From: Chloroflexota bacterium
GTDB lineage: Bacteria; Chloroflexota; Anaerolineae; J102
Assembly: GCA_029782215.1 (NCBI GenBank)
Contig: JAKOVD010000079.1
Span: 18,729 to 82,728 of the forward strand
Direction of reading: 5' to 3'
Length of the DNA stretch: 64,000 nt
The notes beneath the pieces were generated by a model, which saw only the letters and a program-made list of their open reading frames with translations, was not told the DNA's origin and made no database searches. How positions within the stretch are numbered: position 1 is the first letter of the stretch; every line of letters begins with the position of its first letter. Positions 1-64,000 of the stretch are shown here, one piece after another. A program made the position numbers and the translations under genes.

Positions 1-1
1 G

Positions 2-661
2 CCGGTGACGGCGGCGTTGGTCTCTTTACTGCGCCTCACCGTCGGCCCCCTGCTGGCCAGGCTTCGCCAGCACCCTCCTGCCTTTCTCGAAACCCTCCAG
101 GCCTACCTCTCGCAGCCGCCCCCCGCCCCGCAGACGGCGCCTGTTTGGATCGAACCCATGTTTCGTGTGGTGCTGCCCTGCACCATAGGGGTGATCGTCC
201 TGCTCGCCCTGGTGCTCTGGCTGCAGAGGCGCCGCACCTTGTTTGGTCGCAGGCAGGAGAAAGAGCTTCGTACACCGGTCGCAGGGCACGAGCGCGCCGG
301 TCTTGACCGGCTGCTTGACCGCATGCGCGGCTTGACAGATCTCATCGGGCGCTTTGGCATCGGCCGCCGCTTCTATGCCGCCCTCTCTGTGCGTCATATC
401 TATGCCAACGTCCAACACCTGGCGGCCGACCGGGGTTTCCCCCGGCAGAAGTCGGACACGCCCAACGACTACCTGCCCACACTGGCGGCGGCCTTCCCTG
501 GTCATGAAGCGGATGTCGCTCACATCACCAGCGTCTATAATGCTTACGAGTATGGCGACGTTCCCACCGACGCTGCCGAGCTTCGACGCCTCCACGACGC
601 CTGGGAAGCGATCCGGCGTGATGCCGCCAACACGGCTGCCGGCGCTGCCGGACCCATCTGA
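2..661 (+). CDS. DUF4129 domain protein, C-terminal part (5' truncated by window)
   Basis: The reading frame is open to the left edge, so this is the 3' part of a longer gene; the first GTG in the window (position 5) is probably not the true start. One membrane segment (FRVVLPCTIGVIVLLALVLW) lies about 55-75 residues in. A basic cytoplasmic stretch follows, then a compact helical domain with FYAALSVRHIYANV, a 'DTPNDYLP' segment and a Tyr-rich 'VYNAYEYGD' near the end. This pattern is typical of the DUF4129 domain found at the C-terminus of bacterial transglutaminase-like membrane proteins. The family's function is not established; it is usually linked to cell-envelope proteins. The next gene starts 17 nt after the stop on the same strand, so the two are probably co-transcribed. 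Confidence 0.65.
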   Translation, partial: PVTAALVSLLRLTVGPLLARLRQHPPAFLETLQAYLSQPPPAPQTAPVWIEPMFRVVLPCTIGVIVLLALVLWLQRRRTLFGRRQEKELRTPVAGHERAGLDRLLDRMRGLTDLIGRFGIGRRFYAALSVRHIYANVQHLAADRGFPRQKSDTPNDYLPTLAAAFPGHEADVAHITSVYNAYEYGDVPTDAAELRRLHDAWEAIRRDAANTAAGAAGPI

Positions 662-678
662 GATGGCCCCCTGCCCGA

Positions 679-1989
679 ATGTCTGATCTCCAGGAACGCC
701 TCGAAAGGCTGCGCCAGGCCGGTCGCTTGAAGCGACCGGCCCCATCTCCCGGCCCCCCGGAACCCACCGTGGCGTCGCTGGAGCCACCCCGCGCGCCCCG
801 AACGACTCCGCCGCCTTACGCCCCCGGGCGCAACCTCGCCGACCTCCTCGAACTACCGGGGATGGAGCTGGTGCAGGAGCGGCGGGGCGCCTATCTGCTG
901 CGCACCATGCGTTTTGAGCTGGGACACCAACAAGGCCATGCCGCCCTTGGCGATCTGCTCAACCTGCCCCCAGGCGCCACCGCCATCGCCGGCAAGGATG
1001 CCGGGCTGGAGGGGTTCGACTTCAGGCAGGCCGTCTTCCTGGACACGGAGACCTCCGGCCTGGCCGGGGGCGCCGGCACCATCGTCTTCCTGACCGGCGT
1101 CGGCCAGTTCGAGGGCGATCACTATGTCGTACGCCAGTACTTCGCCCGCACTCCCGCCGAAGAACCTGCCTACCTCATGTCACTGGCCGACCACCTGGCT
1201 GCGGCGGCAGGCTACGTCAGCTTCAACGGCAAGGCCTTCGACCTGCCCCTGCTGCGCAGCCGGTTCATCATGGCCGGTCTGCGGCCCCCCGACCTGGTGC
1301 GGCCCCACCTGGACCTGCTGCATCCCGCCCGGCGGCTCTGGCGCAGCCGTCTCGGCGCCTGCAACTTCACGCATCTGGAGACTGAGGTGCTTGGCTACCA
1401 GCGCAGCGGTGAGGATGTCCCCTCCTGGCTGATCCCCAGCCTGTGGTTCCGCTTCGCGGGCGGGGAGAACAACGTGAACGACATGGCCCACGTCCTCTAC
1501 CACAACCTCGAGGACATCGTCAGCATGGCGCCCCTGGCGCATGCAGTTTGCGGCGCCTTCGGCGGCGTGCTCGACCCTCATCCCCAGGACCTGCTCGCGA
1601 TCGCCCAGGCGTATGCCAACCAGGGTCGCTGGGCCGATGCCGAAGCCGCGTATCGCCGCAGCCTGGCAGCTCCTCTGCCTGCTTCGCAGCGCAGCGGGGC
1701 GTTGGCGGGGTTGGCCAACGCCCTCAAACACCAGGAGCGCCAGGAGGAAGCGGCCCTCTGCTGGAGAGAACTGGCGGAGATGGAGCGGCCGCAAGAGGTC
1801 GAGGCCCACGTGGAGCTGGCCAAGTACCATGAGTGGCAGACCGGCGACCTGCAGGCGGCCCTGGAATGGACCACCGGCGCTCTCAGCCGGGTGCTCGCCT
1901 GGCCCCCCGGCTATCAGCGCACGCGGGCGCTGAGCGAGCTGCGCCACCGCCAGGAACGCCTTCAGCGCAAAGCCGAATCCCGAGCGTGA
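679..1989 (+). CDS. YprB-like RNase H-fold exonuclease with TPR tail
   Basis: A 436-residue protein. After a Pro-rich N-terminal region (residues 1-50), residues about 115-295 carry the signatures of a DEDD-type RNase H-like nuclease. These are FLDTETSG (Asp122, Glu124), YVSFNGKAFDLPLL, HLDLLHPARRLW and the closing YHNLEDIVSM. This arrangement matches the YprB family of ribonuclease H-like proteins, predicted metal-dependent 3'-5' exonucleases. Residues about 300-410 form at least two tetratricopeptide-like helical repeats (AIAQAYANQGRWADAEAAYRRSL and following), a common C-terminal extension in this family. The substrate is unknown and no phenotype can be inferred. It lies 17 nt after the DUF4129 gene. 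I chose the ATG at 679; no obvious Shine-Dalgarno sequence is seen. Confidence 0.75.
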   Translation: MSDLQERLERLRQAGRLKRPAPSPGPPEPTVASLEPPRAPRTTPPPYAPGRNLADLLELPGMELVQERRGAYLLRTMRFELGHQQGHAALGDLLNLPPGATAIAGKDAGLEGFDFRQAVFLDTETSGLAGGAGTIVFLTGVGQFEGDHYVVRQYFARTPAEEPAYLMSLADHLAAAAGYVSFNGKAFDLPLLRSRFIMAGLRPPDLVRPHLDLLHPARRLWRSRLGACNFTHLETEVLGYQRSGEDVPSWLIPSLWFRFAGGENNVNDMAHVLYHNLEDIVSMAPLAHAVCGAFGGVLDPHPQDLLAIAQAYANQGRWADAEAAYRRSLAAPLPASQRSGALAGLANALKHQERQEEAALCWRELAEMERPQEVEAHVELAKYHEWQTGDLQAALEWTTGALSRVLAWPPGYQRTRALSELRHRQERLQRKAESRA

Positions 1990-2104
1990 GCCAGGGGCCG
2001 CGCGGGAGACCCCGGCGATCACCTGCGGCCATCCTCAGCCTGGGAACCGGCGTCATGGGTCCGGCGTCATAGGGGGCAACACACGCCAATCAGGAGACAT
2101 GATC

Positions 2105-2899
2105 ATGCACAGACCCCTTTCCTCCCTCGTCGTCGCAGTCACCGCTGCCGCCTTCCTTCTGGCCGCGGCGGCGTGCAGCGCCCCGCCAGCCCCGGTAGCG
2201 GCGGCCAGCAGCGCCCCCGCTGCCAGCGCCTCCACCACGCGCCTGGCCCAGGTTGCCGGGAGCAGCGACTCGCTGCCGGCCACAATTTCTGTCAACGGCG
2301 TCGGCGCCGTCAGCGCCGCGCCCGATGTCGCCTACGTCCAGCTCGGCGTCGAAACCATCAACGCCGACCCCGCCGCCGCGGTCAAGGAAAGCACTGACAA
2401 GATGGCCGCAGTCATGGCCGCCCTCGCAGCCCAAGGCATCCCCGCCGAGGCGATCCAGACCGTCAGCTACGACATGACGCTGGAACAGGTCCCCAACCAG
2501 GACGGCCAGCCCAGCGGCGAGATCCGCTACCATGTCGGCAACATCGTGCGCATCAAAGTGACTGACCTGAGCAAGACCGCCGCTGTGTTGTCAACGGCGC
2601 TCGAAGCCGGCGCCAACACCGTCAGTGGCGTCGAATTCGGCGTCCTGGACCCCGTGGCGCTGCAGGTGCAGGCTCGCGACAAGGCCATCGCCGATGCCCA
2701 GGCCAAAGCAACGCAGTTGGCCAACGGCTTCGGCGCCAAGTTGGGCCCCATTCACAACGTCAATGAGTTCAGCGGTCCCATGCCCACGGCTGCCCGTTTC
2801 GACACCAGCGCAGCCGTTGCCAATGCCGCCGTGCCCGTCTCGCCTGGCCAGCTCACCGTCACGATCGAGGTGCAGGCCACTTACGACATTGCCCGTTAG
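2105..2899 (+). CDS. SIMPL (DUF541) domain lipoprotein
   Basis: A 264-residue exported lipoprotein. A hydrophobic signal ends in a lipobox LAAAAC with Cys24, so the mature protein is probably lipid-anchored outside the membrane. A short Ala/Ser/Pro linker follows, then the SIMPL/DUF541 domain (residues about 60-260) with ISVNGVGAVSAAPDVAYVQLGV near its start and PVSPGQLTVTIEVQATYDI at its end. The family is widespread and periplasmic or extracellular, with no defined biochemical role. Two in-frame ATGs occur at 2099 and 2105. The AGGAG at 2092-2096 is only 2 nt from the first but 8 nt from the second, so 2105 is preferred. A strong terminator follows the gene. Confidence 0.8.
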   Translation: MHRPLSSLVVAVTAAAFLLAAAACSAPPAPVAAASSAPAASASTTRLAQVAGSSDSLPATISVNGVGAVSAAPDVAYVQLGVETINADPAAAVKESTDKMAAVMAALAAQGIPAEAIQTVSYDMTLEQVPNQDGQPSGEIRYHVGNIVRIKVTDLSKTAAVLSTALEAGANTVSGVEFGVLDPVALQVQARDKAIADAQAKATQLANGFGAKLGPIHNVNEFSGPMPTAARFDTSAAVANAAVPVSPGQLTVTIEVQATYDIAR

Positions 2900-2933
2900 C
2901 GTCAGGCTCGCCCCGATCTTCCCCTCTGTCAAG

Positions 2934-2975
2934 AAGCAGCCGGCGGAGCGCCTCCACCGGCTGCTTTTCTGTTTG
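2934..2975 (+). terminator. Rho-independent terminator after SIMPL gene
   Basis: AAGCAGCCGG (2934-2943) pairs perfectly over 10 bp with CCGGCTGCTT (2957-2966), leaving a 13-nt loop. It is followed by a T-rich run (TTTTCTGTTT). It sits in the 86-nt gap between this gene and the converging NYN gene and acts in the plus direction; the minus side has no T tract. Confidence 0.8.
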
Positions 2976-2985
2976 GCAGCGGGCT

Positions 2986-4953
2986 TCAGCTTGTCGCCAT
3001 CAGGTCCACGATGCGCTCGGCGACGGCCAGGGCTACCGGCTGATCGGCGTTGTTGTGCCGGATTTGCTCCACCACCCGGCGCAGCACGTCCGCGTTGACA
3101 GTGGCCAGCGCCTGCGTGCGCTCTTCCCAGCGGGTGCGCAGTTCCGGGTTCTCGTGCGTGGCGGCCAGCACCGCGATCTGCGCCGGCGAAGCGGTGCTCA
3201 GGTTCCATTCGGACATGTTGATCCCCAGCTCGCGCCCGGCATTGGCCCAGTAGTACGAGAGCATCGGATTCATCAAACCCCGCATGCGGCCCCACAGGGG
3301 ATCATCTTCCTGCACCAGTGCAAAGAACGCCAGGTAGTAGGGCCGGGCAGCGCCGTAATTGCGCTCCACTTGTGACAGCTCACCAGCGCGCACCGAGGCG
3401 TAGGAGGCCATAAACCAGCGCAGATCTTCCAGGGTGGCGCCCGGCTCGTTGCCTTCCACGGCATCCCACTGCAGCCGGCAGGCGTAGAGATAGCTGCGCG
3501 ACGAAGCTGAAAAATCCTGCGATCGCTGGATCATCGCCCGCTTTGCCAGCATCTGCGCCGTGTCGGGACCACTGGGCAGGTTGTCGGGCAGCTGCACCTG
3601 TTCGATATCACGCACCAGGCGCTGCAGGGCCGGCTCGTCCAGGAAGGGAATCGCCGTCCGCCCGGCCAAACGGTACCGGTCCTCATCGCGCACGATCAGG
3701 TGGCGGTGTTCCAGGTCGTCAAGGAGCGCCTGGATGTAGTCAACCTGGTCCCGATCGTTGACCAGCACCGCCGCCATATCGCTCAGATTGATTTCAATCC
3801 CGGCATGGATAGCGGCATAGATGAAGCCGGATTCCGCCCGCTGCACAAAGTCAGCCTCGCTCTCGATGCCAGGGGCCAACGACACCGGCACCCGGACCGA
3901 CGCCAGTTGGTCTCCATAGTCAAAGGCCCGCTGCCGAAAGCCCATCTGCCAGATGTGCCGCAGCATCGTCTTGCTGCGGCTGAGGCCCAGGGCGTCGTAG
4001 CGCTCACGCAGTTCTTCCAGGAGGGTGTCGGTCGTATACACGGCCGGCTTTTCACGCAGGGCGCGGTAAATGTCGCGCAGGACATCCCGGCGCGTGGCAA
4101 AATCCGAAGAAGTCATCTTCAGCCGGCTGAAGATCTGCCGGTACTGCTGTTCCAGCGACTGCTCGCTCAGACCTGTCTCATCCTCCACCGGCGTCATCAC
4201 CGAGTGTCTGGCCATGTCCAGGTCGCTTTGGGCCACGAAACCCTTGGGCGCCACGTAGAGCTGCAGGTCGCGGACGTACAGGTCGATGAATTCCGTGTTC
4301 GCCTCCAGCCAGGTCTTGAACTGCGAGTAGCCGAAGTTGGCCTCATTGAAGGTGGAATCCATCGACAACATCGTCTGCTTCAGCTTTGCAGCCAAGACAG
4401 GCACCTCCCCGCGCTGGCCGTGGGCCTGCAGCGCTTTGGCAAGCAGGGTGCGCGCCGCTTCCAGGTCGCTGCTGCTGCGCTCGGTGACATCCGACGTGTC
4501 GCCCAGGAGGGTTTCCAGGTAGATGAACTCATCGCACGATTTCACCAGCAATTGGTGCGTGATGTTGCGGGGACCAATGCCCAGGGTGTACTTTCCGTAC
4601 TCTCGCAGCTTGCTGACAAGGGCGCCAAAGTCACTGTCGCCGGAGATGATGACGATCGTATGCACATGCTGCCGGGTCATGGCCACTTCCAGGGCATCCA
4701 CAGCCATGCGGATGTCGGCGCGATTCTTGCCCGCGCGTACGCTGTACATCTGAATCAGGTCGATGGCGTTTTCCATCAGCTCGTCGCGATAGTGCGTGTA
4801 CCGTCCCCAGTCGGCATAGGCGCGTTTCGTCACCACGGGACCGCGGCTCTGCAGGTACTCCATCACCGGCGTGATCTCAAAATCGAGAAACACGTCCTCC
4901 GCCCAACGCGCAACATTCTCGAAATCAATGAAGACAGCAAGCTGCTCAGGCAT
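2986..4953 (-). CDS. NYN (LabA/DUF88-type) nuclease with LOTUS-like domains
   Basis: A 655-residue cytoplasmic protein. The first ~150 residues are a NYN (PIN-like) domain with FIDFENVA near the start, a central NRADIRMAVDALE and ISGDSDFGALV. These acidic positions form the metal site of this RNase fold. After about residue 165 there are winged-helix-like segments resembling OST-HTH/LOTUS domains (LLAKALQAHGQRGEVPVLAAKLKQ... FKTWLEA, and again around the TSSDFATRRDVLRDIYRAL segment). The last ~200 residues are helical and unassigned. NYN-LOTUS proteins are thought to bind or cleave RNA; the target here is unknown. A longer upstream reading frame exists, but the ATG at 4953 has a strong GGGAGG 5-6 nt upstream and begins exactly at the domain, so it is chosen. 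A good promoter lies about 190 nt upstream. Confidence 0.75.
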   Translation of the reverse strand: MPEQLAVFIDFENVARWAEDVFLDFEITPVMEYLQSRGPVVTKRAYADWGRYTHYRDELMENAIDLIQMYSVRAGKNRADIRMAVDALEVAMTRQHVHTIVIISGDSDFGALVSKLREYGKYTLGIGPRNITHQLLVKSCDEFIYLETLLGDTSDVTERSSSDLEAARTLLAKALQAHGQRGEVPVLAAKLKQTMLSMDSTFNEANFGYSQFKTWLEANTEFIDLYVRDLQLYVAPKGFVAQSDLDMARHSVMTPVEDETGLSEQSLEQQYRQIFSRLKMTSSDFATRRDVLRDIYRALREKPAVYTTDTLLEELRERYDALGLSRSKTMLRHIWQMGFRQRAFDYGDQLASVRVPVSLAPGIESEADFVQRAESGFIYAAIHAGIEINLSDMAAVLVNDRDQVDYIQALLDDLEHRHLIVRDEDRYRLAGRTAIPFLDEPALQRLVRDIEQVQLPDNLPSGPDTAQMLAKRAMIQRSQDFSASSRSYLYACRLQWDAVEGNEPGATLEDLRWFMASYASVRAGELSQVERNYGAARPYYLAFFALVQEDDPLWGRMRGLMNPMLSYYWANAGRELGINMSEWNLSTASPAQIAVLAATHENPELRTRWEERTQALATVNADVLRRVVEQIRHNNADQPVALAVAERIVDLMATS

Positions 4954-5140
4954 TTGAGCCTCCCTTGTCAAAGTAAGGCATGGTAGCCAACGCTGCGACC
5001 ATCTAATCCCAGCGGGCTGGCGGCTAGCTTCGTCATCCACTAACAAGCGGCTCGACGATAGGTCGAAGACAAAGCCTTTGGTTGATCGTGAGGGTGTGCT
5101 TCCGGACGGCTGCTGCTGCGTCCTGAAGGAAAACACCCTG

Positions 5141-5169
5141 ACTGTATGAGAAACCGGTTTGGGTGTCAA
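5141..5169 (-). promoter_or_regulatory. Promoter for NYN gene
   Basis: On the minus strand, TTGACA (5169-5164) is a perfect -35 box. A 17-nt spacer separates it from TACAGT (5146-5141), a 4/6 match to the -10 consensus. Transcription would start near 5134, giving an untranslated leader of about 180 nt before the start codon at 4953. Confidence 0.55.
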
Positions 5170-5187
5170 GTAACGCTGTGATACAGT
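5159..5187 (+). promoter_or_regulatory. Possible divergent promoter for CDP-alcohol phosphatidyltransferase gene
   Basis: TTGGGT (5159-5164), a 17-nt spacer and TACAGT (5182-5187) form a weaker promoter-like pair reading right. The expected start of transcription near 5194 leaves room for translation from the ATG at 5243. It overlaps the -35 region of the opposing NYN promoter, so the two could interfere. Confidence 0.3.
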
Positions 5188-5242
5188 GCTTTCGCCCGGA
5201 GGGAACCAGACGTCGGCTCACACTGACTCCTTTGCCGCTTCT

Positions 5243-6517
5243 ATGATGACCAGGAATCCGTTGTTGGAGCCCCCGCTTAGCACCCCCGATGAGAATCGGA
5301 TCGTGCTTGCCCGCCTGCAGCGCGAGTGGCTGATCGCGGCCGAGTTGTACGGGGTGGCGCTGGTGCTTGGGTTCCTCCTGCTCCGCACGCAGTGGGCGAC
5401 GGCAACCGTACTGCGCTGGGGCTTGCTGGCTCTGCTCGTCCAGGCCGAAGTGCTGCGCGTGCTCCGCCGCAGCTTTCCCCTGCATCACCGTCATGGCGAC
5501 GACCGCCTGCTGCCAAGCCTGGGGATGGGCACGGCCTTGACGCTTGTGCGCGGGGGAGCAGTGGGGCTGCTGGCCGGTTTCCTTCTGACGCCATGGCCCG
5601 CCGGGCTGCTGGCCTGGCTCCCGGCTGCCCTCTTCACTCTGGCCGCCATCACCGATGTCCTGGATGGCTATGTCGCCCGTGTCACCCGGTATGATACGCC
5701 CTTGGGCGAGGCCCTGGACATGGAGATCGATGGCCTGGGGATGCTCATTGTGGTGGGCGTCGCCATCCATTTCGGGCAGTTGCCGATCTGGTTTGTCATC
5801 ATCGGCCTGGCTCGCTATGCCTTCGTCCTGGGCATCACCGCCCGCCAGTGGCTGGGCAAACCCGTCCATGACCTGACGCCAAGCCGGACGCGCCGCCTGC
5901 TCGCCAGCCAGGTCATGGCCTTTATGAGCGTGGCCTTGTGGCCGATCGCGCCTCGCCCGCTCCTTGTAGTCGCCGGCGTCGTTCTCGGCATCCCCTTCCT
6001 GGCCGGCTTTCTGCGCGATTGGTTGGTGGTGAGCGGCGCCGTCGACCCGCGCTCACCCCGCTACCAGGCCTTGCTGCAGCGCGCCGGTACCCTGCTGATG
6101 CGCCAGGCGCCCGTCGCCGTGCGGCTGGTGGCGGCTGCCTCGGCCTGGGTGCTGGCGGGCCATCTGCTGTTCCGCTTCGCTGACAGCGCCGCCGCCTTTG
6201 CTGCCGCCGGCTTCCCCTTGTCCGCGGTGGTCACGGCGCTCTTCATTGCCCTCTCCGCGGGCAGCGGCGTTGCCTTGGCGCTGGGCATCGCCGGACGGAT
6301 CTTCGCCGTCCTGTTGATCGCCGTCGCCCTGTTCACGTTCAACGCCCAGGGTCCCTGGCCGGAAACGGCGTCCGCCGTCGCCGCCAGCGTCTATTTGCTT
6401 ATCTTCGGCACCGGCTCGCACTCGCTCTGGCGTCTTGACGATCGCGTGTTCTACCAGCGCGCTGGTGAGGGGCAGCCTCCCGCCGCACCCTCCCCGCCGG
6501 ACGATCCTGCCGCGTGA
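5243..6517 (+). CDS. CDP-alcohol phosphatidyltransferase fused to DoxX-like membrane domain
   Basis: A 424-residue polytopic membrane protein. The N-terminal half carries the complete CDP-alcohol phosphatidyltransferase motif DG-x2-AR-x8-G-x3-D-x3-D (beginning DGYVARVTRYD). The family transfers a phosphatidyl or related group from a CDP-lipid to an alcohol headgroup with loss of CMP. The C-terminal ~150 residues hold four further membrane segments (RLVAAASAWVLAGHLLF onward) resembling a DoxX-type module. The fusion is unusual. The alcohol substrate cannot be read from sequence. The ATG at 5243 is preferred over an upstream GTG at 5186 because the latter lies inside the predicted promoter; no strong Shine-Dalgarno is present. 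The stop overlaps the next gene by 4 nt (GTGA), so translation is probably coupled. Confidence 0.75.
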   Translation: MMTRNPLLEPPLSTPDENRIVLARLQREWLIAAELYGVALVLGFLLLRTQWATATVLRWGLLALLVQAEVLRVLRRSFPLHHRHGDDRLLPSLGMGTALTLVRGGAVGLLAGFLLTPWPAGLLAWLPAALFTLAAITDVLDGYVARVTRYDTPLGEALDMEIDGLGMLIVVGVAIHFGQLPIWFVIIGLARYAFVLGITARQWLGKPVHDLTPSRTRRLLASQVMAFMSVALWPIAPRPLLVVAGVVLGIPFLAGFLRDWLVVSGAVDPRSPRYQALLQRAGTLLMRQAPVAVRLVAAASAWVLAGHLLFRFADSAAAFAAAGFPLSAVVTALFIALSAGSGVALALGIAGRIFAVLLIAVALFTFNAQGPWPETASAVAASVYLLIFGTGSHSLWRLDDRVFYQRAGEGQPPAAPSPPDDPAA

Positions 6518-7524
6518 GCCCGGTCCGCCGCGCGCTGCGACCGCGCACCTTGCCGTGGCTGCTGGCGCTGCTGCTGTTGTTCCTCGTCCTGCGCAACATC
6601 CCCCTGACCGACATCCTGGCCGTACTGCGCCGGCTGCGCTCTTGGGAAATCGCCGTTCTGATCGGCGCCAACGCCCTGATTGTGCTGCTGCTGAGCGGGC
6701 GTTGGTGGGTTTTGCTCGGCAGCCTGGCGTTCCGGCTGCCGTACCTCCGGCTATCCAGCTATCGCCTGGCTGCCTTCTCGATCACCTATGTGACTCCCGG
6801 TCCCCAGATGGGTGGAGAACCTCTCCAGGTTCACCTTGTCCGCCAGCATCATGGCATTCCAGGTGCCACGGCCACCGCCTCGGTTGCCCTGGATAAATCA
6901 CTGGAGTTGCTGGCTAACTTTGCCTTCCTAACATTGGGGGCGATCGTTATCGCTCGTTTCCAGATCGATTTCCAACTTGACCCTGCCGTCTTGTTGGCCC
7001 TCGCCCTCGGCCTGCTCGCCCTGCCCTTGACCTATCTCATCGCCTCCGCACTGGACAAACGTCTTTTCACGGCCCTGCTGGGCCGTTGGCCCCAGGCTGA
7101 CCGCTCGCTGCGGTTCCAACGGGTCTTTCGACTCGTGCAGCAGGCTGAAGCACAAATCGCAACCTTCTACCGCCAGAAGCCACGGGCGCTGCTGCTGGCC
7201 CTCCTGGTCGCGTTCATCACCTGGGCTGCTATGGTGGCGGAGTACTGGCTGGCGGCTCATTTCCTCGGCCTGCCTTATACACCCTGGCAGGCCATTGCCG
7301 CCCTAACCGCAGCACGACTTGCCTTCCTGCTACCGCTTCCGGCCGGTCTCGGCGTCCTGGAGGCCAGCCAGGCCTTTGCCGCCTCAGCCCTGGGCTTTGA
7401 CCCGGCAGCGGGCGCCGCGCTAGCCCTTCTCATCCGTGCCCGGGATGTCACCCTGGCCCTCTTGGGCGCCTGGCTGGCTGCCAGGTATCTGGCCAGCGGA
7501 TCCCCGGCCTCGGGTAAGCCTTAG
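6514..7524 (+). CDS. Lysylphosphatidylglycerol synthase TM-region / flippase-like (UPF0104) protein
   Basis: A 336-residue integral membrane protein with about eight transmembrane segments. It carries motifs of the UPF0104/LPG-synthase membrane region: SITYVTPGPQMGGEPLQ, ASVALDKSLELLANF and FLLPLPAGLGVLEASQ. It lacks the soluble aminoacyl-transfer domain of MprF. Stand-alone members are thought to move lipids or lipid-linked sugars across the membrane. The GTG start at 6514 overlaps the TGA of the upstream CDP-alcohol phosphatidyltransferase (GTGA), which suggests equal expression and a shared lipid pathway. The stop overlaps by 4 nt with the stop of the converging methyltransferase gene. Confidence 0.75.
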   Translation: MSPVRRALRPRTLPWLLALLLLFLVLRNIPLTDILAVLRRLRSWEIAVLIGANALIVLLLSGRWWVLLGSLAFRLPYLRLSSYRLAAFSITYVTPGPQMGGEPLQVHLVRQHHGIPGATATASVALDKSLELLANFAFLTLGAIVIARFQIDFQLDPAVLLALALGLLALPLTYLIASALDKRLFTALLGRWPQADRSLRFQRVFRLVQQAEAQIATFYRQKPRALLLALLVAFITWAAMVAEYWLAAHFLGLPYTPWQAIAALTAARLAFLLPLPAGLGVLEASQAFAASALGFDPAAGAALALLIRARDVTLALLGAWLAARYLASGSPASGKP

Positions 7525-8432
7525 CCCACCCGTCCGGCGACGTCCAGTTGGTGGGTGATGTACACCAGCTCACCGCGCTCGATCTGCTGACGCCGTGCAG
7601 TCGCCCACGCTGCCAGGCGCGCCGGATCGAGGATGGCATCGTCCGCCAACGCCTTCTCGACTGTGTCGATGATGAAGTGCAGAAAATAGGCCTCATCGGC
7701 GGGATAACGACCCTGCTGCGGCAGCACGACCCAATCCGAGCCACCCGCCGCCAACACGATCGCGCCCGCGGTCTGCAGATGCCCGAACAGGCGGCGCCCG
7801 GAACGGTGATCGCCCGATGGCTTCCCGCCAACAAGCCTCCTGTCCATGGTTTCGTGATAGCGCACCTCCACCAAGGCGTCGAAGTCAGCGTCTAGCTCTG
7901 CCTGGAAGGTGGTGACGCCATCGAACGTAATGGTGAAATAGAACAGCCCTGACGGTCGCAGCAGATCCAATAGCACCGGCAGAACGCGGGGAATGTCTAC
8001 CAGGTCAAGGAAGGCATGGGCGATCAGAAGGTCCCAGGCTCGACGGCCGCGCCAATGTTCGGCAAAGGTGAGGGCGTCGCAGGCTTCAAACGCCAGCTCC
8101 AGCCACTGCTCTGCCCGCTGCAAACGCATCCCTCCGGACTGGCCGGCGTTCACACCCCAACCATGGTGCCCCGCCCACCCCCCCATCCGCTCCTTCGCCG
8201 TGGCCATCAGCTCTGGGGCGGCGTCAACCAGGGTGTAGCGCCCTGCCGCCAGCAACCGCCAGTCCAGACAGCGCTCAACCATTGTACCGATCCCGGCGCC
8301 CAACTCCAGCACGTCCAGCGCGCCGGTGGGGGGCAACGCGGCAGCCAGCGTCTCCCATACACCCCGATTCAGGGCCCGGTCATCGACCGTGCGCTTGGCG
8401 GCCAGGTAGCGAATGAAGTCAGTCACCGACAC
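7521..8432 (-). CDS. Class I SAM-dependent methyltransferase
   Basis: A 303-residue soluble protein with the SAM-binding motif I VLELGAGIGTMVER at about residues 40-53. The acidic motif II region (YTLVDAAPELM) follows, and LLIAHAFLDLVDIPRVLPVLLDLLRPSGLFYFTITFDG covers motifs IV-VI. The last ~100 residues carry segments such as VEVRYHETMDRR that may form the acceptor site. The methyl acceptor is unknown. The GTG start at 8432 follows GGAGG after a 5-nt spacer; a second in-frame GTG at 8426 is an alternative. It is the last gene of the minus-strand pterin-like cluster, 86 nt after a small membrane-protein gene. Confidence 0.75.
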   Translation of the reverse strand: MSVTDFIRYLAAKRTVDDRALNRGVWETLAAALPPTGALDVLELGAGIGTMVERCLDWRLLAAGRYTLVDAAPELMATAKERMGGWAGHHGWGVNAGQSGGMRLQRAEQWLELAFEACDALTFAEHWRGRRAWDLLIAHAFLDLVDIPRVLPVLLDLLRPSGLFYFTITFDGVTTFQAELDADFDALVEVRYHETMDRRLVGGKPSGDHRSGRRLFGHLQTAGAIVLAAGGSDWVVLPQQGRYPADEAYFLHFIIDTVEKALADDAILDPARLAAWATARRQQIERGELVYITHQLDVAGRVG

Positions 8433-8467
8433 TCCCTCCTCCTTGCTTCAGTGGCTGCACAAACGCA

Positions 8468-8505
8468 GCCGGACAACCCTACGGTTATCCGCATGGTTGT
8501 CCGGC
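8468..8505. terminator. Intergenic hairpin, possible attenuator or terminator
   Basis: GCCGGACAAC (8468-8477) pairs with GTTGTCCGGC (8496-8505) over 10 bp, and the loop contains a smaller CGG/CCG pair. There is no T-run on either side, so it may tune expression between the small membrane-protein gene and the methyltransferase gene rather than end transcription. Confidence 0.35.
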
Positions 8506-8518
8506 ATGCGCTCGGTGG

Positions 8519-8869
8519 CTAGGCGCTCGCCTTCAAGTGGAGATAGGTGACCACGATCAGCGCCACCTCATCGAGCTTGGTGATCCATCCCATTGGGCCG
8601 CCAATGCCCCGATTGGAGACAAAGTAGGCCACGATGGTGATGGCAGCGAACGCGATCAGGGCATAGTGCACCAGCGAACGCTGCTTGGGCAGCAGGTCAA
8701 AGGCGACTGCCACCGTCAGCACGATGTAGCCGATCCCGTTCAGCACAAACAGCATGCCTGGCGGTGTAGCATCGGGGACTCCCAAGGAGCTGATGCCCAG
8801 CCACAGGTGGACGAGTGCGGTGATAGCGCCAAGGATCAGAATGAGAATGCGAAGTGTGCTGCGATTCAT
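8519..8869 (-). CDS. Small four-TM membrane protein, unknown function
   Basis: A 116-residue hydrophobic protein with four predicted transmembrane helices: ILILILGAITALVHLWLG, MLFVLNGIGYIVLTVAVAF, YALIAFAAITIVAYFV and LDEVALIVVTYLHLKA. It has no cysteines and few charged residues outside the loops. I do not recognise a family with certainty. The ATG at 8869 is preceded by GGAGG with a 7-nt spacer. It has its own good promoter (8914-8941) although it lies inside a run of genes in the same direction. It sits between the GT4 gene and the methyltransferase gene, so a membrane role in that cluster is possible but unproven. Confidence 0.6.
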   Translation of the reverse strand: MNRSTLRILILILGAITALVHLWLGISSLGVPDATPPGMLFVLNGIGYIVLTVAVAFDLLPKQRSLVHYALIAFAAITIVAYFVSNRGIGGPMGWITKLDEVALIVVTYLHLKASA

Positions 8870-8913
8870 CGGTTTCCCTCCAGTGTGTGAGCGCCGAAAA
8901 AGACGCGGGCACC

Positions 8914-8941
8914 ATTATAGAGGGATGCTCCGGGCAATCAA
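8914..8941 (-). promoter_or_regulatory. Promoter for small membrane protein and methyltransferase
   Basis: On the minus strand TTGATT (8941-8936), a 16-nt spacer and a perfect TATAAT (8919-8914) form a sigma-70-type promoter. Transcription would start near 8907, about 38 nt before the start codon at 8869. Confidence 0.6.
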
Positions 8942-8966
8942 GTGGCATGCCGAGCACGCTGTCCGA

Positions 8967-10070
8967 TCAAGCCGGCACGGCCGCCTGTCTGGCCAGGACC
9001 CCTTGTTCCAGGAACGTCCTGATCTTGGCGCCGGTTTGTTCCCACGTGGGCTGCTGATCATAGGTGCGCCGGGCGGCCAGCCCGAGCGCGGCCAGCAGTG
9101 CCCGGTCGCTTTGCAGCCTGAGAAGGCGATCAGCCAGTGTCTGGACATCGCCGGGCGTCACCAGAAAGCCGTTCTCGCCATCCCGCACGAATTCACCTGC
9201 ACCGCCCGCCGTCGTGGCCATTGCGGGCAGGCCAAAGGCCATTCCCTCCAGGTACACAATGCCAAAGCCCTCGAAGCTTGATGGCACCGCCAGAACATGG
9301 CTGCGCGCCAGGAATCCCGCTACCCGGGCATCGGTCTGAAGCCCCCGGAACGTCACCGCCGGCCCCAGAGCAGGCTTGCGCGCCAGCGCCTGCATCCGTC
9401 TTGCGTACCCCGGATCGACGCCCGGATTCCCGATGACGTCCAGCATGACAGAGCCTTCCGGTAATCGCTCTAGAGCGGCCAGAAGGGTGTGCAGGCCCTT
9501 CCGCGGGATGAGATTACCCAGGAAGAGCACCCTCAACGGGCCGGGCTCTTTCGCCCTGGCGACGATCTCGCCCTCCGGTGGGACCGCCTGCCAGCGGTTG
9601 CCCGCAGGCGGTGCCACCACCACAGGCCTGCCGGGCCCGATCAGTCTCTCCACCGCCGCCCGGGACGCCTCGCTGTTGCAGACGAAGCCATTGACCGTGG
9701 CCAGGTAGCGGCGCTCGACGCGGGCGTATAGCCAGTTCTGCCAGGAGGGCCAGGCCTCGCTGCTGCGCAGATGATGGACGATGCCGACGAAAGGTTGGGA
9801 GACTTTGGCGCGCAGGCGCCGGTTGAGCCAGAACAGCGAAGGGTGATTCAGCTCATCCTGCAACAGCACATCCACCCTGGCAGCAGCCAGCCGCTGCTGC
9901 CAGGCGCGGTCAAAATTGTCGGACAGATGGCGCCCATAGCTGCGCCACGGCAGCGACAAGACCTCGACCGTGTCGCCGGCACGCTCCAGGGCAGCAACCA
10001 ACTGCCGGTCGTACAGATAACCGCCCGAGAGGGTGTCCAGGCTGCCGTAGACAACCAGGCCCACGCGCAT
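8967..10070 (-). CDS. GT4-family glycosyltransferase
   Basis: A 367-residue retaining glycosyltransferase of GT-B fold. The N-terminal domain begins MRVGLVVYGSLDTLSGGYLYDRQ, with the Gly-rich loop usual in GT4 enzymes. The C-terminal domain has RVLFLGNLIPRKGLHTLL and the sugar-nucleotide motif SFEGFGIVYLEGMAFGLPA, whose two glutamates give the EX7E pattern. Such enzymes move a sugar from a nucleotide-sugar donor to a lipid, glycan or small molecule. It starts 42 nt after the pterin-synthase-like gene in the same direction, so its acceptor may be the product of that pathway (inference). No clear Shine-Dalgarno precedes the ATG. Confidence 0.8.
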   Translation of the reverse strand: MRVGLVVYGSLDTLSGGYLYDRQLVAALERAGDTVEVLSLPWRSYGRHLSDNFDRAWQQRLAAARVDVLLQDELNHPSLFWLNRRLRAKVSQPFVGIVHHLRSSEAWPSWQNWLYARVERRYLATVNGFVCNSEASRAAVERLIGPGRPVVVAPPAGNRWQAVPPEGEIVARAKEPGPLRVLFLGNLIPRKGLHTLLAALERLPEGSVMLDVIGNPGVDPGYARRMQALARKPALGPAVTFRGLQTDARVAGFLARSHVLAVPSSFEGFGIVYLEGMAFGLPAMATTAGGAGEFVRDGENGFLVTPGDVQTLADRLLRLQSDRALLAALGLAARRTYDQQPTWEQTGAKIRTFLEQGVLARQAAVPA

Positions 10071-10112
10071 CAGGAGGTTCTCGCATCCTACCGTCGGGCT
10101 GGCGGTGGTGTG

Positions 10113-10490
10113 CTAACGATCGAGGTCGTATGCAGCCCAGGCTACCGCGTTCTCCCACAGCTTGACGCTGATGGCCGTCACGCTGGGGGCGTAAAGGGCT
10201 TCATTGAGTTCCTCACACAGCAGCCTGCAGAAACGCTCCACGCTCGGGTTCTTGCCCTTGAATGGCGGCAGGTCGTTGATGGTCTTGTCCTTATAGCGGG
10301 CGATCAGGCTGTCGATCTGGGCCTCCAGGTCGAGGAGGTCAATCAGGTAGCCGTGTTGATCCAGCTCCTCGCCTTCAAGCATGACCTCCATCCTGTACTG
10401 GTGAGAGTGGAGTTCGTTCTCGGCGCCCCAGTCGCCGCCAATCAGATAGTGTTGGGCGATGAACTGGCGCTGACTTGAAATGGTGAACAT
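10113..10490 (-). CDS. 6-pyruvoyl/6-carboxytetrahydropterin synthase-like protein, atypical active site
   Basis: A 125-residue protein of the PTPS/QueD T-fold family; the length is normal. The zinc ligands are present: His14, His28 and His30 in the ELHSHQY segment. The C-terminal ENAVAWAAYDLD provides the conserved substrate-binding region. The Cys found in canonical QueD/PTPS (CxxxHGH) is replaced by Glu24 (ENELHSH), and the usual HGH has become HSH. Family members act on dihydroneopterin triphosphate; Cys-less variants have altered side-chain chemistry, as known for PTPS-III enzymes. It is therefore unlikely to be a standard queuosine enzyme, and no other queuosine gene is in the window. 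The upstream in-frame extension is rejected because the family fold begins at MFTISS. It lies between a dehydrogenase and a glycosyltransferase gene. Confidence 0.75.
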   Translation of the reverse strand: MFTISSQRQFIAQHYLIGGDWGAENELHSHQYRMEVMLEGEELDQHGYLIDLLDLEAQIDSLIARYKDKTINDLPPFKGKNPSVERFCRLLCEELNEALYAPSVTAISVKLWENAVAWAAYDLDR

Positions 10491-10551
10491 GGTGGGTCCG
10501 TACAAGCGTGAAAAAGAGAGGGATGATAGCTGGCTTGGGCCAAAACGAGCC

Positions 10552-11565
10552 CTAATAGTAATCCAAAACGACCTGAATCGCCTTCTCCGGCTGCTCATCC
10601 AAAAGCCGGTAGGCCTCTGCCGCCTTCTGAAAGGGCAGTCGGTGTGTGACCAACTGCGAAGGCTTCAGATCCATCGCTAGACGCCAGGCCACAGCCAGCC
10701 GCCGGGCCTTGGTCCACCGGCCGCTCAATGCGGGGTCGATCGTACTGACCTGGCTGCTGAGCAATCTAATGCGGCTGCGGTGGAAACTGCCCCCCAAGTC
10801 GAACGCGTGTCGTTTGGCGCCGTACCAGGAGCCAAGCACCACCCTGCCGCCAAAACCGGTGAGCGCAAGGGCCTGGTCGAGAGCTTCCGGCCTGCCTGAA
10901 AGCTCGTACACAAGATCGGCTCCAAAGGGCTGCAGCTTGCCCTGCGCCTGGACCAGGGACGCCGGCGCCACAGGATCGAGGCAGACGCTGGCGCCGAAAC
11001 GTCTGGCCTTCTCACGGCGAAGGGCGAACGAATCGAAGGTCACCAGGCGCTTCAAGGGCAGCCTGGCCAGCAATGCCGTCGTCAGCAGGCCCACCGTGCC
11101 CTGACCGAAGATGACGACCTGCTCGCCGACAAGAGGAGCGCCATCCTGCAGAAAATTGACCGCTGTCTCCATGCTGGGCAGCAGCACAGCATCGAGAGGA
11201 TCCATGCCCGGCGGCAGCACATGCAGATCCTCGGGATACGCCCAGAAATGGCTCTCGTGGGGATGGAACGCAAAGACGAAATCGCCGTCGCGCAGGGCCA
11301 CATCGCTGCCAGCCTCCAGGACGCGGCCGACGCTGGCGTAGCCGTACTTCAGCGGAAACTCCAGCGTCCCCTCCAGCGCCTTGATGGTCAGATCGACCGG
11401 CAGATCGGCTGGAAACTCACCGCGATAGATCAACAGCTCTGTCCCGGCGCTGATGGCTGAGACTACGGTCTGCACGAGCACCTGGCCGGGCTGGCCTTGT
11501 GGCAGGTCTTCTTCCCGCAGCTCCACCTGCCGGGAGTTTACGAAATAGAGTGCAGTTCGTCTCAT
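10552..11565 (-). CDS. Zinc-type medium-chain alcohol dehydrogenase
   Basis: A 337-residue MDR-superfamily oxidoreductase. The catalytic N-terminal domain includes VVSAISAGTELLIYRGEFP and YGYASVGRVLEAG. The Rossmann domain begins VVIFGQGTVGLLTTALLA, and YELSGRPEALDQAL supports NAD(P) binding. It resembles the BchC-like and 'zinc-binding alcohol dehydrogenase' branch rather than classical ethanol dehydrogenases; the GHE zinc motif and the four structural-zinc cysteines are not evident. The substrate is unknown. The start at 11565 is 10 nt after the stop of the RibD-like reductase gene, and the pterin-synthase-like gene follows after about 60 nt. The position suggests it oxidises or reduces a side chain of the intermediate made by these enzymes (inference). 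Confidence 0.75.
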   Translation of the reverse strand: MRRTALYFVNSRQVELREEDLPQGQPGQVLVQTVVSAISAGTELLIYRGEFPADLPVDLTIKALEGTLEFPLKYGYASVGRVLEAGSDVALRDGDFVFAFHPHESHFWAYPEDLHVLPPGMDPLDAVLLPSMETAVNFLQDGAPLVGEQVVIFGQGTVGLLTTALLARLPLKRLVTFDSFALRREKARRFGASVCLDPVAPASLVQAQGKLQPFGADLVYELSGRPEALDQALALTGFGGRVVLGSWYGAKRHAFDLGGSFHRSRIRLLSSQVSTIDPALSGRWTKARRLAVAWRLAMDLKPSQLVTHRLPFQKAAEAYRLLDEQPEKAIQVVLDYY

Positions 11566-11575
11566 CGCAACACCA

Positions 11576-12313
11576 TCAGCGTTCCATGAGATAGGCTGGC
11601 GCTGGCCAAGCCTCACCGCTGAGTCCGCCCCAGATCACCCAATCCGTCCCCATTTGCATCCCTTGCGGGTGGAGCAATGATGGCACCTCGACCTCGGTCG
11701 TCGCCAGGGGACGTGTCAACGCGGACAGCCCGCCGACCAGGTGAGGGCTGATGGTGACCAACAGGTAATCGGCCCACCGCCCGTTGAGGAAGCTGGTGAT
11801 CACGGATGCACCGCCCTCAACCATCAGACGCCGCACACCGCGCCGCCGCAGCTCGGCCAGCAGGGCGGGCAGGTCAACGCGGCCAGATCCGTCGTAGGGC
11901 ATCCTGAGCACCAGGGCGCCACTGTCTTCTAGCGCCATACGCTTGACGCTGTTGACCTCCGGGCCTGTGGCAATCCAGGGCCGGAGAGGGTGTTCCATCA
12001 GCGCCGCGCCCACTGGAAAGCGCAGATGGGTGTCGATCACGACAGGTCGGGCGTCGCTGCCCTTCACCAGGCGCGTGGTCAGACGCGGGTTATCTGCCAC
12101 CACCGTGCCGATGCCCACGAGGACGGCGTCGTGTGCCGCTCGCAGGCGGTGCGTCAGCGCCAGTGACGACGGACCGCTAAGCGCCATGGCTTTCCCACGG
12201 TGCAGGGCAATGCTCCCATCCAGACTCTGCGCATAACTGATCGTCACCACGGGACGCTTCTCCAGCGGCCCTGCTGCGGCCAGCCCCGCCAAGAACGGCT
12301 CAATCGCCATCAT
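11576..12313 (-). CDS. RibD C-terminal / dihydrofolate-reductase-like reductase
   Basis: A 245-residue single-domain protein of the RibD_C family, without the N-terminal deaminase of full RibD. Signature segments are [31 protein letters not shown] and [18 protein letters not shown]. In riboflavin synthesis this domain reduces the ribosyl side chain of the diaminopyrimidine made from GTP, using NADPH. The ATG at 12313 (a second ATG is at 12310) overlaps the end of ribA by 14 nt, which strongly suggests coupled translation and that RibA supplies its substrate. With no deaminase and no ribB/ribE/ribH nearby, a riboflavin role is uncertain and a different GTP-derived product is possible. Confidence 0.8.
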
Positions 12314-12917
12314 GTGGCGGGCTCTCGATTGTATCCAGCAGGTGATTGAGGCGCTCGGCCTTGGTGCGCAGATAACGAGCATTCTCTGCCGTGGGAATGA
12401 TGGCCAGCGGCACCCGCTCCGCCACCTCCGTGCCCAGTTCGCGCAGGCGCACGATCTTGTGCGGATTGTTGGTCAGCAGCCGCACCGAGCGAATACCCAG
12501 GTCATCGAGAATATGCGCGGCGACGCTGTAATCCCGTTCATCAGCCTGATGGCCCAGCACTAGGTTGGCATCCACCGTGTCATAGCCTTCATCCTGTAGG
12601 TTGTAGGCCCTTAGCTTGTTCAACAGGCCAATGCCCCGTCCCTCCTGGCGCAGATAGACCAGGGCGCCTCTTCCTTCAGCAGCGATGAGGGCCATCGCTT
12701 GCTGCAGTTGCGGACCGCAATCACAGCGCCTCGAGCCAAGGACATCCCCTGTGAAACACTCCGAGTGCACCCGAACCAGCACCTGCTCCTGATCTTTGAC
12801 ATCTCCCCACACAATCGCCAGGTGCTCTTTGTCATCGTCGCTGTTGGCATACAGGCACAATCTGCATTCACCGGCATCGGTGGGGATGCGAGCGCATGTC
12901 AGCAGCCGCACTTCCAT
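12300..12917 (-). CDS. ribA: GTP cyclohydrolase II
   Basis: A 205-residue GTP cyclohydrolase II, close to the length of the stand-alone E. coli enzyme. It opens the imidazole ring of GTP to give 2,5-diamino-6-ribosylamino-pyrimidinone phosphate with formate and pyrophosphate. Zinc ligands Cys54, Cys65 and Cys67 are seen in [18 protein letters not shown]. The catalytic [11 protein letters not shown] and the substrate-binding LLTNNPHKI are intact. The N-terminus has two extra cysteines (ECRLC, residues 17-21). The DHBP synthase half of bifunctional RibBA is absent. The ATG at 12917 has GGAGG 8 nt upstream. The pepF stop lies 19 nt upstream and the reductase gene overlaps downstream, so this is the centre of a transcription unit. 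Confidence 0.92.
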
Positions 12918-12936
12918 AGGTCCTGCCTCCACAAAC

Positions 12937-14724
12937 TTAGTCTATGCTGAGCGCCTCAAGCTGCGCCACCATCTCGGCAACGATGTCAAAGCCGCCCTGC
13001 CAGAAGGCGCGGCTGTGGATGTCGATGCCCGCGGCCTCCAGAATGCGCACGGGTGCGTCAGAACCGCCCGCAGCCAGGATGCTCAGATACCTTGGTTTGA
13101 AAGCCGCGCCTTCCGCTTTGTACTGCTGGTACAGGGCCAACACCAGAAGCTGGCCAAAGGCATAGGCGTACACATAGAAGGGCGTATGGAAGATGTGGGG
13201 GATGGACACCCACTCCCACCGGAATTCCTCCGCCACATCGATGGCGTCGCCGAACTGCCGGCGCAGGTTCGCCAGGTAGGCCGCGGCAATGTCATCCGCC
13301 GACGCGCCCTGGTGGACCAGCTCATGCGCTTCCCGCTCGAAGAGGGCAAAAAAGGACTGGCGCATGATCGTGGCGTAGGCGTCATCCAGGCGCTGGAACA
13401 GGATCTCCTGGCGCAGTGGCGGATCGATGTCGCCGCTCAGCAGCCGGTCGACCAGCAGCATCTCGCCAAACGTGGATGCCGTCTCCGCCAGGGGCAAAGA
13501 AGAATGGAAGGTGAAGAGGCTGTGGTGAGAAGCAAGCAGGGCGTGAACGGCATGCCCCATCTCATGGGCAATCGTCGAGACATCCCGCGCCTGTCCCTGG
13601 TAGTTGAGCAGAACCCAGGGCGCCAGGTCAGGATCCACCGTCCAGCAGAAAGCCCCGCCGCGCTTGCCCTTCCGCACCTCGCTGTCGACATGGCCTGCCG
13701 CAAACACATCACTGGTCAGTTCGGCCACCTTCGGATCGAATTCGGCAAACGCGTCCAGCACCATCTGCACCGCCTCATCGAAGGCATAGCGCTTGGCGCT
13801 CGTCTGCACCACCGGGGCATACATGTCGTAGCGCCGCAGGCTTTCCTGGCCCAGCAGGCGGGCCTTGAGCCGGAAGAAACGCTGGAAGACCGGGGCATTG
13901 GCCTGCGCGACCTCCAGCAGCGTGTCGACTACATCGTCAGGTATGTCATTGCGCAGGTTGCGGGCTGCCAGCGGCGTGGCGAAACCGCGCAGGGCCACCT
14001 GCTCGTTGCGCCAATCCCGCACCAGCGCCTGGTAGATCTGGCCGAGAAGCGGTCCGTCCTGCCCATAAACACGGTGTTCTTCGCTGTAGGCGGCCTCCCG
14101 CAGACCTGCATCAGGGCTGTAGCGAAAGGCATTGAGCTCCCCGCGTGTCAGGTCGCGGGGCTCTCCGTCCACTTCCAGGTGAAAGCTGTAACGGCTGGTG
14201 ATCGCATCATAGAGGGTCTGCAGCGCGTTCGATCCGGTCACATCCTTGATGTTGACGATCTTCTCTTCCGCTTCAGACAGCGTATGCGGCTTGAAGTGCC
14301 GCATCTCCTCCAGCCAGTAGTGGTAGTCCCCGCTGTCCACCATCAGCCGGGCAGCTTCCGCATCGTCAAGACCCTTCCACCACAGGCTGAAGAAAAGGGT
14401 GCGGTTCGTCAGCTCCGCCATGAACTGCTGGACGCGGGCGCGCAGCGTCTGCGCCACCTGGTCCTGCGTATTGGCGGCAAAGAGCAATCCCGCAAAGCCG
14501 TAGAGGCGATTGGCGGCCTTCTCGATGGCCTCCAGCTCGCGGATCAGGCTGCGAAAGACCGCCGGGTCAAGCGTGGGCGAGAGCTGTTCGCGGCTGCTCT
14601 CGAACGCGGTCACGCGTTCGCCGAGCCCGGCAAACGCTGCCTGGAGTTCATCGCTGTTGGGACCGGGAAAGAGGTCGGTCAGGCTCCAAGCAGTTTGCGC
14701 AAAAGCGGTTTCGGTCATGGTCAT
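12937..14724 (-). CDS. pepF: M3-family oligoendopeptidase F
   Basis: A 595-residue cytoplasmic zinc metallopeptidase, the usual length for PepF. The catalytic HEMGH lies at residues 387-391 ([12 protein letters not shown]), and the third zinc ligand lies in the downstream [16 protein letters not shown] region. The N-terminal helical domain with [27 protein letters not shown] is typical of M3B peptidases. The family trims short peptides inside the cell. Two starts are possible, at 14724 and 14718 (MTMTE); neither has a good Shine-Dalgarno. It is 19 nt upstream of ribA and shares its transcript, probably by chance of operon arrangement. It is divergent from an M16C peptidase gene. Confidence 0.9.
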
Positions 14725-14776
14725 GGCGTCAGCAGATCGGAGTGTTCGGATCGAAGATCGACAGCAACGAAAAATC

Positions 14777-14785
14777 ACGATAGCA
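14777..14785 (-). promoter_or_regulatory. Possible extended -10 for pepF-ribA operon
   Basis: TGC followed by TATCGT (minus strand, 14785-14777) is an extended -10-like element placed about 50 nt before the pepF start. No clear -35 is seen. Confidence 0.3.
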
Positions 14786-14838
14786 TGCCGCCCACGAACA
14801 CGCAAACACCCGGCGCTCCGCCGCGCCTGCGGCAGTGA

Positions 14839-14847
14839 TGCTATAAT
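14839..14847 (+). promoter_or_regulatory. Extended -10 promoter for M16C peptidase gene
   Basis: TGCTATAAT (14839-14847) is a perfect extended -10. Predicted transcription starts near 14854, 44 nt before the start codon at 14898. No -35 match is obvious, as is common for extended -10 promoters. Confidence 0.5.
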
Positions 14848-14897
14848 GCCCGGACCAGGGCGGCAGTCGCCGCCAACCCCACCACGCGGAGACAAAT

Positions 14898-17798
14898 ATG
14901 ACTCTCAGCCATGGTTTTGAGCTCATTCGCGAGCAGGCCATCCCCGAACTCAACAGCCTGGCGCGTCTCTACCGCCATGCCCGCACGGGCGCTGAACTCC
15001 TGTCGCTCGAAAACGAAGATGAGAACAAGTGCTTCGGCATTGCCTTCCGCACCCCGCCTGCGGACTCGACCGGCATCGCCCACATCCTTGAACATACGGT
15101 GCTGGGCGGCTCGCGCAAATACCGCGTCAAGGACCCTTTCGTGTCCCTCCTGCAGGGTTCCCTGGCGACCTTTCTTAACGCCTTCACCTTCCCGGACCGC
15201 ACGGTATACCCCCTCGCCAGCCAGAATCTGCAGGATTTCTACAACCTGATCGAGGTCTATCTCGACGCCGTCGGCTATCCCTTGCTCGAACGCTCGAAGT
15301 TCGGCCAGGAAGGCTGGCACTACGAGTTCGACGAAGAGAACGACCAGCTCATCTACTCCGGCGTGGTGTTCAACGAGATGAAGGGCGCGCTGGCCAACCC
15401 CGACGACGTCCTCGATCAGGCCGTGGTCACAGCCCTGTTTCCCGAGAGCATCTACGGTCTGAACAGCGGCGGCGACCCCCGATGCATTCCCGACCTGACC
15501 TACGAGCAGTTCGTGGCCTTTCATCGCAGTTACTATCATCCCTCCAATGCCCGCATCTTTTTCTACGGCGACGACCCCGCCGGTGAGCGCCTGCGGCGGA
15601 TGGATGCATGGCTGCAGGCCTTCGACCGGCTCGAAGTGGATTCGTCCATCGCTCTGCAGGCCCCCTTCGACCAACCCCGACAGACCGTGCAACCCTACAA
15701 CGCCGGCGCCGATGGCAAGTCGTATGTCACGGTCAACTGGGTGCTTGAGGAAAGCACCGATCCCGAAACCGTCCTCGGGCTGGACATCCTGACCCACATC
15801 CTGATCGGCACGCCTGCCGCTCCCCTGCGCAAGGCCCTGATCGATTCCGGCTTGGGCGAGGACCTGGCAGGACAGGGGCTTCTGGCCGATTTCCGCCAGA
15901 TCGGATTCTCCACCGGCCTCAGGGGTGTGGACCGCGCCCGCACCGCCGATGTCGAGGCGCTGATCCTGGATACTCTGAAGCGGCTCGCCAGCGAAGGCAT
16001 TGAGCCGCGGCAGATCGAAGCCTCCCTCAACACCGCCGAGTTCCAACTGCGTGAGCGCAATACCGGCGGTTTTCCGCGCGGCCTGGCGCTTTTCCTGGCC
16101 GCCCTCACCACCTGGACCTACGACGCCGACCCTCTCCTGTCCCTGGCCTTCGAGCAACCCCTGAACATGCTCAAGGCCCGGCTGGAGCGCGGCGAGCACT
16201 ACTTTGAGGACTTGATCCAGCGCTACTTCGTCGCCAACCCGCATCGCGCCACCGTCGTCCTGGAACCGGACATGCAGTTCCAGGAACGACAGGACGAAGA
16301 GGAGGCGCAGCGCCTGGCCGCCGTGCGCGCGACGATGGCCGCCGAAGACCTGGCCGCGCTCCAGGCCGCCAACGAGGAGATGCGCCGCCAGCAGGAGGCG
16401 CCGGACTCGCCGGAGGCATTGGCCACCCTGCCGCGGCTGGCGCTGGCCGACCTGGACCGGCAGAGCCGCAAGATACCACTCGTCGAGATGGAGCACCTCG
16501 GCGCCCCCATCTTCTATCACGACCTCTTTACCAACGGCATTCTCTACCTTGACCTCGCCTTCGACCTGCACAGCCTTGACGCCGCCGACCTTCCCTATGC
16601 GCATCTGTTTGGCCGCGCCCTGCTGGAGATGGGCACCGACGAGGAGGACTTCGTCAGCCTGTCGCAGCGCATCGGCAGCAAGACCGGCGGCATCATTCAC
16701 CAGGTGTTGAGCTCCACGCCGCGCCAGCAAGCCCGGTCACAGGCCTGGCTCTTCCTGCGCGGCAAGGCCATGGCTGGCCAGGCCGGCGACCTGCTGTCCA
16801 TCCTCGCCGATGTTCTGCGCACCGCCCACTTCGACAACCGGGAGCGCTTCCGCCAGATCGTTCTGGAGCAGAAGGCCACTGTCGAGGCAGGGCTGGTGCC
16901 AGGCGGGCACACCGTGGTCATTTCCCGGCTCGATGCCCACTTCACCGAGGCAGGCTGGGCCGGCGAACAGATCGGCGGCGTCAGCTTCCTCCAGTTCTTG
17001 CGGCGCTTGGCAACGGAGATCGACCAGGACTGGCCCGCCGTGCTGGCGCGCCTGGAATCGATCCGCACGCGGCTCCTGAACCGCAATGGCATGCTCGTCA
17101 ACGTCACCCTGGATGAAGCCAACTGGAAGGCCGTGCAGCCGCAGCTCACCGCTCTGCTCGACGTCCTGCCCTCGGCGCCGGTCGTGAGCACCTCATGGAC
17201 GCCGGCCGCCCTGCCCCGGCATGAGGGTCTGACGCTCCCCGCCCAGGTGAACTACGTCGGCAAAGGCGCCAACCTGTTCGACCTCGGTTACAAGCCCAAC
17301 GGCTCGATCCTCGTCATCACGCGCCACCTGAGCACCGCCTACCTGTGGGAACGCGTCCGGCTGCAGGGCGGCGCCTACGGCGTCTTCTGCCGCTTCGACC
17401 ATCGGTCCGGCGTCCTGAATCTTGCTTCCTACCGGGACCCCAATCTCATGCCCACGCTGGAAGTCTATGACCAGATAGCTGCCTACCTGGCCAACCTCAG
17501 CCTGGGCGAAGAAGAGATCACCCGCGCCATCATCGGCGTCATCGGCGCCCTCGACAGCTACCTGCTTCCCGATGCCAAGGGCTTTGTGTCTCTTCAGCGC
17601 TACCTGCTGGGCGAGACCGATGCCTATCGCCAGCAGGTGCGCGCGGAAGTCCTTGGCGCCACCGCGGCTGATTTCCGCGCCTTTGGCCAGGTCCTGGCGC
17701 CCTTTGCCTCGGCGGGCCAGGTTGTCATCCTTGGCGGCAAGACCGCCGTCGAGCAGGCCAACGCAGGCTCCTGGTTGGAAGTGCTTGACGTGATGTAG
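14898..17798 (+). CDS. M16C peptidase (presequence protease/PreP-like)
   Basis: A 966-residue protein in which two M16 halves are joined in one chain. The inverted zinc motif HILEH (residues 62-66) carries the catalytic Glu65, and the downstream VVFNEMKGAL region supplies the remaining helix. A basic/acidic linker (about residues 455-510) typical of the M16C-associated domain joins the second, non-catalytic half, which starts near MEHLGAPIFYHDLFTNGILYLDL. Homologues (PreP, Cym1) degrade free peptides of about 10-65 residues inside a closed chamber. No signal peptide is seen, so it is probably cytoplasmic. The start has GGAG about 8 nt upstream. It is divergent from pepF, pairing two peptide-degrading enzymes. 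Confidence 0.88.
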   Translation: MTLSHGFELIREQAIPELNSLARLYRHARTGAELLSLENEDENKCFGIAFRTPPADSTGIAHILEHTVLGGSRKYRVKDPFVSLLQGSLATFLNAFTFPDRTVYPLASQNLQDFYNLIEVYLDAVGYPLLERSKFGQEGWHYEFDEENDQLIYSGVVFNEMKGALANPDDVLDQAVVTALFPESIYGLNSGGDPRCIPDLTYEQFVAFHRSYYHPSNARIFFYGDDPAGERLRRMDAWLQAFDRLEVDSSIALQAPFDQPRQTVQPYNAGADGKSYVTVNWVLEESTDPETVLGLDILTHILIGTPAAPLRKALIDSGLGEDLAGQGLLADFRQIGFSTGLRGVDRARTADVEALILDTLKRLASEGIEPRQIEASLNTAEFQLRERNTGGFPRGLALFLAALTTWTYDADPLLSLAFEQPLNMLKARLERGEHYFEDLIQRYFVANPHRATVVLEPDMQFQERQDEEEAQRLAAVRATMAAEDLAALQAANEEMRRQQEAPDSPEALATLPRLALADLDRQSRKIPLVEMEHLGAPIFYHDLFTNGILYLDLAFDLHSLDAADLPYAHLFGRALLEMGTDEEDFVSLSQRIGSKTGGIIHQVLSSTPRQQARSQAWLFLRGKAMAGQAGDLLSILADVLRTAHFDNRERFRQIVLEQKATVEAGLVPGGHTVVISRLDAHFTEAGWAGEQIGGVSFLQFLRRLATEIDQDWPAVLARLESIRTRLLNRNGMLVNVTLDEANWKAVQPQLTALLDVLPSAPVVSTSWTPAALPRHEGLTLPAQVNYVGKGANLFDLGYKPNGSILVITRHLSTAYLWERVRLQGGAYGVFCRFDHRSGVLNLASYRDPNLMPTLEVYDQIAAYLANLSLGEEEITRAIIGVIGALDSYLLPDAKGFVSLQRYLLGETDAYRQQVRAEVLGATAADFRAFGQVLAPFASAGQVVILGGKTAVEQANAGSWLEVLDVM

Positions 17799-17825
17799 GC
17801 GGCTGCGGGCCGGTTGCGTCCTCCT

Positions 17826-18659
17826 ATGTTCTCGCCGCTTCGCCGTTCCCATACGCTTCTGTACGCCCTCGTGGGCCTGGTGGGCCTGCTGGTCTTGCTG
17901 CCGGCCCTGAACTGGCTGGCCCACGAGTGGTGGAGCAACGACTACTACTCGCACGGCGTGCTGGTGCCCATCGTGTCGGCCTTCTTTGCCTGGCGTCTGC
18001 TGCCGCGGGTGCAGCGCCGCCCCAGCTACCTGGGCCTGTTCCTGGTCGTGGCCGCCCTGCTGGTCTACCTGGCTGCACTCGCCCAACGCGCCCTGTTTGT
18101 GGCGTCGCTGGGCATGATCGCCCTTTTTGCCGGGCTGACCTGGTACTTCCTGGGCCAGGCGGCGCTGCGGCGGCTGGCCTTCCCCCTGGTCTTCCTCATC
18201 TTCATGGTGCCCCTGCCTTTCGTCGAGGCCAGCAGTCTGCCCCTGTCCATGTTCACGGGCCAGGTCTCCACCCGGGCGCTGCAGGCGCTCGGTTTCGACG
18301 TCATTGTCAACGGCACCGCCGTCACCCTGCCCAACGCCAACCTGGTCGTGGGCGCGCAGTGCTCTGGCCTGCGCTCCATCGTCGCCCTGGTCACCCTTGT
18401 CGCCGTGTTCGTCTACGTCGTCGAAGGGTCGTGGTCCCGCAAGCTGCTCCTGGCGCTTTCCGCCATTCCCATCGCCATTCTCGGCAACACGCTGCGCGTG
18501 ACCTCGCTGCTGTGGGTGGCCAACCGCTGGGGGGCTGAGGCGGGGTTCACCTACTACCATAACGACTCCGGTATCGTCTTCTTCCTGGTCGCCTTTCTAT
18601 GTCTGGTACTGTTCGCCCGGCTGCTCGGCTGCCGGGAGATACGCAGCGACCTCTTGTGA
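17826..18659 (+). CDS. Exosortase
   Basis: A 277-residue membrane protein with about eight transmembrane helices. It carries the exosortase/archaeosortase catalytic triad: Cys179 in AQCSGLRS, Arg224 in NTLRVT and His245 in YYHNDSG. The family cleaves C-terminal sorting tails (PEP-CTERM and relatives) of exported proteins and is usually linked to polysaccharide synthesis loci. An upstream in-frame TTG exists at 17814 but the ATG at 17826 is preferred. No classical PEP-CTERM protein was found in the window. The EpsI-like gene overlaps the 3' end. Nearby surface proteins with conserved LPL-type tails are possible but unproven substrates. Confidence 0.88.
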   Translation: MFSPLRRSHTLLYALVGLVGLLVLLPALNWLAHEWWSNDYYSHGVLVPIVSAFFAWRLLPRVQRRPSYLGLFLVVAALLVYLAALAQRALFVASLGMIALFAGLTWYFLGQAALRRLAFPLVFLIFMVPLPFVEASSLPLSMFTGQVSTRALQALGFDVIVNGTAVTLPNANLVVGAQCSGLRSIVALVTLVAVFVYVVEGSWSRKLLLALSAIPIAILGNTLRVTSLLWVANRWGAEAGFTYYHNDSGIVFFLVAFLCLVLFARLLGCREIRSDLL

Positions 18660-19291
18660 TCCTGGCGGTGTTCACGCTGGCCCTGGCGGTGGTCATCGCC
18701 CTCTACGGCCGCGACCTGTGGCCGGCGCCGGATGGCGCCGGCCATCGGTTGGTCGCCGACATCGACCGTTGGCGCAGCACGAACCGGGAGCGGACAGTCG
18801 AGGCGCGCTATGACTTCACCCTCAACGCCGATCTCAAGGCGCTGCCCCTGCAGGTGGGCGACTGGCAAGGCGCCGACATTCCCCAGACCAACGTCGAGGT
18901 GGCCATCCTCCTGGAGCCTGAGCAGTACGTCTACCGCCGCTACACCCGCCCCGATGGCAAGTACGTCTGGCTCAGCCTGATCGGGAGCCGCCAGACGAAA
19001 TCGTTCCATTCCCCCCAGATCTGCTACACGGCCGACGGCTGGCAGACCGATGTCACCTCCCAGCCCGTAGCGCTGGACGAAGGCAGCCTGTACATGCTGC
19101 GCGTGGATGCCCGCAAAGCCCCCTGGGAACACGTCATCCTGTATACCTTCCTCTACCCCAACTCGCTCCGCCAGGCCGAAGATGGGGCGGTGCTGTTCAA
19201 GGTCACGGCGCCGCTGTCAGGCACGCCGGAGGAAACCGTGGCCCTCGAGGAAGCCTTTCTTCGCGAATTCTTTCACAGCGCTCGTTTGTAG
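18599..19291 (+). CDS. EpsI-like exosortase-associated protein
   Basis: A protein of up to 230 residues with one N-terminal membrane anchor (LVILAVFTLALAVVIALYG). A periplasmic or extracellular EpsI domain follows, with the family landmarks PLQVGDWQG, KSFHSPQICYTADGW and the closing AEDGAVLFKVTAPL. EpsI accompanies exosortases, often fused to their C-terminus; here it is a separate gene. The ATG at 18599 overlaps the exosortase gene by 61 nt. A GTG at 18656 overlaps the exosortase stop as GTGA and is a real alternative, giving 211 residues. I kept the ATG because it leaves basic residues before the membrane segment. The molecular function is unknown. Confidence 0.8.
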   Translation: MSGTVRPAARLPGDTQRPLVILAVFTLALAVVIALYGRDLWPAPDGAGHRLVADIDRWRSTNRERTVEARYDFTLNADLKALPLQVGDWQGADIPQTNVEVAILLEPEQYVYRRYTRPDGKYVWLSLIGSRQTKSFHSPQICYTADGWQTDVTSQPVALDEGSLYMLRVDARKAPWEHVILYTFLYPNSLRQAEDGAVLFKVTAPLSGTPEETVALEEAFLREFFHSARL

Positions 19292-19323
19292 GGCAGCGGC
19301 GCCAGCCTGTATCATTCGGTGCT

Positions 19324-20031
19324 ATGAGCACGTTAGAGGCGCCGCTCCTGCCGGCATTTCGGTGGAAGCGATGGCACGGTATGGTCCTCGGTCTCCTGGG
19401 GCTGCTGGTGATCGGGATGCTCGCCTTCGCCATCTTCAAGCCCATCCGCGTCCTCCCGCGCATGCGCCTGGCGCCCGGCTTCGCCCTGCGGGACCAGAAC
19501 AACCAGGTCCTCACCAATGAGGACTTGCGGGGCAAGTTCGTCCTCTACAACTTCACCTACACCGGCTGCCAGCCGCCCACCTGCCGCTCGACCGACGCCA
19601 TCATGCAGGAGGTCTACCAGCGGCTGGGAGAGGCCGACACCGGCGGCGTGCCGGTGTCGCTGGTCACCATCTCCTTCGACCCCGAACACGACACCCCCCA
19701 GAAGTTGGCCGCCTACGCCCAAACGCTCGGCGCCGACCCCGGACGCTGGCGCTTCCTCACCGGCGAGCCCAGCCGCTTGAAGTCGGTCATCGGGGCCGGC
19801 TTCGGCGTCTACTATGAGTCCAAGCCGGAGGGCTTCGCCTACAGCCCCACCCTGGTGCTGGTGGACGGGTTGGGCATCGTGCGCGCCGTCTACAGCAGCC
19901 GCAGCTCCACGCCTGACGCCAACAACATCCTGCGCCACCTGAACGTGCTGGGGGAAGAGGTCAGGAACAGCGTGGGGGTGGGACGCCTGGGCTATGAGGC
20001 TGCCCATCTCTTTCTCTGCTACGCACCCTGA
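19324..20031 (+). CDS. Sco1/SenC-like thioredoxin-fold protein, degenerate metal site
   Basis: A 235-residue membrane-anchored protein (TM about residues 20-40) with a thioredoxin-like Sco domain: LAPGFALRDQNNQVLTNEDLRGKFVLYNFTYTG and ISFDPEHDTP. In canonical Sco proteins copper is bound by CxxxC plus a distant His. Here the cysteines are spaced C-x4-C (Cys82, Cys87 in GCQPPTC) and the position of the His is occupied by a YSP segment (FAYSPTLVLVD). Copper binding in the usual way is therefore doubtful; a thiol-disulfide role is an alternative. It lies 51 nt before a second, canonical Sco gene. The two may work as a pair in cytochrome oxidase CuA-site assembly, though no oxidase genes are in the window. 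Confidence 0.8.
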   Translation: MSTLEAPLLPAFRWKRWHGMVLGLLGLLVIGMLAFAIFKPIRVLPRMRLAPGFALRDQNNQVLTNEDLRGKFVLYNFTYTGCQPPTCRSTDAIMQEVYQRLGEADTGGVPVSLVTISFDPEHDTPQKLAAYAQTLGADPGRWRFLTGEPSRLKSVIGAGFGVYYESKPEGFAYSPTLVLVDGLGIVRAVYSSRSSTPDANNILRHLNVLGEEVRNSVGVGRLGYEAAHLFLCYAP

Positions 20032-20082
20032 AATGCGGGCGGCGCCGCGCACATTCACCCTGTTCTCTGCGATAGGCCTGTT

Positions 20083-20685
20083 ATGAAGATCGACAAACGT
20101 ATTCTCATTGCCGCCGCCGCCGTGCTCGTGGTCGCCGTGGTGGCTGTCCTGGTCGCCGGACGCCTGCGCCCCCATTCCTTCCAGGGCGTGGTGCTCCAGA
20201 CCGACAAGCCGGCCGCCGACTTCACCCTGACCGCTTCCACGGGCCAACCGGCGAGCCTGAGTGATTTCCGCGGCAAGTGGGTCGTTCTCTACTTCGGCTA
20301 CACCTTCTGCCCCGATGTCTGCCCTACGACCCTTGCCCGGATCAATGCTGCCCTGAACCAGATCGGAGACAAGGCCAAAGACGTCCAGGTCCTCATGGTC
20401 TCCGTGGACCCCGAACGTGATACCCCCGAACGCCTTGCCACCTACCTGGGCGCCTTCAATCCCAGCTTCCTGGGGCTGACCGGGACCGTGGACCAGGTGA
20501 CCCAGGCCGCCACCCCCTTTGGCATCTACTTCGCCAAGCAGGATGTCGAGGGCGCCAGCGGCTACCTGATGGATCACACCGCGTCGGTGACGCTTGTCGA
20601 CCCGGAGGGCCGCACACGCCTGGTCTGGCTGACCGACAGCACCCCCGAAGGCATGGCCAGCGACCTGAACTATCTCATTCGCTGA
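20083..20685 (+). CDS. Sco1/SenC-family copper chaperone
   Basis: A 200-residue protein with an N-terminal anchor (ILIAAAAVLVVAVVAVLVAG) and a complete Sco domain. Cys76 and Cys80 are in FGYTFCPDVCPTT, and His165 is in the YLMDHTASVTLVD segment. Together they form the copper site. The VSVDPERDTPE segment is also conserved. Family members deliver copper to, or reduce, the CuA centre of cytochrome c oxidase on the outer face of the membrane. It follows the degenerate Sco gene on the same strand. Its stop is 11 nt from the stop of the converging glycoside-hydrolase-like gene, leaving no room for a separate terminator. Confidence 0.9.
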   Translation: MKIDKRILIAAAAVLVVAVVAVLVAGRLRPHSFQGVVLQTDKPAADFTLTASTGQPASLSDFRGKWVVLYFGYTFCPDVCPTTLARINAALNQIGDKAKDVQVLMVSVDPERDTPERLATYLGAFNPSFLGLTGTVDQVTQAATPFGIYFAKQDVEGASGYLMDHTASVTLVDPEGRTRLVWLTDSTPEGMASDLNYLIR

Positions 20686-20695
20686 GCAGTTCTTC

Positions 20696-22600
20696 TTAGC
20701 GTAGAAAGAGGGGGAGGAAGACACGCAGGGGCGACGGCGTCTCGGTGGGCGTCGGCGACGGCGTCTCGGTGGGCGTCGGCGACGGCGTCTCGGTGGGCGT
20801 CGGCGACGGCGTTTCGGTGACGGTCGGGGTGGGCGAGAGTGTTGCGGTCGGGGTATCGGTTGCCGTGGCCGTAGGCGTCGGCGTTTCCGTCGGCGTCTCG
20901 GTGGCCGTTGCCGTTGATGTGGGCGTGTCCGTAGGCGTGCCGGTCGGTGTCGGGGTGTCTGTCGGCGTCTCCGTCGGCGTCTCGGTGGCCGTTGCCGTCG
21001 GCGTGGGCGTGTCTGTGGACGTGCCGGTCGGTGTCGGCGTCGCGCTGGCGGTCACCGTGGGGGAGGGCGTCGGCGTTGCCGTCGCCGTCGCCGTGTGGGA
21101 GGGCGTCGGGGTCGGCGTGGCTGTGGCCGCCAGCGTGGGCGTGCGTGTGGGTGTGCGCGTGGGTGTCGGGGTGCGGCTGGGGGTCGGCGTGGCCGTGGGC
21201 GCAGTCGCAGGGATGCCCTCCACAATCAGCGGGTCAGGGCCGATGGCGAGGCTCACGGAGCCATCACGGGCGCCATCCTGGTCACCGCTGCCGCCATCCG
21301 CCACCACGGTCGCAGCGCCCAACTTGTTGACGTAACGAAGCGAGCCGCCCGCCGAACCCACAGGGAACGCCACCACCAGGGGCGTTTCCGTTTCCCGCCA
21401 GATCACGGTCTTGGCCTTGGTCCCCGCCGCAAAGCGATAGGCCTCGATGTCCTTGCCGACGTTGGTCACCTCGGCGGCGAGGCTGGCGTCACCCAGCTCG
21501 GTGACAAAGGTGCGATAGGCCGTGAAACCGGGCTTCGGCGTCAGATTCGACCGCAGCAGGCCGTAAGCATAGCCGTCTGAAGAGCTCGGGCGGTCCACGC
21601 CCTGGAACCACAGGATCGGATAGATACCGCCGGCAAGGCTGTGCGTGAAGCCCTTGATCACGTACCGCGCCTGCAGGTCCTCGCTGTACACGGAAGGATC
21701 TCCCGAACCGGCGGGCTTGGTGCTGGGCGATCCCAGCTCCGTGAGCATGATGGGCTTTGTCTTGCCCGTCGCCGCCCGCACCTTGCGCTGCAGATCCTGC
21801 TCTTTGCCGACCACCCAACCCCATTTGTACGAAAAAGCCTCGTAGAAGTGGAAGTTGATCACGTCGATGTAGTTGCCGCCCCCGGCCGCCAGGAAATCGT
21901 CAAGGAAGTAGCGGTCGAAGGGACCTCCTTCGTCCACCCAGGCGTCATAGGCAAGCCCGCCGATCGCCACCAGGGCGTTCGGATTGGCGGCCTTCATGGC
22001 CGGGTAAGCGGACTTAAGCAGGGCGGCGTACTTGTCGCCGCCGGCGCCCGCTGCCTGCCCCGGCCCTTTGCCCCAACAGCCTCCTATCCAGGCGTGGCCG
22101 GCGGCATCGGCGTTGTCAGGCTCATTTCCCAACTCGAAATAGCGTAAGTTGTACGGCGCCGCGCTGTAGCGCGCCACCACTTCTTTCATGAAGTTGGCAT
22201 AGGTCGCCACGTGCTGGGGATACAGAGGTCCGCAGGACGTGGCCGCCGCCCAGGTCGGGTTGCTCATCACCGTCAACACCACCTTGTAGCCCTGCCCGAT
22301 CGCAGTGCTGACACGTTTGTCGGCGCTGGTCCACTGGTAAACACCCGGGCTGGTCTCCGTACCTGCCCAACTGACTCCCACCCGCGTCCAGGTGGCGCCG
22401 GCGCCGCGCACCGTCGGGCCGGAGCCGCCGTCATCCGGCCACAGCAGCCACATGCCCATCGCCGCCTGGGCGGCGGCGTCTGGCGCCGCCGGCCCGGAGG
22501 GAGCCGGCCTGGGTCCGGCCAAGGCGCCGCCCAGCGGCGCCAGGAGGACCAGCAGGATGGCGACGACGAGCGTCCAACTTTGCTGCTTGTGCTTGCTCAT
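20696..22600 (-). CDS. Secreted clan-A glycoside-hydrolase-like protein with Thr/Pro tail
   Basis: A 634-residue exported protein. The signal peptide is residues 1-28. A TIM-barrel domain (residues about 45-440) of clan GH-A type follows. The probable acid/base is Glu160 in ELGNEPDN and the probable nucleophile is Glu288 in MLTELGSPS. Substrate specificity is not clear; it resembles GH39/GH5-like proteins. Residues about 460-620 are a Thr/Pro-rich linker, partly built from exact 24-bp DNA repeats. The protein ends in VFLPLFLR, a short hydrophobic tail also seen near the end of the giant paralogue. The start follows selD by 65 nt. The N-terminal domain is a clear paralogue of the first 450 residues of the giant gene beyond selD. 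Confidence 0.78.
20731..20820. repeat. 24-bp tandem repeat in linker of glycoside-hydrolase-like gene
   Basis: A 24-bp unit beginning GCGACGGCGTCTCGG on the plus strand is repeated exactly at 20731, 20755 and 20779, with a slightly changed copy at 20803. It encodes an eight-residue Thr-Glu-Thr-Pro-Ser-Pro-Thr-Pro unit just before the C-terminal VFLPLFLR. The unit is a multiple of three, so copy-number change would keep the frame. Confidence 0.9.
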
Positions 22601-22665
22601 GGTCCGGCTTACCAGAGGGGCGCAGGGCTGCGCGGGCAGGTGCGGGCGCCCGGCCGCCCCTCCTG

Positions 22666-23715
22666 CTACGGATCCACCTCGATGCCGCTGCCCGCGAAGA
22701 CTTCCCCGATCTCCCACAGCCCCAGGCCGCGGGCTGCCGCCGAATGGCAGGCGGGGCCGGCCTGGTCAGGAGCCACCGCCATCAGCAGGCCGCCCGAAGT
22801 CTCCGGGCTGAAGCAGAGAACCTGCTGCCACTCGGCGATCGCCGGATCAAAGCGCACGTGCGGGCCATAGTAGGCCCGGTTGTCATGGCTGCCGCCAGGA
22901 TACACCCAGTCAGCGCCCAGCCGTTCGGCGCCCGGCAGCCAGGGCAGCTTCCCGTAAGACAGACGCAGCCCGGCGCTGCCGCGGGCGACCATCTCCCACC
23001 CGTGCCCCAACAGGCTGAAACCCGTGATATCGGTCACGGCATGGGCGCCGCAGGCCTGGGCGATGTCCGCCGCCACGTTGTTGAGCCGGAGCATGCTCTG
23101 CGTCGCCGTCTCCAGCTCTTCCGGCGTCGCCAGATCGCGTTTCAGGGCCGTCGTCACCACCCCCGCCCCCAGCGGCTTGCTCAGCAGAAGCCTGTCGCCC
23201 GGCTGCGCCCCGCCCTTGCGGGTCAGGCGCCTGGGGTCGATGGCCCCCAACACCACCAGGCCGTATTTCGGCTCCGCATCCTGGACGCTGTGCCCGCCGG
23301 CGATGGCGATCCCCGCCTCGCGGGCTTTCTCGGCGCCGCCGCGCAGGATGGCGCTGGACACCTCGAGAGGCAGCGTCTTGGGCAGCGCCGCCACGTTCAA
23401 CGCCAGCAGCGGCCTGGCCCCCATGGCGTAGATGTCGCTGAGGCTGTTGGCGGCGGCGATGGCGCCGTAGGCGTAGGGATCGTCGACAATGGGCGTGAAG
23501 AAATCGAGCGTGACGACAATAGCCAGGTTGTCGCTCAACCGGTAGACGGCAGCATCGTCCGCAACCTCCAGACCCACCAGCAGGTTGTCGTCCTGGTAAT
23601 CACTATAGGTTTCCTGGATAGGACGCAGAACCTGCGCCAGGGCCTCGGCGGCCAGCTTGCTCGCTCAGCCGGCGCAGGCGGCCAGGCTGGTGAGGCGGAC
23701 GGTGTCAGCAGTCAT
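22666..23715 (-). CDS. selD: Selenide, water dikinase, predicted selenoprotein (in-frame UGA = Sec17)
   Basis: SelD makes selenophosphate from selenide and ATP. The conserved body runs from [13 protein letters not shown] through [14 protein letters not shown] (ATP/metal region) to [11 protein letters not shown]. Read as normal stops, the gene would lack its N-terminus. Translating through the TGA at 23665-23667 restores a full 349-residue SelD starting at the ATG at 23715. The 16 residues before the TGA are conserved-looking ([10 protein letters not shown]), and [16 protein letters not shown] follows it. The TGA is codon 17, exactly where E. coli SelD has its catalytic Cys17 and where many species use selenocysteine. 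A small hairpin 29-41 nt after the TGA fits a bacterial SECIS. It lies between two glycoside-hydrolase-like paralogues, all on the minus strand. No other selenocysteine gene is in the window. Confidence 0.9.
23624..23636 (-). promoter_or_regulatory. Candidate bSECIS hairpin in selD
   Basis: On the selD mRNA, CGCAG (23636-23632) and CUGCG (23628-23624) form a 5-bp stem with loop GUU. The loop starts 34 nt after the UGA and begins with G. Published bacterial SECIS models expect an apical loop about 16-37 nt downstream with a G in one of its first two positions. Confidence 0.45.
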
Positions 23716-23743
23716 GAGGGTGAGGTGCGAGGGTGTAAACGCG

Positions 23744-23795
23744 GGCGAACCGCAGGACCGGGCGCTCAGGCGGGCGCCAGGGGCTGCGGTTCGCC
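23744..23795 (-). terminator. Long hairpin between giant gene and selD
   Basis: GGCGAACCGCAG (23744-23755) pairs perfectly over 12 bp with CTGCGGTTCGCC (23784-23795). Inside, GGCGC (23761-23765) pairs with GCGCC (23774-23778). It lies 38 nt after the giant gene's stop and 29 nt before selD's start codon. On the minus strand only a short TTT follows, so it may be a weak terminator, an mRNA stability element or a selD leader structure. Confidence 0.45.
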
Positions 23796-23832
23796 GCGCA
23801 GAAGACGGGGTAAGGGGGTTGGCGGCAGGCCG

Positions 23833-26800
23833 CTAATCAAGCCGCGGCCACAGGCTGCGCTGGACGAACAGGGGCGGCAGCAGCATGGACACGGGCGCCG
23901 GCAGCCAGCTCAGCGCCGGGAGGTCCCCGGCGGCAGGCCGCAGGGAGATGGTCCGCGTGGCATTGACGCGGAGGAAGAGGGGCATGTAGGTGCGGTAGGG
24001 CAGGGCGTCAGGACTCAGCGCCGGCGCCGCAGGCTGGTCGTCCGGAACGATGAGACGCGGCGGCATCACCGGTGTTGGCGTGTCCGTCGGTACCAGCGTC
24101 GGTGTATCCGTCGGCACGGGCGTCGGCGTGTCCGTCGGCGTCAATGTCGGTGTCCGCGTGGGTGTGGGAGTTGGTGTGTGGGTCGGTGTCGGCGTCCAAG
24201 TGGGCGTGGGCGTCCAGGTCGGCGTGCGGGTCGGCGTGGGGGTAGAAGTCGCCGTCGGTGTCGGCGTGGGCGTCCGCGTCGGGGTGCGGGTCGGCGTCCG
24301 CGTCGGCGTCGCCGTCGGCGTGGGTGTGGCATAGCGCAGCGTGAAGACGCTGCCGCCGTAAGTGCCGCCGCCCAGCGTCCCGATCGGATAGCGGATCCAC
24401 TGGTCGTTCACCCGCTCGCCGCCCGGCCCGGGATCAGCCGAGACAAACAGGTAGAGCTGCCAGGGATCGACCGCAGGCTCCAGGTACAGGTGATAGTAAG
24501 CGTACAGCGTTCCTTCCGGCGCCTGCCAGGTGAAGCTGCCACCCTCCGTGGTCGCCACGTTCTGCAGGAAGTTGCCGCGCGTGGTGGGATCATCCGACCC
24601 CCAGACCTGGACGTAGTTGTAGCCAACGAGTGGGCTGCCGCCCTGTTCCAGCAGGGTTCCGCTCAGGACCAGGCCGGCAGGCGTAGGCGTGGCGGTGGGT
24701 GTCGGCGTTCGCGTCGGTGTGGGCGTGGATGTGGCGGTCGGCGTCAAGGTCGCCACGCGGGTGGCGGTCGCCGTGCGGGTCGGTGTGGGCGTGCCCGTCG
24801 CCGGCTGCGTCGCCGTCGCGGTGCGGGTCGGCGTCGGCGTAGATGAAGGCGTCACCACCGGCGTGGGCGTGGCCGTCGCCGCCAGGGTCGCCGTCGGGGT
24901 GGCCGTGTCCACAGGCGCGGCCGTTGGCGTTGAGGTGGGGACCGGCGTCGGCGTGGAAGTAGCCGGGACGGTCGGCGTAGATGTCGGCGTGGCGCTGGCG
25001 ACCGGCGTCGCCGTAGGTGTGGGCGTCACGACGTACGGCAGCTTAAACAGAAGCAGCGGCATCCATAGGCCGTAGGTCGAAGGCTCCGGCGATGCCGTCG
25101 CCGTCGGCGTGAAGGTCGGCGCCAAGGTGGCTGTGGCCGTCGCCGTCGCGGTCGGCGCAGAGGTGGCCGTCGGCGTGGAGGTGGCCGTGGGGACCAAAGT
25201 CGCCGTGGCCGTCGGAGTGGGTGTCGCCGTGTTCGTCGGCGTCGGCGTCACCGTGGGCGTCCGCGTCGGCGTCGCCGTGGGCGTGGCGGTCGGCGTCAGT
25301 GTGACCGTTGGGGTCGGGGTGGGCGTGGGCGCAGGCACCCGGTACTGCAGCCGCAGGTAGGGCCGCAAGCTGGGGTCCAGCGACCAATGGCGCCCGGTCA
25401 GGCTGTACTGGATGGAAGCAGTGCTCTGGCCGTCCATCAACAGCCCGAAGTTGGAGGCAGGGTCGGCGAACCAGCCTTGGGCCGCGGTGGTGATGTCGAC
25501 GGTGGTCCAGCCGCTGTCGGCGAGGGGCGTGGTGGCAAAGGGCGTCTGCTCACGGTCGGCCGCTCCCGCCGCCATCAGGGTCTGCCATCTCTGCCCGGTG
25601 CTCGCCAGGGCGCCTGTGGCCTCGTTCTCGTTCCAGGGCCGCCGCAGGCGGTAGAGGTTGCCGGTCAGCGGAAGCGCCTGCGCACGGTCGATCGTGAACA
25701 GATTGAGATCGGCCTCGAGCAGGGTCGCGCCCGGCGGCAGCGCCGAGAGATCGAAGCGGAAGAGCAGGACGGTGCGCCCGCCCGACTGCAGCAGCAGGAT
25801 GCTGCTGCCGCCGAAGTTGTCGTTCAGCAACGCCGAAGACAGATAGGTGTCGGCCGCTGGCGTCGTCGTGATCACGACCGTGGGCAGGGGGGTGGGGGTG
25901 GCCGTCGGTGTCGGCGTGTTCGTGGCCGTCGGCGTATTCGTGGGCGTATTCGTGGGCGTGGGCGTTGCCGTGGGCGTTGCCGTGGGTGTACTCGTGGGTG
26001 TCGCCGTCGGCGTGCTCGTGGGTGTCGCCGTCGGCGTGGCGGTCGGCGTCGACGTAAGCGTTGGGGTCGCGGTTGGCGTCAACGTGCTCGTCGGCGTGTT
26101 TGTCGGTGTGGCGGTCGGGGTAGACGTCCGCGTGGGTGTGGCGGTCGGGGTCGCCGTCGGCGTCGCCGTGCTCGTCGGCGTGTTCGTCGGCGTGGCGGTC
26201 GGGGTAGGCGTCGGCGTGGGTGTATTCGTCGGGGTCGCGGTCGGCGTCGCCGTGCTCGTCGGCGTCGCGGTCGGCGTCGCGGTCGGGGTAGGCGTCGGCG
26301 TGGGTGTATTCGTCGGGGTCGCCGTCGGCGTCGCCGTGTTCGTCGGCGTCGCGGTCGGCGTGCTTGTCGGCGTCGCCGTGCTCGTCGCCGTCGGGGTGGG
26401 CGTCGGCGTCGCCGTCGGGGTCGCCGTTGGGGTCGGGGTGTTTGTCGGCGTGGGCGTGCGCGTGGGCGTGTTAGTCGGGGTCGCCGTCGGGGTCGCCGTC
26501 GGGGTGCGCGTGGCGGTGGGGGTCACCGTCGCCGTCGGGGTCGCCGTCGGGGTCGCCGTAGACGTGGGCGTTGGCGTCGGCGTCGGGACGTGGTACCAAA
26601 CCACCAGCACCGGCCGGTAGACCGGGGGCGTCGACTCGCGCGAGGCGAGGGTGTACTGCACCGGGTTGTCGCCGACGCCGTCGATGACGATGCCGTAGTT
26701 CTGCTCGTCGTTCAAGTGCCAACCGGTGACCAGGGAAGTCACATCCACCGTGGTCCAGCCGCTGGCCGGCAGGGGCACCGCCCCAAAGGGCTGCTGCTCG

Positions 26801-29800
26801 CGATCGGCAGGACCAGAGGCCAGAGGCTGCTGCCACGGACTTCCTGTCGCCGCCAGTTGGTAGGTCGCCTGGCGCTCGGCCCAGGGACGGAGCATCTTGA
26901 ACAAGCGCGCATTGAGCGGCTGTTCATTGGTCCGCGTCGTCGTGTAGAAGGAGAACTCGGCCCGTGTCACCGTCGCATTCGCAGGCAGCGCCGTCAGATC
27001 GAAGCGCACGAGCACCGACATGACGCCGTCCGGCCGTGTGTTCAGAACGTTGTCAGCGCCAAAGTTGCTGGTGGGCGACCATTGGCTCATATAGGTGTCG
27101 GCCGCAGGGGTCAGCGTCATGGCCACCGTGGGTATGGGGGTGGGAGTCGCTGTCGGTGTGTTCGTTGGCGTCGGCGTATTGGTCGGCGTCGGCGTATTGG
27201 TCGGCGTCGGCGTGCGCGTAGCTGTAGGCGTGGCCGTGGGCGTCCTCGTGGGGGTGGGCGTGTTCGTCGCCGTCGGTGTGGGCGTCGCCGTCGGTGTGGG
27301 CGTCGCCGTCGGCGTGGCCGTGGGCGTCCTCGTGGGGGTGGGCGTGTTCGTCGCCGTCGGTGTGGGCGTCGCCGTAGGCGTCGCCGTAGGCGTACTCGTC
27401 GGCGTCGGCGTATTGGTCGGCGTGCGGGTGGGCGTCGCCGTCGCCGTGGGGGTGGCCGTGGGTGTGTGGGTTGGAGTCGGAGTCGGGGTCGGCGTATGGG
27501 TAGGGGTCGCTGTCGGCGTCGCCGTGGGCGTATGGGTTGGCGTACTGGTCGGCGTACGAGTCGGCGTCGCGGTGGGAGTAGGTGTCAGCGTCGGCGTGTT
27601 CGTCGGCGTCGCCGTCGGCGTGTTGGTGGGTGTGTTTGTCGGCGTCGGCGTGCGCGTCGGTGTGTTCGTCGGCGTCGCCGTCGGGGTGGCGGTGGGTGTG
27701 TTTGTCGGCGTCGCCGTGCGCGTCGGTGTGTTCGTCGGCGTCGCCGTCGGGGTGGCGGTGGGTGTGTTTGTCGGCGTCGGCGTGCGCGTCGGCGTCGGCG
27801 TCGGGGTGGCGGTGGGTGTGTTTGTCGGCGTCGGCGTGCGCGTCGGCGTCGCCGTGGCCGTCGGCGTCCGCGTGGGCGTGGGCGTGGCCGTCGGCGTCGG
27901 CGTCGGCGTCGGCGCCTCGTAGCGCAGGAAAAGCACGGGCCGCTGGCCGGCGACCGGCCACTCGCGCGACCCCACTGTGTACTGGACGCTGCCGCCGCTG
28001 GTCGTGCTTTCCACGAGCACACCGTAGTTGCGCGTCGGGTTGCGATACCAGTCCTGGGCCAGCGACGTCACGTCCAACGTCACGAAACCGGAGGCGGGCA
28101 GAGCGGCGGTTGAGGTTGCCGTCTGGTTGCGATCGCTGGGGGCGGCAGCGTGGGAGGCGCCCCAGGCCTGGCCGGGCGCCGCCAGGACGTTCGTAGCCCC
28201 AAGCTCGGTCCATGCCCTCTGCAAACCGTAGGCCGCCACGCTGAGCGGCAACCCGTTCGTCGAACCCTGCACGTAGAGCCCCAACTGGGCATCCCTGATC
28301 ACAGAACCGGCCGGAACACCAGACAGGTCGAAACGGAGCAAGGCCGCCGTCACCTGCTCAGAACGCAGCCAGAGCACATTGTTGGCGCCGAAGTTGTCAT
28401 TCGGCGTCCAGTTGCTGATAAAGGTGTCTGCCACCGGCGCCAAACCCGCTTCCGTCGTCGGAATAGGGGTGGCCGTCGGCGTCGGCGTCGGCGTGCGCGT
28501 CGGAGTGTTCGTCGGCGTCGGCGTATTCGTCGGCGTCGGCGTGCGTGTCGGCGTTGGCGTATTCGTCGGCGTCGCCGTGGCCGTGGGTGTGGAGGTTGGC
28601 GTCGGCGTATTTGTCGGCGTCGGCGTGTTCGTTGGCGTCGGCGTCAGGGTGGGCGTATGGGTGGGCGTGGCCGTGGGTGTTGGCGTCGGGGTCGCGGTTG
28701 GCGTGGCCGTCGGCGTGGGCGTCGGCGTACTCGTCGGCGTATTCGTCGGCGTCGGCGTCGCCGTGGGCGTATTCGTCGGCGTCGCCGTGGGGGTATTCGT
28801 CGGCGTTGCCGTGCGTGTTGGCGTATTCGTCGGCGTGTTCGTTGGCGTCGCTGTGGCCGTGGGCGTATTCGTCGGCGTCGGCGTGCGTGTCGGCGTCGGC
28901 GTGTTCGTCGGCGTGGCTGTGGGCGTATTCGTCGGTGTCGGCGTCGGCGTGTTCGTCGGCGTCGGCGTGTTCGTCGGCGTGGCTGTGGGCGTAGTCGTCG
29001 GTGTCGGCGTCGGCGTATTCGTCGGCGTCGGGGTATTGGTCGGCGTACGGGTGGGCGTCGGCGTTGGCGTCGCCGTGGGTGTGGGCGTTGTCGTGGGTGT
29101 CGGCGTTGGCGTCGCCGTGGGCGTCGGCGTTGGCGTGGGCGTCGGCGTTGGCGTCGCCGTGGGCGTCGGCGTCGCCAGGGGCGGCGCGTACAAGACCCAC
29201 AAGTAGGGCTGCCGGCTCGTATCAAGGTTCTCGCGCGAGGCCAGGTTATAGAGCACCGAACCCGTGCTGGCGCCGTCGATGACGACGCCGTTGTTGTCGG
29301 CGCTGTTGCTGTACCAGTCGATGGCCAGGGACGTCACATCGATGGTCGTCCAGCCGCTGGCCGGCATGTCGACCGTGGCCAAAGGCGTTGTCGCACGGTC
29401 CCCCGGTCCCGAGGCCATGGGGCCGGACCAGTTCTGACCGACGCTGGCCACCATGGCGTTGGCCTCGCTCTCGCTCCACGGCCGCAGCAGGCGATAGACA
29501 CTCGCCGCCATCGGCTGGGCGGCGTCGCGGTTCACGGTGAACACATTGAGCTGTGCGCTCTGGATCGTCGACCCGGGCGGCAGGCTGGAGAGATCGAAGC
29601 GCAAGAGACTGGCCGTGATGCGCCCAATAAAGCTGTTGTAACGGAGCTGCAGGAGATCGCTGCTCCCATAATTCTGGGCGGAGTTCAAAAGATCAAGATA
29701 GGTGTCCGCCGTGGCCGCCAGCTGCACCTCAAGCGTTGGGACAGGGGTGTTGGTGATGGTGGGCGTGCGGGTCGGCGTCCGCGTAGGCGTGCGGGTCGGC

Positions 29801-32673
29801 GTCCGCGTCCGGGTCGGTGTGATCGTCGGCGTCGGCGTTTCGCTCGGCGTGGGCGTCGCCGTGGGGGTGTCGGCCGGCGTGACCGGCGTTTCCAGCGTCG
29901 GCGTATCCGTCGGCGTCGGGGTAGCCGTTCCCTCCGGCGAAGGCGTCGCCGTCGGGGTATCCGTCGGCGTGGCCGTGACCGTGGCTGCCGCTGCACGCAG
30001 CGTAAAGATCGTCCCTTTGTAGGTGCCATCGCCGAGCGTCTGAATGGGGTAGCGCACCCACTGCGCACTCACCACCTGCCCTCCGGCGCCCGGCTGTGCC
30101 GACACGAACTCGTAGGCCTGCCAAACGGGCAGGGCAGGGTACAGAAGGACATGGTAGTAGCTGTAGCGCGTGGCGTCCGCCGCTTGCCAGCGGAACGTGC
30201 CGTCCCCCAGCGTCGCCACGTTCTGCAGAAAAGTGCCCTTGTCCACAGAGCTGGTGGAGCCCCACACCTGCACGTAGTTGTAGCCGACGACAGGGACGCC
30301 CGTGTCGTCAATCACCTTGCCCTCAAAGACCAACGTACCGGCCGGCTTCGTCGCCGTGGGGGTAGGCGTGTTCGTGGGGGGCGGTCCGGGTGTGAACGTT
30401 GGCGTCGGCGTATTAGTGGGGGCTGCTGGGAGGGTGAGATCAACCTGGTGCGTGGCGCTGTCGCCCGTCCAGAGGAAGTTGGGGCTGCTGGCAACCACGC
30501 CGTTGACCTTGAACGTCACCTTCTCATTCGCGAGCATGCCCTGCGGGAAGGTAGTGCTCTTGCCATAGATGCGCATGAAGCCATACTGGTTGGCCACATC
30601 CACGTTGTAGCAGCCGACAATCCCCCCGCGCGGGCTGTAAGCCACAACCTGCGTCGTGTTGGCCGGTGCGCCTGGAGAGATATACCCCCACAGGATCGTG
30701 AAGGCGGCATCCCCAGGGGGTGCCAGGCACTCCAACTGCGGCGACGTCTCAGGAGCCGCCGCCGCAAGTCCCTGACTCAGCGCCTGAGCACTGCTGCCCG
30801 TCGCAGGGTAAACAAGGGTCGCCGCCCGGTTCAGGTTGATCAGGTAACCGTCACCGGGCAGCAGCTCGCGGAGGGTATTGAAGGAAGGCGGTACGGAGCT
30901 GTCGTAGACCCCAGAGTCGCCGATCACGCGTTGGTAAGCCCCGGAGATGGAGGACAGCGCCTGCGCCACAGGCATCCGTTCACCCGGAAGGTAGCCCAGC
31001 CAATTCCATCCCGAAGTCAGGTTGATGGGCTGGGAGGCCGGCAGCGGTACGCCCGTCAGCGAGAGCGTGGCATTGCTCGTCGTGAGAATCCAATAGGAGG
31101 CGCCTGGCACAAGGCGGCGCAGCGTATTGAAGGAGGCAGGTACAGAGGCGTCATAGACGCCCTCCGCGCCGATGACACGCTGGTAGGCGCCCTTGATGTT
31201 TCCCAGGACAGCGGCAAGCGAGGTATCAGCCTGGCTTACCCGGTAGGACATCAAAGACCAACCCGTTGGCAGGATGATGGCCTGGGTGACGGTCGGCGTG
31301 GCCGCAGTGTTTGGCTCGATGATTTGAGGATCGCTGCTGAGCGTCAGGACGACCCTGCCATTGGCAGCCCCATCCAGGTCGCCCGCGCCGCCATCAGTGA
31401 TCAGGGTCTGGTTGCCGCCTTTGCTGACGACGCGCACGCGGTTGCCCGGCGCCGCCAGGGTGAAGGCCTGCTGTCCCGATCCGCCGCGCCAGACCACGAT
31501 GCGCTGCACGCCGGCCTTACTGAAAACGTAGCCCTCCGTCCCGGCGGCGGCGTCACTATAACGGCCAGCGTAGGTGAAGTCGGTCAGCTCCGTCGTCAGC
31601 GTCTTGTAGGCGTCGAAGGCGGCCTTGGGCCTGAGACTGCCATCAAGGAGACCGTAGGAGTAGCCGCCCGACGACGATGGACGATCCTGGTCCTGGAACC
31701 AGATCACCGGGTAAATGCCGGCCGCCACCGCCTGAGTCAGGCCCTTGACCACATAGCGCGCCTGGCCGTCCTCCGAGTAGACGTTCGGATCGGTGGACCC
31801 GGCTGGCTTGGCGCTGGGCGTGCCCAACTCGGTGATCATCAGCGGCTTGGTCACGCCGGTGGCCGCCCGCACTTTGTCCTGGATGGCCCTCCCCTTGTTG
31901 GCAACCGAGCCCCACTTGTAGGTAAACGCTTCGTAGAAATGGAAGTTGATGGCGTCGAAGTAGGCGCCGCCCCCGGCTGCCAGTATGTCGTCCACGAAAT
32001 TGGGATCGTAGGGCCCATCCGGCTGCCACTCCTCGTAGCTCAAGCCACCCATCGTCACGATGATATTGGGGTTCGCCGCCTTCATCGCCGGATACGCCTT
32101 CTTGAGCAGCGCCGCGTAGGCATCGCCGCCCGCGCCTGCCGCCTGGTTCGGCCCCTTGCCCCAGCACCCTCCCACCCAGCCCTGGCTCACGGGGTCGGCG
32201 TTATCCGGCTCGTTTCCCAACTCGAAGTAGCGGACGTTGTACGGCGCCACACTGTAGCGCCTGACCACAGCCGCCGCGAAGTTGGCATACGTCTGGAGAT
32301 GCTCGGCGCGGATGGGACCACACTCCAGGTCCGCTGCCCAGGCCGGGTTGTGCATGATAGCCAAAACAACATTGTACCCCTGCGCCACGCTCTGGTTCAT
32401 CACCGCATCGGCCGAAGACCAGTTGTAGACGCCCGGCGAGGGCTCGGCCCGATTCCAGGAGATGGCCTCACGTATCCAGGTGGCCCCGGCAGGACGCAAC
32501 GCCTGCTGGAAGGACGTGTCGGCGATGTTGAGCACCCAGACACCCATCGAGCGTGGGGCAGCAAGCGCCGCCGGCGCCGCCGAGACCGGTGGCGGCGTCG
32601 AGCCGGTGGCGATCGGGGCAACGAACACCGCCGCGAACGCCAAAAGGACGATTTTGAAAAGGAAACGACGCAT
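23833..32673 (-). CDS. Giant secreted multidomain protein: GH-like domain, four DNRLRE domains, Thr/Pro linkers
   Basis: A 2,946-residue exported protein with a signal peptide at residues 1 to about 33. Residues about 40-450 are a clan-A glycoside-hydrolase-like barrel, with Glu155 in ELGNEPDN and Glu282 in MITELGTPS; the second secreted protein of the window is its paralogue. Residues about 470-620 hold two copies of a ~75-residue unit (GAYQRVIG...VYD.SVP.SFNTLR). Two domains containing [10 protein letters not shown] lie at about 780-890 and 2660-2780. Four DNRLRE domains lie near 980-1160, 1407-1585, 1850-2025 and 2265-2447. They are joined by Thr/Pro-rich linkers of up to about 260 residues. 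YMPLFLR occurs 45 residues before the end. DNRLRE domains are associated with surface adhesion. Probable role: glycan-binding or glycan-cleaving surface protein. The start ATG lacks a strong Shine-Dalgarno and has a ~370-nt leader. Confidence 0.8.
24070..24333. repeat. Thr/Pro-coding low-complexity repeat (C-terminal linker)
   Basis: GC-rich hexamer-like DNA (GGCGTC/GGCGTG variants on the plus strand) encoding a Thr/Pro-rich linker of the giant secreted protein, between the second YNYVQVWG domain and the C-terminal region. Confidence 0.8.
24690..25335. repeat. Thr/Pro-coding low-complexity repeat after DNRLRE 4
   Basis: Two linker blocks (about 24690-25035 and 25090-25335) of Thr/Pro/Ala-rich repeat are interrupted by a short hydrophobic [15 protein letters not shown] segment. 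That segment resembles the LPL-type tails of other surface proteins in the window. Confidence 0.75.
25890..26590. repeat. Thr/Pro-coding low-complexity repeat between DNRLRE 3 and 4
   Basis: About 700 bp of GC-rich short-period repeat encoding a ~230-residue Thr/Pro/Ala/Ser linker. Confidence 0.85.
27130..27915. repeat. Thr/Pro-coding repeat between DNRLRE 2 and 3, with 66-bp higher-order units
   Basis: About 780 bp of linker repeat. Within it, near-identical blocks beginning TGCGCGTCGG recur at 27651, 27717 and 27783 (66-bp period, 22 codons), then at 27837 (54 bp). This points to recent in-frame duplication. Confidence 0.85.
28470..29170. repeat. Thr/Pro-coding low-complexity repeat between DNRLRE 1 and 2
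   Basis: About 700 bp of GC-rich short-period repeat encoding a ~230-residue Thr/Pro/Asn-rich linker. Confidence 0.85.
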
Positions 32674-32991
32674 AGGCGCAGGCCTACCTTCGAAGTGACT
32701 GCCAGGAACCCCGCCTGCTCAACATCCTCAAAGAGGGTGGACAAGCCAAGGCTACAGTTTAGGAAAGGAAAATGGCCGTTGGCCAAGGAAGCAAAGGCAA
32801 CCAGGCAGATTGCCTAATCAAAGACGATTTGTGCAGATCGGTCGGTACGGGCGAACAGTGACTGAGAAGGCGCGCCATGCCCTCCTTGCCGTGCTCCAGA
32901 CTCGCCATTGAACCCAAAGAGCGCCGCTACCATATCCTCGCCAGCCTCGTCAGACGCAGGCGAGGTTGTGTTAAGACTAGAAACACGAAAA

Positions 32992-33055
32992 TCTGTCGCA
33001 CCTGCTGCACGCGCGACAGAAGACTGATCGAAACGATAGTGACGAAAGTATAGCA
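32992..33055 (-). promoter_or_regulatory. Promoter and leader inverted repeat of giant secreted-protein gene
   Basis: The interval between the thiQ stop and the giant gene (32674-33098) holds no credible gene. On the minus strand an extended -10 TGCTATACT lies at 33055-33047, predicting a start near 33040 and a leader of about 370 nt. Twenty nt into the leader, TCTGTCGC (32992-32999 on plus) and GCGACAGA (33013-33020) form an 8-bp inverted repeat. A smaller CCTCG/CGAGG pair (32945-32965) follows. These may be operator or leader-RNA structures; I could not match them to a known riboswitch. Confidence 0.4.
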
Positions 33056-33098
33056 CAGAACCGCCGGACGGCGAAAGGCATGATGCCACAGGGTCGGC

Positions 33099-34184
33099 TT
33101 AACGTGCCGCCATGACCACCACGGCTGACGGATCGAAGGACATCGTCACCACCTGGCCGTTGCTCAGGCCGCCGGCAAAGCCTGGGAACTCGAACTCCAG
33201 GACCAGGGAGTCATCTTCCTCGCCGGTGAGCCGCAGAACGGTGTGAGAGCCCCGAAACGACTGGAAGACCAGCCGCATGCGCCAGCAGTTGGGGCCTGTC
33301 GGGCAGTGCTGCGACAGGTGGGCGCCTTCGGGCCGGATGACCAGGTCGACGCTATCGCCGGCGCGGAGCCCGACCGGCGCCTCCAGCGGCCTGAGCGTCC
33401 CCAAGGCTGTGACTACCACCACGTCCGGCGCCAGTGCCTCGACACGGCCCACGAGCACATTCTTGAAACCCAGAAAGCGCGCGGCAAACGGCGTTTCCGG
33501 CCGCCGGTACAGATCGCCGGGGGTGGCTTGCTGCTCGACGCGTCCCCCATTCATCAGGACCACGCGATCGCCAATGGCGAAGGCCTCGAGTTGGTCGTGC
33601 GTCACGTATACGGCCGTCTGCTGCAAACGCGAGAGAAGCAGGCGCAGATCGGTCAGGAGCTGGTCACGCAGCACGCGGTCCAACGAGCCGAGGGGCTCGT
33701 CCAGCATGAGCAGGCGGGGCATAGGCGCCAGACTGCGCGCCAGGGCAACACGCTGCTGCTGGCCGCCGCTGAGCTCGAAGACCTTGCGCTTGCCGAAGTC
33801 CTCCAGCCCTACCAGCTCCAGCAGTTCGGCCACGCGGGCGGCGATGCGCGCCGCTGGCCATCCGTGCATGCGCAGGCCAAAAGCGATGTTGGCATCGACG
33901 TTCAGATGCGGGAAGAGGACATAATCCTGGAACATGAGCCCGAAATCCCGGCGATGGGCGGGAACCTGGCCGATATCCTGGCCTTCAACGACCACCAGGC
34001 CAGCGTCAGGCTGCTCCAAACCCGCCAGGATGCGCAGGAGCGTGGTCTTGCCGCAGCCGCTGGGGCCAAGCAGGCACACCGTTTCACCCTGGTCAATGCG
34101 CAAGTCCATCCCCGCCAGCACAGGGGTTCCGGCAAACGCCTTCGTGATCCCGGTAGCGACCAGAAACGGTGTGCTAGAAGCCAT
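33099..34184 (-). CDS. thiQ: Thiamine ABC transporter ATP-binding protein (ThiQ-like)
   Basis: A 361-residue ABC ATPase. The nucleotide-binding domain has Walker A GPSGCGKTT, the signature LSGGQQQRVALARSL and Walker B LLMLDEPLGSLD, with the switch His in VYVTHDQLEA. Residues about 240-355 form a TOBE-like regulatory domain. By sequence alone it fits the spermidine/iron/thiamine importer group. The thiamine assignment rests on its place: it overlaps the permease gene by 11 nt and is the last gene behind a TPP riboswitch with ThiB and thiamine pyrophosphokinase. It is longer than E. coli ThiQ because of the TOBE domain. Confidence 0.82.
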   Translation of the reverse strand: MASSTPFLVATGITKAFAGTPVLAGMDLRIDQGETVCLLGPSGCGKTTLLRILAGLEQPDAGLVVVEGQDIGQVPAHRRDFGLMFQDYVLFPHLNVDANIAFGLRMHGWPAARIAARVAELLELVGLEDFGKRKVFELSGGQQQRVALARSLAPMPRLLMLDEPLGSLDRVLRDQLLTDLRLLLSRLQQTAVYVTHDQLEAFAIGDRVVLMNGGRVEQQATPGDLYRRPETPFAARFLGFKNVLVGRVEALAPDVVVVTALGTLRPLEAPVGLRAGDSVDLVIRPEGAHLSQHCPTGPNCWRMRLVFQSFRGSHTVLRLTGEEDDSLVLEFEFPGFAGGLSNGQVVTMSFDPSAVVVMAAR

Positions 34185-35889
34185 CCCCCTCTCCAGAGCG
34201 CAGGTTCTCGATGCCCAGGAAACCGGCGGCCGTCGCCAACATCAAGATGACGCTGAGGGCCACCGCCTGGCCGTAGTTGGCCTGGCCGGGCAGGCCCAGC
34301 AGACGGTAGATGACCACCGGCACTGTGGGGAATTGGGGGCGGCTGAGCAGCAGGGTGGCGCTGAACTCGCCGATGCTGATCGTAAAGGCAAAGACCACCC
34401 CCACCACCAGCGCCCGGGACAGGATGGGAACGTCGACGTGACGCCAGACGCCCAGCGGCGAAGCGCCCAGGCCTGCCGCCGCCTCACGCAGGCGCGGGTT
34501 GAGCCCGCGCAACACCGGCAGCAGCGCCCGCACGACGAAAGGAAAGGCGATGAGCGTGTGGGCCAGGGGCACGATCGCCAGGCTGGCGCGCAGGTTCAGG
34601 GGAGGAGCATCGAGCGCAATGATATAGCCCAGGCCAAGCGTGATAGCGCTGGTGCCCAACGGCAGCATGAAGACAGGGTCGAGCACCAGGGCCAGCCGCG
34701 CCCGCGCCCCGCCGCGGCGGTCGCCCGCCAAAAGATAGGCGCTGGTGACGCCGACCAGCAGCGACAGGAGGACCGTAGCCAGGGCAAACGCCAGGGAATT
34801 GCGCACGGCCACGATCGGCGACACAAAGAAGATCGACCCGGTGCGGTTGACGAACAGACCGCGGTAGTTGTCGAGCGTCAGGCTGCCCGCCCGCACAAAC
34901 GAGCTGGCGCCCAGCGCCAACAGCGGCCCCACCAGGCACACTCCCAAGAGGGCCAGCGTCCCATACACGAACAAGCGCTCGCCCCAGGTCACAGGGCGGC
35001 GTTCATTGGCAAAACTGGGCCGGAACTGCTGCGGCGCCCCCATGCGCGCTTGCAGCCGGGTGTACACGACCATCATCAGCAGGGTGAAGACCATCTGGAT
35101 CATGGCCAGCACCGCTGCCAGCGGCAGATTGAAGAGCCGCACCGCTGTGCGGTAGATCTCAACCTCGAGCGTGGCAAAGCGGGCTCCGCCGAGAATCAAC
35201 ACCACGCCGAAGGACGTGAAGTTGAACAGGAACACCAGTGCAAAAGCGGCCATGAGCGCCGGAGCCAACAGCGGGCCTGTGACAGTGCGAAAGCGCTGGA
35301 AGGGACCGGCGCCCAGCACCGCGGCCGCGGCACCCATTCTGGGGTCCAGGTTGCCCCAGAATCCCCCCACCATGCGGATGACCACCGCCGTGTTGTAAAA
35401 GATGTGGGCGATGAGGATGATCCAGACCGTGTTCATTAGCCGCACGGGGGGCCGGGTCAGGCCCAGGACCGCCATCGCCACGTTGTTGGCCAGGCCGTTG
35501 GGGCCGATGAGCGCAGCAAAGGCCATGGCCACCACGATCGTCGGCAAAACAAAAGGCAGTGTGGTAAAAGCCCGCAGCAAGGCCTTGCCTGGAAAGCGAA
35601 AGCGCGCAAACACGAACGCCGCCGGCAGGCCCAAGACAAAGGCACCCAATGTGCTCACGGTCGCCTGCCAAAAAGTAAACCAAAGCACCCCAGCATAGTA
35701 AGAGGAATCGGCCAGGGGACGCAGCGACTCAGTTGCCAGCCGCCCCTCGGGAAACAGGCTTGTCGTCAGGATGGCGGCGAGAGGATAGAAATAGAAGAGG
35801 CCCAGAAAGACGAAAGGAACAGCCGCCAGCAGGACGACTGCCGGAATGCGCAGCCGGCGCCAGGGCGACGTCGGTGCCGGGACGTTCAT
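34174..35889 (-). CDS. thiP: Thiamine ABC transporter permease (ThiP-like)
   Basis: A 571-residue inner-membrane permease with two binding-protein-dependent transport domains in one chain, as in ThiP and FbpB: about 12 transmembrane helices. The two coupling EAA-like loops are near AAAAVLGAGPFQRFRTVTGPLL (first half) and REAAAGLGASPLGVWRHVDVPIL (second half). It would pass thiamine, or TPP, from ThiB through the membrane using ThiQ. The ATG at 35889 overlaps the TGA of the upstream methyltransferase gene (ATGA), and its end overlaps thiQ. The ThiP/FbpB-type architecture alone could also suit iron; the riboswitch decides for thiamine. Confidence 0.85.
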   Translation of the reverse strand: MNVPAPTSPWRRLRIPAVVLLAAVPFVFLGLFYFYPLAAILTTSLFPEGRLATESLRPLADSSYYAGVLWFTFWQATVSTLGAFVLGLPAAFVFARFRFPGKALLRAFTTLPFVLPTIVVAMAFAALIGPNGLANNVAMAVLGLTRPPVRLMNTVWIILIAHIFYNTAVVIRMVGGFWGNLDPRMGAAAAVLGAGPFQRFRTVTGPLLAPALMAAFALVFLFNFTSFGVVLILGGARFATLEVEIYRTAVRLFNLPLAAVLAMIQMVFTLLMMVVYTRLQARMGAPQQFRPSFANERRPVTWGERLFVYGTLALLGVCLVGPLLALGASSFVRAGSLTLDNYRGLFVNRTGSIFFVSPIVAVRNSLAFALATVLLSLLVGVTSAYLLAGDRRGGARARLALVLDPVFMLPLGTSAITLGLGYIIALDAPPLNLRASLAIVPLAHTLIAFPFVVRALLPVLRGLNPRLREAAAGLGASPLGVWRHVDVPILSRALVVGVVFAFTISIGEFSATLLLSRPQFPTVPVVIYRLLGLPGQANYGQAVALSVILMLATAAGFLGIENLRSGEGDGF

Positions 35890-36839
35890 GGCGCTGCCGC
35901 CGGACGCGCCAGGGCGCGGATCACGTCTCCGCCCTGACGCCAGGCGCTGAGCGAACCGACCAGCCAGCCCAGCGCCAACACCGGTCGCGACCAACGCAGA
36001 CGCCGGTCCCGGCGGTAGGCCAGGGAGCCAGCAAAGCCATGTGGATTGGGAATGTGCCGGAGGCTCTCCACCTGGAAGCCCCCCCGCTCCAAAGCCATCT
36101 TCAGGCTGGCCGGCGTGAAGTGCACCCGGTGGCGCGGCAGGTCGAGGTGGAACCAGGCGCCACCCGCCCAGCGCGCCACCCATCCCGACCAGTTTGGCAC
36201 CTCCACGATCAGGAGCCCGCCGGGTTTCAGGGCCGGACGCAGGCGGCTGAGCCCTGCCACCGGCTCGTCGATATGTTCAAGCACATGCCAGAGGGTGACC
36301 GCGTCATAGAGCGCGGGCGCCAGCTCAGCCTCCTCGATGCCGCCGGTCTGCACGGTCAGTCCCGCCACCCGCGCCCGCGCGGCTGCCGCCGGATCGGGCT
36401 CGATCCCGTCCACCTGCCAGCCCAAGGCCAGCAGGCTGGCGCCGTAGGCGCCGCTGCCGCAGCCCACATCCAACAACCGCCCCGGCGGCGGCGGCGGCGG
36501 GCACCAGGTCCAGCAGCGCACGTCGGCCAGCAGCCGCGCCAGGGGCAAGGGCAGGGGCAGCGCTCCCGATCTGTCATAGCCCCGGCTGCGCAGCGCGGCC
36601 GCGGCCAGCCGCTGCCGCCAACCGCTTCCCGCCTGGGCTTGCAGGTGGTAGCAGGCATACGCTTCGGGATAGGCTGCCGCCCTTTCGGCCGGTGTCAGGG
36701 GCGGCAGGGTCTGGCCCAGGCCGCAGCGGCGGCAACGCCAAACCTCGTGCTCGCCAGGCCGCTGGAGGTGCCGGTCGACCGTGACCAGAGCCAGGAGCCG
36801 GTCGGCGCTGCCGCAGACAGGGCAGATACAGGGCGCCAT
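35886..36839 (-). CDS. SAM-dependent methyltransferase with N-terminal zinc ribbon, inside thiamine operon
   Basis: A 317-residue protein. An N-terminal zinc-ribbon pair (CPVCGSAD, then WRCRRCGLGQTLPP) is followed by a class I methyltransferase domain. This has LLDVGCGSGAYGASLLALGW (SAM motif I), VTLWHVLEHIDEPVAGLSRL and PGGLLIVEVPNWSGW. This architecture is common among methyltransferases of polysaccharide loci (Methyltransf_23 type). It lies exactly between thiB (18 nt upstream) and thiP (4-nt ATGA overlap), so it must be co-transcribed with the thiamine transporter. A role in thiamine metabolism is not known for this family; either the operon has captured it or it acts on a thiamine-related compound. 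Confidence 0.75.
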   Translation of the reverse strand: MAPCICPVCGSADRLLALVTVDRHLQRPGEHEVWRCRRCGLGQTLPPLTPAERAAAYPEAYACYHLQAQAGSGWRQRLAAAALRSRGYDRSGALPLPLPLARLLADVRCWTWCPPPPPPGRLLDVGCGSGAYGASLLALGWQVDGIEPDPAAAARARVAGLTVQTGGIEEAELAPALYDAVTLWHVLEHIDEPVAGLSRLRPALKPGGLLIVEVPNWSGWVARWAGGAWFHLDLPRHRVHFTPASLKMALERGGFQVESLRHIPNPHGFAGSLAYRRDRRLRWSRPVLALGWLVGSLSAWRQGGDVIRALARPAAAP

Positions 36840-36857
36840 CGGGCAGGACGTCCTGGG

Positions 36858-37967
36858 CTAACGCAGCACGGCCTTGGTCCAGGCGTCCACCCAACGGTCG
36901 CGCTGGGCGGCGATCTCAGCCGGCGCGAGGCTCACCGGCTGCACCGGCGCCTGCGCCCATTGCCGGAAGAGATCACCGGCGTCGGCTTTGCTGTTCGCCG
37001 GATACACGAACATGTGCAGGGGGATGTCCTTCTGAAAATCCTGGCCGAGCATGAAATCGACAAGCTGGCGTGCAGCCTGCTGGTGGGGACTCTTGGCGAC
37101 GACGCCGGCAAACTCCACCTGCAGCAGGGTGTTGCCGGGGGTGTTGACGCTGCCGCTGGGCGGCTCCTTCAGGTTGTTGAAGAACACCTCGGCGGCGGGG
37201 CTGGTGGCGTAGCTGACGACGATCGGGCGATCGCCCTTCCCGCCTGAGCCCACCGTGAAGGCGTTGTAGTAGGCCTCGCTCCAACCATCCGTCACCAGCA
37301 CGTCGTTGGCCTTCAGCTCGCGCCAATAGTCGAGGTAGGTCCTGGCTCCGCTCTCGCCGAAGCGACCGATGGTCACCAGCAGAAAAGCCAGCCCCGGCGA
37401 GGAAGTGGCCGCGTTCTGCACCACGGTCAGGCCCTTGTACTCGGGCTTCACCAGGTCCTCGATATCAGAGGGAGGCGCCAGATGGTGCTCGTCAAACCAC
37501 TTCTTGTCATAATTCAGCGTGACGAAGCCATAGTCGACCGGCAGCAGCCGGTGACTGGGGTCAAGCTGAAGCTCCGCCGGAATGTCGGCCAGAAGGGGGC
37601 TGTCGTACGGCGCAAACAGGCCGCCGTCCAGGGCCCGGCTGAGGAACGTGTTATCCACGCCGTAAACCACATCCCCTAAGGGGTTTTCCTTTGACAGCAG
37701 CATTGTGTTGAGCATCTCACCGGCGTCGCCGCTCTTGAGGACCTGGACGGCGATCCCGGTTTGCCTGGTAAATGCGTCCAGCACATCCTGGCTGATATCA
37801 AAGCTGTCATGAGTGACCAGGGTCAGGGTCGTCCCCGTTGGCGCCGCCGCCGGGGTCGGAGAGGCTGAAGCCGCGACCGGAGTCGGAGAGGCCGGCACTG
37901 GGGGTGCGGCGCAGGCAGCGCCGGCAACAAGGATCCCCAGACAGATGAGAAAGCGGAAAATGGTCAT
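36858..37967 (-). CDS. thiB: Thiamine ABC transporter substrate-binding lipoprotein (ThiB/TbpA-like)
   Basis: A 369-residue extracellular binding protein. A lipoprotein signal ends in VAGAAC (Cys19), then an Ala/Pro/Thr linker leads to a periplasmic-binding-fold domain. That domain has TLVTHDSFDISQDVLDAFTRQTGI, SKENPLGDVVYGVDNTFLSRAL, LPVDYGFVTLNYDKKWFDEHHL and TSSPGLAFLLVTIGRFGE. These segments match the ThiB/TbpA family. It binds thiamine species outside the membrane for ThiP/ThiQ. It is 63 nt after the thiamine pyrophosphokinase gene and 18 nt before the methyltransferase gene. Confidence 0.88.
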   Translation of the reverse strand: MTIFRFLICLGILVAGAACAAPPVPASPTPVAASASPTPAAAPTGTTLTLVTHDSFDISQDVLDAFTRQTGIAVQVLKSGDAGEMLNTMLLSKENPLGDVVYGVDNTFLSRALDGGLFAPYDSPLLADIPAELQLDPSHRLLPVDYGFVTLNYDKKWFDEHHLAPPSDIEDLVKPEYKGLTVVQNAATSSPGLAFLLVTIGRFGESGARTYLDYWRELKANDVLVTDGWSEAYYNAFTVGSGGKGDRPIVVSYATSPAAEVFFNNLKEPPSGSVNTPGNTLLQVEFAGVVAKSPHQQAARQLVDFMLGQDFQKDIPLHMFVYPANSKADAGDLFRQWAQAPVQPVSLAPAEIAAQRDRWVDAWTKAVLR

Positions 37968-38030
37968 GGCACAAACACCTGGTGTGAGTTCAGGACGACG
38001 GCGGACAGCGACGACCGGATAGGGCGGATG

Positions 38031-38684
38031 TCAATCATAGGCCGCCGGGCGAGGGAGATGGACGACGAGCAGAACGCCTGCTCTCAGGCTGATCGTGGCG
38101 GCGCCGGCAACCATCTCATTGCTGACGCCGCGGCTGCTGCCAAACGGCAGGGTGAAGTCGTGCAGCGGCCAGCGCAGACCGCTGTCATAGGTGAGGCCCT
38201 CGACGTTCGAGCTGAGAGCCAATGTCGAAACGGTATCGCCGGGCTGTCCGGCCAGGCTCAGGCTTGTGCGCACGATCCAAGCCGTCTGCCGGCCCTTGGC
38301 CAGCGACAACGAGAGCGCTGCAAACTGCGGGCTCGCCAGCAGCAGCAGATTGGCCAACTCCTGGTCCAGCCGCCCGCCTAACGCTGCCAACAGCAGGATC
38401 TCGTTCGCCCCCCGCTGCTGGGCAGCCAACAGGGCCAGCTCCAGGTCGGTGGCATCCTTGTCCACGGGATAGCGCTCGATGTCACAGCCCCATGCCTCCA
38501 ACTGCCGCCGGTCGCCGGCCTCCAGGCTATCGAGATCGCCGACAACGAGGTCGGGTCGCAGACCCAAAGCCAGTATGTGCCGCGTACCACCATCGGCGCC
38601 GACAATGAAGTCACCGGCGCGCAGACGGCCTCGGGCAGAATCGGGATCGGACAGCTCGCCGTTGGCGAAGACAACTGCTCTCAT
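38031..38684 (-). CDS. thiN: Thiamine pyrophosphokinase
   Basis: A 217-residue thiamine diphosphokinase, converting thiamine and ATP to TPP and AMP. Family motifs are intact: DFIVGADGGTRHILALGLRPDLVVGDLDSL, YPVDKDATDLELAL and LAALGGRLDQELANLLLL. The C-terminal beta-domain (LSLAGQPGDTVSTLAL ... VSNEMVAGAATISLRAGVLLV) binds thiamine. It is the first gene behind the TPP riboswitch, and its product is the riboswitch ligand, giving direct feedback. The ATG at 38684 has no Shine-Dalgarno; it is preceded by unusual heptamer repeats. A salvage pathway (uptake plus pyrophosphorylation) is implied; no thiamine synthesis genes are here. Confidence 0.9.
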   Translation of the reverse strand: MRAVVFANGELSDPDSARGRLRAGDFIVGADGGTRHILALGLRPDLVVGDLDSLEAGDRRQLEAWGCDIERYPVDKDATDLELALLAAQQRGANEILLLAALGGRLDQELANLLLLASPQFAALSLSLAKGRQTAWIVRTSLSLAGQPGDTVSTLALSSNVEGLTYDSGLRWPLHDFTLPFGSSRGVSNEMVAGAATISLRAGVLLVVHLPRPAAYD

Positions 38685-38692
38685 GGAAGAGG

Positions 38693-38768
38693 TTGAAAGT
38701 TGAAGGTTGAAGGTTCAAGGTTGAAGGTTGAAGGTTGCGCCCCCAACCTTCAACTGCGAACCTTCAAC
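38693..38768. repeat. Degenerate GTTGAAG heptamer tandem repeats with hairpin, upstream of thiN
   Basis: About six tandem copies of a GTTGAAG/GGTTGAA unit (38693-38737) are followed by two inverted copies (AACCTTCAAC at 38745-38754 and again at about 38760-38768). The arms 38727-38737 and 38744-38754 pair over 11 bp around a CGCCCC loop. The element fills the gap between the riboswitch terminator and the thiN start codon. Confidence 0.85.
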
Positions 38769-38769
38769 C

Positions 38770-38807
38770 AAAGAAAAAGGCCATCTGCCGGGCAAGCAGG
38801 TGGCCTT
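38770..38807 (-). terminator. Riboswitch-controlled terminator
   Basis: The 12-nt arms 38796-38807 and 38777-38788 pair along their full length with one G-U pair. On the minus strand a TTTTTCTTT run follows. It lies 21 nt after the TPP aptamer and before thiN, the expected site for ligand-induced transcription termination. Confidence 0.9.
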
Positions 38808-38828
38808 CTCAAAGGATGCTGACAACTT

Positions 38829-38916
38829 GCCTACGCCGGCATTACCCGGGTCAGGTCATGGGGGTCGATGGCGAATCACGGCCATCCTCTCAGCCGGGCT
38901 TACCCCAGCTCCCCAC
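38829..38916 (-). promoter_or_regulatory. TPP riboswitch (THI element)
   Basis: The minus strand carries all conserved parts of the thiamine-pyrophosphate aptamer: GGGGAGC near 38915, GCTGAGAGGATGG with CTGAGA at 38893-38888, CCTGA at 38855-38851, GGGTAATGCCGGC from 38847 and CGTAGG at 38835-38830. Order and spacing fit the family. Binding of TPP should favour the terminator that follows and reduce expression of thiN-thiB-methyltransferase-thiP-thiQ. Confidence 0.96.
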
Positions 38917-38937
38917 GAAGGGTCGGTTGGTAACTCA

Positions 38938-38966
38938 ATCTTACGTCATGCAGCAGGGCTTGTCAA
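38938..38966 (-). promoter_or_regulatory. Promoter of thiamine operon
   Basis: On the minus strand a perfect -35 TTGACA (38966-38961), a 17-nt spacer and TAAGAT (38943-38938) place the start of transcription near 38931, about 15 nt before the TPP aptamer. Confidence 0.7.
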
Positions 38967-38973
38967 CAGACCC

Positions 38974-39007
38974 GCGGCGATCATTCGCCCGCGGCGATCA
39001 TTCGCCC
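38974..39007. repeat. 17-bp tandem duplication across the subtilase stop codon
   Basis: GCGGCGATCATTCGCCC occurs twice in direct succession (38974-38990 and 38991-39007). The second copy contains the stop codon of the subtilase gene (minus strand), the first lies just beyond it. The duplication leaves the reading frame intact. Confidence 0.9.
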
Positions 39008-41412
39008 GATCCGTTCCAGGCCTGGGCCGCCTTGACGGCCGCATAGGCGTCGACGATGCCATAGCCGCTGCTGGCATCGGGCAATACGCCGGGATCACCG
39101 CAGCCTGTCGGCATGCCGCTGTACGGCTTGGTCGTCTCCTGGAGCAGCTTCTCGGTGGCGGCTACATTTCCCCGCAGCTTGGGGTTGGCTGACCACATCA
39201 GGGCCACCACACCCGCCACGTGCGGAGTGGCCATCGAGGTTCCTTCGATGGTGCGGTAGGTGTTGCCGGGCCAGGCCGACGTCACCTCGACCCCCGGAGC
39301 AAGCACATCAGGTCCCGTGTTGCCATCCGGTGCTCCGGTCGCGGGACCGCGGCTCGAAAAGGAAGCCACATTGCCGTCTGGGTCCAGGGCGCCAACCGCC
39401 AACACGTTCCCGTAGTTGCCGGGCGGGGTCTTCTCGGAATTACAGCCGGGCCCGTCGTTTCCGGCCGCGGCCACAAAGAAGATGCCCGCGTCCCGCAAAG
39501 CGGTGGTCGCCTGGTACAGCGTGAGCTGGTCACAGCCCTCGACCGCGTAGGGACAGCCCCAGGAGTTGGTGCTCACGTCCGCAGCAAGGTCGGGCCGCCC
39601 ATCGTGCAGCGGATCGCCGTTGGCGGGATGCGGCGCCAGCATGAACTGCATGCAGTCGAGGTAGTTGGCCGGGTTGCCCAGGTTGCGGACCAGGTTCGAG
39701 CAGGCAAACCAGGTGGCGCCGGGCGCCACCCCGATGCCGTTGGCCCCCACGGCTGTGGCGATGGTGTGGGTGCCGTGGCCATTGCCATCGATCGGTGCAG
39801 TGCTCCCCGTCCACGGATCATACCAGTTGTAGTCGGAGCCGGTGTCGCGGCCCCGGTAGTTGCCAACGATCACCGGATGTGAGGCATCGGCGCCGCTGTC
39901 CGACTGGCCAACCACGACCCCTGTGCCGGTGACACCCAGCTCGCTCCAAACGCGCGGGGCGCCAATGGCCTCGATGCCCCAGGGTGTGGTGGCCGGCGGC
40001 TCCGGGTCCCCGGCCTCCAGGGGCGGCGGTGCGGGCAGCGGCCGCAGCCGGGGGTTATAGAGCGTGCGGTCCACGTCGGGCCGCCGTTCGATCTGGAGCC
40101 GCGTCAAGGCGTTGCCGCTCACCCGCAGACCGTTGACAAGATAGTAACGCTTGTAGGGGATGCCGCGCGCGTCCAGCCAGGCCATCAGGTCGGCTTGGGA
40201 GGCATCGGCAGTGTCAACCAGGGTGCGATAGACTGCGGTCCGGCGCTCGTTGACATCGGCGATGGTGCTGGCCTGCGACAGGTCCGCCTGCGTCCTGAGC
40301 ACGACGAAGAAGTCATCGCCATACAAGCCTGGTTTGCCGAGCAGCAGGAAGACCGCGATCGCCCCCACCCAGCTCAAAACCGCCAACACCGCCACCAGCC
40401 GGGGTTTCGCCAGGGTGCGGGCGCCGAGGATGCCCAACACCACCAGCACGACCATGCCAAAGACCGTGCTCCAGCCAGCGGCACGCAGCGTCCAGGCTGC
40501 CGTGTCCCCGCTCAGGAGGCCGATCAGGCGCGTTTCGCGCGGGTCTGCCCAGGCCAGGGGACCCAGGGCGGCGACAAACACCAGCACCAAGCCGCTCCAG
40601 AAATCGTACCGCCGCCCCTTGTGGCCAAACAGGGCCAGGGGAAAGCCCAGCCAGGGGAGAACGGCCGCTAGAAGCGCCTGGTAGTCCATCTGCCCCCAGG
40701 CGCCCGCCACCATCAACAGGGCAACGAACAGGCTGAAACCGCCCAGGAAGAGGTTGGCGCTGGTGTTGGCTGAAGTGGTCGTCAGGCTGGGCATCAGCGC
40801 ACATGCCAGGCCCACTGCCAGCAGCGCCAGGCCCTGGGCCTGGGCTGCTGCAATAAAGATGTCAAAGCCATCGCCCAAAGCGCCATTGACCAGCCATGGC
40901 ATCAGGAACAGGGCACCGAGCAGCAGCGCCAGCGCCCCACCGCCACCTGGCCGCCAGGCGACACGGCCGCGAGCTGCGCTCCAAACCAACAGGATGAGGC
41001 CCAACCCGATGGCCGTTGCCGCCCTGATGAACCCCGCCTCATAGGCTGCCTCCGGCGCCAGCGCCACCCGCGGCAGGATCAGCAGCGCCGATGCCGCCGT
41101 CGCCGCCAGGATCACGCTCACGACCGCGCGCTGCCGCGGTCCACGCAGGAGGAGCAGAAGCAGCGCCGGCACACCCACCAGGGCAGGCTGCAGCAGCCCC
41201 AAGGACAGGATCAGCCGGGCGGACACCCCCATCTCGGACACATCGGTCATCCAGGCCGAAAACAGCGTAGTGCCCTGCACGCCGAGGGTGACAAACGTCG
41301 CCCATGCGAGCAGAAGGAAGATGAGAAGCCAGCCAAAAGGCTGATCGCGGTCTGCAGACGCGGACTGCTCAGACGCTGCGCCGGGCGACAGCGGAGGATT
41401 GGTGGTCATCAT
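38998..41412 (-). CDS. Membrane-embedded subtilisin-like (S8) serine protease
   Basis: An 804-residue protein. Residues about 25-370 are highly hydrophobic with roughly ten or more transmembrane helices. Residues about 375-460 resemble a short pro-domain or linker. Residues about 475-800 are an S8 peptidase domain with the complete triad: Asp505 (GQSDSGAD), His546 (GHGTHT) and Ser726 (GTSMATPHVAG). Asn is present in AAAGNDGPG (oxyanion hole). A large polytopic N-terminal domain is unusual; most bacterial subtilases have a signal peptide only. The catalytic domain would face outward, and the membrane part may sense or present substrates. The start has AAGGA 8 nt upstream. It is 18 nt after cofE, so it is in the F420 operon; its own 3' end is close to the thiamine promoter. 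Confidence 0.85.
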   Translation of the reverse strand: MMTTNPPLSPGAASEQSASADRDQPFGWLLIFLLLAWATFVTLGVQGTTLFSAWMTDVSEMGVSARLILSLGLLQPALVGVPALLLLLLRGPRQRAVVSVILAATAASALLILPRVALAPEAAYEAGFIRAATAIGLGLILLVWSAARGRVAWRPGGGGALALLLGALFLMPWLVNGALGDGFDIFIAAAQAQGLALLAVGLACALMPSLTTTSANTSANLFLGGFSLFVALLMVAGAWGQMDYQALLAAVLPWLGFPLALFGHKGRRYDFWSGLVLVFVAALGPLAWADPRETRLIGLLSGDTAAWTLRAAGWSTVFGMVVLVVLGILGARTLAKPRLVAVLAVLSWVGAIAVFLLLGKPGLYGDDFFVVLRTQADLSQASTIADVNERRTAVYRTLVDTADASQADLMAWLDARGIPYKRYYLVNGLRVSGNALTRLQIERRPDVDRTLYNPRLRPLPAPPPLEAGDPEPPATTPWGIEAIGAPRVWSELGVTGTGVVVGQSDSGADASHPVIVGNYRGRDTGSDYNWYDPWTGSTAPIDGNGHGTHTIATAVGANGIGVAPGATWFACSNLVRNLGNPANYLDCMQFMLAPHPANGDPLHDGRPDLAADVSTNSWGCPYAVEGCDQLTLYQATTALRDAGIFFVAAAGNDGPGCNSEKTPPGNYGNVLAVGALDPDGNVASFSSRGPATGAPDGNTGPDVLAPGVEVTSAWPGNTYRTIEGTSMATPHVAGVVALMWSANPKLRGNVAATEKLLQETTKPYSGMPTGCGDPGVLPDASSGYGIVDAYAAVKAAQAWNGSGE

Positions 41413-41430
41413 GGGATCGATCCTTACCCG

Positions 41431-42189
41431 TCAACGGAACATATCCAGCTTGTGCGGTCGCAGCACCTCGGCCAGGCCTCCTGCGCCAGGCCGGTGAGGC
41501 GCTCCCCGCATGTGCACGATCGGCGACCTCTCAGCCGCAGCCCCTTGCAGCAGTGAAGCCGCCGCCGCGATCTCATCCGCCGTCCCCAGCACGGTGACCT
41601 GGAGCGTCTGGCCGAAGAGATCGTCGTGGCCGCGCATGTCGGTCAGTGGCGCCAGACCGGCGACGCCGATGGCGACGCCCACCGTCCCCTGGCGCCAGGC
41701 CCGCCCGTGGCTGTCATTGATGATGACGCCCACGCCTACTCCGGTGGCTGCCTGGAGGCCGCTGCGCAGGCGGCGGGCAGACTCATCGGGGTCAAGGGGC
41801 AGCAGCAGGACCACATCCGGGTCAACGCCCAGGTTGCTGTGGTCAATGCCGGCGTTCGCGCACACGAAGCCCAGCCGGTGCTCCACCACGATCAGACCGG
41901 GGCGAATGCGCAGCACCTCGCGCGCTTCGGCCAGGATCAGCTCGACCAGCCGCGGGTCCTTATCGCAAACGCGGGCCACTTCACGCGCTGCCGGCGAAGC
42001 CTTCACCGCACTCAGGCGGTGGCTGCGGCCCTCGGCTTTGGCGACAACCTTGGAGGCGACGACCAGCACGTCGCCGTCACACAGCGCAATGCCGGCCCCG
42101 TCAAGACCCGCCAGTGTCAGCGCCGTCAGGTCGTCGCCTGCGGCCACCAGGGGAATGCCGGGCAGCGCCGTGGCCACCATCTGGTTCAT
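41431..42189 (-). CDS. cofE: Coenzyme F420-0:L-glutamate ligase
   Basis: A 252-residue CofE-family protein. It adds L-glutamate residues to F420-0 in a GTP-dependent reaction. Typical segments are LVVASKVVAKAEGR, IVVEHRLGFVCANAGIDHSNLG and VGVIINDSHGRAWRQGTVGVAIGVAGL. It is the single-domain form, without the C-terminal FMN domain of mycobacterial FbiB. The ATG overlaps the stop of the F420-dependent NADP reductase gene by 4 nt (ATGA). Other F420 genes (cofC, cofD, cofG/H) are not in the window. Confidence 0.9.
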   Translation of the reverse strand: MNQMVATALPGIPLVAAGDDLTALTLAGLDGAGIALCDGDVLVVASKVVAKAEGRSHRLSAVKASPAAREVARVCDKDPRLVELILAEAREVLRIRPGLIVVEHRLGFVCANAGIDHSNLGVDPDVVLLLPLDPDESARRLRSGLQAATGVGVGVIINDSHGRAWRQGTVGVAIGVAGLAPLTDMRGHDDLFGQTLQVTVLGTADEIAAAASLLQGAAAERSPIVHMRGAPHRPGAGGLAEVLRPHKLDMFR

Positions 42190-42860
42190 TGCGGCAAGCC
42201 AGTGATGTGGATGCCAGCGCTGCGTACCTTGTAGGCCGCATTGATGGCGATGAGCACCGCCGTCAAACCCTCGACGACCGCCGTGTTCGCCAGCACGCCG
42301 GCATGGACGCCCCGCAGCCCGGCCGCCTTGGCCAGGGCCACGCCCACTTCCCGGGCCTCGCGGGTCTCGGCGCAGACGAGAACATCGCAGTCGATGGCGT
42401 GCTCGACATCGCTCAAATGATGCGCGCCTACGTTCTGGAAGGCGGCAACCAACGTCACACCCTCCCCCACCTGCGCCTGCGCCTCAAGGGCGGCAGAACC
42501 GCCAGGCGGTGGGGTGTAACGACCCTTCTTCTCGCCCAGCAAGGGCGCCACGATGGTGACCAGGGTCTTGCCCGGCAGCGCCGGAAGGATGGTCTCCAGA
42601 ATGGCCGCCTGGGATTCGTACGGAACCGAAAGCACCACGATGGAGGCTTGTTGCGCGGCGCTGACGTTATCGGCGCCGCGCACGCACTCGCGACCCAGGC
42701 GTGCATTCAGCTCCGCGGCCGCGCCGGCCCCCTTCTCCGCCAAGCGCGAGCCGATGATGACATCCAGGCCGGCATGCGCCCAACGCCAGGCCAGACCCGA
42801 ACCTTCGGCGCCCGTGCCGCCGATGACAGCGATGGTTCCAAGTTCACGTGCATCCGCCAT
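42186..42860 (-). CDS. npdG: NADPH-dependent F420 reductase
   Basis: A 224-residue two-domain protein of the F420-dependent NADP oxidoreductase (Fno/NpdG) family. The N-terminal dinucleotide fold is seen as TIAVIGGTGAEGSGLAWRWAHAGLDVIIGSR, followed by IVVLSVPYESQAAILE and AAFQNVGAHHLSD. It exchanges electrons between reduced F420 and NADP+. The ATG at 42860 is preferred over a longer in-frame extension, with AAGGAG 8 nt upstream. An extended -10 promoter lies about 46 nt upstream. It begins a likely operon npdG-cofE-subtilase. Confidence 0.88.
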   Translation of the reverse strand: MADARELGTIAVIGGTGAEGSGLAWRWAHAGLDVIIGSRLAEKGAGAAAELNARLGRECVRGADNVSAAQQASIVVLSVPYESQAAILETILPALPGKTLVTIVAPLLGEKKGRYTPPPGGSAALEAQAQVGEGVTLVAAFQNVGAHHLSDVEHAIDCDVLVCAETREAREVGVALAKAAGLRGVHAGVLANTAVVEGLTAVLIAINAAYKVRSAGIHITGLPQ

Positions 42861-42905
42861 GAGCAAGCTCCTTCTGCAAGGGTGCAATGAGATTGAAGAA
42901 GAGAG

Positions 42906-42914
42906 AGTATAGCA
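42906..42914 (-). promoter_or_regulatory. Extended -10 promoter of npdG operon
   Basis: TGCTATACT on the minus strand (42914-42906) gives a predicted start near 42899 and a leader of about 40 nt. The same nonamer precedes the giant secreted-protein gene. Confidence 0.5.
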
Positions 42915-42952
42915 CGGCGATGCGGGCAGTGTCAGCGCCGGCCCAGGGTTTC

Positions 42953-43016
42953 TGACAAAACTGTCATCCAATTGGCGCAAACGCTTCATCTGCTTTTCAC
43001 GCATCCTGGGTATACT
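42953..43016 (+). promoter_or_regulatory. Possible promoter and palindrome before DNRLRE surface gene
   Basis: A TATACT -10-like box lies at 43011-43016, about 42 nt before the start codon. Further upstream, TGACA (42953-42957) and TGTCA (42962-42966) form a short palindrome with a 4-nt centre. It lies between the divergent npdG and surface-protein promoters and could be an operator. Confidence 0.3.
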
Positions 43017-43057
43017 CGATAACACTGGCGCAGCATCGGCCACCGGTCCTGGGATCG

Positions 43058-44353
43058 ATGGCTGGCGCTGCTCATTCCCGTATGGCTATCCGGCGTCTTC
43101 TCCCCTATGGCCTGCTGATGGCCACCGCATTCGTGACCATCGTGCCACTGCGAGGTCGCGCCGGGGCGCCTGCCGCCAGCCTTCGACCCGCCACAGAAGT
43201 CATCGTGCTGAGCCAGGGCGTCAACGGCTATGCCGGCGCCACCGACACCTGGGTTGACTCAGCCCATCCCTCGACCAACTACGGCAACCAGGCGCAGCTC
43301 GAGGTGCACGGCGCTGGCGAGGCAGGAATACTGCTGCGTTTCGATCTCAGCTCACTGCCCGCTGGCATCGACATCCAGCACGCCACCCTGCAGCTCAAGG
43401 TTCAAGGCCGTTCTGATACCGTGGGCCTGCCGGTAGCTGCGTACCGCCTCCGCCGCTCCTGGTCCGAAGACACGGCGACATGGCTCCAGGCCGACAACGG
43501 CGTCCCTTGGGCGAGCCCTGGCGCCTCTGACCCCCTGCTCGACCGCTATCCGGACCCTCTCGACGTCACGACACTGGATCAAATTGCCGCCAGCTACCAG
43601 TGGGACATCACGAACGCCGTGCAGGACTGGCAGGAGGCGCCCACCGCCAACGAGGGCCTTATTCTCGCCACTGCGGGCGACACCCCGACCATTTACATGC
43701 TGTACTCGTCGGAATCAGTCAATTTCGACCTGCGTCCCAAGCTTGTCGTCGAGTATGTCAGCCAGCCAGCGACGGCGACCCCCACCGCCACCGACACGCC
43801 CACGGCGACGCCCACACCAGGACTGCCGACGACGACGCCTACGCCTACCGCCACCGCTACGTCCACCCCCACCCCAACCCTGACGCCCACCCCTTCTGAC
43901 ACCGACACCGTCACCCCTACACCCACAGCGACGCCTTTTGGCCTGGCCGTAGACCAGGCCATAGAGGCCTCGTGCGATCAGGGCTACGAAGGCGACACGC
44001 GCACCTGGCCGGCACGGGTCACGACCTACACCTCTTGCCGTCCCGCCTGGCCCGAATCGGGACCCGAGGCCATTTACAGGCTGAACCTGGACCAGGCCAG
44101 CGACCTCTCGGTGCAGTTGGTGTATGCCCCGGATGGCACCGATCTGGACATCTTCCTTCTCGCCGGTTCAACGCCTGATAGCTGTCTCGCCGGTGAGGAT
44201 GCTTCGCTGGTAAGGTCTCAGTTCCAGCCGGGCGCCTACTACCTGGTGGTGGACGGCTACCAGGGCAGCGCCGGGCACTTCCATCTGCAGATCGCCTGCG
44301 GCAACCGCGTGGGCCTGCTCAATTACTTGCCCATCTACCTCCGCAGCCACTAA
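43058..44353 (+). CDS. Secreted DNRLRE-domain protein with PPC-like C-terminal domain
   Basis: A 431-residue exported protein. The N-terminus has a signal peptide (MAIRRLLPYGLLMATAFVTIV; a second ATG at 43082 begins exactly there). A DNRLRE domain spans residues about 50-235, with ATDTWVDSAHPSTNYGNQAQLEVHG and [23 protein letters not shown] Thr/Pro linker follows (about 237-300). A cysteine-bearing beta domain (CDQGYEGDTRTW ... PGAYYLVVDGYQGSAGHFHLQIAC) similar to the bacterial pre-peptidase PPC domain ends the protein. The tail NYLPIYLRSH recalls the LPL..R tails of other surface proteins here. The next gene starts 37 nt downstream on the same strand. Confidence 0.75.
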   Translation: MAGAAHSRMAIRRLLPYGLLMATAFVTIVPLRGRAGAPAASLRPATEVIVLSQGVNGYAGATDTWVDSAHPSTNYGNQAQLEVHGAGEAGILLRFDLSSLPAGIDIQHATLQLKVQGRSDTVGLPVAAYRLRRSWSEDTATWLQADNGVPWASPGASDPLLDRYPDPLDVTTLDQIAASYQWDITNAVQDWQEAPTANEGLILATAGDTPTIYMLYSSESVNFDLRPKLVVEYVSQPATATPTATDTPTATPTPGLPTTTPTPTATATSTPTPTLTPTPSDTDTVTPTPTATPFGLAVDQAIEASCDQGYEGDTRTWPARVTTYTSCRPAWPESGPEAIYRLNLDQASDLSVQLVYAPDGTDLDIFLLAGSTPDSCLAGEDASLVRSQFQPGAYYLVVDGYQGSAGHFHLQIACGNRVGLLNYLPIYLRSH

Positions 44354-44390
44354 TCCTCAGCTCACGGCTCGCGTTCCCTTCATTACGCCC

Positions 44391-45818
44391 ATGCGCCCCT
44401 CTCTTACCTTCGTCCTGGCTCTCCTGGCCCTGACCCTGCTGGCTGCACCGGTATGGATCGCCGGGGCCAGCCAGGCAGCCGAACCGGAAACGCCTGACAG
44501 TGTGGGCGATTGGACCCGGCAGACCACCCACACCAGCGTCGACCTTTTCGACGTGCAGTTTCTCAACGAGCAGACCGGCTACGGAGCGGGCGCTGGCGGC
44601 GTTCTGTTGTATACCACGGTCGCAGGTCAGGATTGGGTACAGCTTCCCACAGGAACCAACGACCGCATCGAAGCCGTGCGCTTTGTTGACAACATGCACG
44701 GCTGGATCGCCGGCGCCAACGGCTTGCTGCGCTCCACCACCGACGGCGGCGCTACGTGGCAACCCTATCCGACCTTATTGCCCAGCGATCTTCACGCTCT
44801 CGCCTTTGTCGCTTCCGATCGCGGTTGGGCTGGCGGCGATGCCGGTGCCCTCTACCGCTATGATGGCGCTGGCTGGTCCCTTCTCAGTATCCCCGGCAAT
44901 CCGGACATCACCACCCTGGCCTTCGTCGATCGGCAGGTAGGCTGGGCAGGGGCCGGCGGGGCGATCTTTCACACCACGAACGGCGGCGATAGCTGGACCA
45001 AACAGGTCGTAAGCCCCTCCAACCACATCGATGACTTTGCGTTTCTGAACGCCAATGAAGCCTGGGCCGTTGGCTCCGGCGGGCTCATCATGCACACGAT
45101 CGATGGCGGCGGCGCCTGGACCTTGCAGACCAGTGGCGTGCAGGCCGATCTGCATGGGATCGCCTTCGCTTCCGCGGAAACCGGCTCGGCCGTCGGTGAT
45201 GGCGGGGTGGCCCTGCAGACCACCGATGCGGGTGAAAGCTGGCAGCGCGACAATCCCGGCACGGGCTTCGATCTGCACGCCGTCGCCTTTCCTTCGCTCG
45301 CAAATGCCTGGGTCGCCGGGCAGGCCGGTACGATGCTCCGCTGGCTGAACCCCGTCCCCACACCTACGCCCACTCCCACAAACACACCCACAAACACGCC
45401 GAGCCCCACGCCTTCACCCACACCGACCCGGACTCCTACGCCAACGCCTGTCCGCACCGCCACCCCCACGGCGACCCCAGCTCATGGAAGCATCCGCCTT
45501 CTAGTCTATCAGGATCGCAATGCTAATGGGCTGCACGATGGGCTCGACTACCCGTGGAGCGGCCTCTTCATCACGCTCCGTGACAGCCAGAATCTGATCC
45601 GCGGCACGGCCACGTCCGCCGGCGATGGCTATGTCACCTTCGTATCATTGGCGCCGGGAACCTACAGCCTGTGGGCCATCTTCCCGCCCGGCTATGCGCC
45701 GACTACGGCCCACCCGGCGGTTGTTCAGGTCACGGCCGAGGGCGAGAGCACGGCAGAGATCGGTCTGGCGCCCTCGGTTCGAATCCTGCACTTCCTGCCG
45801 CTCATCCACCAGCCATGA
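44391..45818 (+). CDS. Secreted YCF48-like beta-propeller with Thr/Pro linker and carboxypeptidase-regulatory-like domain
   Basis: A 475-residue exported protein with signal peptide (residues 1 to about 30). Residues about 40-320 form a beta-propeller of YCF48/BNR type, with repeated blade motifs such as GWIAGANGLLRSTTDGGATW, GWAGAGGAIFHTTNGGDSW and AWAVGSGGLIMHTIDGGGAW. A Thr/Pro linker (about 323-368) leads to a ~95-residue beta-sandwich (SIRLLVYQDRNANGLHDGLDYPWSG), like SdrD B or prealbumin-like domains, and the end HFLPLIHQP. The first domain fold is shared with the photosystem assembly factor, but in this context it is a generic surface propeller. No catalytic site is recognised. Confidence 0.75.
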   Translation: MRPSLTFVLALLALTLLAAPVWIAGASQAAEPETPDSVGDWTRQTTHTSVDLFDVQFLNEQTGYGAGAGGVLLYTTVAGQDWVQLPTGTNDRIEAVRFVDNMHGWIAGANGLLRSTTDGGATWQPYPTLLPSDLHALAFVASDRGWAGGDAGALYRYDGAGWSLLSIPGNPDITTLAFVDRQVGWAGAGGAIFHTTNGGDSWTKQVVSPSNHIDDFAFLNANEAWAVGSGGLIMHTIDGGGAWTLQTSGVQADLHGIAFASAETGSAVGDGGVALQTTDAGESWQRDNPGTGFDLHAVAFPSLANAWVAGQAGTMLRWLNPVPTPTPTPTNTPTNTPSPTPSPTPTRTPTPTPVRTATPTATPAHGSIRLLVYQDRNANGLHDGLDYPWSGLFITLRDSQNLIRGTATSAGDGYVTFVSLAPGTYSLWAIFPPGYAPTTAHPAVVQVTAEGESTAEIGLAPSVRILHFLPLIHQP

Positions 45819-45938
45819 CTTCTATCATGATTCAGAACACGCCCTCCCCTGCCTACACCCAGGGCACGTTTACATCTTCTTTGCAGAGGCCGGCGCCGCC
45901 GGGAACGCTTGCACCGGGTTCGACGCGATGGTATACTA

Positions 45939-45947
45939 TTCCGTCCG
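45939..45947 (+). promoter_or_regulatory. Extended -10 promoter of response regulator gene
   Basis: TGGTATACT (45939-45947) predicts a transcription start near 45954, about 32 nt before the start codon at 45986. It lies just after the upstream surface-protein gene, so the regulator can be expressed independently. Confidence 0.5.
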
Positions 45948-45985
45948 GGGACCGGGAGAACTTGACCGCGTCGCCGCAGGAAGAA

Positions 45986-46672
45986 ATGCGCATTCTTGTT
46001 GTGGACGACGACCCGCCAAGCGTCAAGATGACCGCCTTTCTCCTGCGTGAGGAAGGCTATGAGGTGTTGACGTCGTCCAACGGTCGCGAGGCGCTGCGTC
46101 TGCTCGAGCGCGAGAAGCCCGATCTCATTCTTTTGGACGTCATGATGCCGGGTTTGGATGGCTTCGAGACACTACGCGAAATCCGCGCTCGCTACCATAT
46201 TCCTGTCATCTTTCTGTCGGCCAAAGGTGAAACGGTGGACCGGGTGGCGGGGTTGGAGCTTGGCGCCGACGACTACCTGGCAAAGCCCTTTGAGCCCGCC
46301 GAGCTTCTCGCACGCGTCAAGGCTGTGCTGCGGCGCACGGAAGCGTATGCGCTGGGCGATCCATCTGACCGCATCGAAGCGTCGGGCATCCGGCTCGATC
46401 CGCTCACCAACCGGGCGGAGCTTCCCAACGGCCGCACCGTCGAGCTTACGCCCATTGAGTGCCGTCTCCTGCACTGCGTCATGCGCAACGGTGGCCGCGT
46501 GCTCACACACGATCAGCTTCTCGATAGCGTTTGGGGGGCCAACTACGGCGGCTATCCCAACCAGATCGCCGTCTACGTCCGGCGACTGCGCACCAAGATC
46601 GAGGACGATCCCGACAACCCCACTCACCTGGTCACGGTGAGAGGCGTCGGCTACCGCTTCGAGACCGACTGA
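45986..46672 (+). CDS. OmpR/PhoB-family response regulator
   Basis: A 228-residue two-domain regulator. The receiver domain begins MRILVVDDDPPS, with the phospho-acceptor Asp51 (ILLDVMMPGLDG), a switch Ser in IFLSAKGE and the conserved Lys in YLAKPFEPAEL. Residues about 130-226 are a winged helix DNA-binding domain ending VYVRRLRTKIEDDPDNPTHLVTVRGVGYRFE. The ATG at 45986 has AGGAAG just upstream; the longer in-frame reading is rejected because it would run through the promoter and add no known fold. The likely partner kinase is the histidine kinase encoded 7.4 kb downstream in the same island; this is inference. Confidence 0.92.
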   Translation: MRILVVDDDPPSVKMTAFLLREEGYEVLTSSNGREALRLLEREKPDLILLDVMMPGLDGFETLREIRARYHIPVIFLSAKGETVDRVAGLELGADDYLAKPFEPAELLARVKAVLRRTEAYALGDPSDRIEASGIRLDPLTNRAELPNGRTVELTPIECRLLHCVMRNGGRVLTHDQLLDSVWGANYGGYPNQIAVYVRRLRTKIEDDPDNPTHLVTVRGVGYRFETD

Positions 46673-46888
46673 GTTCGATGCACCGCCTGGTGCTGGCTGG
46701 CCGTACTCGCTGGCGGCATGAATACCGGGGACGTCTCCAGTTTTATGCTCAACCCGGGGGAAACCCCAGCGATGGATCATGCCCTGTGCCCAATTTTCGC
46801 CCCGGTTTCCCTGTTTACTGCGTCTAAACTAGGTAAGGCCGCTCCACGGTGAGCTGGCCGCTCTGGCTGCTTTGATCCTGTGCATTCT
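46673..46888 (+). other. Intergenic region with GNRA-capped hairpin
   Basis: This 216-nt gap has no credible gene. A CG-rich hairpin GGGG-GAAA-CCCC (46756-46767) with a stable GNRA tetraloop lies in the middle, with CCGGGG runs nearby that could pair. I tried to match it to cyclic-di-GMP, cobalamin and SAM riboswitches and could not. It could be a leader RNA element of the large Ig-like surface protein. Confidence 0.3.
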
Positions 46889-49800
46889 ATGAATCTCCCA
46901 CCCCTTCATCGCCTGCTGACCATCCTTGCAGTAGTGCTGCTCTTGGCCGTGGCGGCGTCGCCGCTCCTGGCCGCTCCGCCCACCGGCGCTGCCTCCGGGC
47001 CAGTCGGCCCCGCTGCAAGCACGCCTGGCGCCACCTCCTGGTATGACTTCAGCCCCAGCATCGGCCAATGGATTGGCGCTGTGCCTGCCGTCGTGGCGGT
47101 CACGGCCAACAATGCCGATGGTCTGATGGACCTGGGAGGCTACCGGACGTCGATCGATGGGGGCAACTCATGGTCGGACTGGCAGCTGGACAATCTGCAG
47201 GTCGAAACCCTGGACGCCAACACGCGCCGTTTGACAGCCAGCCAGGTCACTCTCTCTGCGGGCATCAACTTCATCCAGTTCCGCATCCACACCAACGCCG
47301 GCACGGATGACGCCAGCCCTGCCTATCCCCTCTACGTCGATCTGCAGGCGCCAGGGTCCCCCCTCAATCTCCAGCCGCAGCCTGCCACCTGGACCCGTGT
47401 CAACGCCTTCGGCGCCTCGTGGACCAATCCCTCCGACCCCACCGGCATCGGCGGCGCCTGGTACAAGATCGACAGCGCCCCCACTGCGGCCAACGACGGC
47501 GCCTTCGTGGCCGGCAGCAACCTCACCAGCATCAACGATGTGTCGGTCAGCGGCGATGGCGAACACCACGTCTGGTTGTGGTTGGCCGATGGCTTGGGGC
47601 ATGCCGATCCCTCGACGGCTGTCTCCATGACGGTCAGACTCGATACGACGCCCCCCGGAACCCTCACCAACTACGCCGTGACGCCGTCGACCTGGACGCG
47701 CGTCAATCAGTTCAACCTGACCTGGACGTCGCCCATCGATCCTAGCGGCATTGCCGGTGTGCGCTATCGCCTCGATTCCCCTCCGGCGACGCCAGACGAT
47801 GGCACCTTCGTCGCCGGTGCGCTCGCCGGCATCAGCAACTTCGCGATTCCCGGGAACGCGGATGGTGCTCATGCACTCTGGGTGTGGCCGGTCGACAATG
47901 CCGGCAACGGGGCTCTGCCGGCGGCTGCCGTTTCCCTGCCGCTGCAACTGGACCAGACGCCGCCGAGCCCACCCGTTACCGTCCCGCAGATCTCCCCCAC
48001 GGGCTGGCAGACCGCCACCAGCACCACCTACACCCTCACCTGGCAGAATCCAACCGATCCCAGCGGCATCGCAGGCGCCTGCTACAAACTGGGAGCGGCC
48101 CCCACCTCAAATGAGGATGGCACCTGTGTGGACGGCGCCAACATCAATCAGATCGCCGGCATCCAGGCCCCAGCGCCGGGAAGCTATCATCTCTTCCTGT
48201 GGCTCCGGGATGGCGCTGGCAACAGCGACCAAAACAGACGCGGCACGGTGCTTGACGCCGTGCGCTGGGACCCGGCGACGCCCGATCTCTTCATCGACGC
48301 CTCAGGGCCGGCAGGGCTTAATGGCTGGTATCGCGGCCCCATCGATCTGACTTTGATCGCCACCGATGTGGGCTCGGGGCTTGCCCACGTGCAATACAAC
48401 CTGGACGGAAGCGGCTATGTCGAAGGCAGACAGCTTCGCATCGCCGCCGAAGGCGCCCACAGCCTGTTGGCGCAGGCGATCGACGTCGCCGGAAACCAGG
48501 TCTTGATTGGACCCAGTCCCTATCCTATCGACTCACTGCCTCCCCATACCGGGCTCAGTCTCAATCAGACGCCGGCCTACCAGGACTGGTTCACGACCAC
48601 GGTCACGGCGACGCTGACGGCCACCGACGCCGTGTCAGGCCCTGATTACGTGCAGTGGCGCCTTGATGGCGGCAGTTGGCAGCAGGGCGCCAGCGCCGCT
48701 GTGAGCACGGAAGGACAACACACCCTGGAGTACCGGGCCGTCGATCGGGCCGGAAACATCGAGCCAATCCAGTCGGCACAGATCGGGATCGACCGCTCAC
48801 CGCCCGTCACCTCTTACCTCATCCTTCCTTCTCCCACCGCCAGCGGGTGGTACACCCAACCGGTCGGCGTGACGCTGGTTCCGGCCGATGACGGCGCCGG
48901 TGTTGCCGATACCTATTACCGCCTGGACAACGGCACCTGGCAGAAGGGCGCCGGCTTCGACCTGACCGACAGCGGCGTCCATACCGTCGACTTCTACTCT
49001 GTGGACCATCTGGGACAGCAGGAAACGCCCTACAGCATTCCGGGCGGGATTCGCATCGATCGCGACGCCCCGCGCGCGCCCACGCCCATCGGCGTCTCGC
49101 CAAACGGTTGGACGAACCGCAATGACTTCGATCTCCTGATGGCCGTGCCGCCCGACCTGAGCGGCATCGACGGCGCCTACGTCAAGATCGGCGCCCCCCC
49201 AACCTCCGCTTCCGACGGGACCTGGTATCCGGGCAGTGGCAGCAGTCTGCAAAACCTCAAGGTGCCAGGTGAGGGTCGTTTCAAGGCCTATGTCTGGCTT
49301 CGCGACGTAGCCGGCAACGTTGACAGCTCCCGCCGCGGCGTCTGGGACCAGGCGTTTGCCCTTTCCTACGACGCCACGTCCCCCACCACTACCGCAGCGA
49401 TCACGGGAACACAGGGTGAGAGAGGCTGGTTCACCACGCCTGTCACCGTCACCCTGACCGCCACAGACACGAATTCCGGCGTCGCCAGCACCCAGGTGAG
49501 CATCGACGGCGCCACGCCGGTGACGACAACGGTCTTCGGTCTCAATACACCCGACAAGCATACGCTGCGCTTCAACAGCGTCGATGTCGCCGCCAACGTC
49601 GAGCAGGAGCACCTCGTCACCGTCCGCATCGATCCCGAGGCGCCGGGTAGCCCGCAGGCCGTGACCACCAATCCCCAAGGCTGGTCACGAGCGAACAGCT
49701 TCTCGCTAACGTGGACGAATCCCCCCGATCTCTCCGGGATCGCCACCGGCTACTACAAGATCGGCGCGCCCCCACAGAACCCCAAGGATGGCGTCTCGAT

Positions 49801-51184
49801 CCCGCCCACCGGCAGCGCCATCGGCATCACCGTTCCGGGTGATGGCGCCTGGGATATCCATTTCTGGCTGGTGGACCAGGCCGGCAACGTCGATCTTGCC
49901 TCCAAGGTCACACGCCCCAGCGCGTTTCGCTATGATGGCAATCCTCCCACAACCAACTCCACCATCCTGGAAGGTAGCCCTGGCAAGAACGGCTGGTACA
50001 CTTCCCCTGTCGTCGTTCGCCTGGCCGCCATCGACACTGTTTCGGGCGTCACGAATCTGCATTACCGCATCGACGGCGGCAGTTGGGTGGAAGCTATCGC
50101 CAACGCCAGCCTCACCCTGGATACCACCGGCCAACACCTGGTGGAATACCAGGCCACTGATGCTGCGGGCAACGTCGAGCCGATTCGCCAAATGCCCGTC
50201 AAGGTCGATCTGGCGCCGCCCTGGCCCTACTTTGAGACGGCTGATCGCTACCAGCGCCAGACGTCGTTTGTCCTGGGTTGGAACGCCGGCGATGAACCTG
50301 GTGGCAGCGGGCGCGATGGTTTCGACCTGCAGGTCCGCGATGGCCGCAACGGGGCCTGGCAGGCGTGGGGAGCCGCCAACGTCTCCGACACCAGCGGACG
50401 CTTCTACGGGAACCTTGGGCACCGCTACTTCTTCCGCGTGCGCGCCCGCGACAACGCCGGCAATCTCTCGCCCTGGACCGAGCTCCCCTGGGGTGTCTAT
50501 ATTGATCGCGTGGTCAACGGCGATTTTGCCGGCGGCAGCTTTGGCGCCTGGCAGCATGACGGTCCCCTGGCCCAGACGGTCTTGAGCACGACCTCAGGCC
50601 CAGCCGGCAAGACCGGCTTCGTCGCTCAGCTTGGCTCGCCTGACTATGGCCCCAACGTGCCGGGCATGGATATTCCCTCGAACAGCCTCGGCAGTGTCCC
50701 GGTCGGCAACGGCCGGATCACGCAGCAGATCCGCATCCCCGGCCTGGACGTGCTGGACCGCCCGACCCTCTCCTTCTGGTACCGTATCTACACCTACGAT
50801 ACGGCCTACGGGGAAAACCAGCAGAAGGCGTTTGACACGCTCGACGCCCGGCTGATCGGCAGCAATGGCGAGTGGCTGGCGCTGCGCGATGGGTTGCCGT
50901 TCAACGATTGGCAGGCGGGAAAGTTTGCCGACATGGGCTGGCGCTATGCCAGCGTGGAAGTGCCGGCCTCGTGGGCAGGCGAAACGGCCACCCTCAGCAT
51001 TGAAAACTGGAATCGTATTGATGGACGCCTCAACACCTGGAGCTGGGTGACTGACATTCGTTTGTGGGAGCCCGACCGTGTCTACCTGCCGGCGCTGACC
51101 ACTCCGGGCAGCCCTGGCGCCGTCCAGGCCGCGGAGGTGGAGCCCACTTCCACCCCTGTTCCATCGCCAGATAGCTTGCGTTAG
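46889..51184 (+). CDS. Large secreted Ig-like/OmpL47-type repeat protein
   Basis: A 1,431-residue exported protein with a signal peptide (MNLPPLHRLLTILAVVLLLAVAA region). It alternates two repeat types of about 95-110 residues. One carries WTRVN.F..TW..P.DPSGI.G..YK(I/L) ... DG.FV.G, seen about five times. The other carries TVTATLTATDA.SG...V.YRLDGG.W ... G.HTLEYRAVDRAGN, like OmpL47-type Ig repeats. The C-terminal ~200 residues (NGDFAGGSFGAWQHDGPL onward) resemble a carbohydrate-binding beta-sandwich. DRVYLPALTTP is found about 35 residues before the end. No catalytic residues are recognised; it is probably structural or adhesive. A GTG at 46880 is an alternative start three codons upstream. 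Confidence 0.75.
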   Translation: MNLPPLHRLLTILAVVLLLAVAASPLLAAPPTGAASGPVGPAASTPGATSWYDFSPSIGQWIGAVPAVVAVTANNADGLMDLGGYRTSIDGGNSWSDWQLDNLQVETLDANTRRLTASQVTLSAGINFIQFRIHTNAGTDDASPAYPLYVDLQAPGSPLNLQPQPATWTRVNAFGASWTNPSDPTGIGGAWYKIDSAPTAANDGAFVAGSNLTSINDVSVSGDGEHHVWLWLADGLGHADPSTAVSMTVRLDTTPPGTLTNYAVTPSTWTRVNQFNLTWTSPIDPSGIAGVRYRLDSPPATPDDGTFVAGALAGISNFAIPGNADGAHALWVWPVDNAGNGALPAAAVSLPLQLDQTPPSPPVTVPQISPTGWQTATSTTYTLTWQNPTDPSGIAGACYKLGAAPTSNEDGTCVDGANINQIAGIQAPAPGSYHLFLWLRDGAGNSDQNRRGTVLDAVRWDPATPDLFIDASGPAGLNGWYRGPIDLTLIATDVGSGLAHVQYNLDGSGYVEGRQLRIAAEGAHSLLAQAIDVAGNQVLIGPSPYPIDSLPPHTGLSLNQTPAYQDWFTTTVTATLTATDAVSGPDYVQWRLDGGSWQQGASAAVSTEGQHTLEYRAVDRAGNIEPIQSAQIGIDRSPPVTSYLILPSPTASGWYTQPVGVTLVPADDGAGVADTYYRLDNGTWQKGAGFDLTDSGVHTVDFYSVDHLGQQETPYSIPGGIRIDRDAPRAPTPIGVSPNGWTNRNDFDLLMAVPPDLSGIDGAYVKIGAPPTSASDGTWYPGSGSSLQNLKVPGEGRFKAYVWLRDVAGNVDSSRRGVWDQAFALSYDATSPTTTAAITGTQGERGWFTTPVTVTLTATDTNSGVASTQVSIDGATPVTTTVFGLNTPDKHTLRFNSVDVAANVEQEHLVTVRIDPEAPGSPQAVTTNPQGWSRANSFSLTWTNPPDLSGIATGYYKIGAPPQNPKDGVSIPPTGSAIGITVPGDGAWDIHFWLVDQAGNVDLASKVTRPSAFRYDGNPPTTNSTILEGSPGKNGWYTSPVVVRLAAIDTVSGVTNLHYRIDGGSWVEAIANASLTLDTTGQHLVEYQATDAAGNVEPIRQMPVKVDLAPPWPYFETADRYQRQTSFVLGWNAGDEPGGSGRDGFDLQVRDGRNGAWQAWGAANVSDTSGRFYGNLGHRYFFRVRARDNAGNLSPWTELPWGVYIDRVVNGDFAGGSFGAWQHDGPLAQTVLSTTSGPAGKTGFVAQLGSPDYGPNVPGMDIPSNSLGSVPVGNGRITQQIRIPGLDVLDRPTLSFWYRIYTYDTAYGENQQKAFDTLDARLIGSNGEWLALRDGLPFNDWQAGKFADMGWRYASVEVPASWAGETATLSIENWNRIDGRLNTWSWVTDIRLWEPDRVYLPALTTPGSPGAVQAAEVEPTSTPVPSPDSLR

Positions 51185-51214
51185 CGCCAGCCAAGGACTA
51201 CACTCTCCCGGTGC

Positions 51215-52711
51215 ATGACCTCCCACCCTCTTTCGCGTAGTCCGGGCTCAACGGCGCCGCCAGGAACCGAGCGAGTTCCCGGCGCCGACCTTGAACCCGA
51301 AACGCTGCCCGCAGGCGAGCAGGCCGACGCCCTGTATGCCGAGGGCATGATGTACTACCAACGCCGCCAGTGGCGAGATGCCCTGGCGGCTCTTACGCGC
51401 TTGCAGGCCCTGCAGCCGCAGCGCCAGGGGGTGTCGGCGCTGGTCGATGAGATCAACTGGTTCATCCAGTTGGAGGAAATGGCGCCGCAGCAGAAACCGC
51501 TGGACGTCGCCGAAGGAGCTTCGACGACCCGGCTGCGCTGGCTGCCCTGGATCCTGAGCCTGCTGATCCTGGTCGCCGCCGTCATCACCATTGTGGCGGT
51601 GGCGGGAGACCGCATTTTGGGTCTCCCCGGCCGGGCGCCGGATCCCAGCCTGGTCGAGCTGTACAACGAAGGCCAGTCACAGCTCGCCATCGGCAACTAT
51701 GACGGCGCCACCAAGGCTTTCGAGCGCATTCTTGCCATTGATGCCAGTGACATCGGTGCCCAGGCAGGGCTGAAACAGGCACAGCTTCTCAACGACCTGG
51801 CGCAAAAGTACAAGGCGGCGCAGCAGTCGATCGCGGACAGAAACTGGACCACAGCCCGCACCCAGTTGGAAGCCATCTCCTCTGTCTATCCCTCCTACGA
51901 GGATGTGGATAAGCTGCTGCCCTATGTCCAGCGCCAGCAGGAGATGGATGAGCTCTTCGACCAGGGCGCCACGGCCTACAACGCCAGCAATTGGCCCGAG
52001 GCGATTCGCTTGTTTGCGATGGTGCGCGATCGCGACCCTTCGTTCCGCACGGATGCAGTGCAGGAATCCCTGTTCGTGAGTTACCTCGAACAGGGTGAAA
52101 GCCTGGTCAACACCCCGGGAAATGGGCCGGACAATGTACGGCAAGCCATCCAGCACTTCAATGCCGCCCTGACCATCCATCCCGACAACCAACGCGCAGC
52201 CGAAAGCCGGCGTTTGGCGGGTCTCTACGAAATGGGAATGCGCGCGTCCGAGCGCCAGGACTGGAACGCCGTCGTGGACAACCTCCACCCCATCTACGCG
52301 ACACGGCCAGGCTATGGAGGCGGGCAGATCACCTGCCTGCTATATCAGGCCTACACGGCCCTGGCCAAAACAGAGATTGGCCAGGGCAACTACCGCGCGG
52401 CGCTGGCGAACGTTCAGACTGCACTTGGACTGCAACCGGCGTGCGGCGAGCCCACCGCGGCCAGGGAGATCGAACAGGCCGTCCTGCTGGCGTTGGCAAC
52501 CCCCACACCCACCAGTACGGCCACGGCCACTTCCACCTCGACCCCTCTGCCCACGGCAACGCGCACGCCTTTACCCACCGCCACGTCTTCGCCTACCGCC
52601 ACACCCACCCTGCCGCCGCCTACGAACACCCCGACACCACCGCCGCACCATGAACCCGAGCCGCCGTCGCCCACCGACACCCCGGAGCCGCCGCCGACTC
52701 CTTACCGGTAG
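51215..52711 (+). CDS. Membrane TPR protein with Thr/Pro tail ending TPYR
   Basis: A 498-residue protein. Residues about 35-95 form one TPR-like helical pair, followed by a single transmembrane helix (LPWILSLLILVAAVITIVAVAG, about residues 108-130). Four or more TPR-like units cover residues about 145-425 (LVELYNEGQSQLAIGNYDGATKAFERILAID and following). The last 70 residues are Thr/Pro-rich and end PPPTPYR. The larger TPR part and the tail are probably outside the cytoplasm. The next gene begins 5 nt after the stop and ends with the same four residues. It may act as an assembly platform for the neighbouring surface proteins (inference). Confidence 0.7.
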   Translation: MTSHPLSRSPGSTAPPGTERVPGADLEPETLPAGEQADALYAEGMMYYQRRQWRDALAALTRLQALQPQRQGVSALVDEINWFIQLEEMAPQQKPLDVAEGASTTRLRWLPWILSLLILVAAVITIVAVAGDRILGLPGRAPDPSLVELYNEGQSQLAIGNYDGATKAFERILAIDASDIGAQAGLKQAQLLNDLAQKYKAAQQSIADRNWTTARTQLEAISSVYPSYEDVDKLLPYVQRQQEMDELFDQGATAYNASNWPEAIRLFAMVRDRDPSFRTDAVQESLFVSYLEQGESLVNTPGNGPDNVRQAIQHFNAALTIHPDNQRAAESRRLAGLYEMGMRASERQDWNAVVDNLHPIYATRPGYGGGQITCLLYQAYTALAKTEIGQGNYRAALANVQTALGLQPACGEPTAAREIEQAVLLALATPTPTSTATATSTSTPLPTATRTPLPTATSSPTATPTLPPPTNTPTPPPHHEPEPPSPTDTPEPPPTPYR

Positions 52712-52716
52712 CGCTC

Positions 52717-54075
52717 ATGGTGATCGATGCCGGGGCCTCTCAGGCTCACCGCAAATCAGAACGGCGATGGCTGCTGTGGCTGCTGGGAGTGCTGCTCTTT
52801 CTGTCGCCGCTGGCACTGCGTCCTCTCGCCAGGACCGGCAAAGCCCCCCTCTGGCAGCCGACGGGCAGCAATCTTGGCGCCATGACCGGAGTGACGTTCG
52901 CCAGCGACCAGGGCTTGACCGTCGTTTACCGCTGGTCTCCCACGGTTCTTCTGCGCAGTCTCGATGGCGGCCGGAGCTGGACGACCATCGGGCGCGGTTT
53001 GCCGGTCGACGTTCTGGGCGGCCCCGCGCTTCACGACCTGAAAGCCGGTTCTGCCCGTACGCTCTATGCCCTGGCAGGTCCAGCCACCCGGAGGGGGCTC
53101 TATCGCTCCACCGATGGCGGCGTGACCTTTGAGCTGCTTTACCAGCCGATCGGTCTGAATCCCGATCGGCTGGCGGTCAGTTCCCGGGCGTCAGGCGATC
53201 TGATCGCCCTGGGCGGCGGCGAGTATGTTGCGATCAGTCCCAACGGCGGCGTCACCTGGCACGATGTCCACCTTCCTGGTCCGGTCACAGCCCTCACAGC
53301 AGCGCCGAAGTTGTGGGCGGCCGGCGCCGGTTGGGCGCTGGTTTCTGAGGACGCCGGCGCCCATTGGCAATTGCACTCCCTGCCTGATGCGGCAGCACCG
53401 CAGTCCCTCATCAGCCCTGACCGCGGTCCGGTGCAGCTCTATGCCCTCACGGAACATGACATTCTGCGCACTACCGACTCAGGCGCTGCCTGGACCCGGC
53501 TGCGTCTGCCCACCGCCGATGCCGTGACCGGCTTCGCCGTCGATTCGCTCGTCTGGCAGACTCTCTATCTGGCGGATGCCGGCGGTCATCTCTGGCGCAG
53601 CAGCGATGGGGCAGAAACGTGGAGCGTCGTTCCCAGCCCGCGGGCAGGACCGGTTCACGGCCTCTTCCAGGCGCCGGGGGACCGCAGTCGCCTCTACGCC
53701 CTGGCTGGATTCGACCTGTGGTGGCTGCCACAGATACCGGCGTCGCCGACCGCCACGATGACGGCAACGCCAAGCCCCACGCCCACGGCGACGCCCACGC
53801 CGACCTACACGCCCACGGCGACACCCACGCCCACGCCCCTACCTACGGAAACGGCAACCCCCACGGCCGTCCCAGCCACGCCGACGCCCACGCCGCGTGT
53901 CGTGCCCCAGGTTGTCCGAGCCACCCCCACCCCCACCGTCGCGGCCACGGTTGCGCCAACCGTCACCCCTTCTCCGCTGGCGCCAACACCCGTGCCCGGC
54001 GATCACCCCGCACCTGCCGAGCCGCCTGCGACAGCACCACCCCCCTCAACGCCCGCGCCCACCCCGTATCGCTGA
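52717..54075 (+). CDS. Membrane-anchored BNR/YCF48-like propeller with tail ending TPYR
   Basis: A 452-residue protein. A short basic N-terminus precedes one transmembrane helix (WLLWLLGVLLFLSPLALRPL, residues about 19-38). Residues about 45-340 form a beta-propeller with sialidase/BNR-like turns (LLRSLDGGRSWTTIG, LYRSTDGGVTFELL, ISPNGGVTWHDV, LVSEDAGAHWQL, ILRTTDSGAAWTRL, LWRSSDGAETWSVV). The remaining ~105 residues are Thr/Pro-rich and end PAPTPYR. It starts 5 nt after the TPR gene and ends 23 nt before the histidine kinase gene, so these three form a transcription unit. A sensory or scaffold role outside the membrane is possible. Confidence 0.72.
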   Translation: MVIDAGASQAHRKSERRWLLWLLGVLLFLSPLALRPLARTGKAPLWQPTGSNLGAMTGVTFASDQGLTVVYRWSPTVLLRSLDGGRSWTTIGRGLPVDVLGGPALHDLKAGSARTLYALAGPATRRGLYRSTDGGVTFELLYQPIGLNPDRLAVSSRASGDLIALGGGEYVAISPNGGVTWHDVHLPGPVTALTAAPKLWAAGAGWALVSEDAGAHWQLHSLPDAAAPQSLISPDRGPVQLYALTEHDILRTTDSGAAWTRLRLPTADAVTGFAVDSLVWQTLYLADAGGHLWRSSDGAETWSVVPSPRAGPVHGLFQAPGDRSRLYALAGFDLWWLPQIPASPTATMTATPSPTPTATPTPTYTPTATPTPTPLPTETATPTAVPATPTPTPRVVPQVVRATPTPTVAATVAPTVTPSPLAPTPVPGDHPAPAEPPATAPPPSTPAPTPYR

Positions 54076-54098
54076 TCGCCTGCGACGTCGTCCAGACG

Positions 54099-56336
54099 AT
54101 GTCGGCGCAACCAGCCCCCATGGCTACCGCAACCTTCCCGCGCTCTCAGCTGCCACTGCTCCTGGCCAACAAGGTCATCCTCGTCGGCGCCGCCATCCTC
54201 GGATGGTGGCTGGCAGGGGCGCGGCTGGCATGGTCGCCGTTCCTCACGCTCATCCTGGTCTACAGCGTGCTGACCGGGGCCGGACTGCTCGTTGGCGTTT
54301 GGCTTCCGCGCCTTGCCACGATCATGCTCAGCCTCGGCTATGTTCTCGACATGGCCATGGTGGTCGGCATCATCGTGCTCTCAGGCGGCTTCGCCTCCCC
54401 TTTCTGGGTGCTCCTTGCCCTCCAGTCGACGCTGCCGGCGACCTACATGACCGGTACGGCGCTCATCTGGTTTGGGACGTTTGCGACGGGGCCGCTCTAT
54501 GTGCTGGCGCTCTGGCTCCAGTCCGGAAGCCTGGCTTTTCTCTTTGATCCCATCTTCGTCGCCCGCTTCCTGATCTTGCTGCTGGCTGCCATCATGGGAG
54601 CCTTCGCCAGCGAGCGCGTTCACCTGCTCCAATTCCAGGTCCAGGACCTCCAGCAGACCCTGGCAACTCGCGAGGCAGACCTGGACGCGCAGACCACGCG
54701 CCTCCAGCGCACGGCTGCCGACCTGGGCGATCGCGTCCTGCAACTGCGCTCGCTTCAGGAGGTGTCTCGCGCCCTCGCTACCACCCTTGACCTGCCCGAG
54801 ACGCTCCAGGTGCTCATGGATCGCCTGGCGGCCCTCGCCGACACCCACTACGCCGGCATCGCCCTCATCGAAGATGACGGGGATATGCTGCGGGGAACGG
54901 CGGCCGCCGAGCCCGGGACCGCCGCCATCCGCCAGCTCCGGGTCGACCTAGCCAGGAGGCCGCAAGACGCCCGCATCCTGGCCGCAGGCCGCATCGTGTC
55001 GAGCGGCGAAAGCGACCTCCTCGGTTTTGACCAGTTGCGGTCCCTTTGGCAGGTCGAGCACTTCCTGTGTCTGCCGCTCGTCCTGCGTGGACGCCCCCTG
55101 GGCGCCATCTACCTGGCTGACGCCCGTCCTGACTTCGACAATGACCGCCAGCGCCAGCTTCTCGACTCCTTCTCCTATTTTGCCGCCGCCGCCATCGAGA
55201 ATGCGCGCCTGTATCAGGCGGTCGCCGACAAGAGCCATGAGCTGGAGACCATCCTGGCGGGCATCGGCGACGGCGTTGTGGTCGTCGACGCCGACCTGCA
55301 GTTGGTCTTGATGAACCCGGTTGCCACCCGCATCTTCAGCCTGGAGGCGGCGCCGCCAGCGGGACTGCCCCTGCCGATGGTCATCGACAATGAGGGACTC
55401 TTGGGGCTGCTGGCGGAGGTCAAGGCTTCACCAGCGCAGGCGGTCTTCCACGAGATCGAGATTCTTCCGGCCAGAAGCTCCAAACCGGGGGTCTTCCAGG
55501 CCTTGGCCGCGCCGTTGGTCCTGGGTGAAGACCTGCAGGGCATCGCCACAGTCCTGCGCGATGTCACGACGCAGAAGGAGTTGGAGCGGATGAAATCCAA
55601 CTTCCTGTCAGTCGTCTCTCATGAGCTGAAGACACCTCTGCACTCCATCAAGGGATTTGTCGACATCATTCTCATGGGCAAGACCGGACCGGTGACCGAG
55701 ATCCAGCGCGACTTCCTGCAGACGGTCAAACAGCAGACCGATCACCTGCAGCGCATGATCGACGATCTGCTCGAGTTTTCACGCCTGGAATCAGGGCGTG
55801 TCACACTGCGCCTCCAGCCCACCGACGTTTCGGTCGTGATCGAAGCAGCGGTCGACAAGCTCACGCCCCTCGCGGCTTCTGCCGAGGTCACGCTCGTCAA
55901 CCGCGTGCCCGAAGACCTGCCCACCGTCCTGGCAGACCCCTGGCGCCTGGAACAGGTGGTGACCAATCTCGTGGACAACGCCATCAAGTTCACGCCGGCC
56001 GGAGGCACAGTCACCTTGTCGGCTTCCAGCACGAACGACTTCCTCCAGATCGAATGCCATGACACCGGCATTGGCATCGCGGCGGGTGAGAGGGAGCGCA
56101 TCTTCGACCGCTTTTACCAGGTGGACGGAGGAGTGAACCGCTTGTACAAAGGCACCGGTCTTGGCCTCACGATCTGCCGCCACATTGTCGAGCATCATGG
56201 TGGGCGCATCTGGGTTGAAAGCGAACCGGACGCAGGCGCCACCTTTGCTTTTACCCTCTCCCGGCGCCTGCAGGCGGGCGACGTCGGCGCCCTCGACTTC
56301 ACCACCCTGCCACAAGAGAAGCTTCTCGACGCCTGA
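54099..56336 (+). CDS. Sensor histidine kinase (membrane sensor, GAF, PAS, HisKA, HATPase)
   Basis: A 745-residue kinase. The N-terminal ~160 residues contain about six transmembrane helices. A coiled coil (VHLLQFQVQDLQQTLATREADLDAQTTRL) leads into a GAF domain (about 215-375) and a PAS domain (about 385-490, beginning ELETILAGIGDGVVVVDADLQLV). The HisKA phospho-acceptor is His508 in SVVSHELKTPLHSI. The ATPase domain has the N box NLVDNAIKFTPAGG, the G1 box DTGIGIAAGE and the G2 box GTGLGLTICRHIVEHHGG. The long upstream in-frame reading into the preceding gene is rejected; ATGs at 54099 and 54120 are possible. It probably phosphorylates the OmpR-type regulator of the same island. Confidence 0.88.
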   Translation: MSAQPAPMATATFPRSQLPLLLANKVILVGAAILGWWLAGARLAWSPFLTLILVYSVLTGAGLLVGVWLPRLATIMLSLGYVLDMAMVVGIIVLSGGFASPFWVLLALQSTLPATYMTGTALIWFGTFATGPLYVLALWLQSGSLAFLFDPIFVARFLILLLAAIMGAFASERVHLLQFQVQDLQQTLATREADLDAQTTRLQRTAADLGDRVLQLRSLQEVSRALATTLDLPETLQVLMDRLAALADTHYAGIALIEDDGDMLRGTAAAEPGTAAIRQLRVDLARRPQDARILAAGRIVSSGESDLLGFDQLRSLWQVEHFLCLPLVLRGRPLGAIYLADARPDFDNDRQRQLLDSFSYFAAAAIENARLYQAVADKSHELETILAGIGDGVVVVDADLQLVLMNPVATRIFSLEAAPPAGLPLPMVIDNEGLLGLLAEVKASPAQAVFHEIEILPARSSKPGVFQALAAPLVLGEDLQGIATVLRDVTTQKELERMKSNFLSVVSHELKTPLHSIKGFVDIILMGKTGPVTEIQRDFLQTVKQQTDHLQRMIDDLLEFSRLESGRVTLRLQPTDVSVVIEAAVDKLTPLAASAEVTLVNRVPEDLPTVLADPWRLEQVVTNLVDNAIKFTPAGGTVTLSASSTNDFLQIECHDTGIGIAAGERERIFDRFYQVDGGVNRLYKGTGLGLTICRHIVEHHGGRIWVESEPDAGATFAFTLSRRLQAGDVGALDFTTLPQEKLLDA

Positions 56337-56390
56337 GTCCCATTCCCTCCGGCGGCTTCCTCCCGCTGCAAGGCGACTCCCTTCCCTGCC

Positions 56391-57173
56391 ATGTCTGTTC
56401 TCGTCATCATCCCCGCCCACAACGAAGCCTCTAATCTGCCGCACGTTCTACCCGCGGTGAGGCAGGTGCTGCCCGGCGCCGATATCCTGGTAGTCGATGA
56501 CCACTCACAGGATGCCACCGCCAGCGTGGCCCGGCGCCTGGGCGCCAGGGTCGTCCGCCTGCCCAACAACCTCGGCTACGGCGGCGCCGTGCAAACCGGC
56601 TTTCGGGTGGGGGCGCAGCAGGGCTACGACTACGGCATCATGATGGATGCTGACGGCCAGCATGATCCTGTCTGTGTGCCAGCCTTGTTGTCGCCCGTGC
56701 TGGATGGAAGCTGTGATGTCGCCGTGGGCTCGCGCTTCACCGGCAGCATGACCTATCAGGCCTCTGGCATCCGCCGCCTGGGCATGCGTTTCTTCGCCGC
56801 CATCGCCAGCTCGCTGACCGGCCGGCGCGTGACCGACGCCACCTCGGGCTTTCAGGCCATGACGGGCGAAGTCATGGCGTTCTTCGCCGAAGAGAACTAT
56901 CCCTCCGACTATCCCGATGCCGACACCTTGATCATGCTCCACTACGCCGGTTTCCGGGTGCAGGAAGTGCCGGTCACCATGCACGACCGCATCTCAGGGA
57001 AGAGCATGCACAGCAGTCTCAAATCGCTGTACTACATCGTCAAGATGCTCCTTTCCATCACCATCGTCTCCTTCCGCTACCGCACCCATGCCGGCGCTGC
57101 ACGACCGGTGGCTCACGCTGCTTTGCCGCCCGCCGAGGGGCTCGCCGCACACTCACAGGGGCCGGCGCTATGA
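56391..57173 (+). CDS. GT2-family glycosyltransferase (polyprenyl/dolichyl-phosphate sugar type)
   Basis: A 260-residue GT-A fold glycosyltransferase. It has VIIPAHNEASNLPHVLPAV at the N-terminus, ILVVDDHSQDAT, the metal-binding DADGQHDP and a conserved DATSGFQAM acceptor-loop segment. The short C-terminus lacks extra membrane domains, apart from a hydrophobic IVKMLLSITIVSF stretch. Members of this group commonly transfer a sugar from a nucleotide donor to a lipid-phosphate carrier. Its stop overlaps the polysaccharide deacetylase start by 4 nt (ATGA). Confidence 0.82.
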   Translation: MSVLVIIPAHNEASNLPHVLPAVRQVLPGADILVVDDHSQDATASVARRLGARVVRLPNNLGYGGAVQTGFRVGAQQGYDYGIMMDADGQHDPVCVPALLSPVLDGSCDVAVGSRFTGSMTYQASGIRRLGMRFFAAIASSLTGRRVTDATSGFQAMTGEVMAFFAEENYPSDYPDADTLIMLHYAGFRVQEVPVTMHDRISGKSMHSSLKSLYYIVKMLLSITIVSFRYRTHAGAARPVAHAALPPAEGLAAHSQGPAL

Positions 57174-58096
57174 CGTTCCCTGCCGCGCTGTCGATCGATC
57201 TCGAATCCTACTGGCATGCCGAGCTGCTGCGGCGTCTCGTCGACCGCAGCACGGCCGATGACCGCATCCTCCCCGCCACGCTCCCCCTCCTGGACCTGCT
57301 GGCGGATCGCCAGATTCGCGCCACTTTCTTCGTCGTCGGCGAGATCATCGACCAGTACCCCGCCCTGATCCGGCGTCTCGTCGCCGAAGGCCACGAGCTG
57401 GGCTGCCATGGCTTCACCCACCGCCCTTTGTGGGAGCTGAGCGAAGGCGAACTGGACGTGGAGCTCTCGTTGTTCGAGGCGGTGCTCAAACGCCAACTGC
57501 CGGGCGTCACGCCGCAGGGTTTTCGGGCGCCGACCTTCAGCCTTATGCCCAACACGGCCTGGGCGCTGGCGGTGCTGGCTCGTCACGGCTACGCCTATGA
57601 CTCCAGCGTCTTCCCTCTGCGCACCCCGCTCTACGGGGTGCCAGGCTGCCCGCCACGCCCTTACCGGCCGGCGCCGAACCTGGTCGCCAGCGATGCCGCC
57701 GCGCCCATCGCCGAGTGGCCGCTGACGGCCTGGCGCGCCGGCCCGCTGACCCTGCCGGTGTGCGGTGGCTTCTATCTGCGCACCCTACCGCTGCGCATGA
57801 TCGTCCGCGGGCTGGCCGCTGCGGCAGAGCAGGGCCCTATCGTCGTCTACCTGCATCCCTGGGAGCTCGATCCCGGCACACCTCGGCTGCCGCTCAACCG
57901 CCGCGACCACTTCATCACCTACCACAACGTCGGCATGCCTATGCGCGGGCGCCTGGAAACGCTGCTCGACCGCTTCACCTTTGGCCCCATGCTGGAAACC
58001 CTGCAGGCGGCCGATCCTCCCGTGCTCAGTCCGTACGGCGCCAGCCAACCAGGCGATAGGGCAGCGCAGGCAAAATCACGCAAGCTGCAGGATTGA
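57170..58096 (+). CDS. Polysaccharide deacetylase, exosortase-locus type (NodB plus DUF3473-like tail)
   Basis: A 308-residue enzyme of carbohydrate esterase family 4. NodB motifs are SIDLESYW (metal Asp), HELGCHGFTH (metal His residues), GFRAPTFSL and YLHPWELDPGTPRL. The last segment, with HFITYHN, resembles the DUF3473 tail of deacetylases encoded with XrtA exosortases and EPS genes. It would remove N-acetyl groups from a surface polysaccharide. There is no signal peptide, so it may act on lipid-linked precursors inside the cell. Translation is coupled to the GT2 gene (ATGA). An exosortase and EpsI are present 39 kb away in the window. Confidence 0.82.
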   Translation: MTFPAALSIDLESYWHAELLRRLVDRSTADDRILPATLPLLDLLADRQIRATFFVVGEIIDQYPALIRRLVAEGHELGCHGFTHRPLWELSEGELDVELSLFEAVLKRQLPGVTPQGFRAPTFSLMPNTAWALAVLARHGYAYDSSVFPLRTPLYGVPGCPPRPYRPAPNLVASDAAAPIAEWPLTAWRAGPLTLPVCGGFYLRTLPLRMIVRGLAAAAEQGPIVVYLHPWELDPGTPRLPLNRRDHFITYHNVGMPMRGRLETLLDRFTFGPMLETLQAADPPVLSPYGASQPGDRAAQAKSRKLQD

Positions 58097-58105
58097 GGGC
58101 GCCGG

Positions 58106-58139
58106 AGGTGCATCTCGCCCACGGGGACGAGATGCACCT
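58106..58139. terminator. Bidirectional terminator hairpin between deacetylase and gltB
   Basis: AGGTGCATCTCG (58106-58117) pairs perfectly over 12 bp with CGAGATGCACCT (58128-58139), with a 10-nt loop. It occupies the 57-nt gap between two converging genes. T-runs are weak on both sides. Confidence 0.65.
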
Positions 58140-58153
58140 TGACGATTGTTCTG

Positions 58154-61100
58154 TCAACGCTCGATGATGCCGGCTTCCTCGCCCTGGGCCGCCACGCGCT
58201 CGATCATCCAGCGTGGCCGCACGTGCCAGAAGCGGGGCAGGACCGTATCCCAACTGGCCAGGAGTGCGGCTGCCAGGGGACTGTCGGTTGCCTCCAGGTG
58301 CTCGCTGACCATGCGGTAGAGCAAGGCTCGCGCTTCTGCATCCTCGACGCGGCTGAGGAACACCAGCTCGCGGTTCACGCGCTCGGGGAATTCAGGCGCC
58401 TCGACCGTGCCGGTGTCCAGGACAAACGCCTGGCCGCCGGTCATGCCGGCGCCGAAGTTGTTGCCGGTGCGGCCGAGGACGACCACGGTCCCGCCGGTCA
58501 TGTACTCGCAGCCGTGGTCGCCCACGCCCTCGATCACGGCGCTGCCCTGGCTGTTGCGCACGGCAAAGCGCTCGCCGGCCCGACCAGCAGCGAAGAGCGT
58601 GCCGCCCGTGGCACCGTAGAGGACGGTGTTGCCCACGATGTAGTTCTCATGCCACGGATAGTCCGTGTCTTGCGGCGGCCGGATGATGAGGGTGCCGCCT
58701 GCCAGGCCCTTGCCCACATAGTCGTTGGCTTCACCAAAGAGCGTGAAGCGCACGCCGCCCGGCACAAAGGCCCCAAAGGACTGGCCGGCGCTGCCGCGAA
58801 AGACCACATCGACGGTATGGGCAGCCATCTCCGTCAGGCCCGCCCGCACCAGCCGCCCGCTCAGGCGGGCGCCCACCGTGCGATCGGTGTTGCGAATCTC
58901 ATAGCTCAGCCGCACCGGCGACTCGCCGGTGCCCAACCTGCCAAGCACGGCTTCGGCCAACCTTTGGCCCAGGACGCCCTGCTCCTCGAAATCAGGCCGG
59001 GCAAGAAAATGATAGGGCGTACGGACATCAGGCTGGGCCAGCAGGGGGCTCAGATCGAGTGAATCAAGGGCGGTGTCACTGGTGACGCGCTGCTCGAGCA
59101 GCTCGGTGTGGCCGATGATGTCGTCCAGCCTGCCGAAGCCCAACTGGGCCAGGATCTCGCGTACCTCTTCGGCGATGAAGGTGAACAGCGCCACCACCTG
59201 GTCCACCGTGCCCACGAACTTGGCCCGCAGCTTTGGATCCTGGGTCGCAACGCCTGTCGGGCAGGTGTTGTTGTGGCAGACACGGGCCATGATGCACCCT
59301 TCTGCGATCATCGCCAGGGTGCCGAAAGAGTACTCGTCGGCGCCCAGGATCGCCGCCATGATCACATCGCGTCCGGTGCGCAGGCCGCCATCGGCGCGCA
59401 CGAGGATGCGGTCGCGCAGGTTGTTGGCCCGCAGAACCTGCTGCGTTTCTGCCAGCCCCAGCTCCCAGGGAATGCCCGCATGCTTGATCGACGACAGGGG
59501 CGAGGCGCCGGTGCCGCCGGAATGCCCGGAGATCAACACGCTGTTGGCGCGACCCTTGGCCACGCCCGCGGCAATGGTGCCCACGCCCGCCGTCGACACG
59601 AGCTTGACCGAGATGTCTGCCTCGGGATTGACCTGGCGCAGATCGTAGATAAGCTGCTGCAGGTCCTCGATGGAGTAGATGTCGTGGTGCGGCGGCGGTG
59701 AGATCAAGGCGACGCCGGGGGTGGTGAGACGAATCGCCGCGATCTTGTCGCTCACTTTGTGGCCGGGGAGATGCCCACCCTCGCCGGGCTTGGAACCCTG
59801 GGCCATCTTGATCTGGAGTTCCTCCGCCGACACCAGGTAGGCCGGCGTCACCCCGAAGCGGCCTGACGCCACCTGCTTGATGGCGCTGTTGCGCTCTGTG
59901 CCCAAGCGCAGCGGATCCTCGCCGCCTTCGCCGCTGTTGGACCGGCCGCCAATCCGGTTCATCGCCAGGGCAAGCACCTCGTGGGCTTCCTCGCTGAGCG
60001 CGCCCATGGACATGGCCGCCGTGCTGAACCGTCGTGTGATGGCCTCGACAGGCTCAACTTCGTCGAGGGGAATCGGCGTGCGGCCCGGCTTGAATGCCAG
60101 CAAGTCGCGCAGGTCGTTGGGAGGTTGGCCGGCCAACAGGGCGCTGTAGCGTTTGTAAGCAGCATAGGCCGTGCCAAAGCTGCCGTTCAAAGCGCCTGGC
60201 GTACGCACCGCCTCCTGCAGCAGGTCGATCACATCCGGACTGAGGGCATGCTGCTCACCCGCCTTGCGGTATTTGAAGAAGCCCCAGTGTTCGAGCTTGA
60301 GATTGGGTGTATGGTAGGCCAGCTCATGCCGGTAGAGCAGGTCGTTGGCGAGCTTGTCGAAGCCAATGCCGCCGAGCCGGTTCGCCGTGCCTGTGAAGCA
60401 GCGATCGACGACGCCGGTATCGAGACCCACGATCTCAAACGTCTGCGCGCCGCAGTAGCTGTCGACGGTGCTGATGCCGACCTTGGACATGATCTTGAGC
60501 ACACCCGCTTCCAGCGCCTTGACGTAATTCTTCTCCGCCTGCGCAACAGACTCAATGCCTTTGAGACGACCGTCGGCGGCCATGTCGCGTACACTGTCCA
60601 GGCCCAACCAGGGATGGACGGCGCTGGCGCCATAGCCAACCAGGGCTGCCACACGGTGGACGTCGTTTGCGTCACCGGCCTCGACGATAAGACTGCCCGC
60701 CATGCGCAGACCGCGCCGGATCAGGTGATGGTGGACGGCCCCCACCGCCAGCAGGCTGGGGAGCGGCAGGCGCTCCATCCCTGCCAGGCGGTCGGTCAGC
60801 AGAAGAAGATTGTGGCCGTTGGCCAGGGCGTCCACCGCTTCCTGGCAGATCCGATCGAGGCTGCGCTCCAGGCCGGGCACGCCATCGCCGGCAGGATAGG
60901 TCAGATCGATTTCCACCAGCGAGAAAGGTAGACCGTCATGACGAGGATCGAAGCTGGTATGAGCAGGGCGCCGCAGCCGGCGCAGCGCGGCGATAGACTT
61001 GCGATCCAGCACGGGGCTGTCAAGCTGCAGCAGGCGTGCGTGCTCGTGGGTTTCCTCCAGGATGCTGCGCCGCCGCCCCACCAGCGTGGATAAGGACATC

Positions 61101-62758
61101 ACCATCTGCTCGCGCAGCGGATCGATGGGAGGATTCGTCACCTCGGCAAACCGCTGCTTGAAGTAATGAAACAGGGGCCGCGACAGGCGAGAGAGAACGG
61201 CAGTGGGAGTGTCATCCCCCATGGACCCCACCGCCTCCTTGCCTGAAATCGCCATGGGCTTGATGACGACGGCCAGGGATTCCGTGGTATAGCCAAAGAG
61301 TTGCTGCAGGGGTAGCAGGTCCGCGGGCAGGTCGCTTTCCTTGGGCGGAAGGACGAGCGTGCCTTCTTCATAGACGGGCTCGGCGGCCTCGTCCCCTTCC
61401 GAGCCGTTCGCCCGCACGATCTGCTTGATGTGATGCAGATTGCTGTGCACCCACTGCTCGTAGGGCTTGCTGGCGCACACCTCGGCCTTGGTCTCGTCGT
61501 TCAGCAAGAGGCGTCCGCGCCGGGTGTCCACCAGGAGCATTTGACCCGGTCCCAGCTTCCCGCGGCGCACCACCTGGCTGGCCGGAACGGCGATGACCCC
61601 GCTCTCCGACCCTGCCACGACCAGACCATCCTTGGTGCGCAGGTAGCGCGAGGGCCGGAGCCCGTTGCGATCCAGGCAGGCGCCTGCCACACGGCCATCG
61701 GTGAACACCAGCGCCGCCGGGCCATCCCACGGCTCGCTCAGGCAGGCATGGTAGCGGTAGAAGGCCCGCCGCTCCTCTGGGAGATCGGCGATTCGTTCCC
61801 AGGCCTCGGGGACGAGCATCATCATCACATGGCGCAGGTCACGCCCGCTGCGCACAAGCGCTTCGACGGCATTGTCCAGCATGGCGCTGTCCGAACCGTC
61901 AGTGTCGATGATGGGACTGATAGCCGCGCCCCAGGCGTCGTCGCGCAGGCTGCGCTCGCGCGCATTCATCCAGCTGACGTTGCCGTCCAGCGTGTTGATC
62001 TCGCCGTTGTGCGCCAGCATGCGAAACGGCTGGGCACGCTTCCAGTTGGGGAAGGTATTGGTGGCATAGCGCTGGTGGAAAACGGCAATGGCGCTCTGGT
62101 AGTCAGGATCGGCCAGGTCGGGATAGAAATTAGCAACCTGGGAACCCAACATCAGCCCCTTGTAGACGATCGTCCGGCTGGACAATGAGGGCATGTAGAG
62201 CTGGATCTGCTGCTGGGCAGCTTCCAGCTCAATGGCGCGCCGGGCCAGATAAAGGACTTTCTCGAACGGATCACCGCGGTCAAGAAACTCGGGCCGTTCG
62301 ATAAAGGCCTGCCAGATGCCGGGACGCGTTTCGGCAGCGACATTTCCCAGCGCCTCGAGCCGTGTCGGCACTTTTCGCCAGCTCAGCGCCTGCAGTCCCA
62401 CCACTCCCAGCTCCCGCTGCACCAGCTCCTGCCAGTGTTCGGGCGCGAGCTGCCGGTCAGCGAAGAACATGCCAACTGCCAGGTCGCCGTACTTAACCTC
62501 CCGCAGATTCAATAGCTGGGCGAAAAAGTGCACGGGGATCTGCGTCAGAATACCGGCGCCATCGCCTGTACCGGCATCCGCGGCCACACCGCCCCGGTGC
62601 TCCAGATTGGCCAACGCTTCCACTGCCAGGCTGACGATGTCGTGGGTGCGCCTGCCGGGGATGTCGGCGATCAGACCGATGCCGCAGGCATCGTGTTCGA
62701 AACGCGGCCGGTAGAGGGTGCCGTGGAGCGTGGATGGACTGGGGACGAAGGAGGTCAT
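58154..62758 (-). CDS. gltB: Glutamate synthase large subunit
   Basis: A 1,534-residue glutamate synthase large subunit. It makes two glutamates from 2-oxoglutarate and glutamine. The N-terminal amidotransferase nucleophile is Cys25 (HDACGIGLIAD) after a short propeptide. The FMN/TIM-barrel region contains GGRSNSGEGGEDP, SKPGEGGHLPGHKV and GGTGASPLSSIKHAG. The 3Fe-4S ligands are in CIMARVCHNNTC. The C-terminal GXGXG domain (VRFTLFGEANDYVGKGLAGGTLI; MTGGTVVVLGRTGNNFGAGMTGG) forms the ammonia-channel beta-helix. The electron-donating small subunit gltD is not in the window. The ATG at 62758 has AGGAG 8 nt upstream. The leader carries a strong promoter and a terminator-like hairpin, so attenuation is likely. 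Confidence 0.95.
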   Translation of the reverse strand: MTSFVPSPSTLHGTLYRPRFEHDACGIGLIADIPGRRTHDIVSLAVEALANLEHRGGVAADAGTGDGAGILTQIPVHFFAQLLNLREVKYGDLAVGMFFADRQLAPEHWQELVQRELGVVGLQALSWRKVPTRLEALGNVAAETRPGIWQAFIERPEFLDRGDPFEKVLYLARRAIELEAAQQQIQLYMPSLSSRTIVYKGLMLGSQVANFYPDLADPDYQSAIAVFHQRYATNTFPNWKRAQPFRMLAHNGEINTLDGNVSWMNARERSLRDDAWGAAISPIIDTDGSDSAMLDNAVEALVRSGRDLRHVMMMLVPEAWERIADLPEERRAFYRYHACLSEPWDGPAALVFTDGRVAGACLDRNGLRPSRYLRTKDGLVVAGSESGVIAVPASQVVRRGKLGPGQMLLVDTRRGRLLLNDETKAEVCASKPYEQWVHSNLHHIKQIVRANGSEGDEAAEPVYEEGTLVLPPKESDLPADLLPLQQLFGYTTESLAVVIKPMAISGKEAVGSMGDDTPTAVLSRLSRPLFHYFKQRFAEVTNPPIDPLREQMVMSLSTLVGRRRSILEETHEHARLLQLDSPVLDRKSIAALRRLRRPAHTSFDPRHDGLPFSLVEIDLTYPAGDGVPGLERSLDRICQEAVDALANGHNLLLLTDRLAGMERLPLPSLLAVGAVHHHLIRRGLRMAGSLIVEAGDANDVHRVAALVGYGASAVHPWLGLDSVRDMAADGRLKGIESVAQAEKNYVKALEAGVLKIMSKVGISTVDSYCGAQTFEIVGLDTGVVDRCFTGTANRLGGIGFDKLANDLLYRHELAYHTPNLKLEHWGFFKYRKAGEQHALSPDVIDLLQEAVRTPGALNGSFGTAYAAYKRYSALLAGQPPNDLRDLLAFKPGRTPIPLDEVEPVEAITRRFSTAAMSMGALSEEAHEVLALAMNRIGGRSNSGEGGEDPLRLGTERNSAIKQVASGRFGVTPAYLVSAEELQIKMAQGSKPGEGGHLPGHKVSDKIAAIRLTTPGVALISPPPHHDIYSIEDLQQLIYDLRQVNPEADISVKLVSTAGVGTIAAGVAKGRANSVLISGHSGGTGASPLSSIKHAGIPWELGLAETQQVLRANNLRDRILVRADGGLRTGRDVIMAAILGADEYSFGTLAMIAEGCIMARVCHNNTCPTGVATQDPKLRAKFVGTVDQVVALFTFIAEEVREILAQLGFGRLDDIIGHTELLEQRVTSDTALDSLDLSPLLAQPDVRTPYHFLARPDFEEQGVLGQRLAEAVLGRLGTGESPVRLSYEIRNTDRTVGARLSGRLVRAGLTEMAAHTVDVVFRGSAGQSFGAFVPGGVRFTLFGEANDYVGKGLAGGTLIIRPPQDTDYPWHENYIVGNTVLYGATGGTLFAAGRAGERFAVRNSQGSAVIEGVGDHGCEYMTGGTVVVLGRTGNNFGAGMTGGQAFVLDTGTVEAPEFPERVNRELVFLSRVEDAEARALLYRMVSEHLEATDSPLAAALLASWDTVLPRFWHVRPRWMIERVAAQGEEAGIIER

Positions 62759-62849
62759 AGCAGCACTCCTATGAGGAAATAGGCGTACAAGGGTTCGCGT
62801 GCAGACGCAAAGCCCACGTGCGCGCACGACGTGAGAAAATTCGGAAGCG

Positions 62850-62942
62850 ACCGGCGCCACAACGGTGTCAGGCGAAACAAAAAGCCCCTGGTCTCCGCGC
62901 GTACGCGATGTTCAGGGGCTTCATAGCCAGGGTGGCGCCGGT
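62850..62942 (-). promoter_or_regulatory. Structured gltB leader RNA with terminator-like hairpin
   Basis: The arms at 62850-62860 and 62932-62942 form an 11-bp perfect outer stem (ACCGGCGCCAC/GTGGCGCCGGT). Inside, 62882-62890 and 62913-62921 form a 9-bp hairpin (AAGCCCCTG/CAGGGGCTT). On the minus strand this is followed by TTTTTGTTT, the layout of an intrinsic terminator. It precedes the gltB start by about 120 nt and follows the promoter by about 15 nt. It is not a riboswitch I recognise. Confidence 0.6.
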
Positions 62943-62954
62943 GCCTATCAACTT

Positions 62955-62992
62955 GGGGGCGCATTATACGCCCCCGCCTTGTCCCTTGTCTA
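62955..62992 (-). promoter_or_regulatory. gltB promoter with palindrome over the -10 box
   Basis: On the minus strand TAGACA (62992-62987, 5/6 match), an 18-nt spacer and a perfect TATAAT (62968-62963) give a start near 62956. GGGGGCG (62955-62961) and CGCCCCC (62969-62975) form a 7-bp inverted repeat exactly around the -10 box, a good site for a repressor. Confidence 0.65.
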
Positions 62993-63042
62993 GTCGGTTT
63001 GTAAGGGGTCCGTTTTGGCCCCTGGGCGGCGAACGGCGGCCC

Positions 63043-63705
63043 TTAGCTTTCCGCCACCGTCACCAAACCCTCGCGGTCGACGATCGTGATCCGCTTCCGG
63101 CCGATCTCGATCAGATGCCTGCTCTTGAGATCGTTGAGCACCTGGGTGGCCGTCTCACGGTAGGTGCCAACCATCTCTGCCAGGTCCTGGTGTGTCAACC
63201 CCATAATCTGATTGCTGTTCCCTGCCAGGCGCAGCAGCAGCGACGAGAGGCGGGCCGGAATTCCCTTGAAAGCCAGGTCTTCCAGGCGGCCCTCGGCGTC
63301 TCGCAGCCGGCGCCCGGTGATCTCCAGCATCCGCAGGGCCACCTGCGGGCGCTGCAGAATCAACCGCTCCAGGTCGGCACGGCTCATCACACAGATCGTG
63401 CAGTCACTGATGGCCTCGGCAAACGTGTTGTGCATCTGCTGGCCCAGGAGCGCCATCTCCCCAAAGAGAGAATTGGGGCTAAGTGACGTGATGACCAGCT
63501 TCTTCCCCTCCGGCGAGATGCGATAAAGCTGGACGGTGCCCTCCTTCAAGATGAAAAGCACCTCCCCCATCTCCTCCGGTCGATAGAAAACCTTACCCTT
63601 GCGAACACTGCTCACCGTGGTGATACGGTCAAGCTCTTCGCCCTCCTTGTCAGACAAATCCTGAAACAGGTCCATGGTCGATAGATGTCGCGCCTTCACG
63701 TCCAT
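63043..63705 (-). CDS. Crp/Fnr-family transcriptional regulator
   Basis: A 220-residue regulator. Residues about 10-130 form a cyclic-nucleotide-binding-like beta-roll ([37 protein letters not shown], then [12 protein letters not shown]). Residues about 150-215 are a Crp-type winged helix with the recognition region [39 protein letters not shown]. No cluster of N-terminal cysteines is seen, so it is not an Fnr-type iron-sulfur sensor. The phosphate-binding Arg-Ser of true cAMP receptors is not evident ([15 protein letters not shown]). The ligand is unknown. It starts at 63705 with its own promoter and ends about 285 nt before gltB, which it might control. Confidence 0.88.
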
Positions 63706-63812
63706 AGTTGGTCGCCTCGAGGAGATCGGGTGTGGATGCCGGGCCGCAACGCCGAACGTCGCCAGGGCCAGCCGCAACTGCCGACTCGTGGAAATGGATT
63801 CACAGCCACACT

Positions 63813-63841
63813 ATTATAGAAGCAGCGACGACGAATCGCAA
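63813..63841 (-). promoter_or_regulatory. Promoter of Crp/Fnr regulator gene
   Basis: On the minus strand TTGCGA (63841-63836), a 17-nt spacer and a perfect TATAAT (63818-63813) predict a start near 63806, about 100 nt before the start codon at 63705. Confidence 0.55.
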
Positions 63842-63880
63842 GAAGGCCTACACAAGGACATACGGCAGCGTTGTCTACAG

Positions 63881-64000
63881 CTATTCCCACCATTCCGGCG
63901 GCGGGGGCTGCGGTGCGTAGCCAGCGGGCCTTGAGGACGGGGAGCTCGCGGGCGGCGCTCCCCCGGCCGGTGCCTCGCCGTCGAGCCACCTCCGGGCGGC
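63881..64000 (-). CDS. C-terminal fragment of an unidentified gene (cut by window edge)
   Basis: A minus-strand frame is open from the window edge to a TAG at 63881-63883, giving 39 residues. It starts with RRWLDGEAPAGG and ends in a proline-rich tail YAPQPPPPEWWE. The Pro-rich, Trp-Trp-ended tail and the stop just before the next gene's promoter suggest a real protein C-terminus. The body lies outside the window, so no family can be named. Confidence 0.4.
   Translation of the reverse strand, partial: AARRWLDGEAPAGGAPPASSPSSRPAGYAPQPPPPEWWE

Follow-up and report, generated by a model that had tools for sequence, protein, structure and literature searches.

A gene cluster from a Chloroflexota bacterium most likely encodes, to judge by its gene families, a dedicated pathway that starts from GTP and is distinct from those of riboflavin, folate and queuosine. 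Such a pathway was proposed in a preliminary description of the same DNA, and it is supported by the recurrence of the set in other lineages, by the missing RibB and RibE of the host genome, and by the way RibA tracks the PTPS-like protein in genomes of the class without lumazine synthase (RibH). The fuller reading, in which GTP would be opened and rebuilt as a pterin-like compound that bears a sugar and a methyl group and is perhaps linked to a membrane lipid, stands at close to an even chance; we infer the pterin product, its glycosylation, its methylation and its lipid link from the gene families. The cluster lies in the window, by which is meant the whole 64,000-nucleotide stretch analysed, and comprises the following genes:

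12300..12917, minus strand: ribA, GTP cyclohydrolase II, 205 amino acids (Pfam GTP_cyclohydro2, 234 bits)
11576..12313, minus strand: ribD_C, a lone RibD_C-type reductase without deaminase domain (Pfam RibD_C, 131 bits)
10552..11565, minus strand: mdr, a medium-chain dehydrogenase, MDR (Pfam ADH_zinc_N, 45 bits)
10113..10490, minus strand: PTPS-like T-fold protein, 125 amino acids (Pfam PTPS, 98 bits)
8967..10070, minus strand: GT4 glycosyltransferase (Pfam Glycos_transf_1, 110 bits)
8519..8869, minus strand: DUF7475 small membrane protein (Pfam DUF7475, 36 bits)
7521..8432, minus strand: class I methyltransferase-like protein (Methyltransf_12, 29 bits, just below the cut-off of 30)
5186..6517, plus strand: CDP-alcohol phosphatidyltransferase (Pfam CDP-OH_P_transf, 55 bits)
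6514..7524, plus strand: flippase-like LPG_synthase_TM protein (Pfam LPG_synthase_TM, 133 bits)

The start of ribD_C lies 14 nt inside ribA and mdr starts 10 nt after ribD_C, the same values on re-measurement as in the preliminary description; the remaining minus-strand gaps after mdr are, in order, 61, 42, 97 and 86 nt. The frames of the CDP-alcohol transferase and the flippase-like protein overlap by 4 nt, which bears out their reading as a tandem pair facing the ribA-to-methyltransferase run. Every gene described earlier was found in its place with its family matched by Pfam, and the protein noted for its four transmembrane segments belongs to DUF7475. The interval first given to the cluster (7521-12917) holds real genes but is too narrow, because the CDP-alcohol transferase/flippase pair that it omits accompanies the set in other lineages. 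The MDR has the fold of alcohol, polyol and threonine dehydrogenases; its best NCBIfam model is BchC (TIGR01202), at 88.6 bits against a cut-off of 291, which does not place it in that family.

The cluster is a real conserved set, beyond chance co-occurrence. A scan of Chloroflexota with the PTPS alignment as the sole query retained 80 loci, 43 of them flanked by 4 kb or more on either side. A GT4 is present in 39 of the 43, an MDR in 37, RibD_C in 36, a methyltransferase in 34, RibA in 31, a flippase in 18, DUF7475 in 16 and a CDP-alcohol transferase in 15; the constancy of PTPS in them carries no weight, since the loci were chosen by it. Bellilinea, Litorilinea and Thermoflexus are among the hosts. 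RibH, FolE and FolB, searched with one query each, were not found in the 80 loci. Whole or partial, the set is also carried by plasmids of Streptomyces, Microbacterium, Rhizobium, Agrobacterium and Methylosinus: 18 plasmid loci, from 21 records, hold MDR (15), GT4 (14), methyltransferase (14), RibD_C (12), CDP-alcohol transferase (10), RibA (9) and flippase (9), and three Streptomyces plasmids carry PTPS without the rest of the set. The core of MDR, PTPS, GT4 and methyltransferase reaches haloarchaea, including a Haloarcula plasmid, with MDR in all five loci and the other three families in four each. One haloarchaeal locus retains MDR alone from the core, and the gene of GCH III, an unrelated GTP-opening enzyme, overlaps the MDR gene there; the GTP-opening enzyme beside the same MDR thus varies with lineage, being RibA or GCH III. 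The possibility that the gene order was unique to one genome, raised in the preliminary description, is thereby set aside. None of the matches listed from the open-licence literature is a paper on the cluster, which is no proof of novelty, and the terms GTP cyclohydrolase II, PTPS and lipid are absent from the available main text of a review from 2026 on pterin signalling in bacteria (PMC13259868).

The proposed pathway runs in seven steps. RibA, with Tyr105 kept, would open GTP to a diamino-ribosylamino-pyrimidinone phosphate and formate (step 1), and RibD_C would convert the ribosyl into a ribityl chain ahead of any deamination (step 2). The MDR would oxidise a side-chain hydroxyl to a ketone, most simply at C2' (step 3), and condensation of this ketone with the 5-amino group would yield a 7,8-dihydroneopterin-like ring without FolE, the two redox steps of RibD_C and MDR standing in for the Amadori rearrangement of GTP cyclohydrolase I (step 4). 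The PTPS-like protein, which has the pterin-anchoring Glu and no known catalytic Cys, would bind the ring and close or remodel it (step 5), the GT4 would glycosylate it and the methyltransferase methylate it (step 6), and the CDP-alcohol transferase would attach a phosphatidyl group before the flippase-like protein moves the product across the membrane (step 7). Steps 1 and 2 follow from the enzyme families; steps 3 to 7 are predictions only, step 7 being the weakest. We know of no class of membrane-bound pterins. A wider proposal, that Bacteria and haloarchaea share this FolE-independent GTP-to-pterin route, with RibD_C reduction, MDR oxidation and a pterin that is glycosylated, methylated, phospholipid-anchored and flipped, is quite unlikely to hold in full.

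Aligned with E. coli RibA, the window RibA keeps the zinc ligands Cys54, Cys65 and Cys67 together with Tyr105 and Arg128, an intact active site. Among 47 related loci that bear ribA, RibA and RibD_C are fused in 25, adjacent in 19 and separated within the locus in three, and a single protein (P0171) joins RibA to an MDR. Met is found at position 105 in only two cluster RibAs, which are also the only two with an adjoining creatininase gene. The Streptomyces creatininase scores 37 bits against the ArfB deformylase model (NF033501, cut-off 180), outside that family, and its best model is MftE (141 bits, cut-off 172); from its position beside a Met-type RibA it is a putative deformylase.

Several known systems share part of this equipment. 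Riboflavin synthesis has GTP cyclohydrolase II and a RibD_C reductase in common with the cluster, which differs in adding a dehydrogenase, PTPS, GT4 and methyltransferase, and in a reductase whose Pfam matches include no RibD deaminase domain. The archaeal riboflavin/F420 route, with its roles for GCH III, ArfB and ArfC, also places reduction before deamination, as predicted for the cluster, and GCH III adjoins the MDR in the haloarchaeal locus mentioned above; in contrast, the window RibD_C stays below the cut-off of the archaeal reductase model (126 against 186 bits) and the downstream genes differ. The toxoflavin pathway likewise uses GTP cyclohydrolase II, a RibD-like protein and a methyltransferase but, to our knowledge, lacks PTPS, MDR and GT4.

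The product may be attached to a lipid, judging by gene association. The window CDP-alcohol phosphatidyltransferase exhibits the full motif DxxDGxxAR...GxxxDxxxD and scores above the Pfam cut-off, which places it in its family. Its counterparts are found with the set in part of the loci from Chloroflexota, Actinomycetota, Alpha- and Gammaproteobacteria and haloarchaea; in Actinomycetota and Alphaproteobacteria, some loci have flippase-like genes. Two of the five haloarchaeal loci have a CDP-alcohol transferase, adjoined in two haloarchaeal loci by a DUF7475 relative, and none has a flippase. A serious contender, falling somewhat short of an even chance, is that the pair consists of unrelated glycolipid genes and that the pathway ends in a soluble, cyanopterin-like pterin glycoside. 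The pair indeed faces the operon in the window and is missing from over half of the 43 Chloroflexota loci, and cyanobacteria produce pterin glycosides bearing an O-methyl sugar (PMC3546692). The synthesis of cyanopterin and tetrahydrobiopterin glucoside thus resembles the cluster in its pterin, glycosyltransferase and O-methyl sugar, whereas it is tied to GTP cyclohydrolase I, and a CDP-alcohol transferase is not described in the available text of that study (PMC3546692). Against unrelated glycolipid genes, the CDP-alcohol transferase accompanies the set in five lineages and in several orientations.

The PTPS-like protein keeps the three zinc-site His and the pterin Glu in alignment, and its structure model has a T-fold, which together place it in the PTPS superfamily. 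As described earlier, it is devoid of the catalytic Cys, replaced by Glu relative to QueD. The resulting motif, ExxxHSH, departs from the CxxxHGH of PTPS-I/QueD, and the protein scores 50 bits against TIGR03367 (cut-off 89). It departs also from PTPS-III, whose motif is ExxHGH (PMC5041015): the window Glu stands four and not three residues before the first His, followed by HSH and not HGH. Among proteins of solved structure, its closest relative by sequence (E 4.4e-8) and the best fold match of its model (TM 0.86) is SCO6650 of Streptomyces coelicolor, which its PDB records (3d7j) call an uncharacterised homologue of PTPS and nothing more; further PTPS and QueD structures from bacteria follow among the fold matches. 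On a plasmid of Streptomyces fungicidicus, the gene set includes a relative 90% identical to SCO6650. In SCO6650-type proteins the Cys site is occupied by Ala and the third His is missing, in contrast to the Glu and three His of the window protein. Repeats included, the active site aligns as His-Glu-His-His in 94 rows from Chloroflexota loci, three further rows having Asn for one His and two being more divergent; plasmid rows are His-Ala-His-Ala in 18 of 18. It is doubtful that all PTPS-like proteins share one catalytic role, because these residues vary between Chloroflexota and plasmid rows.

The same Glu could hold a diaminopyrimidine, and ring closure therefore stays a prediction. The product might accordingly remain a single-ring diaminopyrimidine with a (keto-)ribityl chain, glycosylated and methylated, with the PTPS-like protein binding or isomerising it and no pterin being formed. 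RibA and RibD_C would suffice for such a compound, and the missing Cys, joined in the Actinomycetota and Proteobacteria plasmid rows by the loss of the third zinc His, makes classical PTPS chemistry unlikely. A dehydrogenase placed right after RibD_C, together with a T-fold protein that is conserved, is however most easily explained by ring closure, and the single-ring product is unlikely, though to be kept in view.

The pterin-like product could also serve folate synthesis, through a PTPS-III-like enzyme that makes 6-hydroxymethyl-dihydropterin and substitutes for FolB. The Glu of the window protein at the Cys position recalls Glu38 of the Plasmodium enzyme with that activity (PMC2229834), but the ExxxHSH motif is not the ExxHGH of PTPS-III (PMC5041015), the host genome has FolE and FolB matches, and the 80 loci, searched with one query for each, yielded neither. 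Among 100 sampled genomes of the class Anaerolineae, FolE does not track PTPS (10 of 16 PTPS-positive against 40 of 84 other genomes, p = 0.41), and FolB accompanies it instead of being replaced (11 of 16 against 22 of 84, p = 0.002). A folate side route is very improbable.

The same 100 genomes bear on riboflavin. RibH above the cut-off is missing from 89 of them, one weak match below it (G024) being counted as absent. These 89 genomes divide into 13 with both RibA and PTPS, one with PTPS only, one with RibA only and 74 with neither (Fisher p = 1.4e-13), for a PTPS threshold of E < 1e-30 that was picked after seeing a score gap from 1.9e-33 to 3.0e-24 and that takes in two divergent proteins (G045, G072). 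The 13 genomes spread over eight families. Off the pattern are G045, with RibH and PTPS and no RibA match, G013, with PTPS and no RibA, and G086, with RibA and no PTPS. In six of the 14 genomes having both, RibA and PTPS are far apart or on different contigs, and four of these six distant RibAs belong to a different RibA group and adjoin a divergent RibD_C.

RibA trees add to this picture. In each of two trees, RibAs from RibH-bearing genomes separate from the Chloroflexota cluster RibAs, with the exception of row L134, and the bootstrap is settled in neither. In the first, the Chloroflexota cluster RibAs form one group (support 96/99); rows below 150 amino acids (L139, L140 and further incomplete copies), duplicates (L153-L157, L160) and L116, L120 and L141 were left out, the RibH-bearing genome G029 was entirely lost through this dropping, and rhizobial RibAs were trimmed to their last 230 residues, with a long-branch warning where they meet L171. 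Because of these long branches and the missing G029, a second tree was built with G029 and without L171: the fork uniting the Chloroflexota cluster RibAs loses its support, and eight of nine rows from RibH genomes group with E. coli and two Streptomyces rows (87/62). Rhizobial and Streptomyces cluster RibAs are placed elsewhere again, which suggests that the cluster RibA may have been recruited repeatedly.

In the host genome, DHBP synthase (RibB) and riboflavin synthase (RibE) have no match, with queries that match 14 of 14 and 11 of 14 control genomes, respectively, and synthesis of riboflavin by the known route is therefore unlikely. The preliminary description regarded sole copies of ribA and ribD_C serving riboflavin as a point against a separate pathway: they are indeed the only strong ones, the cluster GTP cyclohydrolase II being unique and two other RibD_C proteins scoring 72.1 and 69.5 bits, whereas DHBP synthase and riboflavin synthase are unmatched. 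That the two genes are the normal riboflavin genes of the host, set by accident beside a glycolipid cluster, is barely credible: the sole strong copies, intact Tyr105 and zinc Cys, and one divergent RibH match above the cut-off (113.7 bits, close to the beginning of contig C84, in a genome with 5.43% contamination) speak for it, and the absent RibB and RibE, the class-wide rarity of RibH, the tracking of PTPS by RibA and the tree placement of RibAs from RibH-bearing genomes speak against it.

A dedicated GTP-derived pathway would give SCO6650, a protein without function in its PDB record, a testable role backed by gene order, naturally occurring fusions and numerous hosts, of which some are in culture or belong to named species (the Bellilinea, Litorilinea and Thermoflexus loci, the Methylosinus and Haloarcula plasmids). 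Where cluster genes of such genomes are annotated as riboflavin or queuosine genes, the assignment is probably wrong, which bears on predictions of prototrophy for vitamin B2. Should the lipid step hold true, the product would be a new kind of membrane molecule, common to bacteria and archaea.

The gene set of the window is formed by a minus-strand operon and by a plus-strand gene pair that faces it:

12917-12300, minus strand, ribA, operon member
12313-11576, minus strand, ribD_C, operon member
11565-10552, minus strand, mdr (medium-chain dehydrogenase, MDR), operon member
10490-10113, minus strand, ptps (Cys-less PTPS-like T-fold protein), operon member
10070-8967, minus strand, gt4, operon member
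8869-8519, minus strand, duf7475, operon member
8432-7521, minus strand, methyltransferase, operon member
5186-6517, plus strand, CDP-alcohol phosphatidyltransferase, facing the operon
6514-7524, plus strand, flippase-like LPG_synthase_TM protein, paired with the preceding gene and facing the operon

The 14-nt overlap between ribA and ribD_C and the 10-nt gap between ribD_C and mdr, reported in the preliminary description, are exact. The CDP-alcohol transferase harbors a complete DxxDGxxAR...GxxxDxxxD motif. An M3 peptidase gene located upstream was left out of the gene set. Elsewhere in the window, inspection by eye reveals two overlapping plus-strand frames (17814-19291), exosortase-like and EpsI-type-like, followed by a SCO1-like frame (19324-20031).

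A genome-collection scan with an alignment of 27 PTPS relatives returned 240 stretches containing a relative; the best 80 loci were retained and are mostly labelled Anaerolineae or other Chloroflexota, with a few from Desulfomonile, Desulfobacca, and Thermomicrobiaceae. In the 43 of these that extend at least 4 kb on either side of PTPS, the neighbors are GT4 (39), MDR (37), RibD_C (36), methyltransferase (34), and RibA (31) and, more rarely, flippase (18), DUF7475 (16), and CDP-alcohol transferase (15). Where RibA is present, it forms a single open frame with RibD_C in 25/47 loci and is adjacent to it in 19/47, RibD_C being elsewhere in the locus in 3/47; one sequence, P0171, is a RibA-MDR fusion. 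Searches with one query each found no RibH (lumazine synthase), FolE, or FolB in the best 80 loci. DUF7475 is a Pfam family without assigned function; it accompanies the gene set in Chloroflexota and, at weaker scores, in haloarchaea, instances besides that of the window being at 4543-4926 of locus L175 and around 6681 of locus L178.

The pathway is most likely not that of riboflavin. The genome of the window (98.56% completeness, 5.43% contamination) possesses a single GTP cyclohydrolase II and a single strong RibD_C, both those of the window, and no match to DHBP synthase (controls matched 14/14) or riboflavin synthase (controls matched 11/14). Its sole lumazine-synthase-like gene is divergent and is found close to the beginning of contig C84, which may be foreign to this genome; a neighboring gene encodes, as judged by eye, a protein with a PEP-CTERM-like tail. 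Among 100 genomes of the class, RibA occurs in 24 and RibH over the cut-off in 11. With PTPS presence set at E < 1e-30, the 89 genomes without RibH comprise 13 with RibA and PTPS, spread over 8 families, one with PTPS only (G013), one with RibA only (G086), and 74 with neither, a coincidence (Fisher p = 1.4e-13) whose figure is inflated by relatedness. The lack of matches to the two synthases and this coincidence support the preliminary description on riboflavin. RibA is found in 10/11 RibH-bearing genomes; G045 carries RibH and a divergent PTPS, yet no RibA match.

RibA is far from PTPS or on another contig in 6/14 genomes positive for both (G025, G055, G061, G072, G080, and G093). In G025, G055, G080, and G093, this distant RibA belongs to another RibA group and adjoins a divergent RibD_C. 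L155 (G025), L154 (G080), and L153 (G093), whose genomes all lack RibH, each show a run of three genes: divergent RibD_C, RibA, and a short-chain-dehydrogenase-like frame. The G093 locus possibly includes a CDP-alcohol transferase-like frame. This second group may represent a further pathway of similar type.

Nor is the pathway likely to be that of folate or queuosine, a further claim that the analysis supports. FolE and FolB have matches in the genome of the window. Across the 100 genomes, PTPS does not track FolE (10/16 vs 40/84, p = 0.41); it occurs more often where FolB is present (11/16 vs 22/84, p = 0.002), which argues against replacement of FolB by PTPS. The window PTPS motif is ExxxHSH, whereas a review (PMC5041015) gives CxxxHGH for QueD, CxxxxxHGH for PTPS-II, and ExxHGH for PTPS-III, and lists the function of PTPS-V as unclear. 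A Plasmodium enzyme with Glu in place of Cys is described as yielding 6-hydroxymethyl-dihydropterin (PMC2229834); by analogy the Glu of the window PTPS could be catalytic, as a lead only.

The PTPS residue comparison, repeat rows included, distinguishes two main active-site types: Chloroflexota-locus rows display His-Glu-His-His (94), Asn for the second His (3), or more divergent residues (2; L099 and L100), plasmid rows His-Ala-His-Ala (18/18), and the haloarchaeal PTPS, by eye, the His-Glu-His-His type. The pterin-anchoring Glu is retained wherever that stretch is covered, except in L095 and L100. Since zinc/Cys-site residues vary while this Glu persists, conservation seems to extend to ligand binding, not to metal chemistry.

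The nearest solved structure to the window PTPS is SCO6650 (3d7j), whose sequence as tblastn query retrieved 21 plasmid records. The 18 analyzed encode MDR (15), GT4 (14), methyltransferase (14), RibD_C (12), CDP-alcohol transferase (10), RibA (9), flippase (9), cytochrome b561 (7), FkbM methyltransferase (5), and creatininase (2). Three of them, Streptomyces plasmids (L152, L161, L162), carry SCO6650-type PTPS with the rest of the set absent, MDR and GT4 included, near MBL-fold, cupin, and sigma factor genes. The window MDR as query retrieved 12 haloarchaeal plasmid records (46-54% identity); the 5 analyzed contain MDR (5), PTPS (4), GT4 (4), methyltransferase (4), CDP-alcohol transferase (2), DUF7475 (2), creatininase (1), and GCH III, an unrelated GTP-opening enzyme (1), and neither RibA nor RibD_C was found in any. 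The GCH III frame and the MDR gene have 4 nt in common; as PTPS, GT4, and methyltransferase are all absent there and a transposase is next, this locus may be a remnant. Three haloarchaeal MDRs tested fall within the Chloroflexota-type group (37 rows, support 99/93, midpoint root).

In a first tree, Chloroflexota cluster RibAs (those encoded beside the gene set) form one group (57 rows, 96/99), which includes L134, from a RibH-bearing genome, and the G061 and G072 RibAs distant from PTPS; 7/8 RibA rows of RibH genomes (6/7 genomes) lie outside it, and the cluster RibAs of rhizobia and Streptomyces branch elsewhere. In a second tree, with G029 in and L171 out, 8/9 RibH-genome rows join E. coli and two Streptomyces rows (87/62), with rhizobial RibAs again separate on a long branch; the single supported group of Chloroflexota cluster RibAs is lost. 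This branching suggests that RibA was recruited repeatedly. The RibA of L137 (G086) is identical to that of L138 (G093), although the two genomes belong to different families, which suggests either one contaminant contig present in both or a transfer in the recent past.

The residue at E. coli position 105 is Tyr in 53 of the 56 RibA rows of PTPS loci, Met in 2, and a gap in 1; a creatininase gene is near both Met rows and no others. Reportedly, the reaction of a Met-type S. coelicolor RibA halts at the formylated pyrimidine, in which case a deformylase would be required; family models give no support to creatininase in this role.

The interpretation of the preliminary description as a whole is partly supported. 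The open-licence papers searched yielded no function assignment for the gene set. The proposed mechanism, taken as a whole, stands at nearly even chances, and a lipid-anchored pterin is an unlikely product. With RibA apparently recruited repeatedly, and GCH III once beside the same MDR, this real and widespread pathway is most simply interpreted as having opened GTP for its first intermediate.
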